Assembly (NCBI RefSeq): GCF_900215155.1
Contig: NZ_LT907980.1
Span: 1,984,001 to 2,048,000, forward strand
Direction of reading: 5' to 3'
Length of the DNA: 64,000 nucleotides
DNA from: Marinobacter sp. LV10R510-11A
GTDB lineage: Bacteria; Pseudomonadota; Gammaproteobacteria; Pseudomonadales; Oleiphilaceae
In this document: positions 1-64,000 of the stretch, piece after piece
How the letters are laid out: each line of letters starts with the position of its first letter
Position numbering within the stretch: the stretch's first letter is position 1
The notes under the pieces: generated by a model
What the model saw: the letters and a program-made list of their open reading frames with translations, nothing else
The model's database searches: none
Told to the model about the DNA's origin: nothing
Program-made: the position numbers and the translations under genes

Positions 1-23
1 GCAAACCGCATAGCCTGATGCAA

Positions 24-58
24 ACACGCAGGGCAGGTTAACCGCCTGCCCTGCGTGT
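24..58 (-). terminator. Hairpin downstream of thiolase operon
   Basis: A perfect 14-bp inverted repeat (ACACGCAGGGCAGG at 24-37, partner at 45-58) with a 7-nt loop lies just past the stop of the minus-strand thiolase. Read on the minus strand it is followed by only a short T-run (TTT), so it is a plausible but weak-tailed intrinsic terminator for the three-gene operon ending at 68. Confidence 0.6.
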
Positions 59-67
59 GCCTCATAA

Positions 68-1249
68 TCAGATCAGTTCAATAGCAACGGCTGTCGCTTC
101 ACCACCGCCAATACACAGAGAAGCAACTCCACGCTTCAGCCCCTTCTGTTTTAAGGCATTGATGAGCGTGACGATAATTCGCGAGCCGGATGAGCCAATC
201 GGGTGCCCGAGAGCGCAGGCCCCGCCGAATACGTTGACCTTTTCAGCTGGCAGCTTTAGCTCATTGATCGCCAGCAAGCTGACAACTGCAAAGGCTTCGT
301 TGATCTCAAACAGATCCACATCATCCTTGCTCCAGCCTGCCTTCTCCAGCACCTTTTCGATTGCGCTTATGGGCGCCTCCGAGAATTCCGCCGGTAACCC
401 AGCGTAGGTCGCGTGGGCCACAATACGTGCTTGGGGTGTTAGGCCCCGAGCTTTGACTTCAGCCGCAGAAGCGAGCACTAGCGCAGACGCACCGTCACTG
501 ATGGAGCTGGCGTTGGCGGCAGTTACCGTGCCGTCTTTAGCAAAAGCCGGCTTGAGCGTTGGAATTTTTTCCGGCCTGGCCTTGCCTGGCTGTTCATCAG
601 TATCGACCAGAGTTTCACCGCCACGACCTGCAACAGAAACCGGTGCGATTTCCGGCTCAAACCAGCCATTTTCTATGGCCGCCAGTGCCTTGTTCAGTGA
701 GCCTATGGCGAACTCATCCATCGCTTGCCTGGTGACCTTGTACTTATCGGCCGTGCGCTGCGCGAACACACCCATAAGGCCACCTTCGTAGGCATCCTCT
801 AGGCCATCAAGAAACATGCTGTCCATCACCTGGCCGTGGCCCATGCGCATGCCGCCGCGAGCTTTCGGTAACAGGTAAGGTGCCTGGCTCATGTTCTCCA
901 TGCCACCGGCAACCATGATGTTGTTGGTACCCGCTTTGATCTGGTCATGAGCCATGATCACAGCTTGCATGCCCGAACCGCACATCTTGTTCACGGTGGT
1001 GCAGCCGGAACTGTCCGGAATACCAGAAGCGCGTGAAGCCTGGCGCGCCGGCGCCTGGCCAAGCCCTGCGGGCAACACGCAGCCCATGATCACTTCCTGG
1101 ATATCTGCTGGTTGCAGACCACTGCGTTCAATGGCTGCCTTGATGGAAACAGCACCCAAATCCGGAGATCGCACGGAACTTAGGGAACCCATCATGCCGC
1201 CCATGGGAGTGCGGGCCGAGCCCGCAATCACAACGCTGTTGTCGCTCAT
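68..1249 (-). CDS. Acetyl-CoA acyltransferase (thiolase)
   Basis: A 393-residue thiolase that would cleave a 3-ketoacyl-CoA with CoA to release acetyl-CoA, in the cytoplasm. All catalytic landmarks are present: the acyl-accepting Cys90 in NKMCGSG, His349 in GHPIGSSG and Cys379 in CIGGGE. Length is normal for the family. The ATG has a TGAGGT ribosome site 7 nt upstream. It is the last gene of a minus-strand operon after a short-chain dehydrogenase and an acyl-CoA dehydrogenase (18-nt gap), so it probably does the final step of that pathway, for example 2-methylacetoacetyl-CoA to acetyl-CoA plus propionyl-CoA. The substrate is inferred from context; a general acetyl-CoA C-acetyltransferase role is the alternative. 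Confidence 0.9.
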   Translation of the reverse strand: MSDNSVVIAGSARTPMGGMMGSLSSVRSPDLGAVSIKAAIERSGLQPADIQEVIMGCVLPAGLGQAPARQASRASGIPDSSGCTTVNKMCGSGMQAVIMAHDQIKAGTNNIMVAGGMENMSQAPYLLPKARGGMRMGHGQVMDSMFLDGLEDAYEGGLMGVFAQRTADKYKVTRQAMDEFAIGSLNKALAAIENGWFEPEIAPVSVAGRGGETLVDTDEQPGKARPEKIPTLKPAFAKDGTVTAANASSISDGASALVLASAAEVKARGLTPQARIVAHATYAGLPAEFSEAPISAIEKVLEKAGWSKDDVDLFEINEAFAVVSLLAINELKLPAEKVNVFGGACALGHPIGSSGSRIIVTLINALKQKGLKRGVASLCIGGGEATAVAIELI

Positions 1250-1267
1250 ATTAAAACCTCACTGATT

Positions 1268-2419
1268 TCAAACTCTGCCCAAAATAGAGCGGGCAATAAT
1301 CTCTTTCATGACTTCCGACGTGCCACCATAGATGCGCTGAACACGGGCATCGGTAAATGCACGGGAAATGGGATATTCCGTGGTGTAACCATATCCACCA
1401 AACAGCTGCAGGCAGCCATCTGCCACTCGGCACTGCATTTCTGTGGCACTGTATTTGGCCATGGACGCCGTAGGCGCATCCAGTTCGCCGGCTTCGTACT
1501 GGTTTATGCACTGGGCGACAAACGCCTTGTTAACCTGGTACTCGGTTTCCATTCGGGCAATTTCAAACCGGGTGTTCTGAATCTGCGCCAGTTTCTGGCC
1601 GAACAATACCCGTTCCTGGGTGTAGGCTATGGTGAGATCCAGCGCACCTCTGGCGGCGGCCACACCCAGTGCGCCGATAACCAGCCGCTCCCGGGGCAAT
1701 TCCTGCATCAGGTAAACAAAGCCTTTACCTTCCTCGCCCACCAGCGCAGTTGCCGGTACACGCATATCTGAAAAGAACAGCTCAGAGGTATCGCCACTGT
1801 GCTGCCCTATCTTGTCGAGGTTCCGCCCTTTGCTATAACCCGGCAAGGTGGTATCCACCAGAAACAGACTGATGCCTTTGGCGCCAGCCGAAGGATCGGT
1901 TTTTGCCGCGACAATCACCATACCGGCATGCTGACCGTTGGTGATGAAGGTTTTTGAGCCGTTCAGAATATAGTCGTCACCGTCCCGCACCGCACTGGTG
2001 CGCATCGCCTGCAAGTCACTGCCAGCGCCCGGCTCAGTCATGGCGATGGCGCCAACCACTTCACCAGACACCATTTTCGGCAGCCACTGCTGCTTCTGGG
2101 CTTCATTACCCAGGTGACTGATGTATGGCGCCACAATGTCTGAATGCACCATTACGCTGGTTGAAAGTGCGCCAAACCCCATGCGAGCCAGTTCTTCACC
2201 AACCACCACGGAGTACTGAAACGGTGCCTCACACCCGCCGCAATCTTCAGGAATATCCACACATAACATGCCGGCATCGCCGAGCGTGTTCCAAAGCTCA
2301 CGGGGTACAAGCCCCGACTTCTCCCAGGCCTCGTAATGTGGCGCGACTTCGGTTTCGAGAGCCTTTATGACAGACGCCCGGAACAGTGCGAGTTCTTCTT
2401 GATCCACAGAATTAGTCAT
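1268..2419 (-). CDS. Acyl-CoA dehydrogenase
   Basis: A 383-residue FAD acyl-CoA dehydrogenase that would introduce the alpha-beta double bond into an acyl-CoA and pass electrons to ETF. The FAD/substrate signature MTEPGAGSD is present. Near the C-terminus the motif reads YGGTSE, so the usual short-chain catalytic Glu is missing there; instead a Glu sits in LPRERL, the position used by isovaleryl- and long-chain-type enzymes. This suggests a branched or long acyl substrate. It lies 25 nt after the SDR gene and 18 nt before the thiolase gene. Context with a likely LiuR box suggests 2-methylbutyryl-CoA or a related branched acyl-CoA, but this is inference. Start chosen on a TAGGAG site. Confidence 0.88.
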   Translation of the reverse strand: MTNSVDQEELALFRASVIKALETEVAPHYEAWEKSGLVPRELWNTLGDAGMLCVDIPEDCGGCEAPFQYSVVVGEELARMGFGALSTSVMVHSDIVAPYISHLGNEAQKQQWLPKMVSGEVVGAIAMTEPGAGSDLQAMRTSAVRDGDDYILNGSKTFITNGQHAGMVIVAAKTDPSAGAKGISLFLVDTTLPGYSKGRNLDKIGQHSGDTSELFFSDMRVPATALVGEEGKGFVYLMQELPRERLVIGALGVAAARGALDLTIAYTQERVLFGQKLAQIQNTRFEIARMETEYQVNKAFVAQCINQYEAGELDAPTASMAKYSATEMQCRVADGCLQLFGGYGYTTEYPISRAFTDARVQRIYGGTSEVMKEIIARSILGRV

Positions 2420-2444
2420 TGCGCGCTCCTACCTGTAAACAAAT

Positions 2445-3206
2445 TCACTTGGGCGCCATGCGCAAGGCACTGTCCAGCCGAATAGTTTCTCCGTTCAGGA
2501 TCGGGTTGCGCACCATCTGATCCACCATCATGCCAAACTCTTCAGGCTTACCCAGGCGCTTAGGGAATGGCAGTGTCGCGGCCAGGCTATCCTGCACTTC
2601 TTGGGGCATGCCAGACATCATCGGTGTCATGAACAACCCAGGTGCGATGGTGTTCACGCGGATGCCTTCGCGGGCCAGTTCCCGGGCCGACTGAATGGTC
2701 AAAGCAACCACGCCGCCCTTGGACGCGCTGTAAGCCGCCTGTCCAATTTGCCCTTCGTATGCAGCCACAGACGCGGTATTAATAATCACACCGCGCTCGC
2801 CGTCTGCGTTGGGTTCACGCTGCGCCATATCGGCTGCGGCAAGTCTCAGAATGTTGAAGGTTCCGATCAGGTTTACTTGGATTACCTTGCTGAAGCTCTC
2901 CAACGGCATAACACCTTCGCGGCCCAGAATCTTGGCCGCCGGGCCAATACCTGCACAGCTAACCGCAACCCCGCAGAGGCCGTGAGCCTCGCGTGCCGTT
3001 GCAAGCGCTGCTTCCGCGCTTTCAGCCGAGCTCACATCGCAATGCACGAAAATTCCGCCAATGTCTGCAGCAACCTTCTCGCCCTGCTCTTTTTGCAGAT
3101 CAAGAATCGCGACTTTGCAGCCAGCTGCGGCCAGAGCCCGAGCTGCACCTTCGCCAAGCCCGGATGCGCCACCTGTAACAATGGCCGGTATGTTTTTGAA
3201 TTCCAT
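2445..3206 (-). CDS. 3-hydroxyacyl-CoA dehydrogenase, SDR type
   Basis: A classical short-chain dehydrogenase of 253 residues resembling type-2 3-hydroxyacyl-CoA dehydrogenase (HSD17B10 family), which oxidises 3-hydroxy-2-methylbutyryl-CoA and other 3-hydroxyacyl-CoAs with NAD. The nucleotide loop TGGASGLG is at residues 11-18, Asp37 (in ILDL) fits NAD preference, and the triad is Ser146, Tyr159, Lys163. The ATG at 3206 has an AGGA site 8 nt upstream; a GTG 15 nt further up would overlap that site and is less likely. First gene of the operon with the acyl-CoA dehydrogenase and thiolase, and preceded by a palindromic LiuR-type box about 50 nt upstream. No hydratase is present in this operon. 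Confidence 0.9.
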   Translation of the reverse strand: MEFKNIPAIVTGGASGLGEGAARALAAAGCKVAILDLQKEQGEKVAADIGGIFVHCDVSSAESAEAALATAREAHGLCGVAVSCAGIGPAAKILGREGVMPLESFSKVIQVNLIGTFNILRLAAADMAQREPNADGERGVIINTASVAAYEGQIGQAAYSASKGGVVALTIQSARELAREGIRVNTIAPGLFMTPMMSGMPQEVQDSLAATLPFPKRLGKPEEFGMMVDQMVRNPILNGETIRLDSALRMAPK

Positions 3207-3256
3207 CGTCTTATCCTTCACATCAAATGTGTTGACTGAATTGGATATAAATAAAA

Positions 3257-3274
3257 CTTTACGTTGACGTAAAC
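3257..3274. promoter_or_regulatory. LiuR-type operator box 1
   Basis: CTTTACGT-TG-ACGTAAAC, a near-perfect palindrome in the gap between the minus-strand SDR operon (start 3206) and the end of the upstream thiolase. It matches the boxes at 8607, 33853 and 36002 in arm sequence and 2-nt centre. It is the expected form of a MerR-family LiuR site; binding is inferred. Confidence 0.75.
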
Positions 3275-3314
3275 TTTAACCAATTCAGCCTTAAAAATAA
3301 ATCAGTCTGTCAGA

Positions 3315-4502
3315 TCAGCTGATGCTCTCAACAATCAACGCGATGCCCTGACCGCCGCCAATGCACATGGTAATCAGGCCATAGCGGCCGCCCGTGCGCT
3401 CAAGCTCCGCCAGGGTTTTAATAATCAGGATAGAACCGGTGGCGCCTACCGGGTGGCCCATAGCAACAGCGCCGCCATTGGGGTTCACCTTGTCTGCAGG
3501 AAAGCCAAGTTCCTTGCTAACAGCCAGCGCCTGAGCGGCAAAGGCCTCGTTGGATTCAATCACATCCAGGTCTGCCACCTTAAGGCCAGTTTTCTCCAGC
3601 ACTCGGCGCACAGCCGGAATCGGGCCTAGCCCCATTACACTGGGATCTACCCCGGCAAAGGCGTAGCCAACTATGCGTGCACGAGCTTTAAGGCCGCGCT
3701 TTTCCGCTTCCGCAGCGCTGGTGAGTACCATGGCGGCCGCACCATCGTTAATACCGGAAGCGTTGCCCGGCGTTACGATGCCATCCTTGGTGAAAGCTGG
3801 CTTCAGGCCGGCAAGGCTTTCAGTGGTGGTGCCAGCCCGTACATGCTCATCCTGATCGAAGGTGAACTCCTTACGGCCCTGTTTTACCGTTACCGGTACA
3901 ATCTGTTCCTTAAAATAGCCACTTTCAATGGCCTGACTAGCGCGGCGGTGGCTTTCTGCCGAGAACGCATCCAAGTCTTCACGGGTAAGGCCGTACTTTT
4001 CGGCAATTCGTTCAGCCGTCATGCCCATGTGGCCACTGCCAAACGGATCGCTGAGCGTACCCATGGTCATATCAATCACTTTGCTATCACCCATCCGCAG
4101 GCCCTTGCGAACGTTGGGCAACACATAGGCACCCTGGCTCATGCTCTCGGCACCACCAGCCAAGGCAATCTGGCTGTCACCCATCACAATCATCTGCGCG
4201 GCACTGATAACCGACTGCACACCAGAGCCACACAAACGGTTCACATTAAACGCTGCAGACCCTTTTTGCAGGCCAGAGTTCAAGCCGATATGCCGTGCCA
4301 CGTATGCATCCGCCGGGCCGGTTGGAATGATATGGCCAAACACAGAATGGTCGATGTCTTCAGCCGGTACACCTGCGCGGGTAATGGCTTCTTTTGCTGC
4401 ACAAGTACCCAGATCGGCCGGGCCTAGCGAGCTCAAGCTGCCACCAAAACTACCAATGGCGGTACGGGCGCCGTCGAGAATGACAACATCGGTTAATTTC
4501 AT
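3315..4502 (-). CDS. Acetyl-CoA acetyltransferase (thiolase)
   Basis: A second complete thiolase, 395 residues, paralogous to the one at 68-1249. Catalytic residues are Cys91 (NRLCGSG), His350 (GHPVGATG) and Cys380 (CIGGGQG). It would act as acetoacetyl-CoA thiolase or as a degradative 3-ketoacyl-CoA thiolase. An AAAGGAA ribosome site precedes the ATG. It follows the frameshifted acyl-CoA dehydrogenase by 51 nt on the same strand, so the two were probably co-transcribed from the divergent region in front of the AraC-type gene. In a leucine-degrading organism it could handle acetoacetate-derived acetoacetyl-CoA; that is inference. Confidence 0.9.
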   Translation of the reverse strand: MKLTDVVILDGARTAIGSFGGSLSSLGPADLGTCAAKEAITRAGVPAEDIDHSVFGHIIPTGPADAYVARHIGLNSGLQKGSAAFNVNRLCGSGVQSVISAAQMIVMGDSQIALAGGAESMSQGAYVLPNVRKGLRMGDSKVIDMTMGTLSDPFGSGHMGMTAERIAEKYGLTREDLDAFSAESHRRASQAIESGYFKEQIVPVTVKQGRKEFTFDQDEHVRAGTTTESLAGLKPAFTKDGIVTPGNASGINDGAAAMVLTSAAEAEKRGLKARARIVGYAFAGVDPSVMGLGPIPAVRRVLEKTGLKVADLDVIESNEAFAAQALAVSKELGFPADKVNPNGGAVAMGHPVGATGSILIIKTLAELERTGGRYGLITMCIGGGQGIALIVESIS

Positions 4503-4553
4503 CGTTTGTTTCCTTTAATGTTCAGATCAGTGTAAGTCCGAAGAACGGATAAT

Positions 4554-5697
4554 TCATTTGCCCAACATGGAGCGAGCAATAACCTCTTTCATGATTTCAG
4601 ATGTCCCGGCATAAATTGTCTGCACCCGGGCATCCACAAAGAATCGCGATACGGGATACTCCAGGGTGTACCCATAGCCGCCGAACATTTGTAAACAGTC
4701 GCTGGCTATATCGCACTGCATTTCGGTGAGCATCAGCTTCAGAATGGCCGCATCGGTTGCCCCCATTTCGCCCTTATGGTATTTCGCGATGCACTGTTTC
4801 AGGTAGGCTTTTGCCATCTCCAGTCTTGCTCGGGCTTCTGCGAGCTTGAACCGGGTGTTCTGAAAATCAGCGATTCTCTGGCCAAAAGCTTGGCGCTGCT
4901 GCACGTAATCCAAAGTGATCGCCAACACTCCCTCTGTCGCACCCACCGCTTGGGCACCGACACCTAGGCGCTCTCGCGGCAACTCCTGCATCAAATAGGC
5001 AAACCCTTTGCCTTCTTCACCTAACCAGTGCATCGTGCGGAACCACAAGATCCGAGAAGAACAGCTCGGCAGTATCGCTGGCGTGTTGGCCAATTTTGCG
5101 AATGTCCTTGCCCCGGGAAAATCCTGGCAAACTGCTATCCACCAGAAACAACGATACACCTTTGGCTCCGGCCGCAGGATCTGTTTTCGCACATACGATC
5201 ACCAGCTCAGCCCGCAAACCGTTGGTGATAAACACCTTGGCGCCGTTAATCACATAGCCGTCATCCGTGCGTTGAGCCGTGGTGCGCATAGCGGCTAGAT
5301 CGCTACCGGCACCTGGCTCGGTCATCGCGATTGCGCTAAGCACATCGCCGCTAATCATATCCGGAAGGTACCGCTGCTTCTGGGCGTTAGAACCAAGGTG
5401 CAGAATATAAGGCATCACAATGTTGGCGTGAATATTATAGCTACCGGCCAGGCCGCCAAAGCCCTTGCGGGCCATTTCTTCAATTGCCAACTGTGAGATT
5501 TCAAAGCTCGCCTGTGCGCCGCCATACTCCTCTGGCATATCAATACCAAGCATGCCCGCCTGCCCCAGAGTATTCCATAGGGCGCGCGGAATGGCGGCCT
5601 GCTCTTCCCACTGGCCGTAGAAGGGCGCGATTTCCCTGTCGAGAACCCGGTTGATCATAGAGTGAAAGAGCTCAGTATCTTCTTGATGTTCGGACAT
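4554..5697 (-). pseudogene. Acyl-CoA dehydrogenase with a single-base frameshift
   Basis: Two overlapping reading frames together make one full-length acyl-CoA dehydrogenase of about 380 residues, close to the gene at 1268-2419. The N-terminal part (5697 to about 5023) carries MTEPGAGSD and ends at a premature TGA just after residues DALV; the C-terminal part continues in another frame from GEEGKG to the usual C-terminal YAGTSEIMKEVIARSMLGK. Dropping one base at about 5022 (an A on the coding strand, GGTTAGGTG) restores DALVGEEGKG exactly as in the paralogue. So either the gene is freshly inactivated or the base is a sequencing error. Gene order with the thiolase suggests a fatty or branched acyl-CoA role, with the catalytic Glu in PRERL rather than at YAGTSE. 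Confidence 0.85.
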
Positions 5698-5715
5698 ACA
5701 TATTCCCCTATATAG

Positions 5716-5738
5716 CCCCGTTATAACCCCGTTAATAA
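5716..5738. promoter_or_regulatory. Tandem 11-bp repeat, possible AraC-type site
   Basis: Two direct copies, CCCCGTTATAA and CCCCGTTAATAA, sit back to back with a period of one helical turn, in the divergent gap between the acyl-CoA dehydrogenase (minus) and the AraC-family gene (plus). AraC-family activators often bind such direct repeats. This one is about 20 nt from the dehydrogenase start and could be its activator or operator site. Confidence 0.4.
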
Positions 5739-5843
5739 TCTGTTTAATCAGGCAACCGTCTATTTAAAGGGTTATCCTGTCCACCGAGAATGGCCGTACA
5801 AGCCGAAAAAATTGACTCATTACGCAACTGAACCTCCATAGAT

Positions 5844-6857
5844 ATGCCCAATTCCAAGCCCAAACCTCATATTGCAAACCACTATCTGCAGGCATCCATT
5901 AGAGGCGCAGAGCGACAAGGGGTTCAACGTGAGGCGCTTTTGGAAAGCGCGGGTGTGCCGGTAGCGTGGCTTAACAAGCCCGAGCAGCTGATCAGCGAAG
6001 CGCAACTTACCCGGCTTATAAAGGGTGTATGGAGAGCAACACGTGACGAGTTCATGGGGCTTTCAACCAGTCGCTGCAAAAACGGCATGTTTGCACTGAT
6101 GACTGATTATTGTCTTGGCTCTGCCACGCTCGGTGCGGTGCTGAGAAAAAGCGCGCGCTTTTTCAACATAGCCTGTGACAACGTCGACATAGGCCTTGGT
6201 CAAAGCAATAGCAACAAGCTGGTATTTTTCTGCCTGAACCTTCACGACACCAGCCAAGATACGGATCACCTGCTGCAGGAGTTCCTAATGCTTATGTGGC
6301 AAAGATTCGCGTGTTGGTTGGTAGATCAGCAAATTCCGTTAGCAACGACCCAATTCAGTTACCCAGCGCCGAATCACGTTGCGGAATACCGGGCCATGTA
6401 CCCCAGCGAGCTGCAGTTTGATGAATCTGTTTGTGGGTTTTATTTGCACGAAAGGTATTTGCAACTGCCCATCATCCGAAGTGAGGCTGAGTTGGCTGTT
6501 TTTCTGAAGGAAGCGCCTGCTTATATTCTACATCGCCCGGATCATGACGATAGCCTGCGCAACCGGGTTCGCACTCTACTGGCACAGCGAAGCCTCAAAG
6601 ACATGCCAGGCCTGGATCAGATTGCGCAACAGTTGCACATGACGCCCAGAAGCATAGGGCGAAAACTGCAAGAAGAGGGCACCTCCCTACGCACTATCAA
6701 AATGTCTTTGCGGCGAGAGCTCGCAACCAAGCTTATGAGTACGGAGAACCTCAGCGTTGCCGATATCAGCGAGCGCGTTGGCTTTTCAGAAACCGCTTCG
6801 TTTTGTAGAGCGTTCAAGCGTTGGACTGGAAAATCCCCCTCACAGTGGCCAGGGTAA
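5844..6857 (+). CDS. AraC-family transcriptional regulator
   Basis: A 337-residue regulator with an N-terminal ligand-binding domain of the type found in OruR/ArgR-like AraC proteins (roughly residues 20-200) and a C-terminal double helix-turn-helix (about 240-337) ending in the signature FSETASFCRAFKRWTGKSPS. It is divergent from the acyl-CoA dehydrogenase/thioase pair and precedes the acyl-CoA ligase by 118 nt. The likely role is control of one or both neighbours in response to an acyl or carboxylate ligand; neither ligand nor target is shown by the sequence. Confidence 0.88.
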   Translation: MPNSKPKPHIANHYLQASIRGAERQGVQREALLESAGVPVAWLNKPEQLISEAQLTRLIKGVWRATRDEFMGLSTSRCKNGMFALMTDYCLGSATLGAVLRKSARFFNIACDNVDIGLGQSNSNKLVFFCLNLHDTSQDTDHLLQEFLMLMWQRFACWLVDQQIPLATTQFSYPAPNHVAEYRAMYPSELQFDESVCGFYLHERYLQLPIIRSEAELAVFLKEAPAYILHRPDHDDSLRNRVRTLLAQRSLKDMPGLDQIAQQLHMTPRSIGRKLQEEGTSLRTIKMSLRRELATKLMSTENLSVADISERVGFSETASFCRAFKRWTGKSPSQWPG

Positions 6858-6975
6858 AAACTCAACGGTGTCTAATTGGGTCAATTTTTTCGACCTGACC
6901 GATCATTCACGGGGAACCCACTCCTCTGAGTTAATGCCTGTACGCAATAAATAACAACAGCAAAGAGGTATATGC

Positions 6976-8550
6976 ATGAACAACTCCCGTACATCCGCTT
7001 CTTCCTCCGTATCGGCGGGTATCCAGCGGGCTCTGCGAAACACCATCGGAGACGCCATTTCCCGTTCCGCGAGCACCCATGGTAGCCGCACTGCGCTGGC
7101 GTTTGACGACCGTACCTGGACGTTCTCAGAGATTCACGCAGCCTCAAACCGGCTAGCCCACCGCCTGATCGAACTAGGGCTGGAGCAAGGTGACCGTGTT
7201 GGCGCCTATGGTAAAAATTCCGATGCCTACGTACTGCTTTGGCTGGCCTGCACAAAAGCCGGACTAATCCACGTGCCCATCAACTATGCTCTGGTTGAAC
7301 ACGAACTTACCTACGTGCTCAACCAGTCTGGCTGCAAGGCCTTATTTGCCGATCTGGATCTGCAATCCCAAATTGATGCTGTCGCGGATAAATCTGAGGC
7401 GGACATTAACGGCAGCCTCCACGGCGGAAGCAAACTCGACGCATTGCAGCTCGCGCTTGAGGCCGGTAAAGACACAGCACCGGAACTGGCGCTTGCCGAC
7501 ACAGACGTGGTGCAAATTCTCTATACCTCCGGCACGACCTCAGACCCAAAAGGCGCCATGCACACCCACCGTTCGCTAATGACGCATTATGGCGCCTGCC
7601 AATATCATCTGGAGATTCGTCCCACCGACCGATCACTGGCTGCGTTGCCGCTCTACCACTCAGCACAAATGCATGTGTTTACCATGCCGATGTTACTGAG
7701 CGGCGGGTACAGCCGAATGATTAATACACCAACACCGGAAGCGATTCTTGGACTGTTGGCCAGCGACCAGCTGAACGCTTTTTTTGCACCGCCCACGGTC
7801 TGGATTGCGCTGCTACGCCACCCAGAATTCAACCCAGACAAACTGCAGCACGTGGATAAACTTTACTACGGCGCATCCATCATGCCCGCCCAAGTAGTGA
7901 AAGAGCTGGGCGAGAAACTACCAGGCGCCGGCTTGTACAACTGCTATGGCCAAAGCGAAATCGCACCGCTGGCAACCGTTCTACTACCGGAAGAACACGC
8001 CGACCGCCCCTCTTCGGCCGGTCGGCCTATGCAAACCGTTATGACCCGTATTGTGGACCCGGTTACCGGCAAAGATTGCAAACCCGGGGAACAGGGAGAA
8101 CTGGTGCACCGCTCACCGCAGCTAATGGTAGGCTACTGGGCCAAACCTGAGGCGACCGAAGAAGCATTCAAAAACGGTTGGTTCCATTCTGGCGACCTGG
8201 GCTACCAGGACGAAGACGGCTACATTTATATTGTTGACCGCATCAAGGACGTCGTGAACACCGGCGGTGTGCTGGTGGCCAGCCGCGACGTAGAAGAAGC
8301 CCTTTACCAACACGAATCCGTTGCGGAAGTCGCGGTTATCGGAGTACCAGATGAAAAATGGATAGAAGCAATCTGTGCTGTAGTGGTTGTTAAAGAAGGC
8401 TACCCGGAAGATGCAGAAGCTTTGATGATCCACGCTCGAGCCAGGCTTGCCAGCTTCAAATTGCCAAAGCAGATTCACTTTGTGCAGCAACTGCCCAAGA
8501 ACACCGCTGGCAAACTGCTAAAACGAAAGCTCAGAGAAGATCTAGCGTAA
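6976..8550 (+). CDS. AMP-forming acyl-CoA synthetase
   Basis: A 524-residue member of the adenylate-forming (ANL) superfamily that would activate a carboxylic acid to its acyl-CoA using ATP and CoA. The P-loop-like motif ILYTSGTTSDPKG is near residue 180, the YGQSE adenine motif near 320, the GWFHSGDLG hinge region near 400, and the C-terminal lysine in NTAGKLLKR near 515. An AGAGG site precedes the ATG. It stands between the AraC regulator and liuR, suggesting a branched or medium-chain acid that feeds the liu pathway. Exact substrate unknown. Confidence 0.88.
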   Translation: MNNSRTSASSSVSAGIQRALRNTIGDAISRSASTHGSRTALAFDDRTWTFSEIHAASNRLAHRLIELGLEQGDRVGAYGKNSDAYVLLWLACTKAGLIHVPINYALVEHELTYVLNQSGCKALFADLDLQSQIDAVADKSEADINGSLHGGSKLDALQLALEAGKDTAPELALADTDVVQILYTSGTTSDPKGAMHTHRSLMTHYGACQYHLEIRPTDRSLAALPLYHSAQMHVFTMPMLLSGGYSRMINTPTPEAILGLLASDQLNAFFAPPTVWIALLRHPEFNPDKLQHVDKLYYGASIMPAQVVKELGEKLPGAGLYNCYGQSEIAPLATVLLPEEHADRPSSAGRPMQTVMTRIVDPVTGKDCKPGEQGELVHRSPQLMVGYWAKPEATEEAFKNGWFHSGDLGYQDEDGYIYIVDRIKDVVNTGGVLVASRDVEEALYQHESVAEVAVIGVPDEKWIEAICAVVVVKEGYPEDAEALMIHARARLASFKLPKQIHFVQQLPKNTAGKLLKRKLREDLA

Positions 8551-8606
8551 CTCCCTCTCTGAACACCTTCTGGTACTGAACGCCAATAATTTAACGCCGG
8601 AAACTA

Positions 8607-8624
8607 CTTTACGTTAACGTAAAC
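8607..8624. promoter_or_regulatory. LiuR-type operator box 2 (upstream of liuR)
   Basis: CTTTACGT-TA-ACGTAAAC, the most symmetrical of the four boxes, lies 33 nt before the liuR start codon, as expected for autoregulation of the liu operon. Binding is inferred from symmetry, position and recurrence. Confidence 0.82.
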
Positions 8625-8657
8625 TTTCACTAGTCTTACCTGAAAAAGGATATAGAC

Positions 8658-9104
8658 ATGACCGAAAAGAGAACGTTCAGTATTAGTGAGCTCTCCAGTG
8701 AGTTTGACGTTACTACCCGTAGCATCCGTTTTTATGAAGATCAGGGCCTGCTAAAGCCAACACGGCGCGGACAAACTCGAATCTTCAGCACCATAGACAG
8801 AGTGCGCCTGAAGCTGATCCTCCGGGGCAAGCGCATGGGGTTTTCACTCGCTGAAACAAAAGAACTTTTCGATCTGTGGGACGAGACCCTGACAGGTAAC
8901 GAAAAGCAATTATTGAAAATGCTGACCATACTGAACAACAAACGAGCTCATATGGAACAGCAGAAAAATGACATAGCCATGGCGGAAATGGAAATCGAAA
9001 CGGCAGAATCCCGTTGCCTTGAAGCTCTCACGGAACTGCAGAAACAGAAAAAACAGCAAAGCCCGACCAATAGCGAAACAGGAAACGTCACAGAACAGAG
9101 CTGA
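8658..9104 (+). CDS. liuR: MerR-family regulator LiuR
   Basis: A 148-residue MerR-type DNA-binding protein. The N-terminal winged helix (FSISELSSEF, then TTRSIRFYEDQGLL) is complete and is followed by a long dimerisation coiled coil (about 75-135) rich in Glu, Lys and Gln. In other proteobacteria LiuR represses the leucine/isovalerate genes until an acyl-CoA intermediate appears; here it is the first gene of the cluster, 57 nt before liuA, with a palindromic box just upstream. No Cys pair typical of metal-sensing MerR proteins is seen at the C-terminus, which agrees with a metabolite-sensing role. AAAGGA ribosome site. Confidence 0.9.
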   Translation: MTEKRTFSISELSSEFDVTTRSIRFYEDQGLLKPTRRGQTRIFSTIDRVRLKLILRGKRMGFSLAETKELFDLWDETLTGNEKQLLKMLTILNNKRAHMEQQKNDIAMAEMEIETAESRCLEALTELQKQKKQQSPTNSETGNVTEQS

Positions 9105-9161
9105 TGACCAACCCGAATTCATTAGCAAAACATATACTTGGCAGAACAAAGGCAAACAAAC

Positions 9162-10328
9162 ATGAAATCACAATACTCAGAACTTAACTTCGGCCTTGGC
9201 GAAACCCTCGATATGCTGCGCGAGCAGGTCAACAGCTTTGCCGCCACTGAGATTGCTTCTCGAGCCGAAGAAATCGACCGCAACAACGAATTCCCGGCGG
9301 ATTTGTGGAAAAAATTCGGCGACATGGGCCTGCTAGGTATTACCGTAGACGAAGCCTATGGCGGTTCTGGCATGGGCTACATGGCACACGTGATTGCAGT
9401 AGAAGAAATCAGCCGCGCATCTGCCTCCGTTGGCCTATCTTACGGTGCCCATTCCAATCTGTGCGTAAACCAGATTCACAGGAATGGAACCGAAGAGCAG
9501 AAGCAGAAATACCTGCCAAAACTCGTCAGCGGCGAGCACGTTGGCGCCTTGGCCATGTCTGAACCCAACGCCGGGTCCGACGTTATTTCCATGAAACTGA
9601 GCGCCAAAGACGCCGGTGACCATTACGTGCTGAACGGCAACAAAATGTGGATCACCAACGGCCCAGAAGCCAGCGTGTACGTTATCTACGCAAAAACCGA
9701 CGTGAAAGCCGGCTCCAAAGGCATCACCGCCTTCATCGTAGAACGCGACTCCGAAGGCTTCAGCCGGCACCAGAAACTCGACAAACTCGGCATGCGCGGC
9801 TCCAACACCTGCGAATTGGTGTTCCAAGACTGCAAAGTGCCCAAAGAAAACGTTCTCGGCACCGTAGGCGGCGGTGCCTGCGTACTCATGAGCGGCCTCG
9901 ATTACGAACGCCTAGTACTCTCCGGCGGCCCGTTGGGCATCATGCAAGCGGCACTGGACGTTGTGGTTCCTTACATCCGCGAACGCAAGCAGTTCGGCAA
10001 GGCCATCGGCGAATTTGAACTGGTTCAGGGCAAAGTGGCGGACATGTACACCGCGATGAACACCTCCCGATCCTACGTATACATGGTGGCCCAATCCGCC
10101 GACCGTGGTGAAACCACCCGCAAAGACTCTGCTGGCGCAATCCTCTACTCCGCAGAGATGGCCACCAAATTGGCCCTAGACTCCATTCAGCTTCTTGGGG
10201 GCAACGGCTACATCAACGACTACCCTACTGGCCGCCTGCTGCGTGATGCCAAGCTGTATGAAATCGGTGCGGGTACATCTGAAATTCGCCGTATGTTGAT
10301 CGGACGAGAGCTGTTCCTAAACAATTAA
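9162..10328 (+). CDS. liuA: Isovaleryl-CoA dehydrogenase
   Basis: An FAD acyl-CoA dehydrogenase of 388 residues that oxidises isovaleryl-CoA to 3-methylcrotonyl-CoA, the first dedicated step of leucine breakdown, handing electrons to ETF. The active-site pattern is that of isovaleryl-CoA dehydrogenase: the catalytic Glu lies in [13 protein letters not shown] and the usual C-terminal Glu is replaced in [10 protein letters not shown]. The start at 9162 (MKSQYSEL) is preferred over an in-frame codon 24 nt upstream because the family begins here. It is followed by the carboxylase, hydratase and lyase of the same pathway. Confidence 0.96.
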
Positions 10329-10392
10329 TGGGTGCTCATAGCGGTTCCCGGAAAGCCAGACCGTCACCCCCGATGCACGGATCAGAAGCCAT

Positions 10393-12000
10393 ATGACGAT
10401 ACTGCAGAGCAAAATAAACCCGAGGTCTGAAGAGTTTCAGGCCAACCAGGCCTCCATGGCAAAAGTCGTTGCAGACCTGCGGGACAAAGTATCCACCATC
10501 CAGCAAGGTGGCGGACCCTCGTACCAGGAACGCCACCTAGCCCGCGGCAAACTCCTGCCCAGAGAGCGCATCAACCGCCTACTGGACGACGGCTCACCGT
10601 TCCTCGAAATCGGCCAGCTCGCAGCTTATAAAGTCTACGACGAAGACGTACCCGCAGCCGGCGTTATCGCAGGCGTAGGTCGCGTATCCGGCACCGAATG
10701 CATGATCATCGCCAACGACGCCACCGTAAAAGGCGGCAGCTACTACCCGTTATCAGTTAAAAAACACCTGCGCGCCCAAGAAATCGCCTTGGAAAACCGC
10801 CTGCCCTGCATCTACCTGGTAGATTCCGGCGGCGCCAACCTGCCCCGGCAGGACGAAGTCTTCCCAGACCGTGACCACTTTGGCCGCATCTTCTACAACC
10901 AAGCCCGCATGTCCGCCGACGACATCCCCCAGATCGCCGTCGTAATGGGCCTATGCACCGCCGGCGGCGCTTACGTACCGGCCATGGCCGACGAATCCAT
11001 CATCGTGCGCAACCAAGGCACCATCTTCCTCGCCGGCCCGCCGTTGGTAAAAGCCGCCACCGGCGAAGTCGTAACAGCCGAAGACCTGGGTGGTGCAGAC
11101 GTACACTGCAAAACCTCCGGCGTAGCCGATCATTACGCAGAAAACGACGCTCACGCCCTAGACATCGCACGGCGTTGTATCTCCAACCTCAATCGCCGCA
11201 AACCCGTTGATGTAGAAATTCGCAAACCCAAAGCGCCACTGTACGACCCAGGCGAAGTTTACGGCATCGTTGGCACCGACCTGCGCAAACAGTTCGACGT
11301 GCGCGACGTAATCGCCCGCACCGTAGACGGCTCCGAATTTGACGAATTCAAACGCTTCTACGGCCAAACCCTGGTAACCGGCTTTGCCCACATACACGGC
11401 TACCCCGTGGGCATCATCGCCAACAACGGCATATTGTTCAGTGAGTCCGCCCTGAAAGGCGCGCACTTTATCGAGCTGTGCTGCCAGCGCAACATCCCGT
11501 TGCTGTTCCTGCAAAACATCACCGGCTTTATGGTTGGCCAGAAGTACGAAGCCGAAGGCATTGCCAAGCATGGCGCCAAAATGGTGATGGCCGTTGCCTG
11601 CGCCAACGTACCCAAGATTACCGTATTGATCGGTGGTAGCTATGGTGCCGGCAACTATGGCATGTGTGGCCGCGCCTACAGTCCTGACTTCCTGTGGATG
11701 TGGCCAAATGCCCGCATCTCAGTCATGGGCGGCGAACAGGCAGCCGGCGTGTTGGCTCAAGTTCGCCGTGAAGGCATGGAACGTAAAGGCCAAGAATGGA
11801 GCGACGAAGAAGAAGCTGCGTTCAAAAAGCCGATTACCGATACCTACGAAGAGCAGGGCCACCCCTACTACGCCAGCGCCCGCCTGTGGGACGACGGTGT
11901 GATTGACCCGGCTCAGACCCGGGAAGTGGTTGCCCTTAGCCTCTCCGCCACCCTCAACCGGCCGGCGAAGCCTACGCGCTTCGGCGTGTTCCGGATGTAA
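10393..12000 (+). CDS. liuB: 3-methylcrotonyl-CoA carboxylase, beta subunit
   Basis: The 535-residue carboxyltransferase subunit, which moves CO2 from carboxybiotin on the alpha subunit to 3-methylcrotonyl-CoA to give 3-methylglutaconyl-CoA. The two crotonase-like halves are visible: the N-terminal half with [11 protein letters not shown] near residue 190 and the C-terminal half with [18 protein letters not shown] near 415 followed by [12 protein letters not shown]. Length fits the family. It lies 64 nt after liuA and 15 nt before liuC. Partner subunit is liuD in the same operon. Confidence 0.96.
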
Positions 12001-12015
12001 TCGGGGAGAATAACT

Positions 12016-12849
12016 ATGACAGATACCCACATACGGTCAGACCAGCCAGACCAAGAATCGATGATTCTGATCAAGCGCCGCGCAAACGGCGTGACCGAGA
12101 TCGTGCTGAACCGGCCAGAAAAGCGCAACGCGTTTGATGACGTGATCATCCAGCAACTGATCAACGCTTTCACAGACGTGCACACCGATCGCGAAACGAA
12201 GGTGGTCATCTTGCGCTCTGAGGGCAAACACTTCTCCGCTGGAGCAGATCTTGGCTGGATGCGCCATATGGCAGATAACAGCCGCCAGGAAAACTTGGAC
12301 GATTCCCGCCAGCTTGCCCGCATGATGGAATGCTTGAACGAGCTCAAAAAGCCCGTCATATGCCTTGTTCAGGGTGCAGCCTACGGCGGGGCCGTCGGTT
12401 TAGCCGCCTGCTGCGACATTGTGATAGCCACAGAAAAAGCCAGCTTCTGCCTGAGCGAAGTAAAGCTGGGCCTGATTCCAGCTGTCATCAGCCCCTACGT
12501 GGTGCGCGCCATTGGCGAACGCCAGGCGCGCCGCTACTTTCTATCAGCGGAAGTATTCGATGCCCGTGATGCTGAGCGTTTCGGCCTTGTGCATATCGTC
12601 TGCGACGATGCAGATGCCATGAACGCCCGCTGTGATGAGATGCTGAAACAGCTTGCCCCGAATGGCCCAGAAGCTATGGAAGCCGCCAAGAGCTTAGTGT
12701 TTGCCGTTAGCCAAAAGCCCATCGACAGCACCGTGATTGACGACACTGCGCACCGCATCGCTGATATCCGCGTAGGCGAAGAGGGTCAGGAGGGGCTAAG
12801 CGCCTTCCTGAACAAACGTCGCGCCAACTGGATTCCGGAGAGCAACTAA
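12016..12849 (+). CDS. liuC: 3-methylglutaconyl-CoA hydratase
   Basis: A 277-residue crotonase-family enzyme that would hydrate 3-methylglutaconyl-CoA to 3-hydroxy-3-methylglutaryl-CoA. Oxyanion-hole segments are HFSAGADLGWM and AAYGGAVGLAACCDIV; the catalytic-type Glu is in SEVKLGLIPAVISPYV. The start at 12016 has a GGGGAG site 8 nt upstream. It sits inside the carboxylase gene pair, only 1 nt before liuD, a standard liu arrangement. Confidence 0.94.
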   Translation: MTDTHIRSDQPDQESMILIKRRANGVTEIVLNRPEKRNAFDDVIIQQLINAFTDVHTDRETKVVILRSEGKHFSAGADLGWMRHMADNSRQENLDDSRQLARMMECLNELKKPVICLVQGAAYGGAVGLAACCDIVIATEKASFCLSEVKLGLIPAVISPYVVRAIGERQARRYFLSAEVFDARDAERFGLVHIVCDDADAMNARCDEMLKQLAPNGPEAMEAAKSLVFAVSQKPIDSTVIDDTAHRIADIRVGEEGQEGLSAFLNKRRANWIPESN

Positions 12850-12850
12850 C

Positions 12851-14878
12851 ATGTTCAGCAAAATCCTCATTGCAAACCGAGGCGAAATCGCCTGCCGGAT
12901 TATCCAGACCGCACAACGCATGGGTATCCGATGTGTTGCTGTGTATTCCGATGCCGACGCCAACGCCCACCACGTGGCCTTGGCCGACGAAGCCTTTCGC
13001 ATTGGCCCAGCGCCCAGCTCCGAAAGCTACCTGCGCGCTGACATAATCATCGAAATCGCCAAGAAGAGCGGCGCCCAAGCCATTCACCCCGGCTACGGCT
13101 TTCTTTCTGAAAACACCGATTTTGCCGAGGCATGTGAGGCCAACAATCTGGTATTCATCGGCCCGCCCTCCTCTGCCATTGCGGCCATGGGTTCCAAATC
13201 CGCCGCCAAAATCATCATGGAGAAAGCCGGCGTGCCCCTGGTACCCGGTTACCATGGCGACGACCAAGCGCCAGAAACCCTACGCATTGAAGCCGAAAAA
13301 TGCGGTTTCCCGCTGCTGCTGAAAGCGATTGCCGGGGGTGGCGGCAAAGGCATGCGCGTGGTTGAGAACATCGGCGAGTTTGATGAGGCACTCGCCGCCG
13401 CCAAGCGCGAAGCCAAGAACGCGTTCGGCAACCCAGACATGCTAATCGAGCGTTACCTGACCCAGCCGCGCCACGTGGAAATCCAAGTATTCTGTGACCA
13501 GAGTGGCCATGGCGTGTATCTGGCAGAACGTGATTGCTCGATTCAGCGTCGCCATCAAAAAGTTCTGGAAGAAGCGCCAGCACCCGGGCTAAGCGAAGAA
13601 ACCCGCAAAGCCATGGGTGAAACGGCGGTTAAAGCGGCGCAAGCCATCAACTATGTGGGCGCAGGCACCGTGGAGTTTCTCTACGATGTCGACGGCTCAT
13701 TCTTCTTTATGGAAATGAATACTCGCCTGCAGGTAGAGCATCCGGTTACCGAAATGGTGACCGGACAAGACTTGGTGGAATGGCAATTCAAAGTAGCCTG
13801 GGGTGAGCCCCTGCCGCTTGAGCAGTCTCAGGTGAAAATCCGTGGCCATGCTCTGGAAGCACGCATTTATGCCGAAGACCCGGATCAGGACTTCCTACCC
13901 GCCACTGGCAACCTACGCTACCTGAGCACGCCGGATGAGAGCGCCCATGTGCGGGTGGATACCGGCGTTGTCGAAGGCGACGACATCAGCATTCACTACG
14001 ACCCGATGATTGCCAAACTGATTGTATGGGACGAAACCCGTGGTCAGGCTATCAACCGCATGGTTCAGGCCCTGGAGCATTACCGGATCGCTGGCGTAAA
14101 AACCAACATCCGTTTCCTGCATGCTCTGGCCGATGCGCAACCGTTCCGGGAAGCTGACCTGACAACTGGCTTTATCGAAGATCACCGGGATTTACTGTTC
14201 TCGAAATCGAAATTAGACACCCACAAGGCACTGGTGCTGGCCGCCGGCTTTGTGCTGGAACAGCGGAAATCCCGGGAATCCGTAAGCACAGACCCTTGGT
14301 CACCGTTCGGCCGCAGCAACAGTTGGCGTCTAAACTCCGAATACGCTCAACCACTTCAGTTGCAAGTGGGCGACGAGATTCACGAACTGAAGGTTCTGGA
14401 GCGGGACGACTGCTATCAAGTATTCGTGAACGGCAGTACTTACAGCCTCACAGCGAAGCTGGATGACGATTACATGCAGGCTGTGATCAATGGCCATCGG
14501 CTCAGTATTCACGGCAACCTGCACAACGACCAACTTGTGCTTTTCTACCACGGCGACACCTTCCAGTGCACCTTGTACCGGGAAAACTACGTGTTCGCAG
14601 ACATGGAGCCTCAAGGTGGCTTATGCGCGCCTATGAATGGTGCGATTGTGGCGGTACAAGCCAAGGTCGGCGATGCAGTGACGGCCGGCCAAACCCTGGT
14701 CATCATGGAAGCCATGAAAATGGAGCACGCCATTAAGGCACCGGCAGACGGTGTGGTTACTGAGATATTCTTCTCCGAGGGCGAACAAGTCTCCGATGGG
14801 GCCGAACTAATCGCCATAGAGGTTGCCGAAGAGAGTACCAAAAAGAGCGCCGAACAGAACGATGAGGAGGCAGGCTAA
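12851..14878 (+). CDS. liuD: 3-methylcrotonyl-CoA carboxylase, alpha subunit
   Basis: The 675-residue biotin-carrying subunit. Domains in order: biotin carboxylase N-terminal (about 1-110), ATP-grasp (about 115-320, with the glycine loop GGGGKGMR), carboxylase C-terminal (about 335-445), a middle region, and a C-terminal biotinyl domain with the attachment Lys623 in EAMKME. It carboxylates its own biotin with bicarbonate and ATP and works with liuB. Its stop codon overlaps the start of liuE by one base (TAATG), implying translational coupling. BioY at 40215 could supply the biotin it needs. Confidence 0.96.
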
Positions 14879-15789
14879 TGGCCTTTCCGCAACAGGTGCG
14901 ACTGGTTGAGATGAGCCCCCGAGACGGCCTGCAAAACGAAGCCGGCTCGGTGATTGCCACGGATATCAAAACCGGGCTGATCAACCGGCTGGCCGATTGC
15001 GGCCTCACCCACATCGAATCCGCCAGCTTTGTTTCACCCAAGTGGGTGCCACAAATGGGCGATGCTGCTGAGGTGATGGCTGGCATCAACCGCAAGACCG
15101 GTGTGCGCTATTCCGTCCTGACCCCCAATCTCAGAGGCTTTGAAAATGCCTTGGCGGCAGGCGTAGACGAAGTGGCGGTATTTGGCGCGGCTTCGGAAGC
15201 TTTCAGCCAGAAAAACATCAACTGCTCCATCGCAGAAAGCCTGGAGCGCTTCTTTCCCGTGATGGAAGCGGCGAAAAAACACAATATCCCCGTGCGCGGT
15301 TATGTTTCTACCGTGCTTGGGTGCCCCTATGAAGGCGAGATTGCTCCAGAACAAGTAGCGAGGGTCGCCAAAGATCTAGCCGATATGGGCTGCTATGAAG
15401 TTTCCCTGGGCGACACCATTGGCGTAGGTACGCCGCTGAAAGCCAAGCGTATGCTGGAGGCTGTGACGAAGCACGTACCCGTGGAGCGCTTGGCCGCACA
15501 TTTTCACGACACCTACGGCCAGGCGCTAGCCAACCTGTACGCGGTATTGGAAGAAGGCGTCGGTGTTATTGATGCGTCGGTCGCAGGCTTAGGCGGGTGC
15601 CCTTACGCCAAAGGTGCCTCCGGCAACGTCGCAACCGAAGACGTACTTTATCTGCTCAACGGCCTGGGCATCAGCACAGGTGTAGATCTAAACAAACTGG
15701 TCGCCACCGGCGAGTGGATCAGCGGCCAGCTTAAACGACATAACGGCTCCAAAGTGGGACAGGCGCTGGGTGGAAACCCAAGCGCCTAA
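14878..15789 (+). CDS. liuE: Hydroxymethylglutaryl-CoA lyase
   Basis: A 303-residue TIM-barrel lyase that splits HMG-CoA into acetoacetate and acetyl-CoA, ending the leucine pathway. Seen in sequence: the N-terminal metal-binding segment SPRDGLQNE, the His pair in HFHDTYGQ, and the HMG-CoA lyase signature [14 protein letters not shown] with its catalytic Cys. Starts inside the stop codon of liuD. No acetoacetate CoA-transferase genes follow here, so acetoacetate may be activated elsewhere or by the acyl-CoA ligase downstream. Confidence 0.95.
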
Positions 15790-15818
15790 CACCAATAACA
15801 AGCTCCTAAGGAACGGAT

Positions 15819-16397
15819 ATGACGAACAACAAAGATGTGGTCGCTCTGGATCTTCCTATCCCTGACATGGAAGACCTGCCAGCGGATGTTAAAAAGTACT
15901 TTGATATCTGCATCGAAAAGCTAGGTATGGTTCCGAATGTGCTTACGGTTTTTACCCATAACCTGAAACAGCTGGATGGCTTCAGCCGCTTATACAATGA
16001 GCTGATGATGGGGGAAAGTGAACTCAGCAAACTTGAACGGGAAATGCTTGCGGTTGTGGTTTCCTCAGAAAACAAATGCTTTTACTGCTTGGTAGCCCAC
16101 GGAGCTGCTGTTCGCGTTATGAGTGGCGACCCAGCGCTTGGCGAGCATCTGGTGATGAATTACCGGTCTGCCAAACTGGATAAACGCCAGCGCGCCATGC
16201 TGGACTTCGCCTCTGTGCTAACCCGCTCCCCCCAAACGGTTGCAGAAGACGAGGTACAGGCATTGCGGGATGCAGGCTTCAGCGACCGTGCAATCTGGGA
16301 TGTGAGCAACCTCATTGGCTTTTACAACATGACTAACCGCGTAGCGATTGCCAGCGACATGCGACCGAACCCTGAATATCACAGCCAGAGTCGCTAA
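15819..16397 (+). CDS. AhpD-like peroxidase-related protein
   Basis: A 192-residue all-helical protein of the carboxymuconolactone decarboxylase/AhpD fold. It carries the redox pattern Cys87-x2-Cys90-x3-His94 in CFYCLVAH, which in AhpD is the thiol active site. It begins 29 nt after liuE with an AAGGA site and is 65 nt before an acyl-CoA ligase, so it appears to be part of the liu transcript. Families like this are annotated as peroxidase-related enzymes; a role in protecting acyl-CoA enzymes from oxidants is only a guess. Confidence 0.85.
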   Translation: MTNNKDVVALDLPIPDMEDLPADVKKYFDICIEKLGMVPNVLTVFTHNLKQLDGFSRLYNELMMGESELSKLEREMLAVVVSSENKCFYCLVAHGAAVRVMSGDPALGEHLVMNYRSAKLDKRQRAMLDFASVLTRSPQTVAEDEVQALRDAGFSDRAIWDVSNLIGFYNMTNRVAIASDMRPNPEYHSQSR

Positions 16398-16462
16398 CAC
16401 GCTAAGCAACACTGTTATCAACCCCGTTAGACCTCGACCACAAAAACAAATGGAGGCAGACA

Positions 16463-18148
16463 ATGAACCAGACCACGCCAAGCTACACCAGCGGTACCTC
16501 CACCACACCACTGCTGGGCATGACCATCGGCGAGATGCTTGACCGCACTGCCGGCAAGTATCCCGACACCGAGGCCCTGGTGTGTTTGCACCAAGACATT
16601 CGCTGGACTTACAAAGAGTTCGTCGCCAAGGTTAATGAAGCCGCACGTGCCTTTCTAGCCATTGGCGTCAAGCGCGGTGATCGGGTGGGCATATGGGCGC
16701 CCAACCGCTATGAGTGGACGGTTACCCAGTTTGCCACCGCCAAAGTGGGCGCCATTCTGGTCAACATCAACCCAGCCTATGGCGTGCATGAGCTGGAATA
16801 CGCCATGAACCTGTCGGGCATCAGCGTGCTGGTTACGGCGGACAGCTTTAAAGCATCCGATTACCGTAAAGCGCTCTACGACCTAGCACCTGAGATAAAA
16901 GCCGGCACACCCGGCAAGATCAAAGCCCAGCGACTTTCTGAATTGCGTGCGGTGATCAACCTAGATACCGAAAAACACGCCGGCATGTGGAGCTGGAATG
17001 AGTTCACCGGCTTTGCGAATGAAGTCAGCCAAAGCGAAGTGGACAAGATTCAGAGCCAGCTGCAGTTCGACGATCCTATCAATATCCAGTTCACCTCAGG
17101 CACAACAGGCAGCCCCAAGGGCGCTACCCTCACCCACCACAACCTTCTGAACAACGGATTTTTCGTGGGTGAAAGTCAGGTACTTACTGAGAAAGACCGC
17201 CTGGTTATCCCGGTACCTCTGTACCACTGCTTCGGCATGGTGATGGGCAACTTGGGCTGCATTACCCACGGTTCTACCATGATCTACCCGGGTGAAGGTT
17301 TTGAACCCAAGGCCGTTTTGCAGGCAGTTCATCAGGAAAAGGCGACTGCGCTGTACGGCGTACCCACCATGTTCATCGCGGAGTTGGCTGAGCCGGATTT
17401 CGAATCCTACGACCTTTCGACTCTGCGCACCGGCATCATGGCCGGCTCAATTTGCCCAGCGGAGGTGATGAAGAGCGTTAATGGCAAGATGAACATGAAA
17501 GAAGTTCAAATTGCCTACGGCATGACCGAAACCAGCCCGGTGTCTACCCAGACCAGCTCCCTCGACCCGTTCGAGAAGCAAGTAACCACCGTGGGCCGCA
17601 CGCAGCCGCACCTGGAAACCAAAATCGTCGACCCGGCAACCGGCAACGTACTGCCCCGGGGCGAAATTGGTGAGTTATGCACCCGCGGTTACAGCGTGAT
17701 GCTGAAGTACTGGAACAACGAAGAAAAAACCCGCGAAGCAATCGACGACGCCGGCTGGATGCACACCGGTGACTTGGCCACCATGGACGAAGAAGGCTAT
17801 GTGCAAATTGTCGGTCGCATCAAGGATATGGTGATTCGCGGTGGTGAAAACATCTACCCGAAAGAGATCGAAGAATTCCTCTACACCCACTCCTCCATCG
17901 AGGAAGTTCAGGTAACTGGTATTCCCGATGATAAGTACGGTGAAGAGCTGGTCGCCTGGGTAAAGCTACGCCCAGATGCCGATCCGGTAGACGCCGACGA
18001 CCTGATGACCTTCTGCAAAGGTAAGATTGCCCACTTCAAGATTCCCCGGAATTACAAATTCGTGGATGAATTCCCGATGACGGTTACTGGTAAGATTCAG
18101 AAGTTCAAAATGCGGGAGATTTCCATTGAAGAGCTGGGGTTGAAGTAA
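16463..18148 (+). CDS. AMP-forming acyl-CoA synthetase (AMP-binding)
   Basis: A 561-residue adenylate-forming enzyme of the medium-chain/long-chain type, with motif [13 protein letters not shown] near residue 215, the adenine motif YGMTETSP near 355, the hinge [11 protein letters not shown] near 435 and the C-terminal catalytic lysine in [11 protein letters not shown] near 545. An ATGGAGG ribosome site precedes the ATG. It closes the liu run and is followed by a strong terminator. Proteins of this type at the end of liu clusters have been proposed to activate isovalerate or acetoacetate; which applies here cannot be told from the sequence. Confidence 0.88.
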
Positions 18149-18165
18149 AACCTGAACAGTTGCTG

Positions 18166-18201
18166 GCCCCGGTGCTCCTTAGCTAAGCCCGGGGCTTTTT
18201 T
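18166..18201 (+). terminator. Intrinsic terminator of the liu operon
   Basis: A GC stem, GCCCCGG at 18166-18172 with CCGGGGC at 18189-18195, followed directly by six T residues. It lies 17 nt past the acyl-CoA ligase stop on the plus strand. Confidence 0.9.
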
Positions 18202-18218
18202 GGCCTTTGAAAAGCTAT

Positions 18219-18277
18219 TTGACTGCAACACAATTTCGTGATGTTATCACAGTTAACATTGTTACCCCCGATAACAT
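18219..18277 (+). promoter_or_regulatory. Sigma70-type promoter with overlapping operator for the TetR gene
   Basis: TTGACT (18219-18224), a 17-nt spacer, and TGTTAT (18242-18247) form a good promoter. An 8-bp inverted repeat ATGTTATC (18241-18248) / GATAACAT (18270-18277) covers the -10 region and the probable start site, and GTGAT-GTT-ATCAC lies over the same bases. This is where a TetR repressor would be expected to bind to control its own gene, which starts 20 nt later. Confidence 0.6.
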
Positions 18278-18297
18278 AGAACGAGCTCCAACAGCCC

Positions 18298-18918
18298 ATG
18301 GCAAAACCGGCCTATCATCACGGCGACCTCCCCTTACAAGCTCAGCAGCTGGCCCTAAATACGCTCAGAGCAGAAGGCGATGCTACCATCAGCCTGCGTG
18401 CCCTCGCCAAACAACTGGGCGTTAGCGCACCGGCGCTGTACCGACATTTTTCAGACAGGAATACTCTGCTGGCTGAGCTGGCTATCAGCGGATTCGAGGC
18501 TCTGCGTAATCGCCTGCGCGCCGTAGACCAGCAAACGCCCCGCAAGGCTTTGATCAAAATTGGGCTGGTGTATGTGGCCTTCGCTCAGGAAGAACCCAAC
18601 CTGTACCGCCTGATGTTCGGCGGCCGAGTATTACCCATGGGTGCACACCCGCGCTTGGATGCCGCTGGTAAAGGCGCGTTTCAGGTTCTGGAAGACACCG
18701 TGGCCCGCGCGCGCCAGCTTGGTTACCTCAAGCCTTCGCCGGTCTCTCTAATGACTGCCGCCGCTTGGTCTCTGGTGCACGGTCTGTCGCAGCTCACAAT
18801 TGATGGCCATTTGCCCGGTGCAAAGGCCGAACCCATGTTAACCGAGGGCGTACTCAGCTTGCTGCTGGACGGCTCTCGGCCTGATCAACAACAATCACAA
18901 CAGGATCTCACCCCATGA
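18298..18918 (+). CDS. TetR-family transcriptional regulator
   Basis: A 206-residue TetR-type repressor. The helix-turn-helix lies at about residues 25-55 (ISLRALAKQLGVSAPALYRHFSD), and the C-terminal ligand domain contains the WSLVHGLSQL segment typical of the WHG-type subfamily. The gene ends by overlapping the next gene start by 4 nt (ATGA), so regulator and oxidoreductase form one unit. Ligand unknown; it most likely regulates the pair itself. Confidence 0.88.
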   Translation: MAKPAYHHGDLPLQAQQLALNTLRAEGDATISLRALAKQLGVSAPALYRHFSDRNTLLAELAISGFEALRNRLRAVDQQTPRKALIKIGLVYVAFAQEEPNLYRLMFGGRVLPMGAHPRLDAAGKGAFQVLEDTVARARQLGYLKPSPVSLMTAAAWSLVHGLSQLTIDGHLPGAKAEPMLTEGVLSLLLDGSRPDQQQSQQDLTP

Positions 18919-20540
18919 GCAGCCCAAAACCCAGCACCATCCGCGTTGGCAAACGTTATCGCGAAAACCGCCTGAACGGCCCCTACGATGCCATTATCAT
19001 CGGCTCCGGCATTGGCGGCCTCACTGCCGCAGCTTGCATGAGCAAGATGGGTAAAAAAGTGGTGGTGTTCGAGCAGCACTATACCGCAGGCGGCTTCACC
19101 CACAGTTACGACCGCGACGGGTATGAATGGGATGTGGGTGTGCACTACATTGGCGACATGGGCGCTGACCATACTTTGGGCAAGCGCCTGTTCGACCACA
19201 TCACTGATGGCCAACTACACTGGGCGCCGATGGATCCTGCCTACGACCGTATTTTCCTAGGCGACAAACACGTGGATCTGGTTGCCGGCCCAGAGGCCTT
19301 CCGGGCAGAACTGATTAAGGCGTTTCCGGAAGAAGAAAGCGCCATCGACACCTACCTGGATTATCTGCGCCAAGTATCGAAAGCCATGCCCGGCATTGTG
19401 CTGGGTAAAGTTCTGCCAGACCTACTCGCTGGCCCCCTGAGCAAACTTACTAAGCGCCGGGCACCAGATTTTCTCAACAAGCCGACCCGTGAGGTGCTGG
19501 AAAGCATCACCAATAACCAAGACTTGATTGCCGTACTCGCTGGCCAGTGGGGCGACAACGGCCTGCCACCAGCGAAATCCAGTTTCATCATCCATTCACT
19601 GATTGCACGCCATTACCTGCACGGTGGCTACTACCCTATTGGTGGCGCCTCGGAAATGGCGAAGACCATCATTCCAGTAATTCAGCAAAGCGGGGGTGAA
19701 GTGTTCACGTACGCAGACGTCACGAATATTATGATCGAGAAAGGCAAAGCCGCGGGTGTTCGCATGGCAGATGGCGCAGAGGTACGTGCGCTCTTGGTTA
19801 TAAGCAACGCCGGCGTGTTCAACACCTTCAACAAGCTGCTGCCCAAAGATGCACCAAGCTGGGATTACTATCAGGACAAGCTGACCACTGTTAAGCGCTC
19901 CATGGCCAGCAACTGCCTGTATATCGGCCTACAAGATACAGCCGAGAATCTCGGCCTGCCGAAAACCAACTACTGGATTTATCCCGGCCCGAATTACGAG
20001 CAACAGGAGAAGGACTTCATGGCCGACCCGGATGGCACTGACATCCCGTTGACTTACATTTCCTTCCCTTCCGCCAAAGATCCCAGCTTTGTCGAACGCT
20101 ACCCAGGCCGCGCCACCATCGAGATCGTCGCACCCGGGCCGTTCGAGTGGTATGAAGAATGGGCGGACGAAACGTGGGGCAAGCGTGGCGATGAATACGA
20201 AGCCAAAAAAGAAGAATACGCCCAACGCCTACTGGCCAAGCTTTACGGAAAGTTCCCGCACTTGGACGGCAAAATTGACTACTACGAGCTGTCTACGCCG
20301 CTCTCTACGGATTACTTTTGTCGCTACAGCGAGGGGGAAATCTACGGGCTGGACCACACCCCCGACCGCTTCGAGCTCGATTGGCTAAAACCCAAAACCC
20401 GCATTCCTGGGTTGTACCTAACTGGCCAAGACATCATGACCTGCGGCGTAGTAGGCGCCATGCTGGGCGGCCTGCTAACCACTGTGGCGGTGAGCGGCTT
20501 CAAGGGGTTGCCGCTAGCCAAAAAAATGTTTGTGGGCTGA
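18915..20540 (+). CDS. FAD-dependent oxidoreductase, phytoene desaturase/retinol saturase type
   Basis: A 541-residue flavoprotein. The N-terminal dinucleotide-binding motif IIGSGIGGLTAAACMSKMG (about residues 25-43) is followed by FEQHYTAGGFTHSY, the layout of CrtI/retinol-saturase-like enzymes, and the C-terminal FAD segment reads GLYLTGQDIMTCGVVGAMLGG. Such enzymes add or remove double bonds in isoprenoid or polyunsaturated chains. There are no carotenoid biosynthesis genes nearby, so a carotenoid role is not supported; saturation of an unsaturated lipid or isoprenoid is an alternative. Translationally coupled to the TetR gene. Confidence 0.85.
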   Translation: MSSPKPSTIRVGKRYRENRLNGPYDAIIIGSGIGGLTAAACMSKMGKKVVVFEQHYTAGGFTHSYDRDGYEWDVGVHYIGDMGADHTLGKRLFDHITDGQLHWAPMDPAYDRIFLGDKHVDLVAGPEAFRAELIKAFPEEESAIDTYLDYLRQVSKAMPGIVLGKVLPDLLAGPLSKLTKRRAPDFLNKPTREVLESITNNQDLIAVLAGQWGDNGLPPAKSSFIIHSLIARHYLHGGYYPIGGASEMAKTIIPVIQQSGGEVFTYADVTNIMIEKGKAAGVRMADGAEVRALLVISNAGVFNTFNKLLPKDAPSWDYYQDKLTTVKRSMASNCLYIGLQDTAENLGLPKTNYWIYPGPNYEQQEKDFMADPDGTDIPLTYISFPSAKDPSFVERYPGRATIEIVAPGPFEWYEEWADETWGKRGDEYEAKKEEYAQRLLAKLYGKFPHLDGKIDYYELSTPLSTDYFCRYSEGEIYGLDHTPDRFELDWLKPKTRIPGLYLTGQDIMTCGVVGAMLGGLLTTVAVSGFKGLPLAKKMFVG

Positions 20541-20546
20541 TAAGCT

Positions 20547-20592
20547 TTTTGATTCTGGCGCCACTGCCATCATTACTGTGCCAGAATCAAAA
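20547..20592. repeat. 13-bp perfect inverted repeat with T-arm first
   Basis: TTTTGATTCTGGC (20547-20559) and GCCAGAATCAAAA (20580-20592) flank a 20-nt loop between two convergent genes. The T-run is on the 5' arm and the A-run on the 3' arm on both strands, so it lacks the U-tract after the stem that an intrinsic terminator needs. It may work as a stem that protects 3' ends, or reflect a former insertion site. Confidence 0.7.
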
Positions 20593-20601
20593 GGATCGAT
20601 G

Positions 20602-20955
20602 CTATTCGTCAACAATCATCTGAAAACCGCCAAAGATCATCCGCGCGCCATCAAACGGCATGGGGTTGTCGTCACCATCGGCACCCCATTCCTCCATAAC
20701 GCTTTTCATTCCGACATCCCGCACTTCGCGCGAGGGCCAGGTAATCCAAGTCAGCACAACCGTTTCATCGTCTTTGCATTGAACCGCCATGGGGAACGAC
20801 GTTAACTTCCCTTCGGGCACATCCTCACCCCAGCATTCCACAAGGCGGGTGGCGCCGTGTTTTTTAAACAGCTTCGCCGCCTTAGTCGCGTGTTCGATAT
20901 ACGCCGTTTTATTCTTGGTGGGTACTGCCAAAACACAACCATCTACATAGTCCAT
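20602..20955 (-). CDS. DUF1428 family protein
   Basis: A 117-residue protein of the DUF1428 family (dimeric alpha-beta ferredoxin-like fold, function unknown). It opens with MDYVDGCVLAVP and contains CWGEDVPEGK and VLTWITWPSR, typical for the family. The start at 20955 has an AGGAG site 9 nt upstream; the longer in-frame extension starts upstream of it with no ribosome site and would double the N-terminus beyond family length. Monocistronic, convergent with the flavoprotein gene. Confidence 0.85.
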   Translation of the reverse strand: MDYVDGCVLAVPTKNKTAYIEHATKAAKLFKKHGATRLVECWGEDVPEGKLTSFPMAVQCKDDETVVLTWITWPSREVRDVGMKSVMEEWGADGDDNPMPFDGARMIFGGFQMIVDE

Positions 20956-21202
20956 AACCGGTTCTCCTGTCTCTTTAACTCTATAATATAGTCGAGAACG
21001 AGAAGGTGTTGTGCAGATGTAGGTCATACGCAAACTCTGCGGATGGGCTGACCGCTACTTCCCACGTTATTGCGGTTAATTTTCAAACCGTAGCGGCGGC
21101 CAACAATTATTGACGGGCGTAAAAGCTGCTACGCTTAATAGCCGGCTAGCAAAAAATGTTGGCCCGGCGATTTCATGTTTATCACGTTAAGGAGAAGCAC
21201 AA

Positions 21203-21631
21203 ATGAACATCCATTCTGGCTTTACCTTTCGTTCCGATTTCGCTGTACGGTTCGTATCTTTTGTTTTTGGAACAACTCTAGCCCTGCTGATTTCCTCATC
21301 AGCCCTGGCTGCAGACACGGCCTCCGAAGTGAAGACGGCCGCTATGCACGCAGGTCTTGCTTCGCAGGCGGCAAATGTTGAAGGGGTGCACACGCACTTG
21401 CACCACACATTGAACTGTCTTGTTGGCCCAGATGGTGACGGCTTTGACAGCGATGAGATGAATCCATGTGGAGACATGGGCAACGGTGCCATTCCCGACA
21501 CTAAAGACGACGACATGAAGAAAAAACTGGAGAGCGCTGTTGATAAAGCCAACAGTGGGCTCGACGCAGACGATTATGACGAGGCGAAAACCTCTGCTAT
21601 GAGTGTGCAAAAAATGCTCGAAGCGAAGTAG
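21203..21631 (+). CDS. Small exported protein of unknown function
   Basis: A 142-residue protein with a Sec signal peptide (hydrophobic core FVSFVFGTTLALLISSSALA, cleavage expected after about residue 36, AxA). The mature part is acidic and has a His/Cys-rich middle, HTHLHHTLNCLVGPDGDGFD, with a second Cys in NPCGD, then a helical Lys/Asp/Glu-rich tail. The His cluster and paired Cys suggest metal binding or a disulfide in the periplasm. An AAGGAG site lies 9 nt before the ATG. I do not recognise a named family. A weak promoter-like TTGACG lies near 21112. The next gene is convergent. Confidence 0.75.
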   Translation: MNIHSGFTFRSDFAVRFVSFVFGTTLALLISSSALAADTASEVKTAAMHAGLASQAANVEGVHTHLHHTLNCLVGPDGDGFDSDEMNPCGDMGNGAIPDTKDDDMKKKLESAVDKANSGLDADDYDEAKTSAMSVQKMLEAK

Positions 21632-21647
21632 ATCTAAGAAGCAGACG

Positions 21648-21689
21648 TATCGAGTAGGGTGAGGCGTCACCGCCTCACCCTACTCGATA
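21648..21689. repeat. Perfect 19-bp hairpin between convergent genes
   Basis: TATCGAGTAGGGTGAGGCG (21648-21666) and its exact complement (21671-21689) enclose a TCAC loop. It lies 17 nt after the small exported protein and before the convergent TRAP permease. No T-run follows on either strand, so it is not a standard terminator, though a stem this stable would stall polymerase or block 3' exonucleases. Confidence 0.85.
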
Positions 21690-21700
21690 TTACGCGCTCG

Positions 21701-21724
21701 TACTCCACTACTCCACTACTCCAC
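21701..21724. repeat. Three tandem copies of an 8-bp unit
   Basis: TACTCCAC is repeated three times without interruption, immediately next to the perfect hairpin and 6 nt from the TRAP permease stop codon. It is a likely slippage-prone microsatellite. Confidence 0.8.
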
Positions 21725-21730
21725 TAACGA

Positions 21731-23749
21731 TTAAGCATTGACGGGAGTCGGGGGCGCTTCACGTTTGCTCGCCAGCCAGTTAGCACCGATAGCAATCGCC
21801 ATAACAACCACGCCGGCAATTTCAGTCATCAGACTGGGGTAAAACACGCCAATAATTGCTGCGGTAATGGCCAGACGAGGCAGCCACGACATCCGGGTAA
21901 ACAGGTACCCTTCCAATGCCGCCGCAAACGCACCTAATGCCAAAAGGGCAATGACTGCGTTCCAGATGACCACAAGCACCGGGCCGCCCATGATGATTTC
22001 TGGATTAAAGACCATAAATAGCGGAATCAAGTAGAGCCCTTTGGCAAACTTCCATGCCTGGAAGCTCGTTTCCATCGGCTTACTACCCGAAATCGCCGCC
22101 CCGGCAAAAGCTGCCAAGGCGATCGGCGGCGTCACGTTGGAGTCTTGGGAGTACCAGAACACCACTAGGTGAGCGACCAATAACGGAATACCAAACTCTT
22201 GGGTTAACGCTGGTCCAACCAGCACAATCAAGACGATATAACTGGCGGTTACCGGCAGCCCCATCCCCAGAATCAAACTGGCCAACAGCACCATTAACAG
22301 CGCCAGCAGAATATTGCCACCGGAGAAGGCCAGCATCATGGACGAGAACTTCAGCCCCAGGCCTGTTAAGCCCACCACGCCGACAATAATCCCAGCGACC
22401 GCGCAGGCCATGGACACCGACACCGCATTGCGCGCACCTAGCTCTAAGCCTCCTACCAGCTTAGCCAGACCAGCACGTAGGGCGCCTTTGATCGCAGTAG
22501 CCGTCACTGGATGTCCCTGCCCAGGCGCCACAAAGAAAAACCACAGCGCGTAACGTATCACCGCCACTACCAATGTTGTGACCACTGCGTAATAACCTAC
22601 TCTCATCGGCGACATACTCATCGCCAGCAGCCAAACCAGCACGGCCAGCGGCAGCAGAAAGTGCCAGCCATCTTTCATCACTTGGCGCATTTGCGGCAGT
22701 TCGTCTTTGGGCAGCCCCTGCATGCCTTGTTTAAGAGCAATGATGTGCACAAACAGGTACACCGTCGCGAAATACATAATCGCGGGCAGAATACTGACTT
22801 TGACAATATCCAAGTACGGCGTACGGGTGTACTCAGCAATCAGGAAGGCGCCCGCGCCCATCAACGGCGGCATAATCTGCCCGCCGGTAGAGGCCGCCGC
22901 TTCGATCCCGCCCGCCTGTTTGGGCTGATAGCCCAGCCGCTTCATCAGTGGAATGGTGAAGGCACCCGTGGTGACCACGTTGGCCATCGCACTGCCGGAA
23001 ATAGACCCCATACCCGCCGAGGCTAACACCGCCGCCTTAGCTGGCCCGCCGCGCTGGCGACCGGTGGCCGCATAGGCCATATCAATAAAGAATTTGCCCG
23101 CACCGGTGCTCTCCAGGAAGGCCCCAAACAGTACAAAAATAAAGATATAGGTAGCCGCTACACCTAGCGGCAGGCCAAAGATGCCCTCTTGCCCCAGATA
23201 GAGCTGACCGGCGACACGATCAATGGTATAGCCCCGATGGTCCAGAATACCCGGCATCCACTCGCCCAACCACGGCAGCTCACCCCGCGGCCCAGCAAAC
23301 GCGTACACAATCGCCAGCAGACCAATCACGGTCATACTGAACCCCACCGCACGGCGGCTGGCTTCCAGCACCGTCACTGTGGCGATACAGCCAACCAGAA
23401 TATCGGTGCTGCTCCAAAAACCAGCACGACTGAAAATCTCATCCAAGTTGAGCACTAAATAGCCGCCCGTCAGTACCGCACCGGCCAAAAACATCACGTC
23501 CAGCCCCCACCCCACTACCCCACGCTTACGGGTTGGGCCGAAGGCTGGAAACATTAAAAACGCCAGCATCATGATCAATGCGAGGTGAATACTGCGCTGA
23601 TAAAACAGCCCTAAGGGCTGAATACCCGCAGCGTAGAGTTGAAACAGGGAAAGACCCACCGCTACGAAAGTGATGGCCCAAAGCACCGTGCGGGGTTGAA
23701 TCACGTTCACCCTCGGCATCGCGGTTGGCGGTTGCTTGGATTCGTTCAT
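21731..23749 (-). CDS. TRAP transporter fused permease (TAXI type)
   Basis: A 672-residue inner-membrane protein with about 16 or more hydrophobic segments, the size expected when the small (DctQ) and large (DctM) TRAP subunits are fused, as usual for TAXI-type systems. The large-subunit signatures GMGLPVTASYIVL and GSISGSAMANVVTTGAFTIP are clear. It would import an organic acid with sodium, using the binding protein encoded 600 nt upstream. It is the last gene of the minus-strand set TAXI binding protein, DUF1850, permease. The neighbouring glutaryl-CoA dehydrogenase suggests a dicarboxylate such as glutarate. Confidence 0.92.
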   Translation of the reverse strand: MNESKQPPTAMPRVNVIQPRTVLWAITFVAVGLSLFQLYAAGIQPLGLFYQRSIHLALIMMLAFLMFPAFGPTRKRGVVGWGLDVMFLAGAVLTGGYLVLNLDEIFSRAGFWSSTDILVGCIATVTVLEASRRAVGFSMTVIGLLAIVYAFAGPRGELPWLGEWMPGILDHRGYTIDRVAGQLYLGQEGIFGLPLGVAATYIFIFVLFGAFLESTGAGKFFIDMAYAATGRQRGGPAKAAVLASAGMGSISGSAMANVVTTGAFTIPLMKRLGYQPKQAGGIEAAASTGGQIMPPLMGAGAFLIAEYTRTPYLDIVKVSILPAIMYFATVYLFVHIIALKQGMQGLPKDELPQMRQVMKDGWHFLLPLAVLVWLLAMSMSPMRVGYYAVVTTLVVAVIRYALWFFFVAPGQGHPVTATAIKGALRAGLAKLVGGLELGARNAVSVSMACAVAGIIVGVVGLTGLGLKFSSMMLAFSGGNILLALLMVLLASLILGMGLPVTASYIVLIVLVGPALTQEFGIPLLVAHLVVFWYSQDSNVTPPIALAAFAGAAISGSKPMETSFQAWKFAKGLYLIPLFMVFNPEIIMGGPVLVVIWNAVIALLALGAFAAALEGYLFTRMSWLPRLAITAAIIGVFYPSLMTEIAGVVVMAIAIGANWLASKREAPPTPVNA

Positions 23750-23786
23750 AGATTCCTCGTCAGACGTTGTCTGGCTTACTTATAAT

Positions 23787-24344
23787 TCACGCAGGCGGTG
23801 GCGGTGTGGGTTCGATAAGTTGAATAGTGGCGCGTTGCCCAGCGGCGAGGGCACTTAGACTCACTTCCCGACGCTGATCGCCTTCGTGCCATACCACGCG
23901 ATGATTCACGGCCTCAGCACCCACACGCAAAATGTATCGATTATTGGGGACTGGTTCGTCAATTGCATTGATCCAGTAGCCGCCTTGTCCGTCGGAGACT
24001 TGCTCACCCCGCCCTATCGTATGCCCTAAGCCCGCCGCAAAATCAGGTTGGTGGCTACGCTCTAACTGCATCACACCAGCAACATTTTGATAGCAGTCCA
24101 GAACGGTGAACCCTTTCACCGAGTGGTTCCACTCAATACACCAACGCATTCCGGGCGGAACGGCGATATCGACCAACATTTCACCATGCTCGGTAACGAC
24201 TTGCAGGCGGTCAGGGGAAACCGCCGGAGCGGGGGAAGCCCCCGCTCCGGCCAGTGGTAAGCAAATCATCAACAGGGCTGTCAGCCAACGCTTGGCTAAC
24301 GCCAAACGTGACCCAACCGTGCCGCGTTGTCTTTGCATAGCCAT
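23787..24344 (-). CDS. DUF1850 protein associated with TAXI TRAP transporters
   Basis: A 185-residue protein with an N-terminal hydrophobic segment (WLTALLMICLPLAGAGASPA, about 20-40) and a periplasmic beta-rich domain containing WCIEWNHSVKGFTVLD, the core of DUF1850. This family is almost always encoded between the TAXI binding protein and the fused permease, as here (gaps of 15 and 37 nt). Its role is unknown; a small accessory subunit of the transporter is the usual suggestion. Confidence 0.85.
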   Translation of the reverse strand: MAMQRQRGTVGSRLALAKRWLTALLMICLPLAGAGASPAPAVSPDRLQVVTEHGEMLVDIAVPPGMRWCIEWNHSVKGFTVLDCYQNVAGVMQLERSHQPDFAAGLGHTIGRGEQVSDGQGGYWINAIDEPVPNNRYILRVGAEAVNHRVVWHEGDQRREVSLSALAAGQRATIQLIEPTPPPPA

Positions 24345-24359
24345 TTAACCATCCAAGGT

Positions 24360-25319
24360 TTAGAGACGCAGACGATCGGGAATCGTAGCTCCAACCTCTT
24401 CAAAGTAACGCAGTGCACCTGGATGCAGCGGCACCGGCGTGGAATCCATGGTGAATTTTACGGTGGTGTCGTTCGCCGCTGGATGAACAGCAATTAGCTC
24501 ATCAGTATTTTCAAACAACAATTTGGTCAACTGATAAGCCAGCTCTTCGTCCATATCAGAATTAACAACGAGCACATTGGGAATGCCAATGGTCTGAACA
24601 GCTTCATCCATACCCTCATACATACCTGCTGCCAGCTCAAACGGCGCAAAGACCGCAACTTTTTCCCGGGCATTGGCGACCTCTTCATCAGAGAGGCCAA
24701 TCAGGCGAATGTCGCGTGTGGCGGCAAGGTTGAGAATGGAGCTGGTCGGCGGGCCTACGCTCCAGAAACCGGCGTCGATATCACCGTCGCGAATCGCATT
24801 GGCGGTTTCATTGAAGTTAAAACGCTGCGGCGTGAAATCGCTGTAGCTAATGCCATTCGCTTCCAGTAGCGCCCGCACATTGAGCTCGGTGCCACTGCCC
24901 GGTGCGCCCACTGACACGCGCTTGCCTTTCAGATCAGCAATCGACTCGATATCAGATTCCGCCAGCGTCACCAGCTGTATGGCATTAGGGTATACCGACG
25001 CCAGCGCACGGATGTTCTCAATCTGACGATCCTCAAAGTTCTCAGTGCCGGTGTACGCTTGATACACCGTATCTGCCAGCGCCAACGCAAGGTCCGCATC
25101 GCCGCGCATGATCAGACCCATATTTTCAACTGAAGCGCCGGTTACTTCAGCAGTCGCTTTAGCACCTTTTATATGATTGTTTATCATTTCGGCAAAACCA
25201 CCACCGATAGGATAGTAAACGCCGCCGGTGCCGCCGGTAGCTACAGAGAGTTGTTGTGCGCTCGCTGGGAGCGCGACCGCTAGCATAGCTACGGCAACCG
25301 CATATTTTAGAATTCGCAT
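24360..25319 (-). CDS. TAXI-family TRAP solute-binding protein
   Basis: A 319-residue periplasmic binding protein with a signal peptide (YAVAVAMLAVALPASAQQ, cleavage after about residue 21). The mature start LSVATGGTGGVYYPIGG is the TAXI-family signature, and YPNAIQLVTL and GKRVSVGAPGSGTELN follow in typical spacing. It should capture the substrate for the fused permease. An AAGGAAA site precedes the ATG. Divergent from the GntR regulator, so the 320-nt gap probably holds both promoters and the regulator sites. Confidence 0.92.
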   Translation of the reverse strand: MRILKYAVAVAMLAVALPASAQQLSVATGGTGGVYYPIGGGFAEMINNHIKGAKATAEVTGASVENMGLIMRGDADLALALADTVYQAYTGTENFEDRQIENIRALASVYPNAIQLVTLAESDIESIADLKGKRVSVGAPGSGTELNVRALLEANGISYSDFTPQRFNFNETANAIRDGDIDAGFWSVGPPTSSILNLAATRDIRLIGLSDEEVANAREKVAVFAPFELAAGMYEGMDEAVQTIGIPNVLVVNSDMDEELAYQLTKLLFENTDELIAVHPAANDTTVKFTMDSTPVPLHPGALRYFEEVGATIPDRLRL

Positions 25320-25639
25320 GGGCTTTCCTTCGTCCTGTTTGGACTTGTTAGTTTTGTTGACGATAAAGGATATGTTGAAGCCAGAATTTTTGTCTGCACT
25401 TCAGGATATAAAAAGTAGCAAGCGAACAATTAGTTCGCATTTAGCATCAGTACCTCCTAAAGAGTAGTCCGTATTTTTATTTGTTGTCAGATGCTTGAGT
25501 AATCGAGCAATTATCTGCCCAAAATCATACTCCAAAACGGCGAAATTACAAACGAATATCTTAACTTATACCAAAATGTTAACATTTATCGATAATAACC
25601 GCTGATTTTTTTCTTGGAGCCATCAGGAGACACACAGCT
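25320..25639. other. Divergent intergenic region, TAXI gene and GntR gene
   Basis: AT-rich region without a convincing gene. It holds the ribosome sites of both flanking genes and one copy of the TTAACATTTATCGAT element (25579-25593). A short partial look-alike, GACGATAAAGGATATGTT, lies near 25359. No clear promoter could be assigned. Confidence 0.5.
25579..25593. promoter_or_regulatory. Candidate GntR operator, copy 1
   Basis: TTAACATTTATCGAT, 46 nt before the gntR start codon. It shares 11 bases in a row (ACATTTATCGA) plus the flanking TT with a copy upstream of the glutaryl-CoA dehydrogenase gene. The repeat in front of two neighbouring transcription units suggests a common regulator; GntR is the obvious candidate. 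Confidence 0.45.
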
Positions 25640-26329
25640 ATGAAGCCAGCTACACCTCGCCAAAACTTGGCGGCTAACGCTTATCACCAACTTAAACAGG
25701 ACATTATTCGCGGCCGCTACGCTCCCGAACAGAAGCTATTGATGGATCGCCTGAGAGAGCATTACGGCTCAAGTACCGGGCCATTGCGGGAAGCGCTCTC
25801 ACAGCTGGTAGCTGAGCGGTTAGTCGTCGCTATCAGCCAGCGCGGCTACCGCGTGGCGCCTATGTCGCTGTCAGAACTCAACGATATCTACGACGCTCGG
25901 GCCCAGTTCGAAGGGCTTATTCTGCGCCTTGCTATAGAACGGGGTGATGATGAGTGGGAAGCTACAGTACTTGCCACTGCCCACCGCCTGGCCAAAGTGA
26001 GTGACATTAACACCTCCGACGATCTGCTCGATATTTGGGATCAACGTCACAAAGCGTTCCATACCGCTATTGCAAGCGGCTGTAACTCCCCTCACTTGCT
26101 GCAAATGCGCAACACGCTGTTTGATCAGGTAGAACGATATCGTCATCTATGGCTTCAGGAGACCGTCATGTCCCCTCAGGCACTTGAGCGTAAGCGCCAG
26201 GAGCACGCGGCGTTGGTGGATGTCATTTTAGCCCGCGACTCTGCTCAAGCTGACGCCCTGATACGCGACCATTTGATGACTCCAGTACCGATTATTACTC
26301 GAATACTTAAGACTCGCGGCATCAAGTAA
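25640..26329 (+). CDS. GntR-family regulator (FadR/FCD subfamily)
   Basis: A 229-residue repressor with an N-terminal winged helix (about 10-75, including LREHYGSSTGPLREALSQL) and a C-terminal helical FCD ligand domain (about 90-220). The metal-binding pattern of FCD is visible: Asp in YDARAQFE, and His residues in RHKAFH, QEHAALV and RDHLMT. In E. coli the FCD regulator CsiR responds to glutarate, and the next gene here is glutaryl-CoA dehydrogenase, so a glutarate-responsive role is likely. It is divergent from the TAXI transporter and 128 nt before gcdH. An AGGAG site precedes the ATG. Confidence 0.88.
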   Translation: MKPATPRQNLAANAYHQLKQDIIRGRYAPEQKLLMDRLREHYGSSTGPLREALSQLVAERLVVAISQRGYRVAPMSLSELNDIYDARAQFEGLILRLAIERGDDEWEATVLATAHRLAKVSDINTSDDLLDIWDQRHKAFHTAIASGCNSPHLLQMRNTLFDQVERYRHLWLQETVMSPQALERKRQEHAALVDVILARDSAQADALIRDHLMTPVPIITRILKTRGIK

Positions 26330-26377
26330 ATTCTTCGTTTTAAAAAAATGTAGATATTTTCTCAAAACGACGATATC

Positions 26378-26392
26378 TTTACATTTATCGAC
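26378..26392. promoter_or_regulatory. Candidate GntR operator, copy 2
   Basis: TTTACATTTATCGAC lies 65 nt upstream of the glutaryl-CoA dehydrogenase start and matches the copy at 25579 in 13 of 15 positions. Confidence 0.45.
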
Positions 26393-26457
26393 TTCGCAGT
26401 TAGTTTCATAGCTGTGGGCACTTTATATCGCCTAAAATCAAACCAGAGATCTAATCC

Positions 26458-27636
26458 ATGATGCACTTCAACTGGGACGACCCGCTCTTACTGGACCAAC
26501 AGCTGACCGAGGACGAGCGCCAAATTCGTGATGCTGCCCATGACTATTGCCAGGAAAAACTTCAACCTCGCGTGCTGAGCGCCTTCCGTGAAGAACGCTT
26601 TGATCGCGAGATCATGAGCGAGATGGGCGAGCTTGGCCTACTCGGCGCCACCGTTGCACCGGAGTACGGTGGTGCAGGCGTCAACCACGTTGCCTATGGT
26701 TTGATTGCCCGTGAAGTAGAGCGTGTCGATTCCGGTTACCGTTCAGCCATGAGCGTACAGTCTTCGCTGGTGATGTATCCCATCGAGGCGTACGGCTCTG
26801 AAGACCAGAAACACAAATACCTACCCAAGTTGGCCAGCGGCGCAATGGTTGGTTGTTTTGGCTTGACCGAACCAGATCACGGCTCTGACCCCGGCTCCAT
26901 GATTACGCGAGCGGAAAAAGTCGACGGTGGCTACCGTTTGACCGGGGCCAAAATGTGGATCACCAATAGCCCGATTGCGGATATCGCCGTGGTATGGGCG
27001 AAGTCAGCTGCCCACGACAACCAGATTAAAGGCTTTATCGTCGAGCGTGGCACCGAAGGCTTCACCACACCGAAAATTGAAGGCAAAGTTTCTCTGCGTG
27101 CATCCATCACAGGCGAAATCGTACTTGATAATGTTTTTGTTCCCGAAGAAAACCTGCTGCCAAACGTCAGCGGCCTGAAAGGCCCGTTTGGTTGCCTGAA
27201 CAAAGCCCGCTTCGGTATCGCCTGGGGCGTAATGGGCACCGCTGAATTCTGCTGGCACGCAGCGCGTCAGTACACCCTGGACCGCAAGCAGTTTGGCCGC
27301 CCACTGGCTGCCAACCAATTGATTCAGAAAAAACTCGCCGACATGCAGACCGAGATCACCCTGGGCTTACAGGCAGCGTTGCAGGTGGGTCGCTTGATGG
27401 ACAGCGGCAACTGGGCACCAGAGATGGTTTCGCTGATCAAGCGCAATAACTGTGGCAAGGCACTGGATATCGCTCGTCAGTCCCGTGATATGCACGGCGG
27501 TAACGGCGTTTCCGACGAGTATGGCGTCATTCGCCATATGGTCAACTTAGAGTCGGTGAATACCTACGAAGGTACGCACGATCTCCACGCCTTAATCCTC
27601 GGCCGCGCACAAACGGGCATTCAGTCATTTTTTTGA
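26458..27636 (+). CDS. gcdH: Glutaryl-CoA dehydrogenase
   Basis: A 392-residue FAD enzyme that oxidises and decarboxylates glutaryl-CoA to crotonyl-CoA, feeding electrons to ETF. The family signature [15 protein letters not shown] is present, the substrate-binding Arg is in [18 protein letters not shown], and the catalytic Glu is in [16 protein letters not shown] near the C-terminus. The gene starts with two ATG codons (26458 and 26461). It is followed 20 nt later by the CoA-transferase that would make glutaryl-CoA. Glutarate comes from lysine breakdown or from outside. Confidence 0.95.
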
Positions 27637-27656
27637 ATAACTAAGGGCGAGCACCA

Positions 27657-28871
27657 ATGAGCAACACACCCAAACCACTGGCCGGAATTAAAGTACTGGA
27701 CATTTCCCGCGTACTGGCCGGGCCTTGGTGCGGGCAAATGCTCGCAGACATGGGGGCCGATGTAATCAAGGTCGAACGCCCCGGCAGTGGCGATGATACT
27801 CGCAACTGGGGCCCTCCCTGGCTTGCTGGCACACAAGAGTCTGCGTATTACCTGTGTGCGAACCGAGGCAAGCGTTCGGTAACTGTTGATATGGCCAAGC
27901 CCGAAGGTCAGGCAGTGATTAAGCAGTTAGTCGCCCAATCCGATGTGCTGCTTGAAAACTTTAAAGTCGGCGGCTTAAAACGCTACGGTTTGGATTACGC
28001 CAGCCTGAAGGCGCTGAACCCCAAATTGATTTACTGCTCAATTACCGGCTTTGGCCAGGACAGCCCCTACGCTCATCGCCCCGGTTACGACTTTATGATT
28101 CAGGCCATGGGCGGGATTATGAGCCTGACCGGTAATCCAGACGGTGAGCCGGGAGCCGGGCCGATGAAAAGCGGTGTGGCGTTTACCGATGTTTTCACCG
28201 GGCTGTATGCCTCGAACGCGGTACTTGCAGCGCTTTATCAGCGCCGCGACAGCGGCCTTGGCTGCCATATTGATATGGCACTGATGGATGTACAGGTCGG
28301 TGTACTCGCCAACCAGGCGCTTAACTACCTTACCTCCGGCGATGTGCCCCAGCGGCTGGGCAATGCCCACCCCAACATCGTGCCTTATCAGGCGGTTGCC
28401 ACCTTGGATGGCCATATGATAGTGGCCGTCGGCAACGACCAGCAGTTCAAACGTTTTTGCACAGTGCTTTCACTACCTGCCTTGGCTGACGACCCACTCT
28501 TTGCGACCAACGGTGCCCGGGTGAACCATCGTGAGCTCCTAGTACCACAGTTGGAAGCTGCGCTAGCCCGACGCAGCACGGATGAATGGCTTGCCGCCTT
28601 TGAAGCCGTTGGCGTGCCCTGCGGGCCGATCAATACGCTGGATCGGGTGTTCGACGACCCGCATGTGAAAGCTCGTAAACTTAAGCAGACCCTGCCGCAT
28701 CCCCAAGCGGGCCAAGTGAATTTGGTCGCCAACCCGATCCGTATTAACGGCGCCCAAATGAGTGCCACGACAGCACCGCCCCACTTAGGTCAGCATACTG
28801 AAAGCGTGCTCGAAGAGCTTGGCATTACTCCCGAACAGCGCACAGCCCTCAGCAAAGCGGGCATTGTTTAG
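27657..28871 (+). CDS. CaiB/BaiF class III CoA-transferase
   Basis: A 404-residue family III CoA-transferase. The N-terminal LAGIKVLDISRVLAGPWC and VIKVERPGSGD segments and the catalytic Asp in PGYDFMIQAMGG are all present, and length is normal. By position directly after gcdH it is probably succinyl-CoA:glutarate CoA-transferase, converting glutarate to glutaryl-CoA. AAGGGCGAG ribosome site. Followed by terminators. Confidence 0.9.
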   Translation: MSNTPKPLAGIKVLDISRVLAGPWCGQMLADMGADVIKVERPGSGDDTRNWGPPWLAGTQESAYYLCANRGKRSVTVDMAKPEGQAVIKQLVAQSDVLLENFKVGGLKRYGLDYASLKALNPKLIYCSITGFGQDSPYAHRPGYDFMIQAMGGIMSLTGNPDGEPGAGPMKSGVAFTDVFTGLYASNAVLAALYQRRDSGLGCHIDMALMDVQVGVLANQALNYLTSGDVPQRLGNAHPNIVPYQAVATLDGHMIVAVGNDQQFKRFCTVLSLPALADDPLFATNGARVNHRELLVPQLEAALARRSTDEWLAAFEAVGVPCGPINTLDRVFDDPHVKARKLKQTLPHPQAGQVNLVANPIRINGAQMSATTAPPHLGQHTESVLEELGITPEQRTALSKAGIV

Positions 28872-28906
28872 CAGCGATTAGGAGTGAAATACATCCCCCG
28901 TCTTTG

Positions 28907-28926
28907 GCGCCTCACAAGGCGCTTTT
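28907..28926 (+). terminator. Intrinsic terminator after the CoA-transferase
   Basis: A short stem GCGCCT (28907-28912) / AGGCGC (28917-28922) with a CACA loop followed by TTTT. A second stem, TTTTGTTTGC (28923-28932) / GCAAACAAAA (28945-28954), begins inside its T-run, so the two structures compete. Confidence 0.7.
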
Positions 28927-28950
28927 GTTTGCCCGGCGAAGCCGGCAAAC

Positions 28951-28982
28951 AAAAAGGGCCACTATAAAAGTGGTCCTTTTTT
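28951..28982. terminator. Bidirectional terminator between convergent operons
   Basis: AAAAAGGGCCACT (28951-28963), loop ATAAA, then AGTGGTCC and TTTTTT (to 28982). The A-run before and T-run after the stem make it work on both strands, serving the CoA-transferase transcript and the LIV-type ABC operon whose last gene ends at 29000. Confidence 0.9.
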
Positions 28983-28999
28983 ATCCGAACTTTCAGCCC

Positions 29000-29995
29000 C
29001 TACCCCATATTTTTCCTCACAAACTTCTGAATCTCCCCCACAATACCGCTACGGAAAGCCAGCACGGTGATTACGAAGATGCCCCCCAGAATCGGATCTA
29101 CCCAGTCCCTGAGCGGGCCTTGTCCGAGTTGGTACTCTATATTAACCACAAGGGTTGCGCCCAAAACTGGCCCCAGCAATGTGCCCATACCGCCTACCAG
29201 TGTCATCAGAATAACTTCGCCGGACATGTGCCAATGCGCATCGTTCAAGGAGGCCAACTGGAACACCACTGACTTCATGGAACCCGCAAGGCCAGCAAGC
29301 GCTGCGGATATTACAAACGCCAGTATTTTATAGCGATCCACTTTGTAGCCAAGGGAGATAGCACGAGGTTCGTTCTGTTTAATCGCCTTCAGTACGTGGC
29401 CATAAGGGCTGCTGACAATCCGCTGAACCAATAGGTAGCAGCCGAGGAATACTGCCAGCACGAAGTAATACATATTTAAATTGTCTTCAAGGTTGATCAG
29501 CCCGAACAGTTCACCTCTGGGTACGCCGTGCATACCATCCTCGCCGCCGGTAAAGGACGACTGCACAAAGAAGAAAAATACCAACTGCGCCAGAGCCAGT
29601 GTAACCATGGCAAAGTAAATGCCCTGGCGGCGAATGGACAGAAGAGCAAAACCCAGCCCGAGCACCGTCGCCACCAGCGTTCCCGCGATGATGCCCATCT
29701 CGGTGGTAAGGCCACTGTAATTAGTGAGCAGGTAACCCGTGGTGTATCCGCCCGAGGCCAGAAAAGCGGCATGGCCGAAAGACAGCAAGCCGGTAAACCC
29801 AAACAGCAAGTTGAAAGCTACCGCAAACAGCGCGAAGCAAAGGATTTTCATCAGAAACACGGGATACATCACGAACGGCGCGAGCAGCAAAAGTACCAGC
29901 AGCACGCCATTCAGTATCAGTTTTCTGCGATCCTCGGTTTTTTGTTGTTTCAGGATTGTCTTCTGGATATCGGACCGAATATCAGTCTGGCTCAT
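29000..29995 (-). CDS. LIV-type ABC transporter permease (LivM-like)
   Basis: A 331-residue inner-membrane permease with about 9-10 hydrophobic helices. The FGFTGLLSFGHAAFLASGGY segment and SLGYKVDRYKILAFVISAALAGLAGSM (the region touching the ATPases) are the hallmarks of LivM. It is the last gene of a five-gene cassette and lies 2 nt after the LivH-like gene. The cassette imports a branched-chain amino acid or a carboxylate of similar type. Confidence 0.92.
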   Translation of the reverse strand: MSQTDIRSDIQKTILKQQKTEDRRKLILNGVLLVLLLLAPFVMYPVFLMKILCFALFAVAFNLLFGFTGLLSFGHAAFLASGGYTTGYLLTNYSGLTTEMGIIAGTLVATVLGLGFALLSIRRQGIYFAMVTLALAQLVFFFFVQSSFTGGEDGMHGVPRGELFGLINLEDNLNMYYFVLAVFLGCYLLVQRIVSSPYGHVLKAIKQNEPRAISLGYKVDRYKILAFVISAALAGLAGSMKSVVFQLASLNDAHWHMSGEVILMTLVGGMGTLLGPVLGATLVVNIEYQLGQGPLRDWVDPILGGIFVITVLAFRSGIVGEIQKFVRKNMG

Positions 29996-29997
29996 GA

Positions 29998-30885
29998 TTA
30001 TGCCTCCTTTCCGAACAGGCCATTGGGCCGGATCATCAGCACGATTACCATGACCAGGAAGATCACCGCAGACGACGCGGGGGGGTAGAACGTTTTGGTA
30101 AGCCCTTCAACAACACCCATAAGAATACCGGTGATGATAGCTCCACCAATGGAGCCCAGCCCCCCGATAACCACGACAGCAAAAACGACAATCAGTATGT
30201 GTGAGCCCATGACGGGGGTTACCGAATAGATGGGCGCAGCCAACACACCCGCAAACGCGGCCAGCATGACACCAAAGCCGTATGTAAGGCTGACCAGTAA
30301 AGGCACGTTAATACCGAAACCCTGCATAAGCTGGGAGTCTTCAGTACCTGCTCGCAGGTACGCACCAAGCTTGGTCTTCTCAATCATGAACCAGGTGCCA
30401 AAGCACACGATAAGGGCGGCCACGATCACCCAGGCCCGGTAGTAAGGGAGAAACATAAACCCGAGATTTACGCCACCTTTGAACATATCTGGCATGGAAT
30501 AGCGAAGGCCAGACACACCATAAATGTTGGTGAGAATCCCCTGCATGATCAGGGCGACACCAAACGTCAGGAGCAGACTGTAAATATGATCCTGCCCGCC
30601 AATGCGGCGAAGAAGAAAATACTCAACAAGCACCCCGACGATGCCAACCAGAACGGGTGCCAGAAACAGAGCTACCCAGTAGTTGACGCCCAAGGTATCA
30701 AACAGGATGACCGTGGCCATGGCACCGAGCATATACATGGCGCCATGGGCAAAATTGATAATTTTAAGAAGACCGAAAATAACAGCTAGGCCGAGGCTCA
30801 AAAGTGCATAGAAGGCGCCGTTGATCACGCCTATCAAAAGCTGACCAAAAAGCACCGCCATGGGGACGCCGAAAATCATGGACAT
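29998..30885 (-). CDS. LIV-type ABC transporter permease (LivH-like)
   Basis: A 295-residue permease with about 8 helices. The opening GVINGAFYALLSLGLAVIFG followed by INFAHGAMYMLGA is characteristic of LivH, and GTEDSQLMQGFGINVPLLVS marks the cytoplasmic coupling loop. It pairs with the LivM-like protein. It starts 100 nt after the binding-protein gene, which could allow a processing site or internal regulation. Confidence 0.92.
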   Translation of the reverse strand: MSMIFGVPMAVLFGQLLIGVINGAFYALLSLGLAVIFGLLKIINFAHGAMYMLGAMATVILFDTLGVNYWVALFLAPVLVGIVGVLVEYFLLRRIGGQDHIYSLLLTFGVALIMQGILTNIYGVSGLRYSMPDMFKGGVNLGFMFLPYYRAWVIVAALIVCFGTWFMIEKTKLGAYLRAGTEDSQLMQGFGINVPLLVSLTYGFGVMLAAFAGVLAAPIYSVTPVMGSHILIVVFAVVVIGGLGSIGGAIITGILMGVVEGLTKTFYPPASSAVIFLVMVIVLMIRPNGLFGKEA

Positions 30886-30985
30886 GTTGCTAACTCCAAA
30901 AGCAGCACAAACGTTGAATCAGTTTTTATTTTACGTAGTGCTCCGAACTCTCCAGCAAACGCCGGAGAGTTCCGTTGCCTACGTT

Positions 30986-32200
30986 TTATTTGCTGCTGAC
31001 CAGCTTGCAGTCGCTATCCGCCAGCGGGCGAAATGCTTCTTCAGCTGGAATGGTGCGTAGGATTTTGTACAGATCCCATTCGTTGGTGGACTCTTCCGGC
31101 GTTTTTACCTGTGCCAGATACATATCGTGCACCATGCGGCCATCCTCACGAATGCGGCCGTTCTTGGCGAACATGTCGTTGATGGGCGTATCCATCATCT
31201 GCTTACGTACGATCTGAGAATCATCGGAACCCGTCGCTTCAATAGCATTCAGATACTGAATCGCACTGGAGTATATCCCCGCGTGCACCATGGTCGGTCT
31301 TACACCGGTTTCCTTCATGAAACGATCAGCCCAGGCGCGGGCTTCTTCATTCATATCCCAGTACCAGCCCGTGGTCAGCTGGATACCCTGAGCGGTTTCA
31401 GCGCCCAGTGCGTGAACATCGGTCAGGAACAGCAGTAACGCTGCCAGGGTCTGGTCAGACCGGGTTAAACCGAATTCTGCGGCTGTTGTGATGGCGTTTG
31501 TGGTATCTGAGCCGGCGTTTGCCAAGGCGATAACATCTGCACCAGACGCCTGCGCCTGCAGGATGAATGAGGAGAAGTCTGGAGTCGGGAACGGATGGCG
31601 GATGGTGCCTATAACTTCCCCGCCATTGGATTCAACCATGCGGGTAACGTCTGCCTCCAGGGAGTGCCCGAACGCGTAGTCGGCTGTCAGGATATACCAG
31701 GTTTTGCCACCTTCCTTAACGATCGCGGTGGGGGTGCCGACAGACAATGGATAGGTGTCATAAGCGTAGTGAATGTGGTTCGGGGTACAGTACTCGTTGG
31801 TAATACTGGATGCGGCAGAGCCGTTTACCAGACCAAGCTTATTGTTCTCTTCGATGACTTTGGTTGCAGCGATGGTTACAGAGGATGCAACAAGACCAGC
31901 CACCATATCGACGTTGTCGTTTTCCAGCCAGCGACGCACTGTGCTGGAAGCTACGTCCGGGCTGTTACGGTCATCAGCAGTGACGATTTCGATTTTAGCG
32001 CCCTTGACCGTACCACCGAAGTCGGCAACGGCCATTTCCAGGGCCGTGAGGCCGTTCGGGCCTGCCAGGTCGCGATAGGTGCCGGACATATCGGCCAGAT
32101 AGCCGATTTTCACGGTGTTGTTGGTGATTTCCGCTTGGGCGCCACCCACCATCAAGGCTGATGCAACGGCTGAGGCTAGTAGTTTTTTCATAATTGTCAT
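30986..32200 (-). CDS. ABC transporter substrate-binding protein, LIV type
   Basis: A 404-residue periplasmic protein with a signal peptide (KKLLASAVASALMVGGAQAE, cleavage after about residue 23). The mature part begins ITNNTVKIGYLADMSGTYRD, as in type-I binding proteins of LivJ/aromatic-acid kind. Two Cys residues (CTPNH and near the C-terminus CKLVS) could form a disulfide. A GGAG site lies 8 nt before the ATG at 32200. This subfamily is often for short acids, aromatics or amides rather than leucine itself, so the ligand is open. Confidence 0.9.
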   Translation of the reverse strand: MTIMKKLLASAVASALMVGGAQAEITNNTVKIGYLADMSGTYRDLAGPNGLTALEMAVADFGGTVKGAKIEIVTADDRNSPDVASSTVRRWLENDNVDMVAGLVASSVTIAATKVIEENNKLGLVNGSAASSITNEYCTPNHIHYAYDTYPLSVGTPTAIVKEGGKTWYILTADYAFGHSLEADVTRMVESNGGEVIGTIRHPFPTPDFSSFILQAQASGADVIALANAGSDTTNAITTAAEFGLTRSDQTLAALLLFLTDVHALGAETAQGIQLTTGWYWDMNEEARAWADRFMKETGVRPTMVHAGIYSSAIQYLNAIEATGSDDSQIVRKQMMDTPINDMFAKNGRIREDGRMVHDMYLAQVKTPEESTNEWDLYKILRTIPAEEAFRPLADSDCKLVSSK

Positions 32201-32279
32201 TGTTGTATCTCCGCTACTATTTTGTGTTCGTTCGGGTTTTTGTTGCTATTTTTTTCCTTTCACACGCACTGATCCGGGC

Positions 32280-33002
32280 TCAGACGCCCAGGTAACCATT
32301 CAACACCGACTGTTTCGCGTGCAGTTCGCCGGCACTGACTTCTTCCACAATCCGGCCATGCTCAACCACGTAATGCCGGTCGGCCAATGGCGCTGCAAAG
32401 TGAAAATTTTGCTCTACCAGAATGATGGTTAGCCCCTTCTTTTTAAGGGCTAACAGCACCTCACCCAGTTTCTCCACAATAACCGGAGCTAAGCCTTCGG
32501 TTATTTCGTCCAGCAAAAGCATGTTGGCGCCGGTGCGAAGAATGCGTGCCACCGCCAGCATCTGCTGCTCCCCACCCGAGAGCTTGGTGCCCTGGCTGAA
32601 GCGACGCTCATAGAGATTGGGAAACATGGTGTAGATTTCTTCCAGGCTCATACCTCCGCTGCGCACCACCGGCGGTAACGTGAGATTTTCATGAACGCTG
32701 AGGGACGCAAAAATACCCCGATGCTCGGGGCAGTACCCAACACCCAACCTTGCAATGTTGTGCGGCGCGCAAGACATCGTCTCCTCGCCGTTGATCATAA
32801 TGGAGCCAGTCCGACGGCCCACCATGTTCATGATCGCCTTCAGCGTGGTGCTTCGCCCCGCGCCATTACGGCCGAGCAGTGTAACCAGCTCGCCCCGGTT
32901 AACGACCATTTCAATGCCGTGCAGAATATGGGATTCACCATAAAACGCATGCAGCCCCGAAATGCGCAGCTGCTCGTACTCCTTTGCCACATTCTGGCTC
33001 AT
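32280..33002 (-). CDS. LIV-type ABC transporter ATPase (LivF-like)
   Basis: A 240-residue ATPase. Walker A reads GRNGAGRST, with Arg (CGA) where the usual catalytic Lys stands; the signature LSGGEQQML, Walker B MLLLDEITEG and the His-loop residues are normal. It overlaps the LivG-like gene by 4 nt (ATGA), so the two are translationally coupled and probably form a heterodimer. Confidence 0.92.
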   Translation of the reverse strand: MSQNVAKEYEQLRISGLHAFYGESHILHGIEMVVNRGELVTLLGRNGAGRSTTLKAIMNMVGRRTGSIMINGEETMSCAPHNIARLGVGYCPEHRGIFASLSVHENLTLPPVVRSGGMSLEEIYTMFPNLYERRFSQGTKLSGGEQQMLAVARILRTGANMLLLDEITEGLAPVIVEKLGEVLLALKKKGLTIILVEQNFHFAAPLADRHYVVEHGRIVEEVSAGELHAKQSVLNGYLGV

Positions 33003-33793
33003 TGGGGGGCCTCCTCTTCGGTTACCGTTCCCCGTTCGCCAGTGGAACCGGCTCCCATATAAACCTCGCGTACGCGAGGATCAGCAGAGACTGCTTCATA
33101 GTCACCCTCCGTAAGTACGGCACCCTGCGCCAGCACTGTTATCCGGTCGCACAGCTTAGAAACCACGCCGAGGTTGTGTTCAACCATCAGTACCGTTCGG
33201 CCCTCAGCTGCCTTGCGCACCAGCTCCACAACACGATCAACGTCTTCCGTGCCCATACCTTGAGTTGGCTCATCGAGCAGCAGTATTTCCGGCTTCATAG
33301 CCAAAGTGGTCGCCAGCTCAAGCGCACGTTTACGGCCATAGGCCAGTTCAACGGTTGTGGTGTTCGCAAATTCAGTCAGGCCAACAGACTCCAGAAGTTC
33401 CATGGCGCGCTCGTTAAGCCTGTTCAGCGAGGCTCCGGACTTCCAGAAACTGAAAGAACTGCCTTCAAAGCTTTGCAGTGCAACACGAATATTTTCCAGG
33501 GCCGTCATATGCGGGAAAACAGCGGAAATCTGAAACGAGCGGACTATGCCTTTGCGGGCAATCGCCGCTGACTTCATCGGGGTTATATCTTCGCCTTTAA
33601 AGAGAATTTTTCCGCGTGTTGGAATGAGAAACTTGGTAAGCAGGTTGAACACGGTGGTCTTGCCTGCACCGTTAGGGCCGATCAGAGCGTGTATATGGCC
33701 TTTCTGAATTTTTAGATTCACGTTGTCGACCGCAACAAAGCCTTTGAACTCTTTCACAAGGTTCTGGGTCTCCAGCACGTACTGGTCACTCAT
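32999..33793 (-). CDS. LIV-type ABC transporter ATPase (LivG-like)
   Basis: A 264-residue ATPase with intact Walker A (GPNGAGKTT), a degenerate LAYGRKRALEL signature usual for LivG, and Walker B ILLLDEPTQGM. It is the first gene of the transporter cassette. A LiuR-type palindrome lies 60 nt upstream of its ATG and immediately after the upstream thioesterase stop, so the transporter probably has its own regulated promoter. Confidence 0.93.
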   Translation of the reverse strand: MSDQYVLETQNLVKEFKGFVAVDNVNLKIQKGHIHALIGPNGAGKTTVFNLLTKFLIPTRGKILFKGEDITPMKSAAIARKGIVRSFQISAVFPHMTALENIRVALQSFEGSSFSFWKSGASLNRLNERAMELLESVGLTEFANTTTVELAYGRKRALELATTLAMKPEILLLDEPTQGMGTEDVDRVVELVRKAAEGRTVLMVEHNLGVVSKLCDRITVLAQGAVLTEGDYEAVSADPRVREVYMGAGSTGERGTVTEEEAPQ

Positions 33794-33852
33794 GATCCAA
33801 TCTACCTTTTGTTATTGTTTTCCAATTTTAATTACTTACAGACTAGATTGAC

Positions 33853-33870
33853 GTTTACGTATACGTCAAT
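33853..33870. promoter_or_regulatory. LiuR-type operator box 3 (ABC operon)
   Basis: GTTTACGT-AT-ACGTCAAT. The left arm is a perfect half-site and the right arm matches ACGTAAAC/G in five or six of eight positions. It ends exactly before the thioesterase stop codon and lies 60 nt before the LivG-like start, the same distance as box 4 from its gene. Confidence 0.6.
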
Positions 33871-34296
33871 CTAATCCTCGTGTTTTTTTGGTGGAATCGA
33901 GTAAGTCATCGTTGAATGAGCAACCGGCACTTCTACGCCTTCGGAGTAGACAAATACCTCCCCCACGCCCATGGTGCGACCCACTTTGAGCATAGTCGCT
34001 CTCGCCCAGATTGGCGTATGGGCGGCCGGCTTGCGCAGAAAGTTAATGTTCAGGTTGGTGGTTACCGCCAATGGCACCAACCCGATTCTGCTTAACAGAG
34101 CCGCGTAAAGGGTAACGTCTGCAAGCCCCATCATCACCGGGCCCGACACAGTTCCACCCGGCCTGAGGTGCCCATCATCGACATCCAAACTCATCTCAGC
34201 CCAGCCATCGCCCAGTTTCCTAAGGCTGCCGTACGCGGCACCTTGAGGAAACTGATCTTGGAGGAACCTATCCAACTCCTCAAAGGTGATCTTCAT
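33871..34296 (-). CDS. PaaI-type acyl-CoA thioesterase
   Basis: A 141-residue hotdog-fold protein of the PaaI/YdiI type that would hydrolyse an acyl-CoA. The core helix segment GGTVSGPVMMGLADVTLYAAL contains the usual Gly-rich loop and an Asp that often acts in catalysis; LNINFLRKPAAHTPIWARA is the conserved beta hairpin. It overlaps the acyl-CoA ligase gene by 4 nt, so ligase and thioesterase are made together; it may rescue CoA stuck on dead-end acyl groups. Confidence 0.88.
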   Translation of the reverse strand: MKITFEELDRFLQDQFPQGAAYGSLRKLGDGWAEMSLDVDDGHLRPGGTVSGPVMMGLADVTLYAALLSRIGLVPLAVTTNLNINFLRKPAAHTPIWARATMLKVGRTMGVGEVFVYSEGVEVPVAHSTMTYSIPPKKHED

Positions 34297-35942
34297 GAAT
34301 CGGGTTTTTCCTGGGCCCGGTTACGCAGTACGAACCGCTGAATCTTACCGCTGGGGGTTTTCGGAAGCTCATCTATAAATTCAATTTCACGGGGGAATGC
34401 GTGTGTGGAAAGGCGACGGCGAACCAGCTCCTGCAGTTCATCCCGTAGGGTCTGATCATCTACAGGTTGCTGATCGTTCTTGATGACAACATAAGCCTTG
34501 ATGATGGAGCCACGCTTCTCATCGGGCTTGGCAACCACGCCAGATTCTGCAACCGCAGCGTGTTCCAGCAATGTGCTCTCCACATCCGCAGGGCCCACCC
34601 GGTAACCGGCCGTCGTAATGATATCGTCGTCACGCCCACTGAATGAGAAGCTGCCATCGCCGTGACAGACCGCCATGTCACCGGTGAGATAGTAGCCTTT
34701 TACGAAGGGGTCTTTTTCGCCCCATGTGTAGCCATCAAAATGGAACAGCGGAGACGCTTTCACATCTACGGCAATCTGCCCCACTTCGCCCTCTCCCACT
34801 TCCTCATTTTTCTCGTTCAGAGCAACCACTCTATGGCCTGGGGAAGAATAGCCCATTGAGCCAGGACGCTCCGGGTGCTCAAGCGCCAAAAAGTTGCAGC
34901 AAGTCATTCCGGTTTCGGTCTGGCCATAGTGATCTGTAACCGGGCAGAAATGGCGATTCTTGATCCAGCTAACCACTTCTGGGTTCAAGGGCTCGCCTGC
35001 ACTGCTGGCAACACGCAACCCAAGGTTTTCACCTTCAGGCAGAACATGATCATTGGCTTTCAGCAAGCGATAGGCGGTAGGCGCAGCGGCAAGGTTGGTA
35101 ATCTTGTACTTACGAATCATGTCGTAGGTGGATTCCGGGGTAAACGCGCCCGGATTGAAGTGGGTGGCGTGCCCCATCAACAATGGCCCAACCACGGCAT
35201 AATAAAGACCATAAGCCCAACCTGGGTCCGCAACGTTCCAGAACGCATCGTCATCCCGCAGGTCAATGGCGTACTTCATGTACACATAGAAGCCCATTAA
35301 CGCCCGAGCAGGCACGGCCACGCCCTTGGACTTGCCCACGGTGCCAGAGGTAAACATCTGTAGAAATGGGTCGTCGCCCTTGATCATGACCGGCTCAAAG
35401 TCTGGCTTCTGCGCCGCAAGAGTGCTTCTAAAATCCGGAACATTGGCGCCGGTTTTTTCTGCATCGACGCAAAGTACTGGCGAGCAATCCTTCACGTCGT
35501 TGAGTTTGGGGTAGTTGGTCGGGTCTGTGACCACCAGCTTTGTACCGGCCCGCTCAAGGCGGTATTCGATAGCACCGGAGCCAAATGCCGTAAACAGCGG
35601 CTGATATACCCCGCCAGCACGCAGTGTGCCGGCAATAACGATCAACAGCTCCGGCCCTCTTGGCAACAGAGCTGCTACCCGATCACCTTTGCCGATGCCT
35701 TGCGACGTTAGATAGTTCGCAAATCGGGCGGCCTGCTCCTTTAGTTCTGCAAAGGTAAGCACACCGTCGCCGCCACCGTCTTTTTCGTAATAAAGCGCGA
35801 CTTTCTTTGGATCGGCCGCCCACTTATCACAAATTTCATGGCAAACATTCAGCCCGTTTTCTAAGCTTCCATCCAAGATTTCCGCTTCCAGAGCGGCGGG
35901 ATCGAAGTTTTTATAAACGTCGGCGTATTCCGGAAGGCTCAT
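34293..35942 (-). CDS. AMP-forming acyl-CoA synthetase
   Basis: A 549-residue adenylate-forming ligase in the group with acetyl/propionyl and medium-chain enzymes. The phosphate motif QMFTSGTVGKSKGV is near residue 178, the adenine motif HYGQTETGMTC near 330, the GDMAVCHGDG hinge near 415 and the catalytic Lys in KTPSGKIQRFVLR near 535. Start at 35942 has AGGAG 7 nt upstream. A LiuR-type palindrome is 60 nt upstream. Joined with the thioesterase and the LIV-type transporter it suggests uptake and activation of a short branched or aromatic acid. Confidence 0.88.
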   Translation of the reverse strand: MSLPEYADVYKNFDPAALEAEILDGSLENGLNVCHEICDKWAADPKKVALYYEKDGGGDGVLTFAELKEQAARFANYLTSQGIGKGDRVAALLPRGPELLIVIAGTLRAGGVYQPLFTAFGSGAIEYRLERAGTKLVVTDPTNYPKLNDVKDCSPVLCVDAEKTGANVPDFRSTLAAQKPDFEPVMIKGDDPFLQMFTSGTVGKSKGVAVPARALMGFYVYMKYAIDLRDDDAFWNVADPGWAYGLYYAVVGPLLMGHATHFNPGAFTPESTYDMIRKYKITNLAAAPTAYRLLKANDHVLPEGENLGLRVASSAGEPLNPEVVSWIKNRHFCPVTDHYGQTETGMTCCNFLALEHPERPGSMGYSSPGHRVVALNEKNEEVGEGEVGQIAVDVKASPLFHFDGYTWGEKDPFVKGYYLTGDMAVCHGDGSFSFSGRDDDIITTAGYRVGPADVESTLLEHAAVAESGVVAKPDEKRGSIIKAYVVIKNDQQPVDDQTLRDELQELVRRRLSTHAFPREIEFIDELPKTPSGKIQRFVLRNRAQEKPDS

Positions 35943-36001
35943 GATCAACTCCTGCTATTTTTATCATTGAATGCATGGATCAAGATTTAGCACAGCCTTC
36001 A

Positions 36002-36019
36002 CCTTACGTAAAGGTAAAC
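36002..36019. promoter_or_regulatory. LiuR-type operator box 4 (ligase operon)
   Basis: CCTTACGT-AA-AGGTAAAC, 16 of 18 positions matching box 1 outside the centre. It lies between the end of the proline-racemase-like gene and the start of the ligase gene, 60 nt upstream of the ATG. Confidence 0.65.
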
Positions 36020-36033
36020 TTTAGGCGTACACG

Positions 36034-37077
36034 TCAGTATGAAATGCGGCTACTGAGGATATGATGAAGCCCATTACAGTCCACCAGCGAGTCCTCGCAA
36101 TTCACAATAATGTCGGAGCGCGCAATAACATAGCCCTTCCCGGTTATGTTGTTTTTCACAACCTGATAATCGCCATCTTGCTCCATGGCAGAGAACTCAC
36201 CAACAAAGCCTGTTTCCCGAAGCGACACGGTTTCAAGCCTGTCTCCTGGGTGGATAAGCCCCTCGTAATGCATCAGCGCCAGCCGCGCTGACGTGCCTGT
36301 GCCGGTGGTACTCCGGCAAATAACGCCGGGATGGACATAAGTCGCGGAACGGGAGCGGTAATAGCCCTCGGCAACATGCTCTACCGGCCCCATAAAGTGC
36401 AAAAATGGCAGGGGTCCCACATCGCCGAGGGTATAGTGAGAAAAACCACGCTCCGCTTGAATTGCCTCAACAATCGCATGGGCAGCGTTCGCGAGCTTGC
36501 GCTCTTCATTCAGTATGAGTTCGAATCCCAAAGACTCCGCATCCACCAGTGCATAAAACCCGCCGCTGTATGCCACGCTATAAGTGACCATGCCGAGTGA
36601 CGGCACTTCGATAGTAGCTCGATGGGTATCGATGTAGCTTGGCAGGCCTTCGCAGGTGATCGCTTCAACCACGCCGTTTTCAACCCGCGCATCGATGCGA
36701 ACCAAGCCCGCTGGGGACTCCAGAAGAAAGCTTTGCTTGCCTTCTTTCTTGGGTACGATTCCGGCCTCAAGTACTGCAGTCGCCGTACAGATGGTGTTGG
36801 AGCCGGAGTAAATCGGGTAGCCCATCACTTCCATAATGATGTACCCGGCCGCTGCCCGGGGGTCGGATGGAGGAACCAGCAAATCCACGGACATCTCAGG
36901 GATGCCGTAGGGTTCCTCCAGCAACAGTCTTCTCAGCCCATCGGCGTTATCACGCAGATACTCCATTTGTGCCCGCACACTGTCGCCCGGCAGCAGATCG
37001 ATACCACCGGTCACAATGCGGCTGACATCGCCTCCGGCGTGGGTGTCCATAAGTTGAATCGTCAGTTCCTGTTTCAT
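36034..37077 (-). CDS. Proline racemase family protein, non-canonical active site
   Basis: A 347-residue member of the proline racemase/hydroxyproline epimerase superfamily. It begins with the family DTHAGGDVSRIV motif. Both catalytic cysteines are missing: the first site reads YSGSNTIC, with Ser91, and the second reads CRSTTGTGTSAR, with Thr258, and the usual Asp in front is Cys254. Loss of the second Cys to Thr is known in trans-3-hydroxyproline dehydratases, so a dehydratase or altered epimerase is likelier than a proline racemase. The start is set at 37077, where ATGA overlaps the stop of the upstream reductase; the longer reading frame continues without a ribosome site. Confidence 0.87.
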   Translation of the reverse strand: MKQELTIQLMDTHAGGDVSRIVTGGIDLLPGDSVRAQMEYLRDNADGLRRLLLEEPYGIPEMSVDLLVPPSDPRAAAGYIIMEVMGYPIYSGSNTICTATAVLEAGIVPKKEGKQSFLLESPAGLVRIDARVENGVVEAITCEGLPSYIDTHRATIEVPSLGMVTYSVAYSGGFYALVDAESLGFELILNEERKLANAAHAIVEAIQAERGFSHYTLGDVGPLPFLHFMGPVEHVAEGYYRSRSATYVHPGVICRSTTGTGTSARLALMHYEGLIHPGDRLETVSLRETGFVGEFSAMEQDGDYQVVKNNITGKGYVIARSDIIVNCEDSLVDCNGLHHILSSRISY

Positions 37078-38219
37078 GTGCTGCCCTCCAAAGACCAGGG
37101 CTTGCCGTGCTCCTCCCACTGCGAATCCGGAACTATGACAATTTTGCCGAGATAATTGCTGCCGCGGTTCATGAAGTAACGCTCTGCCTGATGCAGCTCT
37201 GAAAGCCGAAAAGCACCGTGTAGCACCGGCTTGAGCTGCTCGTTCCGAATCCACTCAATAAGCTGTTCCGCTTCCTCCCGGGTACCGTGAGAGACGCCAA
37301 AAATTTGCACCTGGTACAGGTAAATTCGTGTCCACAGGATTTCGCTGATATTGCCGCCACTGGCGCCGGCAATACTGAGGCGGGGATAGGTTTGGCGAGC
37401 GTTCATATCAAAGATCATGGCGTCGATAAAGCGATCGGTCATGTCGCCACCCACCAGATCCATAACCGCATCAAGGGGCTTGCCGCCGGTTTCTGCCTTT
37501 ACGCGCTCCACGAAGCTGTCCATATCAGACCGATCAAGCACTGACTCTGCCCCCAGTTCCTCGAGAGCTGCCGCTTTATCCCGTGTACTCAGTGCGAAAG
37601 GAATGGCGCCCATAATCCGACAGAGTTGGATCAGAGCGGTGCCCACACCACCGCTTGCGCCGGTAACGAGAACTCGCTCTCCGGCTTTTACCTGAGCAGA
37701 TGTGAGCATGTGCATGGCGGTTTGGTACGAACACATCCCCATTGCCGCGAGCCCGGCATCCGTCAGATTCTCATTCGGCACAACGTGGAACTGATCCGAT
37801 GGCACCGCAACGTATTCGGCATAACCGCCATCTGCGCCATGGCCGTAATAATCCGGAGTCAGGTTGATGTCCCAGCGGTTATCCGCATAGATATTGAAGT
37901 CCAGCAGGCCGCGCTCGCCAATACGGCGACTATCAACACCATCACCCACGGCCACAACGCGGCCGGCAATGTCTGCGCCTTGAATACGGGGGAAAATCAG
38001 AGTGGGTTTACCACCCATCTGAAATGAGGTGGTTTCGCCCTTTTTGGTGGGATACAGCCCTTCCCGGGCTTTGCGATCTGTATTGTTTTTGGCCGTAGCC
38101 GTTACCTGAACAAGCACTTCGCCAGGCGCAGGAGACGGGGTGGGTACGCTCTTATACTCAAGCTTATCAATGTCGCCATGGCCTGTAAGAACTATGGCTT
38201 TCATGGTGTTCGGCATCAT
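37074..38219 (-). CDS. Medium-chain reductase, quinone oxidoreductase type
   Basis: A 381-residue zinc-independent medium-chain dehydrogenase/reductase. The N-terminal catalytic domain lacks the GHE zinc motif (it reads GADIAGRVV) and there is no structural-zinc Cys cluster; the Rossmann segment is VLVTGASGGVGTALIQL. NADPH-dependent reduction of quinones or enones is the family norm. Start at 38219 has GGAGGG 10 nt upstream. It is coupled through ATGA to the proline-racemase-like gene, so the two likely act on the same compound. Substrate unknown. Confidence 0.87.
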   Translation of the reverse strand: MMPNTMKAIVLTGHGDIDKLEYKSVPTPSPAPGEVLVQVTATAKNNTDRKAREGLYPTKKGETTSFQMGGKPTLIFPRIQGADIAGRVVAVGDGVDSRRIGERGLLDFNIYADNRWDINLTPDYYGHGADGGYAEYVAVPSDQFHVVPNENLTDAGLAAMGMCSYQTAMHMLTSAQVKAGERVLVTGASGGVGTALIQLCRIMGAIPFALSTRDKAAALEELGAESVLDRSDMDSFVERVKAETGGKPLDAVMDLVGGDMTDRFIDAMIFDMNARQTYPRLSIAGASGGNISEILWTRIYLYQVQIFGVSHGTREEAEQLIEWIRNEQLKPVLHGAFRLSELHQAERYFMNRGSNYLGKIVIVPDSQWEEHGKPWSLEGST

Positions 38220-38328
38220 AAGCAAATGACCCTCCCTACCTGCGGAATGTGAAGTGTCCCATCAGAATAGGCGACATTCACACAGGTGTCAGGGAGTGTT
38301 CCGAGTATTCATTATTTGCAGGCCCAAA

Positions 38329-39441
38329 CTAACGGGCAATCACCTTGTACACAGGGCGCAACTTGGGAATCTGTTTTAAAACAACCTGAATAACGGTCAT
38401 CAACGGCACCGCCAGCAACACACCAACAGGGCCCCAGAGCCAACCCCAGAAAAAGATAGAAACGAAAATAATCACCGGGTTAATGGCCATGCGAAAACCG
38501 TGTACCCAGGGTTCTATGAAGAACCCCACCATCGTGGTCAGGACAAGATAACCGACCGGCGCAATGGCCATCATCCACAAGGTGTCCAGGCTTACGGCTG
38601 AGACAACAGCAAGCAGCAGAATGGTGAGAATAACGCCAAGATAAGGGATGAAGCGGGCCAGTCCAGCCACCAGTCCCCAGACAGCCGGATCTGGCAGGCC
38701 TATAGCCCAGGCCATCAGACCGGTAGCCACGCCAACCGATGTATTGCTGATACCGAGAACGCCAAGATATTGGGCAATCTGGTGCTGAGAATCCCGGGTA
38801 ATGCGCAGCACTTTTCTGCGCTGGGCCCTCGGCAGCTGCCGCACAAAGTTAAACACCAGCCTGTCGCCACTGACCAGAAGGAAATAAGTCAGCGCCATCG
38901 CAAGCGCAAGACCCGCAATACCATTGCGAGCTTTATTCATAAGCTGAGCTCGCCAGGATTCAGTCTGCAGAACGACTGTAGTTGGCTCCTGGCTAGGCTT
39001 TTTGCCGTCCCCCTCCGAGAGCTCATTAACCGAGTCCTCGACTTTCTGTGCCGACTCCGAAACCCTGCTGATCTGCCGCATCAGCTCACTTTCCCCGACC
39101 AGTAAACGGGAAATTCCCTCGGGCGCCTTACCCGCCCATTCCAACGCCGGCGTGGCAACAGCAATGGACACACCTGCGATAGCGGCAAGTAGCAGCAATA
39201 CCAGAATCAGCGAACTGACCATTCTGGGCATACGCAACCCAGTACCCATGCGGGAAACCAGAGGCGACAGTAGCAAGCTTGTCAGCAGCGCCAGCACCAT
39301 CGGCAAAACGATCTGATGAGCGAGATACAGGGTGTAAAGCACACCCAAAGTAAAGAGGCCATAGATTGGCGTAGAAAGATCGGTGAGAGTCTTGCCGGTT
39401 CTGGGATTGCTTTGCTCACTCGAGTGCTGTTCGTCTTCCAT
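38329..39441 (-). CDS. AI-2E family transporter
   Basis: A 370-residue membrane protein of the AI-2 exporter-like (AI-2E/PerM) family with about 8 hydrophobic helices and a hydrophilic loop of about 70 residues after the second or third helix. The conserved C-terminal stretch SIFFWGWLWGPVGVLLAVPLM is present. Members move small molecules or act as Na/H antiporters. The ATG at 39441 is preferred over an upstream GTG without a ribosome site. Monocistronic. Confidence 0.87.
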   Translation of the reverse strand: MEDEQHSSEQSNPRTGKTLTDLSTPIYGLFTLGVLYTLYLAHQIVLPMVLALLTSLLLSPLVSRMGTGLRMPRMVSSLILVLLLLAAIAGVSIAVATPALEWAGKAPEGISRLLVGESELMRQISRVSESAQKVEDSVNELSEGDGKKPSQEPTTVVLQTESWRAQLMNKARNGIAGLALAMALTYFLLVSGDRLVFNFVRQLPRAQRRKVLRITRDSQHQIAQYLGVLGISNTSVGVATGLMAWAIGLPDPAVWGLVAGLARFIPYLGVILTILLLAVVSAVSLDTLWMMAIAPVGYLVLTTMVGFFIEPWVHGFRMAINPVIIFVSIFFWGWLWGPVGVLLAVPLMTVIQVVLKQIPKLRPVYKVIAR

Positions 39442-39612
39442 AGGAGATCCGTAGCCTGTCGGCTGGGCAGCACTGCAGGGCGCCACCCGCGTAATTTAGT
39501 GTGCCACCAAGGGTTTCAGGCAGCATGCAGGCCAATCAGTGTACCTTTGGTGAAGCCTGACCGCATCATAGAACGGCTTGGGGCAGAGCGACGCCAGTAA
39601 ACCAAAACAGAT

Positions 39613-40056
39613 CTAAATATTGCACTCACTCTGGACTCGCACCTGAAACTCCTTACGAATGCGCTCGTTTTCTTCATCGTTAACGAAAACACGCTCGCCT
39701 TCCTTGTTCAGCCGATAGATCCCCGACACGCTCTTTAGATACTTCACGCGCGCCCTCAAGGCATCACAGCGAGCTTTAAGCTTGGCTGCCTTGGCCTCCC
39801 GCTTGGCTTCGACCTTTTCCCGGGCAGCACGCTCCTTTTGGCTTTGCGCAAGGAACTCACTCACCCGCTGTTTACGTTCACTAGCAGCCGCATCCAACGT
39901 TGGCTGTGCTGCTATTAAGCGCACCTCGTCAGCAGCTGCATTCGCAGGGGGCCGATCACCAAAGTGAGTCTGGCCATTCCCATCAACCCAGCGGTAGGCG
40001 CCGGCCTGGGTAATGGGGGTAACTAGCAATAATATGGGAATTATGAGTCCTTTCAT
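39613..40056 (-). CDS. DUF4124 periplasmic protein
   Basis: A 147-residue exported protein. A signal peptide (IIPILLLVTPITQAGA) leads straight into the DUF4124 motif YRWVDGNGQTHFGDRPP, followed by a Lys/Arg/Glu-rich helix that looks like a coiled coil (about 60-120). Function unknown; this domain is widespread in gammaproteobacterial envelopes. Alone on its strand next to bioY. Confidence 0.85.
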   Translation of the reverse strand: MKGLIIPILLLVTPITQAGAYRWVDGNGQTHFGDRPPANAAADEVRLIAAQPTLDAAASERKQRVSEFLAQSQKERAAREKVEAKREAKAAKLKARCDALRARVKYLKSVSGIYRLNKEGERVFVNDEENERIRKEFQVRVQSECNI

Positions 40057-40214
40057 TAACCTTGACCTATGTTTTGATGTTGGGTTCGGGTGCTACGTGC
40101 AGCACTGCCCTATTACGCTTGGGGTAGTCTCCGACTTCTTTCTACGTATCGTGCTTACCTGTATAAGATATTGCGGCGAGATATAAAACCCGTATTCAAG
40201 ATGAGGAAAGAAGG

Positions 40215-40796
40215 ATGATTTCCGAACCAAACCAAAGTTTCAGCCCTGTCGATCCGAATGGCCAGTCAGCAAGCTGGAAACTGGTTAGTGTCGCGATCAC
40301 AATCGTGTGCCTATCCGTAGCATCGTACATCAAGGTTCCAATGGTACCTGTGCCTATTACCGCGCAAACCTATGTGCTTCTCACCGCTGCAGGGCTTCTC
40401 GGTTGGAAACTTGGAACCGTCTCAACGATCCTATGGCTGGCCCTCGGAGCTCTGGGGCTTCCTGTTCTTGCTGGCGGCTCCAGTGGACTAGATTATTTCT
40501 CCGGACCGACGGCTGGCTACCTCTTTGCCTTTCCATTGGCCGTTGCCGTTGTTGGTTTACTCTTTGAGCGTGGCTGGAACGTAAAAAATGTTGCTCTAGC
40601 CTTCTTAGCGATGCTGTTGGGTCATGCCGTTTGCCTGGGGTTCGGCGGGATATGGCTTGCACTTACCATCGGCCCGGCAGATGCTTTCATAAAAGGCGTT
40701 TTACCGTTCTTAGTCGGAGGCATCATAAAATCAGCCCTTGCTGTAGGAACGATACACGTTGCTGATCGTTTTCTGGGCGCGGAGCGTGCCCATTAA
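40215..40796 (+). CDS. bioY: Biotin transporter BioY
   Basis: A 193-residue substrate-binding membrane protein (S component) with about six helices. Motifs AQTYVLLTAAGLLGWKLG and LALGALGLPVLAGGSSGLDYFSGPTAGYLFAFP are diagnostic. No bioM/bioN partner genes are adjacent, so it acts alone or with shared ATPase components. Strong AGGAAAGAAGG ribosome site. Biotin supply fits the biotin-dependent methylcrotonyl-CoA carboxylase of the liu cluster, though no regulatory link is seen. Confidence 0.92.
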   Translation: MISEPNQSFSPVDPNGQSASWKLVSVAITIVCLSVASYIKVPMVPVPITAQTYVLLTAAGLLGWKLGTVSTILWLALGALGLPVLAGGSSGLDYFSGPTAGYLFAFPLAVAVVGLLFERGWNVKNVALAFLAMLLGHAVCLGFGGIWLALTIGPADAFIKGVLPFLVGGIIKSALAVGTIHVADRFLGAERAH

Positions 40797-40815
40797 GAGA
40801 CCTGGCCCCTAGTTT

Positions 40816-41613
40816 TTAAGAGGCGTAGTTCAACTTCTCTTCCATCAGATTCGGTCGTTGGGCGGTGTTTATGATGGAAACATCGGTGAACATTCGGTTC
40901 ACTTTCTTTTTGAACGTTTCGTTATCCATATCGCGCCAGTAGCGAGGGGGGCGGTCGGTCTTTCGGTCAGATTCCGCTGTGATTGGATCCAACGGACGAT
41001 ACCTCTCCAGCATGGGAAGCTCCGGCAGAGGCCGCGTCACATCCATGTAATTCTGGATGAAGTCCCAATAGGCGTAACACATGGAGGCACTGCCATGGGC
41101 CCCCAGAATATCACCAACGGTCGCATCCAGCTTGCTGTAGCGATGGGAGAGCACCAGATCAAACAAGGTTCCGTGTCGATCAACCCGGGCACAGCACCAG
41201 GCATCAAACTCATAGAAGGGCTTTTCGGTTACTACCGGCGGTTTTGCCGGCCAGAAAGGGAACTTACGGGAGTATTGCCAGACCTTGATCATGCCGGTGC
41301 GGCGGTTGAACTCCCATTCGGGGGCGTGACGAAAGCATTCGTGACTGTTCTCGACCTGAAGTCCGTATTTCTCAGCCAGATCCTCTTTCTTCTCCAACTT
41401 TCGCAATTTCTTGGGAGAAGTATCAGACATAAAGTTCGGGGGTATGACCTCACGGGTATTTCCCCACGGCAGCCTCAGGCTGGCGGAACGCTCCAGCCTA
41501 GATCGGTTCAATTCCTCCCATTGATTTTCCTGCGGAGGTATTGCATAGGAGCGATAGGCAAACGCCCCATAATAATCACGTGCACCAATATTGTTAGAGC
41601 CGTTATCCAGCAT
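40816..41613 (-). CDS. DUF6708-like protein, short soluble form
   Basis: A 265-residue protein homologous to the product at 41911-42933. Shared stretches include EFNRRTGMIKVW, YAYWDFIQNYMDVTRPLPELP and RYWRDMDNETFKK. The start at 41613 begins a full N-terminus of its own (AYRS, then VIPPNF) so this is a complete gene, not a fragment. It lacks about 100 residues that carry both transmembrane helices in the paralogue. In a T6SS effector cluster such genes are candidates for immunity or accessory roles. The family assignment is from motif recall, not a search. Confidence 0.6.
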   Translation of the reverse strand: MLDNGSNNIGARDYYGAFAYRSYAIPPQENQWEELNRSRLERSASLRLPWGNTREVIPPNFMSDTSPKKLRKLEKKEDLAEKYGLQVENSHECFRHAPEWEFNRRTGMIKVWQYSRKFPFWPAKPPVVTEKPFYEFDAWCCARVDRHGTLFDLVLSHRYSKLDATVGDILGAHGSASMCYAYWDFIQNYMDVTRPLPELPMLERYRPLDPITAESDRKTDRPPRYWRDMDNETFKKKVNRMFTDVSIINTAQRPNLMEEKLNYAS

Positions 41614-41635
41614 CTTCCGGTACCTTTTGACTGAA

Positions 41636-41756
41636 CCATGGTCCAACTCTTGCGAAACAGGGCGCTTTGCTGGGTGGGTTCCGCTGGCCCGGATGCCTTG
41701 CGATTGCTGCGGTAGGCGGTGGGAGCGTAGCCGGAGTTATCCAGGACGGCAGTCAT
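41636..41756 (-). pseudogene. Orphan N-terminus of a DUF6708-like gene
   Basis: Begins MTAVLDNSGYAPTAYRSNRK, near-identical to the start of the gene at 42933, runs about 40 codons to FRKSWTM, then loses similarity and drifts into unrelated frame. The ATG still overlaps the stop of the effector-tail remnant, exactly as in the intact pair. It is a rearrangement remnant, not a working gene. Confidence 0.75.
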
Positions 41757-41898
41757 GTGCCATTCTCCGCTTTATGGGTCTGCTCATCCGCCCAGAAAAA
41801 CTGGCCGGATTCACTGAAGTCTGGCTGGCCATGTGTGGCCAGATCGAAGGTGGTCGGGTCGTGCAGTTCCGGCGCGGGGAACACCAGGTTGCGGCTGG
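41753..41898 (-). pseudogene. Orphan C-terminal tip of the VasX-like effector
   Basis: Encodes NLVFPAPELHDPTTFDLATH and continues to a stop, close to the end of the effector at 42930, but the rest of the effector gene is missing upstream. The stop codon overlaps the next ATG by ATGA as in the intact locus. An ATG at 41920 could start a 55-codon frame but has no ribosome site. Confidence 0.75.
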
Positions 41899-41910
41899 GC
41901 AGAGGCTGGA

Positions 41911-42933
41911 CTAGCGCCATGAGTGATTCGCCAGAGCGGTCCGGTTTTCACGCTTGAAGGCTTCGTAGTCTTCTTCGTTCATATTGCGCCAGTACAAGGG
42001 ATCCCGCCCCTTCTTCTCGTCTTGGGCGCGGGTGGTGAAATCCAGCTGACGATGGGCTTCGAACAGGGGAATATCCGGCAGCGACTTGGTCACGTCCATG
42101 TACTGGCGGATCAGGTCCCAGTAGGCCAGTACGTCTTCGCGGTTGGTGGTGGCGGCGAGAAGCTGGTTCATGGGCAGGGCCCATTCCTGAGTCTTGTGGA
42201 CCAGCACCAGCCGGTACCAGATATTGCCCTGATGATCCGGCAGGCTCAGCAGGTAGCCGTCCCATTCATGGAAAGGGGCCTGCTCCCGGATTTCTCCGGA
42301 CTGGCCGTCCTTTTCTGGGTTTTTGAACAAGGTCACCATGCCGGTGCGGCGGTTGAGTTCCCAGAGAGGGCCTTTGGGTTCCTGGTAGACCACTTTGGGG
42401 TATTTTTTCTCGAGGAAGCGGCCAATGCCCCAGCAGAGGAGCATGGGTAGGAAAAAATAGGCTAGGAAAGGGAAAATGCCATCCCAAAAAAACCGCGTGA
42501 AGCTCTCAATTTCCGACAACTGGGTCCATAGGAGCACCATGGAAATGGCAAAGACTGGCAGTAACCAAGTGAACAATATCCGCCCCCCGTGCTGCATCCA
42601 CAGAAGCGCCCAGCTTATCTTGGGCAGGGTGGCGTAGCGTATGCTGTCGCCATTAATCCATCCAACCGGGTTAAACGGCTCTCCTCCGGCTTCCGACTCA
42701 GCTTTGAAGCGACGAAGGTTCTCCTCATCTTCCCTGACTTCTTTGGGCCCCCAAGTCTTGAGAAAGTTCGGGGGATAAACGCCGGACAGCTTCCCCTTGG
42801 GCAACGGTGGCCCCATGGTCCAGCTCTTGCGGAACAGCGTGCTCTGTTGGCTGATCTCCGCCGGTTCCGGGGCTTTGCGGTTGCTACGGTAGGCAGTGGG
42901 AGCGTAGCCGAAGTCATCCAGGGCGGCGGTCAT
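41911..42933 (-). CDS. DUF6708-like membrane protein, probable immunity or accessory protein
   Basis: A 340-residue protein with two transmembrane helices in the middle (ILFTWLLPVFAISMVLLWTQ and GIFPFLAYFFLPMLLCWGIG, about residues 125-185) and a C-terminal soluble domain with ELNRRTGMVTLF and AYWDLIRQYMDVTKSLPDI. Its ATG overlaps the effector stop by 4 nt, with a GGAGGAAGG site inside the effector tail, so both are made together. This coupling to a pore-type effector and the membrane location favour an immunity role, by analogy with TsiV2 next to VasX. Not proven. Confidence 0.68.
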   Translation of the reverse strand: MTAALDDFGYAPTAYRSNRKAPEPAEISQQSTLFRKSWTMGPPLPKGKLSGVYPPNFLKTWGPKEVREDEENLRRFKAESEAGGEPFNPVGWINGDSIRYATLPKISWALLWMQHGGRILFTWLLPVFAISMVLLWTQLSEIESFTRFFWDGIFPFLAYFFLPMLLCWGIGRFLEKKYPKVVYQEPKGPLWELNRRTGMVTLFKNPEKDGQSGEIREQAPFHEWDGYLLSLPDHQGNIWYRLVLVHKTQEWALPMNQLLAATTNREDVLAYWDLIRQYMDVTKSLPDIPLFEAHRQLDFTTRAQDEKKGRDPLYWRNMNEEDYEAFKRENRTALANHSWR

Positions 42934-43075
42934 GTGCCTTCCTCCGCTCTATGGGTCTGCTCATCCGCCCAGAAAAGCTGGCCGGTTTCACTGAAGTCTG
43001 GTTCGCCATGTTTGGCCAGATCAAAGGTGGTCGGGTCGTGCAGCTCCGGGGCGGGGAACACCAGGTTGCGGCTGG
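42813..43075 (-). repeat. 263-bp direct repeat, copy B (functional junction)
   Basis: The intact source of copy A at 41636-41898: effector C-terminal tip plus the start of the coupled DUF6708-like gene, same length with no gaps. Confidence 0.8.
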
Positions 43076-46000
43076 CCTTGCTGGAGTCCGAGCCTCCGTG
43101 CCATTGGGCCCGGACCAGCACTTCGCTGGTCCTTACGCCCTCCTGCCCCCGGAAATTCTTGAAGGTCTCCCGGGGTGGCAGGGCCAGGTAGTAGGCCTTG
43201 CCGTTAGGCAGGGCCAGGTAGTAGGCCTTGCCGTTAGGCAGGGGTTTTTCCAGCACCACCTTCGATGGTTCCTGCAGGGTTTCCCGTTGGGTTCTCAGGC
43301 CACGGCGCGTGGGCCTGCGGGTGACCTGCACCGGGCGCATGGCGACGGTCAGGCTGGCATCGTCCAACATGGCCACCAGATTGTTTTCCACTAGTACCAC
43401 TGTGTCTATTTTCGCAAACTCTCTGTCCTGCCGAGGATCTATGACAAACCCCTGGTCCGCCAGTCTGGCCGACATGTTGTGGGCCTCCTCAATGGTAATA
43501 CGAGGCCTGGCTAACAAATCAACCAGCCGGTAGTACGTCTCTTGCGGGTTGTTGGCCAAGTGGGGATAGGCACCGTCCTGCTCTATTCCGAAAGGTCCAC
43601 GCTTCAGCCAGTCTACCAGGGGCGGGTCGTCCAGCACTATTGCCAGTAACCCGGCCCCGATAGCCAGGGTGGCACCGGCCACCACCCAGCCCCAGGGACC
43701 CAATCCCAGCAGTATGGGAGCAATACCCGCTTCGGTCATTTTGGCCATCATCATGCCGCCCATTAGCATCATGCCCCCACCGACGGCTGAGGCCCCGTAG
43801 GCTGCAGCGGCGTCCATATCACCGGTGTCCCACTCATGGGCCATGTCCAATAGCGACACCGTAATGGTGAGCCCGGCTGTGACGATGCCCCCGAGCAGGC
43901 GTTTTGTCACTATTTCTGGAATTGCGCGGGCCAAAGACGGTAGCGCTCTCTGAAAGACTGGGCTAGTGGTCTGGAAGGCTTTCTCGCTAAGCTTGGGCGA
44001 CACATTGCCCCAGATACCCAGATCTTTGCTTAACCGCTCGGCTGCTATTGTCACAGCAAAGCCTAGATCCATAGTTGAACTGAAAATGCCCGCTGCCGCT
44101 CTCACTGCACCTTTCCTTCGGAAAGTCGTTTGGGCCAAGTTGTACTCGGTCAGAATATTATGCCCCTCAAACACCAGCACTAAATAAGGCACCCGTACCC
44201 GGCTAAAAAGGTCATCCCACCGTTTGAGCCTGCGCATATCCCGCTGGGCCCGGACCACCTCAGAAGTCTCAGGAGCGGCGTACACCTGCATCCGCCGGGC
44301 TTCGGCGGTGTCGGCCAGATCGGGGATGGCGGATTTACGGGTGGTGGCCAAGGGCTGGCCGTCGGCATCCAGGTATTCCCCGTAGAAGCGCCGGTGGCCA
44401 TTGGCTTTGTGGGTGTATTCCCGGTCTGCTTCCGTTAGCCCCATGTCCAGGCCGGAAGCCGGGTCGCGTAGCCCGAGGATGATCCAGCCCTGCGGGACGG
44501 CATTGCGAGCAACCATCTGGACGCCGCCCAGCAGTGAAGGATCGCGCGCCTTGGCCATCCGTAGCAGGGGGCCGTAAAGCCGGCTATCAAGCCTGTAAGC
44601 CTGGGATTTCAGACGGTTGGCCAGTGCCCGAGCGTGCTTGTCGATCCCGTCCAGGATGGCGCCGACACCGGCCATCCATCGCTTGGCTTCTGAGGAGAGA
44701 TCGATGGCATCGGTCTTTGCCAGACCTGCCAGTGCTGCAGCGGTGAGGGTTTGTAATTCGTCCGGTTGCGGTGGCTGGTCGGGCAACTGCTTAAGATCTG
44801 TAGGTCGGCAGCGGCCATCACCGCACTCTCCCTTGGCTCCACTCTCTGCGACTGCGCTGCCAGTTCCGTTTGGTTGTTCCGGTGGGAACAACATGGTGTG
44901 CAGGGGCTGGTCACTGCCGTCTTCAATAATCTTTAATACCAGATCGTTGGCGTCCCGCACCTGGGCTTTGCTGGTGGGGGCCGTGCGAGCGAGATGATCG
45001 ACGCTGTTGGGGTCCATGGCCAGGACATGGAACAGGTCCCGCGTGAGAACAAAACCCTCGAGATAGTCGGCACCGGAAAGGCTGAACAGGTCCGCCATGG
45101 CGACCTGGTTATCAGTTTGCCGGATCAGGTCCGCCAATTGCTTCTGGGCCTCAGCCAGCTCCTCCCTCGCAAGCTGGCGCTGGGCAGTCAGCAGGTGGGT
45201 ATGCAGGGGACTAAAACGGCCGGTATCAATTTCTTCCAGATGATGATGCAGCGGGTTGGCCTGGCCCCCCAGTCGTTCGGGCCCCATCAGCCGGTAGACC
45301 AACTGGGCGCTATCGCTATGGGGCTTCTTTCCAATGGCTTCGAGCAGACTAGTCAGAAATCGGTGAGTTTCCAGTGCTTCGGTCAGGCGATGCCGAAGGG
45401 AGAACAGGCGGTCTTCCAGGACAATGCCGCCATAGCCCCTCTCCCGCGGGGCGGCAAGACTGTCCTCACTGGACTCCAGTGTTTGCCAGAGGGAATTTTC
45501 TTCAGTGCCGGACGTTTCATCCGTAAACGCCGCTACTCGCGCTGCGGGCGCTCGTCTCAAGGGGGCGTCTCGGTAATGCGCGGCTTCCCAGGCTGCCTCT
45601 CCGGATTCCTTGCCTGCATCGAAAGCCTGAGCTTCCTCTCGTGCCTGTCCGTACAGGTTTTTTGCATATTGGCCGCGTAAATCATAAACACTGCTCCAGG
45701 GCTTCGGCAGATGCTGCTCCAGATAGGGCTCCCGGGGCCTCATTTCAGGAAGTTGTAACAGGGAAATCAGGTGACCCGGCGTCTGCCGGTCGCTCAGTTG
45801 CGAGGCGACCTCCAGCTTTGGCTCCGGCCCTTTTAACGCCTGACACCTTTCGGCCCGAGCCGAATCAGAAGTCTCAAGATAAGCGACACGCTGCGAGGAC
45901 CACTGAACTTCAGAGAACGCCATCTGGAACTCGGAAAGAAGAGAGCGATTCCTTTCGCTGACCGGCACCCATATGGCCTGCTGAGGTTTTCCTGAGGCTG

Positions 46001-46565
46001 GTCGCCGGTCTTCCGTCAGACCGAATTCCTCGTTGTTCCGGTAATCCGTCAGGCGAATATCCAGCAACTCCATGGTTTCTGAATCGGAGTAGCGAACTTC
46101 CAGTTCGCGCCAGAGGTGCCCCTTTCTGAATACATAAATAAAGCCTGGGCGCACAGGTACCAGGTGTTCGTTCGGGTGGCCGGGCTCAGGTTCGGGATCG
46201 TGAATGAGTGTCAGGGGAACCAGCGGCAGGATACGGTTCCTCTGTTTTTCCATTTGCCTTTCGGTGGAGGAAACCGCTTCAAACATCGGCACCCGCACAG
46301 GAGCACCCTCCTCTGCATCAATATCCAGCCAGATGTTTCTCGCAGGCTGGGCCTTCCAGGGCCAGACATGAAGCACGCTGTTGGCAGGTTCCTCCAGAGA
46401 AACCTGGTTCTCCAGCCACTCCTGCTGTTCACTGTCACTCTCGTCAAAGATCCGGAACGAATGCCCCTCTTCGAGGGTTTGCCCAATCACCTCAATGATC
46501 AACGATTCACCTTCGCAGGCCGGGCCACAGCTTCCTGCTGTCTGGGTAGACGTGGTTTCAGACAT
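42930..46565 (-). CDS. T6SS effector, VasX/BTH_I2691-like
   Basis: A 1211-residue protein. The N-terminal part (about 20-190), with LVPVRPGFIYVFRKGHLWRE, resembles the VasX N-terminal region found in T6SS cargo of the BTH_I2691 family. A long helical middle follows. Near the C-terminus (about 881-978) there is a block of Gly/Ala/Met-rich hydrophobic helices, as expected for a membrane-disrupting effector, and then a 230-residue tail with a perfect ten-residue tandem (LPNGKAYYLA, 1109-1128). It is encoded after vgrG and a DUF4123 adaptor and before a coupled membrane protein. AAAGGAA ribosome site. Predicted to be loaded on VgrG and delivered into rival cells. Confidence 0.82.
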   Translation of the reverse strand: MSETTSTQTAGSCGPACEGESLIIEVIGQTLEEGHSFRIFDESDSEQQEWLENQVSLEEPANSVLHVWPWKAQPARNIWLDIDAEEGAPVRVPMFEAVSSTERQMEKQRNRILPLVPLTLIHDPEPEPGHPNEHLVPVRPGFIYVFRKGHLWRELEVRYSDSETMELLDIRLTDYRNNEEFGLTEDRRPASGKPQQAIWVPVSERNRSLLSEFQMAFSEVQWSSQRVAYLETSDSARAERCQALKGPEPKLEVASQLSDRQTPGHLISLLQLPEMRPREPYLEQHLPKPWSSVYDLRGQYAKNLYGQAREEAQAFDAGKESGEAAWEAAHYRDAPLRRAPAARVAAFTDETSGTEENSLWQTLESSEDSLAAPRERGYGGIVLEDRLFSLRHRLTEALETHRFLTSLLEAIGKKPHSDSAQLVYRLMGPERLGGQANPLHHHLEEIDTGRFSPLHTHLLTAQRQLAREELAEAQKQLADLIRQTDNQVAMADLFSLSGADYLEGFVLTRDLFHVLAMDPNSVDHLARTAPTSKAQVRDANDLVLKIIEDGSDQPLHTMLFPPEQPNGTGSAVAESGAKGECGDGRCRPTDLKQLPDQPPQPDELQTLTAAALAGLAKTDAIDLSSEAKRWMAGVGAILDGIDKHARALANRLKSQAYRLDSRLYGPLLRMAKARDPSLLGGVQMVARNAVPQGWIILGLRDPASGLDMGLTEADREYTHKANGHRRFYGEYLDADGQPLATTRKSAIPDLADTAEARRMQVYAAPETSEVVRAQRDMRRLKRWDDLFSRVRVPYLVLVFEGHNILTEYNLAQTTFRRKGAVRAAAGIFSSTMDLGFAVTIAAERLSKDLGIWGNVSPKLSEKAFQTTSPVFQRALPSLARAIPEIVTKRLLGGIVTAGLTITVSLLDMAHEWDTGDMDAAAAYGASAVGGGMMLMGGMMMAKMTEAGIAPILLGLGPWGWVVAGATLAIGAGLLAIVLDDPPLVDWLKRGPFGIEQDGAYPHLANNPQETYYRLVDLLARPRITIEEAHNMSARLADQGFVIDPRQDREFAKIDTVVLVENNLVAMLDDASLTVAMRPVQVTRRPTRRGLRTQRETLQEPSKVVLEKPLPNGKAYYLALPNGKAYYLALPPRETFKNFRGQEGVRTSEVLVRAQWHGGSDSSKASRNLVFPAPELHDPTTFDLAKHGEPDFSETGQLFWADEQTHRAEEGT
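43181..43240 (-). repeat. Two perfect 30-bp tandem units inside the effector gene
   Basis: An exact 30-bp unit repeated twice (43181-43210, 43211-43240), in frame, adding ten residues (LPNGKAYYLA) to the effector tail. Perfect identity points to a recent slippage. Confidence 0.95.
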
Positions 46566-46603
46566 CCCTGTGATTCCTTTCCCTTAAAACGATGAATTCA
46601 TGG

Positions 46604-47149
46604 TTAGGCACTGGCGTCATTCAGTGCCCGCCACTGTTGCTCGTCCAGTGTCGGTATTGGCGACATGGCAATCGGCTCCGGGTTTTCATCCATTACCCAG
46701 CACTGCTGGCCGGGTTTGCCGTGCCAGTATAGTGCACGTTCAATGATCTCAGCCTCCGGCTTTGACTTTACCGCCAGGCGGTGCCAGATCTTTGGGTCGT
46801 AGAGCCGCAAAAGCCCTTTTCGGTTGCCGTCAAAACACACAGTCAGCCGGGCTCTTAACCAACTGACTACAGCATCCAGTCCCTGTGTAGACTCTAAAAG
46901 TAAACCGCTCAACCTTTCTTCTTCGAGGCCCGTCAATGCCCAGCGGTATTCCGCGCTGTTCTGTTCCGTTTCCAACAGAATCGGGCTTTCACCCAGGTAG
47001 GCTTGCCACTCGCTGTCCGCAAACAGATAGACCCATCGAGGATTATCGGAGATATTGTAGAGCGCCTGAAGCACAGTCTTTTTCTGCCGGGATTCCAGAA
47101 CCAGATAGCGCGCATCGGTTGAGCTTACCATGGTGTACGACCTCTCCAT
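46604..47149 (-). CDS. DUF4123 T6SS effector adaptor/chaperone
   Basis: A 181-residue protein of the DUF4123 (Tap/TEC, VasW-like) family, which binds an effector and loads it onto a specific VgrG. Features include YLVLESRQKKTVLQALY and WRARLTVCFDGN-like central segments and a short C-terminal tail. It lies directly after vgrG (stop TAA then ATG) and 38 nt before the effector. A second ATG at 47131 has GGAGAGG 9 nt upstream and may be the real start. The position is the classic vgrG-adaptor-effector order. Confidence 0.85.
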   Translation of the reverse strand: MERSYTMVSSTDARYLVLESRQKKTVLQALYNISDNPRWVYLFADSEWQAYLGESPILLETEQNSAEYRWALTGLEEERLSGLLLESTQGLDAVVSWLRARLTVCFDGNRKGLLRLYDPKIWHRLAVKSKPEAEIIERALYWHGKPGQQCWVMDENPEPIAMSPIPTLDEQQWRALNDASA

Positions 47150-49273
47150 TTAGACCTGCTGCGCTTTACCACACGGGCAATTGCTCAAGGGGCAAGAGCC
47201 GTCTGGCCGTTCCTGACATTGCTCCACCACTGCAAACCTGTTTATTCTTGCCTGCGTCAATCGATGGGCAACTATTGGTTTTGGTTCGGCATTCGCCCTC
47301 TGCCCAACATCCGCCAACTCCACAGGCGCCACGGCCCCACCGTTCTTCTCCACCAACCCCGGCATTTCTGGCACCTGCACCTTCTGCCCACTACCCACAC
47401 CCGGCGCGCCACCGGCGTTCATTTTGATAGACGCCCCAACGATGGCAACACTGCTGGGATCAATCTTCACAAAGCTACCACCCGCCTTGAGAATAATCTC
47501 GGCACCGGCTTCAATAACAGCTTTTTGCCCAGCCTTAATATGTAGCTCGGTACCGGAGTCACTGAGCCAGGCGGTGCCGGCTTTCAGGTGTATGGTGCCG
47601 GTTACGTTAAAGCTGTGATCTTTACCGGTCTGATCGCGTTTTTCGCCATCGGTGGTTTGGTGCTGACTGCCCTTTACGTGGCTGAAGCGGTCATTTTCAA
47701 CGGTGAGGTGGCTGTCGTTGTTGATGACTTCGGTGCGGTTGTTTTCGGTGAGCAGATCCAGGTCTTTTTGGGCATGAACGTAGACCTGTTGTTTGTCTGC
47801 TTCGTCCTCGAATCGTAATTCGTTGCTGCCCTCGCCTTTGTGGGTTTGGGTTTTCAGGGTGGTTCGGGTTTTATGTTCTGGCAGCGCGTAAGGCGTTGTG
47901 TTGGTGGCGTGGTACGTGCGGCCAGTAATAATGGGCTGATCCGGGTCACCATCCAGGAACGAGACGATGACTTCGTTGCCGATTCGGGGTAAGGCCATGA
48001 AGCCATATTGACCACCGGCCCAGCCTTGGCTGACTCTGAGCCAGGCGCTGCTGTGTTCATCGCTTTTGCTGTATCTGTCCCAGGGAAATCGTACTTTTAC
48101 CCGGCCAAATTCGTCACAGTGAATTTCTTCACCTTCGGGGCCGGTAACAGTGGCTATCTGAGGGCCGTCCATCAGCGGGCGGTGGTCGCTCAGGGGTCGC
48201 CAGGTTTTATCGGCCGGAATGGCACTGAACGCATTATGGTAAGTGGTCGGGCTAGAACCGCCCTCTTCTTCCATCGCCTGGGGCTGTTTGCCGGTGTGGG
48301 TAACTGCGGTGAGTAACCAGTCGCGGTTCAGGTTGGCGTTATCGTGCTCAGTCAGTTCGGCTTTGGCACCGCAGGTAAAGTCCGCACGGTTGCTTTCGCC
48401 GTTGGCGGTGCTGGCGTCATTTCGGAGAGCATCCAATCGCGCGTCGGTAAACGGCTGGCCGCTGGCGTCGGCCTTGAAACGACCCGGATAGTCGAAGTGC
48501 TGATAGTCTTGGCGCTGGTTGGAGCTGGCTGCACTCCGCTCGTGCATCAGGGCGTAAGCCGGATTCTTGAAGGTGTAATCCTTCGTGGCTACGGAGGCAA
48601 CGCGAACTCGTTCTTCGTAGCGAAAGCGGAAAACGGCAGGCTGCTTGGTGCTTCCGCCTGATTTGCCGTTATATTCGGCAGCTTCCAGCCGAGGCGCATC
48701 GCCGTGATGATCGGCTAGGATCAAGCCGGGCTGCTCGCTCGCATCTTCGCTGCCGTGCTGGTAGCGGTAATGCCAGCCTTCTTCTGAAGCCATCCGTTCA
48801 ATGAACGCCAAGTCGCTTTCCCGGTGCTGTACGCAGTATTCCCGTTCTTGCGGAGCGCGTTTTAAATCAAACACCGAGTTCACAATGCCACGCTCTTCCA
48901 ACAGGGTGCGCACGATGGCGTCTGTGGTCTGGGTTTGGAATATGCGGCTGTTGTGCATCAACCCTAAGCGCCATAAGGGCGGCTGGATGATGAGCTCGTA
49001 GCGGGTACGGCGATGGCCGCTGTCACCACGGGCAAACTCGTTTACCACGCCTGTGAAGCGGCGAAGCGCCATACCGTCCTGCCAAACTACCAAATCCACC
49101 GGCTGCTCCAGAACGTCTGAAACATCCACATCTGGATCGGTGCTGGCCAATTCAAGGCGGCCGTGAAATAGCTCGGATAGCCGTTCGGTCAGCGTAAAGC
49201 CGACAACGGAAAATAAATCAGAGGGGAGTTCGCCAACACGGGCGGTAAACTGCAATCCGCTTGCCTGAGGCAT
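47150..49273 (-). CDS. T6SS tip protein VgrG
   Basis: A 707-residue VgrG/Tssi tip protein (trimeric spike of the T6SS needle). Seen in order: gp27-like region (about 1-380), gp5-like OB-fold (about 395-470, LRVSQGWAGGQYGFMALPRIGNEVIVSFLDGDP), and the repetitive beta-spike with the DUF2345 region (LKAGTAWLSDSGTELHIKAG). The C-terminus is a Cys-rich extension ending CPLSNCPCGKAQQV, which may bind a PAAR protein or a metal. Start at 49273 follows a purine-rich site; the 19-codon longer frame starts with TTG. No T6SS structural genes are in the window, so this is an orphan cargo island. Confidence 0.93.
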   Translation of the reverse strand: MPQASGLQFTARVGELPSDLFSVVGFTLTERLSELFHGRLELASTDPDVDVSDVLEQPVDLVVWQDGMALRRFTGVVNEFARGDSGHRRTRYELIIQPPLWRLGLMHNSRIFQTQTTDAIVRTLLEERGIVNSVFDLKRAPQEREYCVQHRESDLAFIERMASEEGWHYRYQHGSEDASEQPGLILADHHGDAPRLEAAEYNGKSGGSTKQPAVFRFRYEERVRVASVATKDYTFKNPAYALMHERSAASSNQRQDYQHFDYPGRFKADASGQPFTDARLDALRNDASTANGESNRADFTCGAKAELTEHDNANLNRDWLLTAVTHTGKQPQAMEEEGGSSPTTYHNAFSAIPADKTWRPLSDHRPLMDGPQIATVTGPEGEEIHCDEFGRVKVRFPWDRYSKSDEHSSAWLRVSQGWAGGQYGFMALPRIGNEVIVSFLDGDPDQPIITGRTYHATNTTPYALPEHKTRTTLKTQTHKGEGSNELRFEDEADKQQVYVHAQKDLDLLTENNRTEVINNDSHLTVENDRFSHVKGSQHQTTDGEKRDQTGKDHSFNVTGTIHLKAGTAWLSDSGTELHIKAGQKAVIEAGAEIILKAGGSFVKIDPSSVAIVGASIKMNAGGAPGVGSGQKVQVPEMPGLVEKNGGAVAPVELADVGQRANAEPKPIVAHRLTQARINRFAVVEQCQERPDGSCPLSNCPCGKAQQV

Positions 49274-49392
49274 ATCTTCAATCCTTGAAGGTATGGTTCT
49301 GTATGAGTCTGGGCGGGGATTCTGTAGCAAAAACGGCGGTTAATCAAACTCCTCTTGCCTAAAAGGAGCATCAGCCCTACTTCAAAGAAGCA

Positions 49393-50289
49393 TCAGGGCG
49401 ATGCTTGCGACCGTGCTTTCGCCCTAAACGGTCGCGTCCACCATTGAGAGATCAGTACGCCGAACAAGGTCAGCCCGCCGCCCGTAAAGTGATGCAGCCC
49501 CAGTTTTTCGTTCAGCATCACAGAGGCAATAACCGCCGTTAAAATAGGTACGAGGTTAAAAAAGACGGTGGTTCGGCTTGGCCCCAAGTGTTTGATTCCC
49601 GTCATCCAGGCCAGGGGTGCGCCAATAGAGGCGAACACACAGGCGAACAACACCAACGGCAGGTTGTCGCTGTTCAGCCCGGCTTGTGGTGATACAGCAA
49701 ACAACGGGAATAACACCACCACAGCCACAAGAACCTGTGCGTATAGTAACTGCATTGCAGGCAAGGGAATCTGCCATTTTTTCAGCAAGGTGCTGTAAAT
49801 AGCGTAGGCAGCAACCGCTACCAGCATCATGGCATCGCCGCCATTAATCCCCTGTTTAGTAAGAGTGGTCAAATCCCCGGAGGTGATAACAACCAACACG
49901 CCCAAAAACGAAAACAATGAACCGACCACGGCGCCCAAGGTCAGGCGGTGGCCCAGTGTCAGTATGGCAAGGACCAATGACATCACTGGCATCAGCGCCA
50001 ATACAATACCCATGTTGGTGGCGGTGGTTTTTGGGGCCGCGAAATAGGCGAGGCTCTGATAAACCGCCATGCCCAACACACCCAGCACAAAAATTTTGCA
50101 CATATTCGCCTTAATCACCGGCCAGGACCGCAGCGTCGGGCGGAGCAGCACGGGCGTGAGCATGGCCGCCGCAAACAGCCAGCGATAAAAACCGATTTCT
50201 GCAGGGAAGATTACGCCTACAGTCAGCTTGTTAACTACGGTATTTCCCGCCCAGAATATGACAGCCAGTAGCGGAAACGCATAATACAT
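49393..50289 (-). CDS. DMT-superfamily transporter (EamA)
   Basis: A 298-residue inner-membrane permease with ten helices and two EamA repeats (about 5-130 and 145-280). It starts MYYAFPLLAVIFWAGNTVV, the usual EamA start. Members export or import metabolites; substrate not predictable. The start at 50289 is chosen because the upstream extension has no hydrophobic EamA sequence and no ribosome site. Confidence 0.87.
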   Translation of the reverse strand: MYYAFPLLAVIFWAGNTVVNKLTVGVIFPAEIGFYRWLFAAAMLTPVLLRPTLRSWPVIKANMCKIFVLGVLGMAVYQSLAYFAAPKTTATNMGIVLALMPVMSLVLAILTLGHRLTLGAVVGSLFSFLGVLVVITSGDLTTLTKQGINGGDAMMLVAVAAYAIYSTLLKKWQIPLPAMQLLYAQVLVAVVVLFPLFAVSPQAGLNSDNLPLVLFACVFASIGAPLAWMTGIKHLGPSRTTVFFNLVPILTAVIASVMLNEKLGLHHFTGGGLTLFGVLISQWWTRPFRAKARSQASP

Positions 50290-50416
50290 AGTCACAAACC
50301 CCAAAAAACGAGTGATAAGCCAGAGGTGCCGGTGCCCAGAACAAACAAAACAGCTTGTTCTTACTACCCCACACTGGAACAATTGAGGCCATACTTACCT
50401 TTCTATATGGCCTATC

Positions 50417-50665
50417 ATGAAATTATTAGTTCGTAACCTCGCACGCACAACAACAGAACAGGAAATCCAAGAGCTGTTTGCTGCCCACGGCACGGTCACT
50501 GAGTGCACTCTGGTTTTAGATAAAGAAACGGGTACATCAAAGGGTTTTGGCTTCGTGGAAATGCCGGATCCAAAGGAGGCCAAAATGGCCAAGGCACGCT
50601 TGAACGACGCCCGTATCAATAAAAGCAGAATACGAGTGAAATACGCCCCGGAGCCAGAGGCGTAA
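50417..50665 (+). CDS. RNA-binding protein with one RRM domain
   Basis: An 82-residue protein that is a single RNA-recognition motif, with RNP2 as KLLVRNLA and RNP1 as KGFGFVEM. Similar small RRM proteins in bacteria are often stress- or cold-induced. Single gene, no partner seen. Confidence 0.9.
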   Translation: MKLLVRNLARTTTEQEIQELFAAHGTVTECTLVLDKETGTSKGFGFVEMPDPKEAKMAKARLNDARINKSRIRVKYAPEPEA

Positions 50666-50696
50666 TCGACTTTAACCCTAAGATGAAAGCGGTATT

Positions 50697-50996
50697 TTAC
50701 GTTATCGGAGCATTGGCGGCGCGTTCAGCTACACACTCGTAGCCGCCCATTTCAAACTCCCGACAAATGAATGGCCGCTTCTCATAAATCGAGCAAGACA
50801 TGGTGGTGCGATCCAGCGCTGCGCACCAGCCATCGTCCAAACGCGCCATGGTTAAACCACCCCATTCGTCTTCTTCAATAAACCGCTCGGGCACGCCCGT
50901 TTCGGTGATCAGCATCACTTCCAAGCGGCAACAGCAAGCCTCGCAGCTCGAACAGCTAACGCTGGGATCGGGTAAGGTTACCGCTTCAATCATCAT
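50697..50996 (-). CDS. YkgJ-type cysteine cluster protein
   Basis: About 99 residues with a CxxCxxCCC cluster (CSSCEACCC), then further Cys residues in WCAALD, SCSIYEKRPFICREF and GYEC. This is the DUF1289/YkgJ-like zinc or iron-sulfur cluster fold. Function unknown. The start is uncertain: ATG codons at 50996 and 50993, or GTG at 51008, and none has a clear ribosome site. Confidence 0.8.
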   Translation of the reverse strand: MMIEAVTLPDPSVSCSSCEACCCRLEVMLITETGVPERFIEEDEWGGLTMARLDDGWCAALDRTTMSCSIYEKRPFICREFEMGGYECVAERAANAPIT

Positions 50997-51216
50997 TCGC
51001 TTATGCACACTTTTTCAAACGCGCTTTTCAGAAAAGCACTGTAAAGCCAGGCCACTCTAATATGGCAACAGGCCACGACGGATTGCTCCCCCAGTGAGAC
51101 GAGCTCCTGATATTCTAGAGGAACGTTCATATGATTTTACCCGGGGAATCAAAAACAAGTCAGAATGGTGACCTTGGGCATTAATGGCGTCAAGCGCCAA
51201 CCCTCAAAGGCGGTGC

Positions 51217-51948
51217 TTACGGCTGCGGTAACCAGCGATGCTGGATCAGGCGCTGCTCAACGTCTGGTGTAAGCAGCGGACCGGATATCATCTGGTCCAG
51301 CGTGTCATCCAGTACCGAATCTCCACTGGCCACTTGATAGCGATCGGCAGGAACCGTATCCGTCACTTCCAAGCGCACCGCTAAACTCCAACCATCTTTG
51401 CCGGCGTCGCTACGGCAGGCAATATTCTCAGAACTCCGAGCGTGGCCTTGCAGTCGAAACTGGCGGCAGTATTCACCTTCATGGTTCGCAAAAGTCAGCC
51501 GCGGCATCAGCAGTTCACCGCTCGCCAGAGTGTGGCTGACGCCACTGGGTGTGGTTTCCAACCCCTGCGCCACCGCACGCCAAGCTGCGTCAGTGTCGGT
51601 TGGGGATAGTGGAAGCCACTGAGCCAGTGCAAAACCGGCCACCAATGCTGCGGCAATCGCCTTACCGGTATTTGCTTGGAGCCGCTGCCATAGCGGGAAG
51701 CGAATCACGTTGTCCGGCCGCTCAGGTTCATCGTGCGTGGTTGCTAACAGCTGAGTCACCGCTTCTGGTAGAGGCCGGTCATCAATTTCGCCATAGTGAG
51801 CCTGCAGGGCCTGGTCAACCAGTGCCAGCTCACTGAGACGTGCCGCCAGTGCCGGCTCCACCGCTAGCCGATTCCGGATCTGCTGCATTTCCTCAGGCGA
51901 CAGCTCGCCGTCAAGAAAAGCAGAGAGTGTTTCATCAACGTTGGTCAT
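51217..51948 (-). CDS. Anti-sigma factor
   Basis: A 243-residue membrane protein. The N-terminal region, with DETLSAFLDGELSPEEMQQ, is the RseA-type anti-sigma domain (no zinc HxxxCxxC motif seen). One transmembrane helix lies at about 97-115 (AIAAALVAGFALAQWLPL). The periplasmic C-terminal part has two Cys residues and no recognised domain. It overlaps the sigma gene by 4 nt (ATGA), so it is made in ratio with the sigma factor and would hold it at the membrane until a signal in the envelope releases it. Confidence 0.87.
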   Translation of the reverse strand: MTNVDETLSAFLDGELSPEEMQQIRNRLAVEPALAARLSELALVDQALQAHYGEIDDRPLPEAVTQLLATTHDEPERPDNVIRFPLWQRLQANTGKAIAAALVAGFALAQWLPLSPTDTDAAWRAVAQGLETTPSGVSHTLASGELLMPRLTFANHEGEYCRQFRLQGHARSSENIACRSDAGKDGWSLAVRLEVTDTVPADRYQVASGDSVLDDTLDQMISGPLLTPDVEQRLIQHRWLPQP

Positions 51949-52436
51949 TGCTCGGTCCTCGTTGTTTCAGGTGTGAGCGCCTCGCTCAATGCGGCCCTGG
52001 CCCGGGCCAGCCGACTCATTACAGTGCCCTTGGGCACCGAAAGAATCTCCGCAACGGCTTGATACGACAGACCCCGGATTGCCACCAGCGAGATTATCTG
52101 GCGTTGATCTCCCGGCAATCGGCCCATGGCATCATCGACTCGACTAACCTCGATTTCGTTAACCACCTGACGTTCCCCGTCAACCACCTGGCCTTCACTG
52201 AGCTCTGGCTGTTCCGAAGCATCCCGACGAACCTTTCTGGCCCTGCACTCGTCTATCCACACATTCCGGCAAATCCGGAATGCCCAAGGTGTCATGTCCG
52301 CATCATCTGGGCGCGGCCGGCTCAACAGCCGCTCTACCGTATTCTGCAGCAAATCATCCGCGTCCGGCATGGAGCCGGTCAGTGAGTAGGCAAAGCGTCG
52401 TAAACTGGGCAGTAGTTGGGTGATTTCCTGTCGCAT
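51945..52436 (-). CDS. ECF RNA polymerase sigma factor
   Basis: A 163-residue extracytoplasmic-function sigma factor with region 2 (about 8-70, SLRRFAYSLTGSMPDADDLLQNTVERLL) and region 4 (about 105-155, LPGDQRQIISLVAIRGLSYQAVAEILSV). It is the first gene of an operon with its anti-sigma. Its own promoter (see 52467-52492) matches the promoter form found in front of the subtilase and the Ala-rich exported protein, so it is probably autoregulated and drives all three. Confidence 0.9.
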   Translation of the reverse strand: MRQEITQLLPSLRRFAYSLTGSMPDADDLLQNTVERLLSRPRPDDADMTPWAFRICRNVWIDECRARKVRRDASEQPELSEGQVVDGERQVVNEIEVSRVDDAMGRLPGDQRQIISLVAIRGLSYQAVAEILSVPKGTVMSRLARARAALSEALTPETTRTEQ

Positions 52437-52466
52437 GGCGCTCTTTGTTGCTATGTGTTTCGTGTA

Positions 52467-52492
52467 TAACGGGTCACATCAGGGTTTATTCC
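52467..52492 (-). promoter_or_regulatory. ECF-type promoter of the sigma/anti-sigma operon
   Basis: On the minus strand GGAATAA (52492-52486), 14 nt, then CGTTA (52471-52467). It is one of three promoters in this locus with the same two blocks and identical spacing. The -35 blocks of this and the divergent promoter at 52502 form the short palindrome ATTCCCG-CTGAT-CGGGAAT. Confidence 0.8.
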
Positions 52493-52501
52493 CGCTGATC
52501 G

Positions 52502-52527
52502 GGAATTATTTTCCGACCCAGCCGTTA
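52502..52527 (+). promoter_or_regulatory. ECF-type promoter of the subtilase gene
   Basis: GGAATTA (52502-52508), 14 nt, CGTTA (52523-52527), 37 nt before the subtilase start codon. Divergent from the sigma promoter; same spacing. Confidence 0.8.
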
Positions 52528-52533
52528 TCTTGC

Positions 52534-52550
52534 ATAAAACCCGACAAATT
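52534..52550. promoter_or_regulatory. 17-bp shared element, copy 1
   Basis: ATAAAACCCGACAAATT, differing in one position from the copy at 55522-55538. It sits in the untranslated leader of the subtilase gene and 41 nt upstream of the sigma -35 box. Confidence 0.6.
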
Positions 52551-52563
52551 ATGGTTGCACACG

Positions 52564-53931
52564 ATGATACTCCGATTAAATATCCATTGGCTGATGTTCC
52601 TGACCGTTCCTGCTCTTCCCACGCTTGCCCTGGGCGCCGGCCCGGGCAACCTGCTTGATGGAAGGATTGAAGCGATCACCCAACAGGTCGAGCGCAGGGC
52701 TGAAAGGCTAATAGAGCGCAAGATCACTGAGGACGTCAAACGTCGCATTGTCGAGGCCTCTGAAATGCCGACAGACTTAGAAGCTTTACTGCCTGAGGTG
52801 CTGCCGATCAGAACCAATGACGGCGTTACCGCCTTCTTAGATGCCCGCCAGAGTGACGGTACCCGGGCAGTAGCAAAGCAATGGCTGCTGACCGTCTCTG
52901 AAGAAGAACTGGGCAAACTCCACCACCCCGACATCACGATCCTGCAGCGCCAGCAACTTAACGGGCTTGGACTCACCGTGGTGCGTTTTCGGGTGAAACC
53001 GGAGCGGGACTCCCGCGCGGCACTGCGCGAACTGCTGCCGGAACTGGCAGATCAGCTCGACCGCAATCACATCTACACTCCGCAAAGCGCCACTACTCAA
53101 GCTGACCCCCAAGCCGCCATCCCCTCTGTGCACAGTCTGTGCACGGAGCCAGTACGTGTTGGCATGGTGGATACCTTAGTCAGTAGCGAACATCCGGCAT
53201 TTACGGAGGCCCGTATCGTTCAACAGCGTTTTCTGGCGGTGGGTAACCACTCCGGCGATCTTGCCGCACCACGGGCCCACGGCACCGCCGTCGCCAGTGT
53301 GTTAGTGGGACGATCTTCGACACAAGCGGAAGCTCGTCTGCCGGGTGCCAACCTCTTTAGTGCCTCGGTGTTCTACGAGCGCTCCGCTGTGGCGTCGGGG
53401 GCGACACTCGCGCATTTACTGGAGGGCTTGAACTGGCTGACCGAGCAAAACGTTGCGGTGATAAACATCAGCCTGACCGGGCCGGATAACCGGGTGTTGG
53501 CGGCGGTGATCAGGCGCCTGCATCAGCAGGGACGGGTGCTGGTGGCCGCTGTGGGCAACGAAGGGCCCGCCGCGCCGCCACTCTACCCTGCGGCGTATGA
53601 CGGCGTGGTCGGCGTGACGGCCGTGGACAATACGCGAGCTTTGTATCGGTGGGCGAATCGGGGGCAGCAGGTGACATTCGCCGCCCGTGGTGTAGACATT
53701 ACAGTGGCACATCCAGATGGCGGCCAGGTCACGAACAGCGGCACATCCTTGGCTGCACCTGTAGTTACGGCGCTACTCGCCTGCCGCCTGCTCCGGCTGA
53801 GTCCGGAGCAGGCATTGCAGACAATGATCGACGACGCTGAAGATTTGGGCGAACCGGGCCGTGATCCAAGGTTCGGCCACGGCTTTCTGGACGACCTGTC
53901 GGATCAGCTCAAAACCCCGCCCGCAGCGTAA
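52564..53931 (+). CDS. S8 family subtilisin-like serine protease
   Basis: A 455-residue exported protease. A signal peptide (about 1-25, HWLMFLTVPALPTLALGAG) precedes a mostly helical N-terminal region of about 170 residues, then the catalytic domain with Asp203 (VGMVDT), His239 (AHGTAVASV), oxyanion Asn332 (AVGNEGPA) and Ser395 (NSGTSLAAPV). There is no autotransporter or PPC domain behind it, so it probably acts in the periplasm or outside after secretion. Start at 52564 is supported by the ECF promoter that ends at 52527. The 3' end overlaps the convergent barrel gene by 23 nt. Confidence 0.9.
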   Translation: MILRLNIHWLMFLTVPALPTLALGAGPGNLLDGRIEAITQQVERRAERLIERKITEDVKRRIVEASEMPTDLEALLPEVLPIRTNDGVTAFLDARQSDGTRAVAKQWLLTVSEEELGKLHHPDITILQRQQLNGLGLTVVRFRVKPERDSRAALRELLPELADQLDRNHIYTPQSATTQADPQAAIPSVHSLCTEPVRVGMVDTLVSSEHPAFTEARIVQQRFLAVGNHSGDLAAPRAHGTAVASVLVGRSSTQAEARLPGANLFSASVFYERSAVASGATLAHLLEGLNWLTEQNVAVINISLTGPDNRVLAAVIRRLHQQGRVLVAAVGNEGPAAPPLYPAAYDGVVGVTAVDNTRALYRWANRGQQVTFAARGVDITVAHPDGGQVTNSGTSLAAPVVTALLACRLLRLSPEQALQTMIDDAEDLGEPGRDPRFGHGFLDDLSDQLKTPPAA

Positions 53932-54877
53932 CGCCTGCCACGGTTTTATCGTAATCCGCAGACTCCACGTTCGAGGTATAGTGGCCGTAAGAAATCCGTG
54001 GCTCCAAACTCAGCACCTCGGTCAGGCCGATGCGCCAACCGGCTTCGACGGTGTAAACCCGATCTAACCGCTGATCCGAGGTACGCTCCCGTAAATCCTC
54101 GGTGAACGGGTTGTTCAGCAGTGGATCAGACGGTGCGATGCTGACTTCATCATATTCTCGGTTTTCGTAACGCCATTTCAACCGCAAGCGGTTTTCTTGT
54201 CCCGCCATCTGGAACTTTTGGGCCAGACTGACACGAACGCGAATCAGCCGATTGTCGTAAGCATCGGTGTTGGCGTCTTCCTGGTCGCCATCGACCCCGA
54301 TCAACACGTGACTGCGGGCTTCGTTAAAGAAGAAAAAGGCATCCATACTGACACCTCGAATGTCGGCATTTCGAGCATCACCCTCTTCATAATCCTTGGA
54401 TTTTTGCTGCAGACTAGCCATCACATAGACATCCTCCCCCACCAGACTACCCAGATAGACACTGGCACGCTTGAAATCGAGGAAAGGATCCGAGGCCAGT
54501 GTGGCGCGGGAATAGTGATAGCTAGTGCCGAAAGTGACCGGATCAAAATCGTAGCTCAGATCGGCAGAAGCCAAATGAATATCCTGATCAAACTCATCGT
54601 AGGTCTGATAGCGACTACCGGAAAGCAAGTAGCCCAGCGTCAAATTTAGAGCTTTGGTCGGTTTCAATATAGCTTCCAGCCCGGCATCGAACACCCAGGC
54701 TTCATCACTGGAGTCTGAAGAACGGTTCAGCTCATCTACCGTCAGGTTGCTGTCGTACTCCATTCCGCCGTCCACATGGCCGTTCAATTCGGCATGCTCC
54801 GACGCATGAAGAAGCGGTGTCGTTGCGCACAGCGCGGCCACCAGAGGCAGCCTGAAAAAGATTTTTTTTAACTTCAT
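53909..54877 (-). CDS. Outer-membrane beta-barrel protein
   Basis: A 322-residue protein with a signal peptide (LPLVAALCATTPLLHA, cleavage near residue 24) and a mature chain of alternating hydrophobic-polar strands ending in Phe (LRAGF), the pattern of an outer-membrane barrel. No recognised pore family. It lies after the Ala-rich protein gene on the same strand, behind an intrinsic terminator, so it is expressed by read-through or from a weak promoter inside that gap. The role with the subtilase is unknown. Confidence 0.75.
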   Translation of the reverse strand: MKLKKIFFRLPLVAALCATTPLLHASEHAELNGHVDGGMEYDSNLTVDELNRSSDSSDEAWVFDAGLEAILKPTKALNLTLGYLLSGSRYQTYDEFDQDIHLASADLSYDFDPVTFGTSYHYSRATLASDPFLDFKRASVYLGSLVGEDVYVMASLQQKSKDYEEGDARNADIRGVSMDAFFFFNEARSHVLIGVDGDQEDANTDAYDNRLIRVRVSLAQKFQMAGQENRLRLKWRYENREYDEVSIAPSDPLLNNPFTEDLRERTSDQRLDRVYTVEAGWRIGLTEVLSLEPRISYGHYTSNVESADYDKTVAGVTLRAGF

Positions 54878-54894
54878 GGGACATCTCCTGGCCA

Positions 54895-54923
54895 GAAAAA
54901 AGCCGGGCCCGAAGGGCCCGGCT
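54895..54923 (-). terminator. Intrinsic terminator/attenuator upstream of the barrel gene
   Basis: On the minus strand a 10-bp perfect stem (AGCCGGGCCC / GGGCCCGGCT, 3-nt loop) is followed by six T residues, 18 nt past the Ala-rich protein stop and before the barrel gene start. It should cut off most transcription from the ECF promoter. Confidence 0.9.
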
Positions 54924-54940
54924 GCCGCAATCTGGGGTGA

Positions 54941-55447
54941 TTAAAGTACACCGCCGCCGGCGGCACTTTTCACACTTCCTTTCACGGAGTTCTGGACTTC
55001 ACTTTTTACCGAATCGGAAACCGAGGTACCGACTTGCTGATTGGTTTCTACTCGGAGTTCAGTATTGCGAGTCTTGTTCATGCGTTCCTGCGCGGTTGCA
55101 CGTTTTTCAGCGGCCGTGGTGGTGGCAGCATCCGCAGCGGCGTTAGCTTTACCACGCACTTTCTCGCCCACCTCGACACCGGCGCGAACGGCTGCGTTCT
55201 GTTTCTGGCGCGCTTCACTACTAGCCGCACGGCCCTGCTCAGATGCCTCGCTGCGCGCGGCTTCGCCGTTCACACTACTTTTAGCAGAAGCTGATCCACC
55301 GCCTTGGGCAGAGACGCCATTATTAGCACTGGCGCTAGCGTTCATGTTTGCGTCGGCTTGCACATTGCTAGAACCAGAACCCTCGGCGGCAAACGCACCG
55401 GTAGAAAGGATAGAACAGATGGCAAATGTCAGAATATGCTTTTTCAT
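54941..55447 (-). CDS. Ala/Ser/Asn-rich exported protein
   Basis: A 168-residue protein with a signal peptide (KKHILTFAICSILSTGAFAAE, cleavage after AFA) and a mature chain made almost only of Ala, Ser, Asn, Gln, Lys, Glu, Gly and Val, with predicted long helices in the middle (EASEQGRAASSEARQKQNAA) and no Cys. It could be an extended or intrinsically disordered cell-surface or periplasmic protein. The start at 55447 is supported by AAGGAGG 8 nt upstream and by the ECF promoter whose -10 lies at 55495-55499, past the longer frame's start. Function unknown. Confidence 0.82.
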   Translation of the reverse strand: MKKHILTFAICSILSTGAFAAEGSGSSNVQADANMNASASANNGVSAQGGGSASAKSSVNGEAARSEASEQGRAASSEARQKQNAAVRAGVEVGEKVRGKANAAADAATTTAAEKRATAQERMNKTRNTELRVETNQQVGTSVSDSVKSEVQNSVKGSVKSAAGGGVL

Positions 55448-55494
55448 GATTTCGTCCTCCTTTGATGACCCTTTATGGGTAGTCTTCATTAGGA

Positions 55495-55520
55495 GGACGG
55501 CTCAGCTGAAAAGTTATTCC
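55495..55520 (-). promoter_or_regulatory. ECF-type promoter of the Ala-rich protein gene
   Basis: On the minus strand GGAATAA (55520-55514), 14 nt, CGTCC (55499-55495). Same blocks and spacing as the promoters at 52467 and 52502. It places the transcript start after the 55489 codon, confirming 55447 as the real start. Confidence 0.78.
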
Positions 55521-55521
55521 A

Positions 55522-55538
55522 ATAAAACCCGATAAATT
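55522..55538. promoter_or_regulatory. 17-bp shared element, copy 2
   Basis: ATAAAACCCGATAAATT, next to the -35 box of the Ala-rich protein promoter. Sixteen of 17 positions match the copy at 52534-52550. Confidence 0.6.
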
Positions 55539-55583
55539 TCAACTTTTTTTGCGAAGCACTCAGTCATGGGTTCATGACTAGCT

Positions 55584-57773
55584 CTATCCGTGCCCTGCTC
55601 TCGCGGCACGCGCTGCATGCAGTTTTTTATAACTTTCGATCAGGCGCAGGTGTTTTTCCAGGCCTTCCAGCTGCATGTTAGTCGGCGTAAGCCCGTAGAA
55701 GCGCACGCTGCCATTCACCGAGCCCACCACTGCCTCCATGGTCTGCTCACCAAACATGCGCTGGAAGTTAACCAGGTAGTCACTCAGTTCCAGTTCGTCA
55801 TCAAGAGTGACTTCCAGCACCGCATTCATTGCACGGTAAAACAATCCGCGTTCAACGGTGTTGTCATTGAACTGCATGAACATTTCGGCCTGTTCAAGGG
55901 CTTCTTCATGCTGTTGCAGAGCGAGGTGAATCAAAAGCTTAAGCTCTAGAATGGTGAGCTGCCCCCAAACCGTGTTTTCATCGAACTCGATACCGATCAG
56001 GGTAATGATATCCGTGTAATCGTCGATCTGGCTGTCTTCCAAGCGCTCCACCAAGGCGGCCAGTTGCTCATCACTCAGGGAGTGCAGGTTGAGGATATCT
56101 TCACGGTAGTCCAGCGCCCGGTTGGTGTTATCCCAGATCAGATCCTCTACCTGATAGACCTCGGAATAGCCCGGTACCAGCATGCGGCAGACCGGGGCAC
56201 CCAGGTCGTCATAAACAGCCGTGTACACTTCTTTGCCCATGTCTGCGAGGATGCCGAACAGAGAAGCCGCCTCCTCTTCGTTGGTTCCCGAGAAATCCCA
56301 CTCGTTGAACTCGTAATCTGCCTGGGCACTGAAGAAGCGCCAGGAAACCACCCCGGACGAATCAATGAAGTGCTCCACATAGTTGTTCGGCTCAGTGATC
56401 GCGAGGCTGTTAAAGGTGGGCGGCGGCAGATCGTTCAGGCCTTCAAAACTGCGGCCCTGCATTAATTCGGTGAGACTGCGTTCCAGAGCCACTTCTAGGG
56501 TTGGATGCGCGCCAAAGGAGGCAAAAACGCCGCAGGTTTTCGGATTCATCAGGGTGACACAAGCCACCGGGAACTGGCCGCCCAGCGAGGCATCCTTGAC
56601 CAGTACAGGATAACCCTGTGCTTCCAGCGCCCGAACCCCTTCGAGAATGTTCGGGTATTTTTCCAACACGTGCAGGGGCACGTCAGGGAGGGCAATTTCT
56701 TCCTGGATGATCTGTTTTTTTACCGCCCGCTCAAAGATTTCTGACAAGCACTGTACCTGTGCCTCGTACAGGGTGTTGCCTGCACTCATACCATTGCTCA
56801 GGAACAGGTTCTCAATCAGGTTCGTGGGGAAGAACACAACTTCGCCGTCGGAATGGCGCACAAAGGGCAAGGAACAAATACCGCGCTCCACTTTGCCAGA
56901 GTTGGTATCGATCAGGTTGGAGCCGAACAGTTCATCTTCGGGGTTATAGATGGCCAGGCAGTGGTCATCCAGTATGCCCTGCGGCAGTTCGTCATTGGGC
57001 CCCGGTTTGAACCACCTCTCCCTTGGGTAATGAACAAATTCGCTGTTGGCGATTTCCTCGCCAAAAAACTGATCGTTGTAAAAGAAGTTGCAGTTCAGGC
57101 GCTCAATAAACTCGCCCAGCGCCGAACACAGGGCGCTTTCTTTGGTGGAGCCTTTGCCATTGGTGAAGCACATGGGCGAGGCTGCATCGCGCATGTGCAG
57201 TGACCAAACGTGAGGCACGATGTTGCGCCAGGACGCGATTTCAATCTTCATGCCCAGATCCGCCAGGATGGCGGTCATGTTGGCGATGGTTTGCTCCAGC
57301 GGCAGGTCTTTACCCGCAATGAAGGTATGGGCCTCAGCCTCGGGTTTGGTCATCAACAGGGCTTGGGCATCGCCATCCAGACTGTCGACGATTTCAATCT
57401 GGAACTCGGGGCCGGTTTGCACAACTTTTTTGACCGTACAGCGGTCGATCGAACGCACAATGCCCTGACGGTGTTTCTCGGGCAGATCCTCTGGCAACTC
57501 AACCTGAATCTTGAAAATCTGTTTGTAGCGGTTTTCAGGATCAACAATATTGTTCTGCGACAGACGGATGTTATCGGTTGGAATATCCCTCGCCAGACAG
57601 TACACCCTCACGAAATAAGCGGCGCATAAGGCCGATGAAGCCAGGAAATAGTCGAAAGGGCCGGGTGCCGAGCCGTCGCCTTTGTAGCGGATGGGCTGGT
57701 CGGCAATCACCGAGAAGTCATCAAACTTGGCTTCAACTCGGAGGTTGTCGAGATAATTGACGTTGATTTCCAT
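55584..57773 (-). CDS. OsmC domain/YcaO domain fusion protein
   Basis: A 729-residue protein. The N-terminal 140 residues form an OsmC-type peroxiredoxin-like domain (MEINVNYLDNLRVEAKFDDF, then PFDYFLASSALCAAYFVRVYC with the reactive-type Cys), and the rest is a YcaO ATP-dependent cyclodehydratase/thioamidation domain (about 200-560) followed by a C-terminal TPR-like tail. YcaO proteins form amide-backbone changes on proteins or peptides using ATP. In E. coli YcaO has been linked to RimO-dependent modification of ribosomal protein S12. No peptide substrate gene is visible next to it. The ATG at 57773 is preferred over an upstream GTG. Confidence 0.9.
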   Translation of the reverse strand: MEINVNYLDNLRVEAKFDDFSVIADQPIRYKGDGSAPGPFDYFLASSALCAAYFVRVYCLARDIPTDNIRLSQNNIVDPENRYKQIFKIQVELPEDLPEKHRQGIVRSIDRCTVKKVVQTGPEFQIEIVDSLDGDAQALLMTKPEAEAHTFIAGKDLPLEQTIANMTAILADLGMKIEIASWRNIVPHVWSLHMRDAASPMCFTNGKGSTKESALCSALGEFIERLNCNFFYNDQFFGEEIANSEFVHYPRERWFKPGPNDELPQGILDDHCLAIYNPEDELFGSNLIDTNSGKVERGICSLPFVRHSDGEVVFFPTNLIENLFLSNGMSAGNTLYEAQVQCLSEIFERAVKKQIIQEEIALPDVPLHVLEKYPNILEGVRALEAQGYPVLVKDASLGGQFPVACVTLMNPKTCGVFASFGAHPTLEVALERSLTELMQGRSFEGLNDLPPPTFNSLAITEPNNYVEHFIDSSGVVSWRFFSAQADYEFNEWDFSGTNEEEAASLFGILADMGKEVYTAVYDDLGAPVCRMLVPGYSEVYQVEDLIWDNTNRALDYREDILNLHSLSDEQLAALVERLEDSQIDDYTDIITLIGIEFDENTVWGQLTILELKLLIHLALQQHEEALEQAEMFMQFNDNTVERGLFYRAMNAVLEVTLDDELELSDYLVNFQRMFGEQTMEAVVGSVNGSVRFYGLTPTNMQLEGLEKHLRLIESYKKLHAARAARAGHG

Positions 57774-57866
57774 TGCGAGGGTACCGATTTGTAGAATTTG
57801 GCGCGCCGCGGCCACGCGTTGCGGCCATTATAGACTTAACATCGCAACACGCGTACCCCGTGAGGT

Positions 57867-58820
57867 TCACTGGCCGTCGCGCGGTGTGCTCTGTGTAGAA
57901 CGACTCACGGCTGGGCGAAAAATCTGAAACACCCGCTGCAGTTTTCCTTTGGGCACAATCACCAGCAGGTTACCGGCAAGCACCAGAGACACACCTGCAA
58001 CGGCCTCCGCCGTCCAGCGGTAGTTTTCGAACACAGTTGAAAGCGTAAGCGCCACGATTGGGAAGAGAACCATGCAGTAGGCCGCACGTTCAGGCCCTAT
58101 GCGCCCGAGCAGCGTGAGAAAACTCCCGAACCCGAGCACCGAACCAATCAGGGCCAGATAAACAAGAGAACCCGTGTAAGCCCACGTAGTTTCGAAAACA
58201 AACAGTTCACCCCGGCCCCAGGCAATGAGCGCCAATACAAGGGCGCCATAAGCCATACCGTAGGCATTGCTCTGCATGATGGGCAATTTTGAAGACTGAT
58301 TGCGGGCGGAGAGCATGTTACCGAACGAGGTGATAACCGTTCCCACCAAACTCAGGATAATAGCGCGTAAGGTAGTGCCGTCGGCGTCCAGGGCGCGGAT
58401 CTCTGGCAAGAACACTAAACAGATGCCCACCAGCCCAAAAGCTGCTCCGACAATAACGGAACGCGGTACGCGGTTACCAAAAAACAGCGCTCCGTTAACG
58501 ATGTTCATTACTATGATCGTAGAGAACACCACCGCGATCAACCCACTGGTGATATCAGCGGCGGCCTGATAAACCAGCATATAGTTGAACCCGAACAACA
58601 TCAGGCCTTGGCCTGCCATCCATAGATGCTGCTGAAAGCCGAATTTCATATTACGTTTGGTCAGGCAGCACCAGAGCATCAGCACCAACGCGGCCAGCCC
58701 AAATCGGTAGGCAATGGACACGTCACCGGGCACTTCCCCCAGCTGCAAAGGTATCGCAATAAACGTCGATCCCCAGATCAACACCGTCGATAAATAGAGC
58801 ACAAAGGTATTCGTCAGCAT
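57867..58820 (-). CDS. DMT-superfamily transporter (EamA)
   Basis: A 317-residue permease with ten helices and two EamA repeats, opening MLTNTFVLYLSTVLIWGSTFIA. Start set at the ATG 58820 rather than a TTG 18 nt upstream. It precedes the YcaO gene on the same strand (93-nt gap). Substrate not predictable. Confidence 0.87.
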   Translation of the reverse strand: MLTNTFVLYLSTVLIWGSTFIAIPLQLGEVPGDVSIAYRFGLAALVLMLWCCLTKRNMKFGFQQHLWMAGQGLMLFGFNYMLVYQAAADITSGLIAVVFSTIIVMNIVNGALFFGNRVPRSVIVGAAFGLVGICLVFLPEIRALDADGTTLRAIILSLVGTVITSFGNMLSARNQSSKLPIMQSNAYGMAYGALVLALIAWGRGELFVFETTWAYTGSLVYLALIGSVLGFGSFLTLLGRIGPERAAYCMVLFPIVALTLSTVFENYRWTAEAVAGVSLVLAGNLLVIVPKGKLQRVFQIFRPAVSRSTQSTPRDGQ

Positions 58821-59005
58821 AGGTAGAGAGGCCTGCAACCGTAATCAAAAACCGGCTACGTTTAACTCGCTACCGATCCAACATTAAGAGGATTCATTCT
58901 CCTCCTTATAGTTATCTTGCTCAATAGTTATTGTGCTGACCGATCCAGACATAAGTCGTTGCGGGGTGGGATTACGGGGCACAGAAAGCCGTGCCCCGGC
59001 ATGCC

Positions 59006-59893
59006 CTATTCCGGATTATAAAGACGCTGGATGCTGGAAAAATCCAGTGTTCCGTTGCCCTGCCCGGCATGGAGCTCAAATAAGTTGCGGGCGAGAGAGC
59101 CCATGGGAATCGCTGCGTGATTTTTTACGGCATTATCAAAGGCCAACCCGAGATCCTTGTTCATCAGATTCACCAAAAAGCCACCTTCGTATCCCCGTGA
59201 CGCGGGCGCAGCTTCCATCACACCAGGCCAAGGATTGTAGCCGTTCAGCGCCCAGTTGCCGCCGGAACTCTGCTTCATGATTTCTGAGAGAACTGCTGGA
59301 TCCAGCCCATTTTTCACACCCAAGGCCAAAGCTTCACTGGTGCCTGCCATAAGGATAGCTAGCAGCATATTATTGCAAATTTTGGCAATCTGACCCGCCC
59401 CACTTTCGCCGGCGTGGAAGATGTTCTTGCCCATGGCTTCCAGAATCGGCTTTGCCTTGCTGAAGGTCTCTTCGTCGCCACCGCAAATGAAGGTGAGGGT
59501 GCCGGCTTTGGCACCGCCCACACCACCGGAGACAGGGGCATCGATGAATGGGATGTTCTTAGCTTTAGCTTGTTCAGCCACGACGCGAGACGTTTCTGGT
59601 GCGATCGTTGATGAATCCACTACCAGAGTGCCCTCAGGCAAACTAGCCAGCAGGCCATCATCGCCCAGGTACACTGCCTCAACGTGTTGGCCCGCTGGCA
59701 GCATGCTGATTACGCATTCAGCTCCTTTGACTGCGTCATGAGCCGTGTCTGCGGTTTTCGCACCCTCGGAAACCAATGCCGCTACCGCGTCTTTTGACAG
59801 GTCAAACACCGTTACGTCGTGGCCGGCTTTCATAAGATTGCTGGCCATAGGGCCACCCATGTTGCCCAGACCAATAAAGGTAATCGTCGCCAT
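59006..59893 (-). CDS. mmsB: 3-hydroxyisobutyrate dehydrogenase
   Basis: A 295-residue NAD-dependent dehydrogenase that oxidises 3-hydroxyisobutyrate to methylmalonate semialdehyde in valine breakdown. The Rossmann motif FIGLGNMGGPMASNL is at 4-18, the substrate-binding DAPVSGGVGGAKAGTLTFI near 120 and the catalytic Lys in GQIAKICNNMLLA near 170. Start at 59893 has AAGGGG 7 nt upstream. Last gene of the valine run that begins with mmsA. Confidence 0.94.
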   Translation of the reverse strand: MATITFIGLGNMGGPMASNLMKAGHDVTVFDLSKDAVAALVSEGAKTADTAHDAVKGAECVISMLPAGQHVEAVYLGDDGLLASLPEGTLVVDSSTIAPETSRVVAEQAKAKNIPFIDAPVSGGVGGAKAGTLTFICGGDEETFSKAKPILEAMGKNIFHAGESGAGQIAKICNNMLLAILMAGTSEALALGVKNGLDPAVLSEIMKQSSGGNWALNGYNPWPGVMEAAPASRGYEGGFLVNLMNKDLGLAFDNAVKNHAAIPMGSLARNLFELHAGQGNGTLDFSSIQRLYNPE

Positions 59894-59965
59894 AATCATC
59901 CCCTTGTTTTTGTATTCGGTTGAGTAGGCCGCGGCTCTTATCCAGCAGCTAGTCGGCCTGTTTGG

Positions 59966-61066
59966 CTAGTTTTCGAAAAAACTGTCTATCCACTCGCTGT
60001 CCATTTCCGCCAGCGATGCGTAGCGCCAGCGGGGCTGCTTGTCTTTATCAATCAGGAGCGCACGCACCCCTTCGACAAACTCCCCTTTGCTCAAACAGTT
60101 CTTAGATAGCGTGAGTTCTTTATCAAGAACTTCACTAAGGCTATCTAAGCGGCAGTTACGCAGATGCTGCCAGCACAGGGCCAGCGACGTAGGAGACGCG
60201 GCCTCAAGCGGCCGAGTTGCTTTGGCCAGCCAACCCTCACCGTTCGAGAGCTCCATCATCTGCGCAACCATCTCGGTCAGGCTGTCGGCATCGGTTACAC
60301 GGTTGATCTCATCAAAATGAGTCCGCACTGGGGACTCCGGCAATGCATCCGTGCTTTGATTCTCGTGCTGCCTAAGCACACTACCCACCACCGCAAAAGC
60401 ATCTTTACCCTGCCAGTTGTGAGCAGTCAGATCCGCGACCACGGCAGCTTTCAAATCATGTTTGATGAAGCGATCGGCAAGGCCAACAAATAGTGCATCG
60501 GCCGCGTTCATGCGGGCACCTGTCAGCCCCAAAAACAACCCTGTGCGGCCTGGAGTGCGATTCAGGAACCAGCCCGCAGCGACGTCTGGATATAGCCCGA
60601 TGCTACTCTCGGGCATAGCCAGCTTGGATGCTTCGGTTACTACCCGGTGAGAGGCGCCGGCCATGATGCCGATGCCGCCGCCCATCACTATGCCGTGGCC
60701 CCAACACACCACCGGTTTTGGGAACGAGTGGATCAGATAATCCATCTCGTATTCTTCGGTAAAGAACGCTATGCCTTCGCTGGCGCCACTTCCGCTTTGT
60801 GGCTCGGTCATGCTTCGATAAAGCGCCACAATGTCGCCGCCCGCACAAAACGCCCTATCGCCTTCCGCCTCGATCCAGACGGCACGAACATTGTCGTCCT
60901 CAGCCCAGCGTTTTAGCTGAGGTGTCAGCTGCCGAATCATCTCAAGAGAGAGGGAGTTGAGTGCTTTGGGCGTATTCAGCCTAGCCACGGCAATCATTGC
61001 GCCGTCAGCGGTTTTCCACTCTTCAAAAACAATCGGTTGATGACTATTCACAGGTTGATGACTCAT
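59966..61066 (-). CDS. 3-hydroxyisobutyryl-CoA hydrolase
   Basis: A 366-residue crotonase-fold hydrolase that frees 3-hydroxyisobutyrate from its CoA ester. Diagnostic stretches are AFCAGGDIVALY, MGGGIGIMAGASHRVVTE and ESSIGLYPDVAAGWFLNR (with the catalytic Asp and Glu), and the length is much longer than hydratases. AAGGA ribosome site. Next to mmsB and the hydratase, so the valine role is well supported. Confidence 0.92.
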   Translation of the reverse strand: MSHQPVNSHQPIVFEEWKTADGAMIAVARLNTPKALNSLSLEMIRQLTPQLKRWAEDDNVRAVWIEAEGDRAFCAGGDIVALYRSMTEPQSGSGASEGIAFFTEEYEMDYLIHSFPKPVVCWGHGIVMGGGIGIMAGASHRVVTEASKLAMPESSIGLYPDVAAGWFLNRTPGRTGLFLGLTGARMNAADALFVGLADRFIKHDLKAAVVADLTAHNWQGKDAFAVVGSVLRQHENQSTDALPESPVRTHFDEINRVTDADSLTEMVAQMMELSNGEGWLAKATRPLEAASPTSLALCWQHLRNCRLDSLSEVLDKELTLSKNCLSKGEFVEGVRALLIDKDKQPRWRYASLAEMDSEWIDSFFEN

Positions 61067-61097
61067 AAAAATCCTTGCACCGGTATGTCTGCGGGTT

Positions 61098-61877
61098 TTA
61101 GCGGTTTTTCCATTCCGGTTTGCGCTTATCGAGAAAGGCGTTTACGCCTTCTTTCTGGTCTTCGGTTGAGAACAGCTCAACAAACAGCTCCCGCTCCATG
61201 CGCCAGCTATCGGTGTGGCTGCGGCCATCACGGGAACTCATCACCAGAGTCTTGCAGCGGGCGACGGAAGATGGGCTTTGCTTACACGCCATTTCAGCCA
61301 GTTCCAGCGCCTTTTCCAGGCCTTGTCCCGTAGGGACAACTTCCTCAACCAGGCCGATTTGCAACGCCTTGTCAGCCTTGACTCGCTCACCGCACAAAAT
61401 CATGCGCTTGGCCCAGCCCTCGCCCACGATCCAGGGCAGATTCTGCGTGCCACCCGCACAGGGCAGCAGGCCAACAGAGGCTTCTGGCAGGGCCATCTGG
61501 GCATGCTCTTCGGCGATACGGATATCACAAGCCAATGCGCACTCCAGGCCACCGCCCATGGCGTAACCGTTTATCGCAGCAATGGATACGCCACGGAACG
61601 CCGTCAATTCTGCAAAGGCTTCACCAAAGAGCTGGGCCATTTGATTGGCCCGGGCTTTGTCGCCATCGGCAAAGGTTTTAAGATCGGCGCCCGCGGAGAA
61701 GAATTTCCCGCCCTGCCCGGTCAGAACCAACGCAAAAATGTTCGTGTCTTCGTTAAGCTCACGAATGGTTTTTGTCAGCGCTGGCAGAGAGTCCGCCGTC
61801 CAGGTATTGGCCGGCGGGTTATTGATGGTCAGTATTGCAATGTGTCCGCGTTTTTCGAGCTGAATCAGATCGCTCAT
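61098..61877 (-). CDS. Enoyl-CoA hydratase (methacrylyl-CoA type)
   Basis: A 259-residue hydratase. The oxyanion residues in GGKFFSAGADLKTF and the Glu in LPEASVGLLPCAGGTQNLP are present. By position it should hydrate methacrylyl-CoA to 3-hydroxyisobutyryl-CoA. The ATG at 61877 has AGGAG 7 nt upstream; another ATG is directly in front. Follows the isobutyryl-CoA dehydrogenase by 26 nt. Confidence 0.92.
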   Translation of the reverse strand: MSDLIQLEKRGHIAILTINNPPANTWTADSLPALTKTIRELNEDTNIFALVLTGQGGKFFSAGADLKTFADGDKARANQMAQLFGEAFAELTAFRGVSIAAINGYAMGGGLECALACDIRIAEEHAQMALPEASVGLLPCAGGTQNLPWIVGEGWAKRMILCGERVKADKALQIGLVEEVVPTGQGLEKALELAEMACKQSPSSVARCKTLVMSSRDGRSHTDSWRMERELFVELFSTEDQKEGVNAFLDKRKPEWKNR

Positions 61878-61903
61878 CATCGTACTCCTGTTATTCTTGC
61901 GAT

Positions 61904-63070
61904 TTATTGAATGGCCTCGGCCACACCGTTATCCAGCAGGCGGCGGGCAATAATTAAACGCATGATTTCGTTGGTGCCCTCCAGAATCTGATGCACACGC
62001 AGGTCGCGCAAATAGCGCTCCAGAGGATACTCCCGGATATAACCATAGCCGCCGTGCAGCTGCAGAGCGTCATTCACCACATCAAAGCAGGCGTCGGTGG
62101 CGAAGCGCTTGGCCATGGCACAGTGCAACGTGGCTTCTGTATCAGCATTATCCAATTTGAAAGCCCCAAGGCGCACCATCTGCCGGGCGGCTACCAAGTT
62201 GGTCGCCATATCCGCCAGCTTGAACTGCAAAGCCTGAAAGGCTGCCAAGGGTTTACCAAACTGTTCACGCTCGTGCATATAGTTGCGGGCCCGCAGCAAC
62301 GCCGCTTGCGCGCCGCCCAGAGAACAGGTGGCAATGTTGAGGCGACCACCATCAAGGCCTTTCATGGCAATGGCGAAGCCGTCGCCTTCTTCACCCAGCC
62401 GGCTGGTTGCGGGAATACGAACGTTCTCAAGATTAATCGTTCGCGTAGGCTGGCTGTGCCAACCCATTTTCTCTTCGTTTTTGCCGTAGGAAATGCCGTC
62501 GGCATCCGCCGGAATCACGAAGGTGGAGATGCCTTTGGGGCCCGAGTCCGGCGCACCCGTGCGCGCCATCAGCACCAGAATATCGGTATCGCCAGCACCG
62601 GATATAAAGATTTTACTGCCGTTGATGACATAACTGTCGCCGTCACGAACCGCTTTGGTTCGCAAGCTGGCCGCATCAGAGCCCGCACCGGGTTCAGTCA
62701 GGCAGTAAGATGCAAGCCATTCACCACTAGCCAGCTTCGGAACGATTTCCTGCTTGAGGTCATCAGGCGCGAAGCTTGCCACCATCCAGGTCGCCATGTT
62801 GTGGATGGTGATGAACGCAGCCGTTGAGGGGCAGGCAGCCGCCAGCTCTTCCACGATGACAGACGTGTCTAGCCGTGAAAGACCCATGCCGCCGAGCGCT
62901 TCCGGGGTATAGATCCCCATAAAGCCCATCTCGCCGGCTTCTTTCAGCGTGTCGACCGGAAAGATATGCTCGTTGTCCCATTTGGCCGCATGGGGCGCCA
63001 TGGATTTCTCAGCAAAAGTGCGGGCCGCTTCGCGAAACGCCAGCTGATCTTCAGTCAGATTAAAGTCCAT
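61904..63070 (-). CDS. Isobutyryl-CoA dehydrogenase
   Basis: A 388-residue FAD acyl-CoA dehydrogenase of the short branched-chain group. The FAD motif CLTEPGAGSDAASL is present, and the catalytic Glu is in the C-terminal LEGTNEIMRLIIARRLL, as in isobutyryl- and short-chain enzymes (in contrast to the two dehydrogenases near 1-6 kb). In the valine run it should oxidise isobutyryl-CoA to methacrylyl-CoA. Confidence 0.9.
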   Translation of the reverse strand: MDFNLTEDQLAFREAARTFAEKSMAPHAAKWDNEHIFPVDTLKEAGEMGFMGIYTPEALGGMGLSRLDTSVIVEELAAACPSTAAFITIHNMATWMVASFAPDDLKQEIVPKLASGEWLASYCLTEPGAGSDAASLRTKAVRDGDSYVINGSKIFISGAGDTDILVLMARTGAPDSGPKGISTFVIPADADGISYGKNEEKMGWHSQPTRTINLENVRIPATSRLGEEGDGFAIAMKGLDGGRLNIATCSLGGAQAALLRARNYMHEREQFGKPLAAFQALQFKLADMATNLVAARQMVRLGAFKLDNADTEATLHCAMAKRFATDACFDVVNDALQLHGGYGYIREYPLERYLRDLRVHQILEGTNEIMRLIIARRLLDNGVAEAIQ

Positions 63071-63109
63071 CGTCAGGCTCCAGATTAAACATACCCACCC
63101 TCAACGCAA

Positions 63110-64000
63110 TTAACGCAACTGGATCGAGAAGTTCGCTTCCGCTTCGGCTTCCACTTCACTGGAGAACCAGCGCGAGGTAACCGTTTTGGTTTCAGTATAG
63201 AAGCGCACCGCCTGCTTGCCATATGCGTGTTGATCACCGTAGAAGGAGCCCTTCCAGCCAGTGAACGAGAAGAACGGTAGGGGTACTGGAATGGGAATGT
63301 TTACACCCACCTGACCAACCTCAATTTCGTGCTGGAAGCGACGAGCTGCACCGCCGGAGCCGGTGAAGATAGATACACCGTTACCGTAAGGGCTGTTGTT
63401 GATCAGAGTGATTGCACCAGCCAGGCTTTCCTCTTCCATGCAGGCAAGCACAGGGCCGAAGACTTCCTCGGTGTAGATGTCCATTTCGGTGGTCACACCC
63501 GAGAACAAGGTAGGGCCAATCCAGTTTCCATCAGGCAAACCATCCACTGTGCAGCCGCGGCCGTCCAGAAGCAGATTCGCACCCTGTGCTTCGCCGGTGG
63601 CGATAAGGGATTCAACACGACCTTTTGCTTTGGAGGAGATAATCGGACCATAGCTGGCACCAGAATCGTTCCAGGCACCCGGGCGAACTTTCGCCATGGC
63701 TTCTTTAAGTTCCGGAATCCAGGACTGGGCTTCACCTACAAACACAGCGACGGAAATAGCCATACAACGTTGGCCCGCAGCGCCTACCGAAGCGCCCACT
63801 AAGGCGTTGAGGACCTGCTGCTTGTCGGCATCCGGCATGATGACCATATGGTTCTTGGCACCGGCGAAGCTCTGAACACGCTTCATGTTTTTGGTGCCGG
63901 TTTCGTAGATATAACGGCCAACCGGCACGGAGCCTACAAAGGAGATTGCCTTAACGGCGGGATCGGTGAGCAGTATATCCACCTGTTCCTTGCCGCCGTG
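63110..64000 (-). CDS. mmsA: Methylmalonate-semialdehyde dehydrogenase, partial
   Basis: The C-terminal 297 residues of a CoA-acylating aldehyde dehydrogenase; the gene runs off the right end of the window (frame open through 64000, HGGKEQV before DILLTDP). The catalytic Cys is in [11 protein letters not shown], and [19 protein letters not shown] is typical for MmsA. It converts methylmalonate semialdehyde to propionyl-CoA. First visible gene of the valine operon; 39 nt before the isobutyryl-CoA dehydrogenase. Confidence 0.93.

Follow-up and report, generated by a model that had tools for sequence, protein, structure and literature searches.

A three-promoter locus of Marinobacter predicted to form a complete local regulon of a protease-type ECF26 sigma factor

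The locus analyzed here, which lies in a 64,000-nucleotide stretch of the Marinobacter sp. LV10R510-11A genome (the window), is very probably the complete local regulon of a protease-type ECF26 sigma factor, operating by the mechanism proposed below. An earlier note on this DNA had assigned all three promoters of the locus to the neighbouring ECF sigma factor, and this is well supported by sequence comparison: all 34 of the complete orthologous loci keep the sites (the loci share descent and do not represent 34 independent events), the motif travels with the sigma gene, and a homolog, RpoE6 of S. meliloti, provides a precedent. The genes and sites are the following, each promoter being kept in all 34 loci:

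51217..51948, minus strand: anti-sigma factor, 243 aa (zf-HC2 at 22.4 bits, cut-off 22.2; RseA_N below its cut-off)
51945..52436, minus strand: ECF sigma factor, protease-type ECF26-like, 163 aa (Pfam Sigma70_r2 and r4_2; 40% identical to S. meliloti RpoE6)
52492-52467, minus strand: promoter of the sigma/anti-sigma operon, GGAAT-N16-CGTT
52502-52527, plus strand: divergent promoter of the subtilase gene, GGAAT-N16-CGTT
52564..53931, plus strand: S8 subtilase, 455 aa (Pfam Peptidase_S8, E 5.6e-28)
53909..54877, minus strand: predicted 14-strand outer-membrane beta-barrel, 322 aa, presumed to follow the Ala-rich gene on the same transcript
54901..54923, minus strand: terminator-like hairpin between the Ala-rich and barrel genes (10-bp stem, 9 G-C pairs, T tail)
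54941..55447, minus strand: Ala/Ser/Gly-rich low-complexity protein, 168 aa, with a signal-peptide-like start and predicted export
55520-55495, minus strand: promoter of the Ala-rich gene, GGAAT-N16-CGTC

The three promoter sites had been located exactly in the earlier note, with the right coordinates and strands. Their -35 boxes lie 56, 62 and 73 nt from the ATG codons, and the ECF26 consensus, -35 GGAATA and -10 GT (PMC6180224), fits all three, with GGAATT in the subtilase promoter. In the divergent pair, 9 nt separate the two -35 boxes, which had been described as one palindrome. The facing boxes are indeed present and conserved, but the arms, 9 bases long, contain one mismatch (TTATTCCCG / CGGGAATTA). 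In relatives, the two facing GGAAT boxes are kept while the intervening bases vary, and a regulator binding the palindrome was rejected, conservation being confined to the facing -35 boxes.

The pattern GGAATWA-N13-15-CGTYM has three matches in the window versus a mean of 0.16 in shuffled sequences, and none of 100 shuffles reached three. The 34 orthologous loci were retained from 39 that were fetched, after omission of L050, whose contig ends before the Ala-rich gene, and of four diverged modules (L064-L067). They share the five-gene synteny, while the outer flanks tested mostly differ, and the promoters always read GGAAT-N16-CGT(T/C), with a spacer of 16 throughout. Over their 603,357 bases, 102 of the 105 motif sites are module promoters (reversed control, 2); 31 loci hold exactly three sites and 3 loci hold four. 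By sequence, the three promoters are strongly conserved.

The earlier note had proposed scanning the whole genome for the 14-nt-spaced motif. In the 4,436,489-base host genome this strict form has four matches, only one of them outside the locus, against five for the reversed pattern, which means that clustering and position are distinctive here, not the genome-wide count. This count, together with the shortness of GGAAT and CGTY, is what could be said for a chance or coding-driven resemblance repeated at the locus by coincidence; we give this reading practically no credence in view of the conservation in 34 of 34 loci, the fixed spacer and the near-constant upstream position, and a chance origin of the sites was rejected on the shuffle and module-promoter counts above. 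Pattern scans of the host genome gave 9, 13 and 11 matches against 12, 19 and 9 in the reversed controls, with no clear excess elsewhere. None of the seven off-locus matches in the nine-match scan, the one whose matches were checked for ORFs (at least 60 codons, 30-260 nt downstream), is followed within 130 nt by the start of an ORF of at least 100 codons; the closest such ORF begins 182 nt away. In 12 relatives there were 39 matches compared with 24 in the control, and 21 of the 39 were module sites by hand count. As far as tested, the regulon can therefore be called self-contained, as the earlier note had it, since genome-wide matches are about as frequent as in reversed controls; on the same ground, a wider regulon under this consensus has so far been rejected for the host genome. 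A candidate fourth target, marked by a similar site in G000 and G118, was also rejected on its G000 copy, which lies inside a long opposite-strand frame (L072).

The sites might also be real ECF promoters whose main reader is a different ECF sigma factor, or a set of them that overlap in specificity. The host genome contains nine genes with sigma70 region 2 (Sigma70_r2), so that the sites could be shared with another ECF; cross-activation is reported among the ECF26 factors of S. meliloti (PMC6180224, PMC10880074); and in G085 and G059 the Ala-rich gene promoter is intact where the sigma ortholog was not found, indicating that a promoter can outlive its sigma factor. However, the sites cluster at the sigma gene itself with no clear genomic excess elsewhere, one of them is the sigma factor's own promoter, and diverged sigma copies tend to go with another spacer (17 in L064, L066 and L067, though 16 in L065). 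We regard this alternative as very unlikely and infer that, in Marinobacter, the three promoters depend on the neighbouring sigma factor.

The association of motif and sigma gene extends beyond these loci. When 151 family genomes were searched with the sigma factor, 36 of them, its own included, gave a match at E 4e-62 or better. In other gammaproteobacteria the motif, with a spacer of 16 or 17, precedes the sigma gene in at least 34 of 36 loci (control, 1), and in named Marinobacter loci it precedes the sigma gene in at least 20 of 21 and the subtilase gene in at least 19 of 21, these counts being lower bounds because the search windows skip sites at over-long ORFs (e.g. L128, L132); in one named Marinobacter bin, L115, a single base of the -35 box preceding sigma is altered. 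The motif accompanies the sigma gene in alphaproteobacteria too, in a rearranged form: the feedback promoter stands before sigma in gammaproteobacteria and before anti-sigma in one alphaproteobacterial clade. In the sigma tree, which has an arbitrary root, RpoE6 joins the alphaproteobacterial protease-type rows (97/88) with the sulfite-type rows as sister (97/95), and the gammaproteobacterial rows fall outside.

The anti-sigma gene overlaps the sigma gene by 4 bp, and its product has the predicted architecture of a cytoplasmic helical domain, one membrane helix and a periplasmic beta domain (AlphaFold2 pLDDT 78, with low confidence in the membrane part). A downstream membrane anti-sigma factor composed of an N-terminal anti-sigma domain, one TM helix and a periplasmic domain is an ECF26 trait. 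The periplasmic domain carries Cys161 and Cys178, which are invariant in 78 of 78 alignment rows. A fold search with this protein gave no PDB match at E ≤0.001, and matches to AlgU-MucA were weak.

We propose that the sigma factor would be kept at the inner membrane by the anti-sigma factor, that a periplasmic event would inactivate the latter, and that the freed sigma factor would then read the three GGAAT-N16-CGTT/C promoters. With its own operon among the targets, the system would be positively autoregulated, the co-made anti-sigma factor acting as a brake. The divergent secreted subtilase would be the second target and the exported Ala-rich protein the third, the barrel gene being transcribed by read-through past the hairpin. 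These products may serve a common function at the envelope or surface, with the subtilase trimming either the exported protein or the anti-sigma factor; the basis for these putative roles of the subtilase, the Ala-rich protein and the barrel is co-occurrence and a family match.

The subtilase begins with a signal-peptide-like segment followed by a propeptide-like part, and Asp203, His239, Ser395, Asn332, Cys193 and Cys407 are invariant in 17 of 17 sequences; phage-defence models returned only subtilase and IetS similarity. A divergent serine protease, a conserved ECF26 context, is present in all 34 orthologous loci, and of 80 wider loci, 77 have a subtilase relative alongside sigma (in L163 not divergently). 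These include 22 of the 23 alphaproteobacterial loci, 6 of which have the barrel while none has the Ala-rich protein. This distribution favours a possible, though doubtful, reading in which the subtilase is mainly a regulatory protease that cleaves the periplasmic domain of the anti-sigma factor, as DegS does for RseA, in a positive proteolytic loop to which the other exported genes are secondary. Co-occurrence does not, however, reveal the substrate of the subtilase, and an enzyme whose synthesis has to await sigma release cannot start the response.

The start of the Ala-rich gene was taken to be ATG 55447, behind AGGAGG, in preference to the longer ORF start at 55489. Its product matched neither Pfam nor NCBIfam at E 1, and the alignment revealed a conserved SVSDSVKSEV-type repeat at the C-terminus. 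Terminator-like sites are more frequent in 5 kb of this region than in shuffles (11 versus 5.1), and the hairpin downstream of the gene has the longest stem. The barrel gene (54877-53909, minus strand), the fifth of the locus, was absent from the earlier note; it converges on the subtilase gene, with an overlap of 23 bp. Its product matches Pfam SlipAM (DUF560, PF04575) with 28.4 bits (cut-off 22), and 12 of 17 orthologs match at E 0.01. The first strand starts at residue 29, and the N-terminal periplasmic TPR part is absent, with no TPR match. In structure comparison the channels CymA and OmpG matched best, and a PDB sequence search gave one chance-level match. By genome search, the 36 sigma-bearing genomes contain the barrel in 36 cases and the Ala-rich protein in 32.

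A more specific model, unlikely as it stands but raised in probability because the barrel matches the SlipAM family, is that of a dedicated gammaproteobacterial surface-polymer module. Here, a cross-strand Cys161-Cys178 disulfide would serve as sensor or clamp, its opening would expose the anti-sigma factor to proteolysis involving the co-regulated subtilase, and the sigma factor would then make a tetrad-repeat low-complexity protein that is matured by the subtilase and exported or anchored by the SlipAM-like barrel. If this is true, the module would represent a new relative of type 11 secretion, without TPR repeats and governed by a sigma loop of its own.

Apart from that model, it follows from the regulon proposed above that an ECF26-like sigma family should control an exported low-complexity protein of several marine gammaproteobacteria, for which the adjacent SlipAM-like barrel may be the exporter. 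A redox or thiol signal can be tested through the two invariant cysteines, and the occurrence of two feedback layouts in one sigma family allows a direct comparison of the gammaproteobacterial form with that of the alphaproteobacterial clade. Being compact, with the spacer fixed at 16 nt and no clear excess of sites elsewhere in the genome, the sigma/promoter set should also be useful for orthogonal promoters and for the annotation of ECF26 targets.

Among known systems, E. coli RpoE reads a promoter sequence that differs from the Marinobacter GGAAT/CGT type. The RpoE/RseA/DegS system resembles the present one in its membrane anti-sigma factor (cf. the sub-threshold RseA_N match) and in the involvement of an envelope protease (DegS: PMC8103513), whereas the Marinobacter protease is of the S8 type, not HtrA, and is itself a target. 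As in type 11 secretion (Slam/DUF560, PF04575), the barrel scores above the SlipAM cut-off, adjoins an exported-protein gene and has 14 strands, as reported for the family (PMC8406197), but it lacks the N-terminal periplasmic TPR part, and the exported protein is low-complexity and of no known cargo type. RpoE1 and RpoE4 of S. meliloti belong to the same sigma group, and RpoE4 targets carry GGAAT / CGTC (PMC6527743, PMC3511301); the targets of this pair are, however, sulfite oxidation genes. The sulfite-linked Sulfitobacter anti-sigma factors examined (L191, L192) lack the cysteine motif, which weakens the idea that a cysteine disulfide senses sulfite in ECF26 systems generally.

The closest parallel is RpoE6/EcfR6/SMa0142 of S. 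meliloti (ECF26, protease type), in which a mapped GGAAT-N16-CGTT promoter places a divergent serine protease gene under the control of RpoE6 (PMC6180224); on pSymA, both the protease and ecfR6 promoters have this form. Besides the 40% identity of the sigma factors, the divergent subtilases share 34% identity (E 1e-50), and EcfR6 matches the anti-sigma profile at E 2e-17, without a pairwise BLAST hit, with two cysteines aligning with Cys161 and Cys178. Whereas the GGAAT promoter precedes sigma in Marinobacter, in S. meliloti it is located within rpoE6 and ahead of ecfR6; rpoE6 itself has a promoter with RpoD/RpoH-like motifs, although the authors also argue for autogenous control (PMC6180224). 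No Ala-rich or barrel match was found in the 40 kb of pSymA searched. Among the papers listed in our literature searches we recognised none on the gammaproteobacterial module, though the ECF classification may already list such a group. By promoter, gene context and RpoE6 homology, the predicted Marinobacter system matches protease-type ECF26, and to the ECF26 literature it adds a third conserved promoter, before the genes of an exported low-complexity protein and a 14-strand barrel that matches Pfam SlipAM, as well as the difference in wiring between gamma- and alphaproteobacteria and the invariant periplasmic cysteine pair of the anti-sigma factor.

The module comprises five genes and a hairpin, at these window positions:

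51217-51948, minus strand: anti-sigma factor gene, overlapping the sigma gene
51945-52436, minus strand: ECF sigma factor gene, overlapping the anti-sigma gene
52564-53931, plus strand: S8 subtilase gene, divergent to the sigma/anti-sigma genes, with the catalytic residues in place
53909-54877, minus strand: beta-barrel gene, convergent to the subtilase gene
54923-54901, minus strand: terminator-like hairpin with a T tail (10-bp stem, 9 G-C pairs), between the Ala-rich and barrel genes
54941-55447, minus strand: gene of an Ala/Ser/Gly-rich protein with a signal-peptide-like start, upstream of the barrel gene

The Ala-rich protein had no match in Pfam or NCBIfam. The hairpin likely attenuates the barrel gene, in which case the small exported protein would be made in excess of the barrel. 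The convergent subtilase and barrel genes overlap by 23 bp (53909-53931).

The earlier note had placed matched ECF promoters before the sigma operon (52492-52467), the subtilase gene (52502-52527) and the Ala-rich gene (55520-55495), and re-reading of the sequence found these coordinates exact. All three sites share the uniform form GGAAT-N16-CGT(T/C), which accounts for 3 matches in the window versus 0.16 expected (100 shuffles, none of which reached 3). In the host genome (4,436,489 bases, one contig), the strict form was found four times, three of them at the locus, and the reversed pattern five times; the genome-wide count is unremarkable, and the remarkable feature is the clustering before genes. 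Three further pattern forms were compared with controls in the host genome, namely GGAATA-N15-CGTY (9 matches versus 12), GGAATT-N15-CGTY (13 versus 19) and a form with a 17-nt spacer (11 versus 9), and no excess beyond the locus was seen in these scans.

A sigma search across the 151 genomes of the family gave matches (E 4e-62 or better) in 36, the host genome included. From relatives, 39 flanked loci were fetched (L031-L069; L070 is the host stretch), and in the 34 that were complete and orthologous the order and strand of all five genes were kept, while the outer neighbours tested were mostly different. GGAAT-N16-CGT(C/T) lies upstream of each of the three transcription units in 34/34 loci; counted from the start used, it stands 54-56 nt before sigma, 36-82 nt before the subtilase and 63-74 nt before the Ala-rich gene. 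Over their 603,357 bases, 105 motif sites were counted (102 module promoters and 3 others), and the reversed pattern occurred twice. The -35 boxes of the divergent pair, previously described as one palindrome, do face each other, but the palindrome reduces to the boxes alone; 9 nt separate them in 30 loci and 10 nt in the other 4, perhaps too close for simultaneous use by two polymerases.

At the thresholds used, the barrel was present in 36/36 and the Ala-rich protein in 32/36 sigma genomes. Outside these, barrel matches occurred in four more genomes (three with a distant sigma, plus G085) and Ala-rich matches in three (G059, G060 and G085). G085 retains both the Ala-rich gene and the barrel gene. 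In G059 there remain a shortened copy of the Ala-rich gene and a 51-codon ORF that matches the end of the anti-sigma. GGAAT-N16-CGTT is intact in each of the two genomes; the family genome search found no sigma ortholog in either, and we take both as recent loss. Remnant loci of this kind, L219 (8181-8788) and L221 (7883-8531), hold the Ala-rich gene with its promoter intact and without sigma, L221 together with a short anti-sigma-like ORF. The second Ala-rich copy of G105 and the lone copy of G060 have GGAAC-N17-CGT(T/C) instead, perhaps read by another ECF. This second Ala-rich gene type with a GGAAC-N17-CGT promoter was seen at L040 10676-11255, several kb from the module, and at L220 7977-8557, with no adjoining sigma gene seen. 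In the diverged modules, the spacer before sigma is 17 in L064, L066 and L067 and 16 in L065; L066 and L067 have further spacer-17 sites before a porin-like and an alpha/beta-hydrolase-like gene, and G093 carries both module types.

Named genome contigs were then scanned for sigma, and the best 80 of 565 relatives were used (their titles assign 21 to Marinobacter, 36 to other gammaproteobacteria such as Alteromonas, Idiomarina, Kangiella, Cellvibrio, Microbulbifer and Alishewanella, and 23 to alphaproteobacteria). Among these best 80, the anti-sigma was found in 78 loci, a subtilase relative in 77 (non-divergent in L163), the barrel in 58 (Marinobacter 20/21, other gammas 32/36, alphas 6/23) and an Ala-rich relative (profile E 0.01) in 30 (19, 11 and 0, respectively). 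In the other gammas of this set, the motif precedes sigma in 34/36 (control 1) and the subtilase in 28/34 (control 0), and is found no more than 2.2 kb before the barrel gene in 28/32 (control 2). In L115, one of the named Marinobacter loci, a single base of the -35 box before sigma is changed. When the sequence downstream of 25 hand-chosen sites in 23 gamma loci was translated, 22 products had a signal-peptide-like start and a low-complexity sequence with abundant A, S, T, N or Q, most with C-terminal SVxxTV-like repeats as judged by eye; the exceptions were a short ORF (L127:4424), a lipoprotein-like product (L129:7248) and an acidic Cys-rich repeat protein (L166:2769). The third target is thus maintained as a type of protein even where sequence similarity is weak. 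Three Hellea/Rhizobiaceae-labelled bins (L159 7223, L160 4086, L161 7224) have a GGAATAA-N17-CGTC site after the anti-sigma, before a product with a signal peptide and a HEVAH motif, perhaps a zinc peptidase.

The modelled anti-sigma (pLDDT 78) consists of a cytoplasmic helical region, a membrane helix of low confidence and a beta domain in the periplasm, in which Cys161 (strand 160-167) and Cys178 (strand 172-179) belong to one hairpin. Judged by strand register, the two residues face each other (both strand ends sum to 339), so a cross-strand disulfide is likely in the modelled fold. Both are invariant in 78/78 aligned anti-sigmas (some species present more than once) and are the sole cysteines in 19 of 27 rows inspected. 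Two cysteines of EcfR6, the S. meliloti anti-sigma, align with them, whereas the sulfite-linked Sulfitobacter anti-sigmas (L191, L192) lack the pair, which speaks against a general ECF26 sulfite sensor and in favour of a trait, putatively structural or redox-sensing, that belongs to the protease type. On the Sulfitobacter plasmid (L191 5983-12295), two ECF sigma/anti-sigma pairs flank sulfite oxidase and cytochrome c genes; on a Rhizobium plasmid (L193 6513-7267), the anti-sigma match is divided between two adjacent ORFs.

The feedback is wired in two ways. A site at the sigma/anti-sigma junction was found in 0/55 gamma loci examined, whereas among the alphas of the best 80 of 565 it occurs at the sigma gene end, before the anti-sigma, in 16/23 (L169, L170, L174-L178, L181-L189), and a site before sigma in 8/22. 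Nine of these 16 were placed in the tree, where they all group with S. meliloti RpoE6 in a single supported clade (97/88); RpoE6 has the junction layout by the mapping published in PMC6180224 (Table 1 and section 7). All three published promoters were located on pSymA (L190), each with spacer 16:

L190:18934, minus strand: before the protease gene
L190:19455, plus strand: inside rpoE6, before ecfR6
L190:21729, minus strand: published for SMa0148

Because promoter placement differs, we infer different dynamics: the gamma arrangement seems to drive its own activation, and the alpha one mainly to raise its own brake.

According to the same source (PMC6180224), the ECF26 promoter consensus across species is GGAATA/GT, a divergent serine protease is one widely conserved ECF26 context, and SMa0142, the protease of S. 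meliloti, shows a log fold change of 4.7 (base of the logarithm not given in the passage) on RpoE6 over-expression. Comparative sequence evidence and this mapped homologous case support the earlier proposal that the neighbouring sigma would read all three promoters. In the tree, the gamma rows are compatible with a position inside or beside ECF26, and the description that suits the locus best is an ECF26-like regulon of the protease type in gammaproteobacteria. It is a regulon of a known kind, in which the conserved target set and the wiring difference are new.
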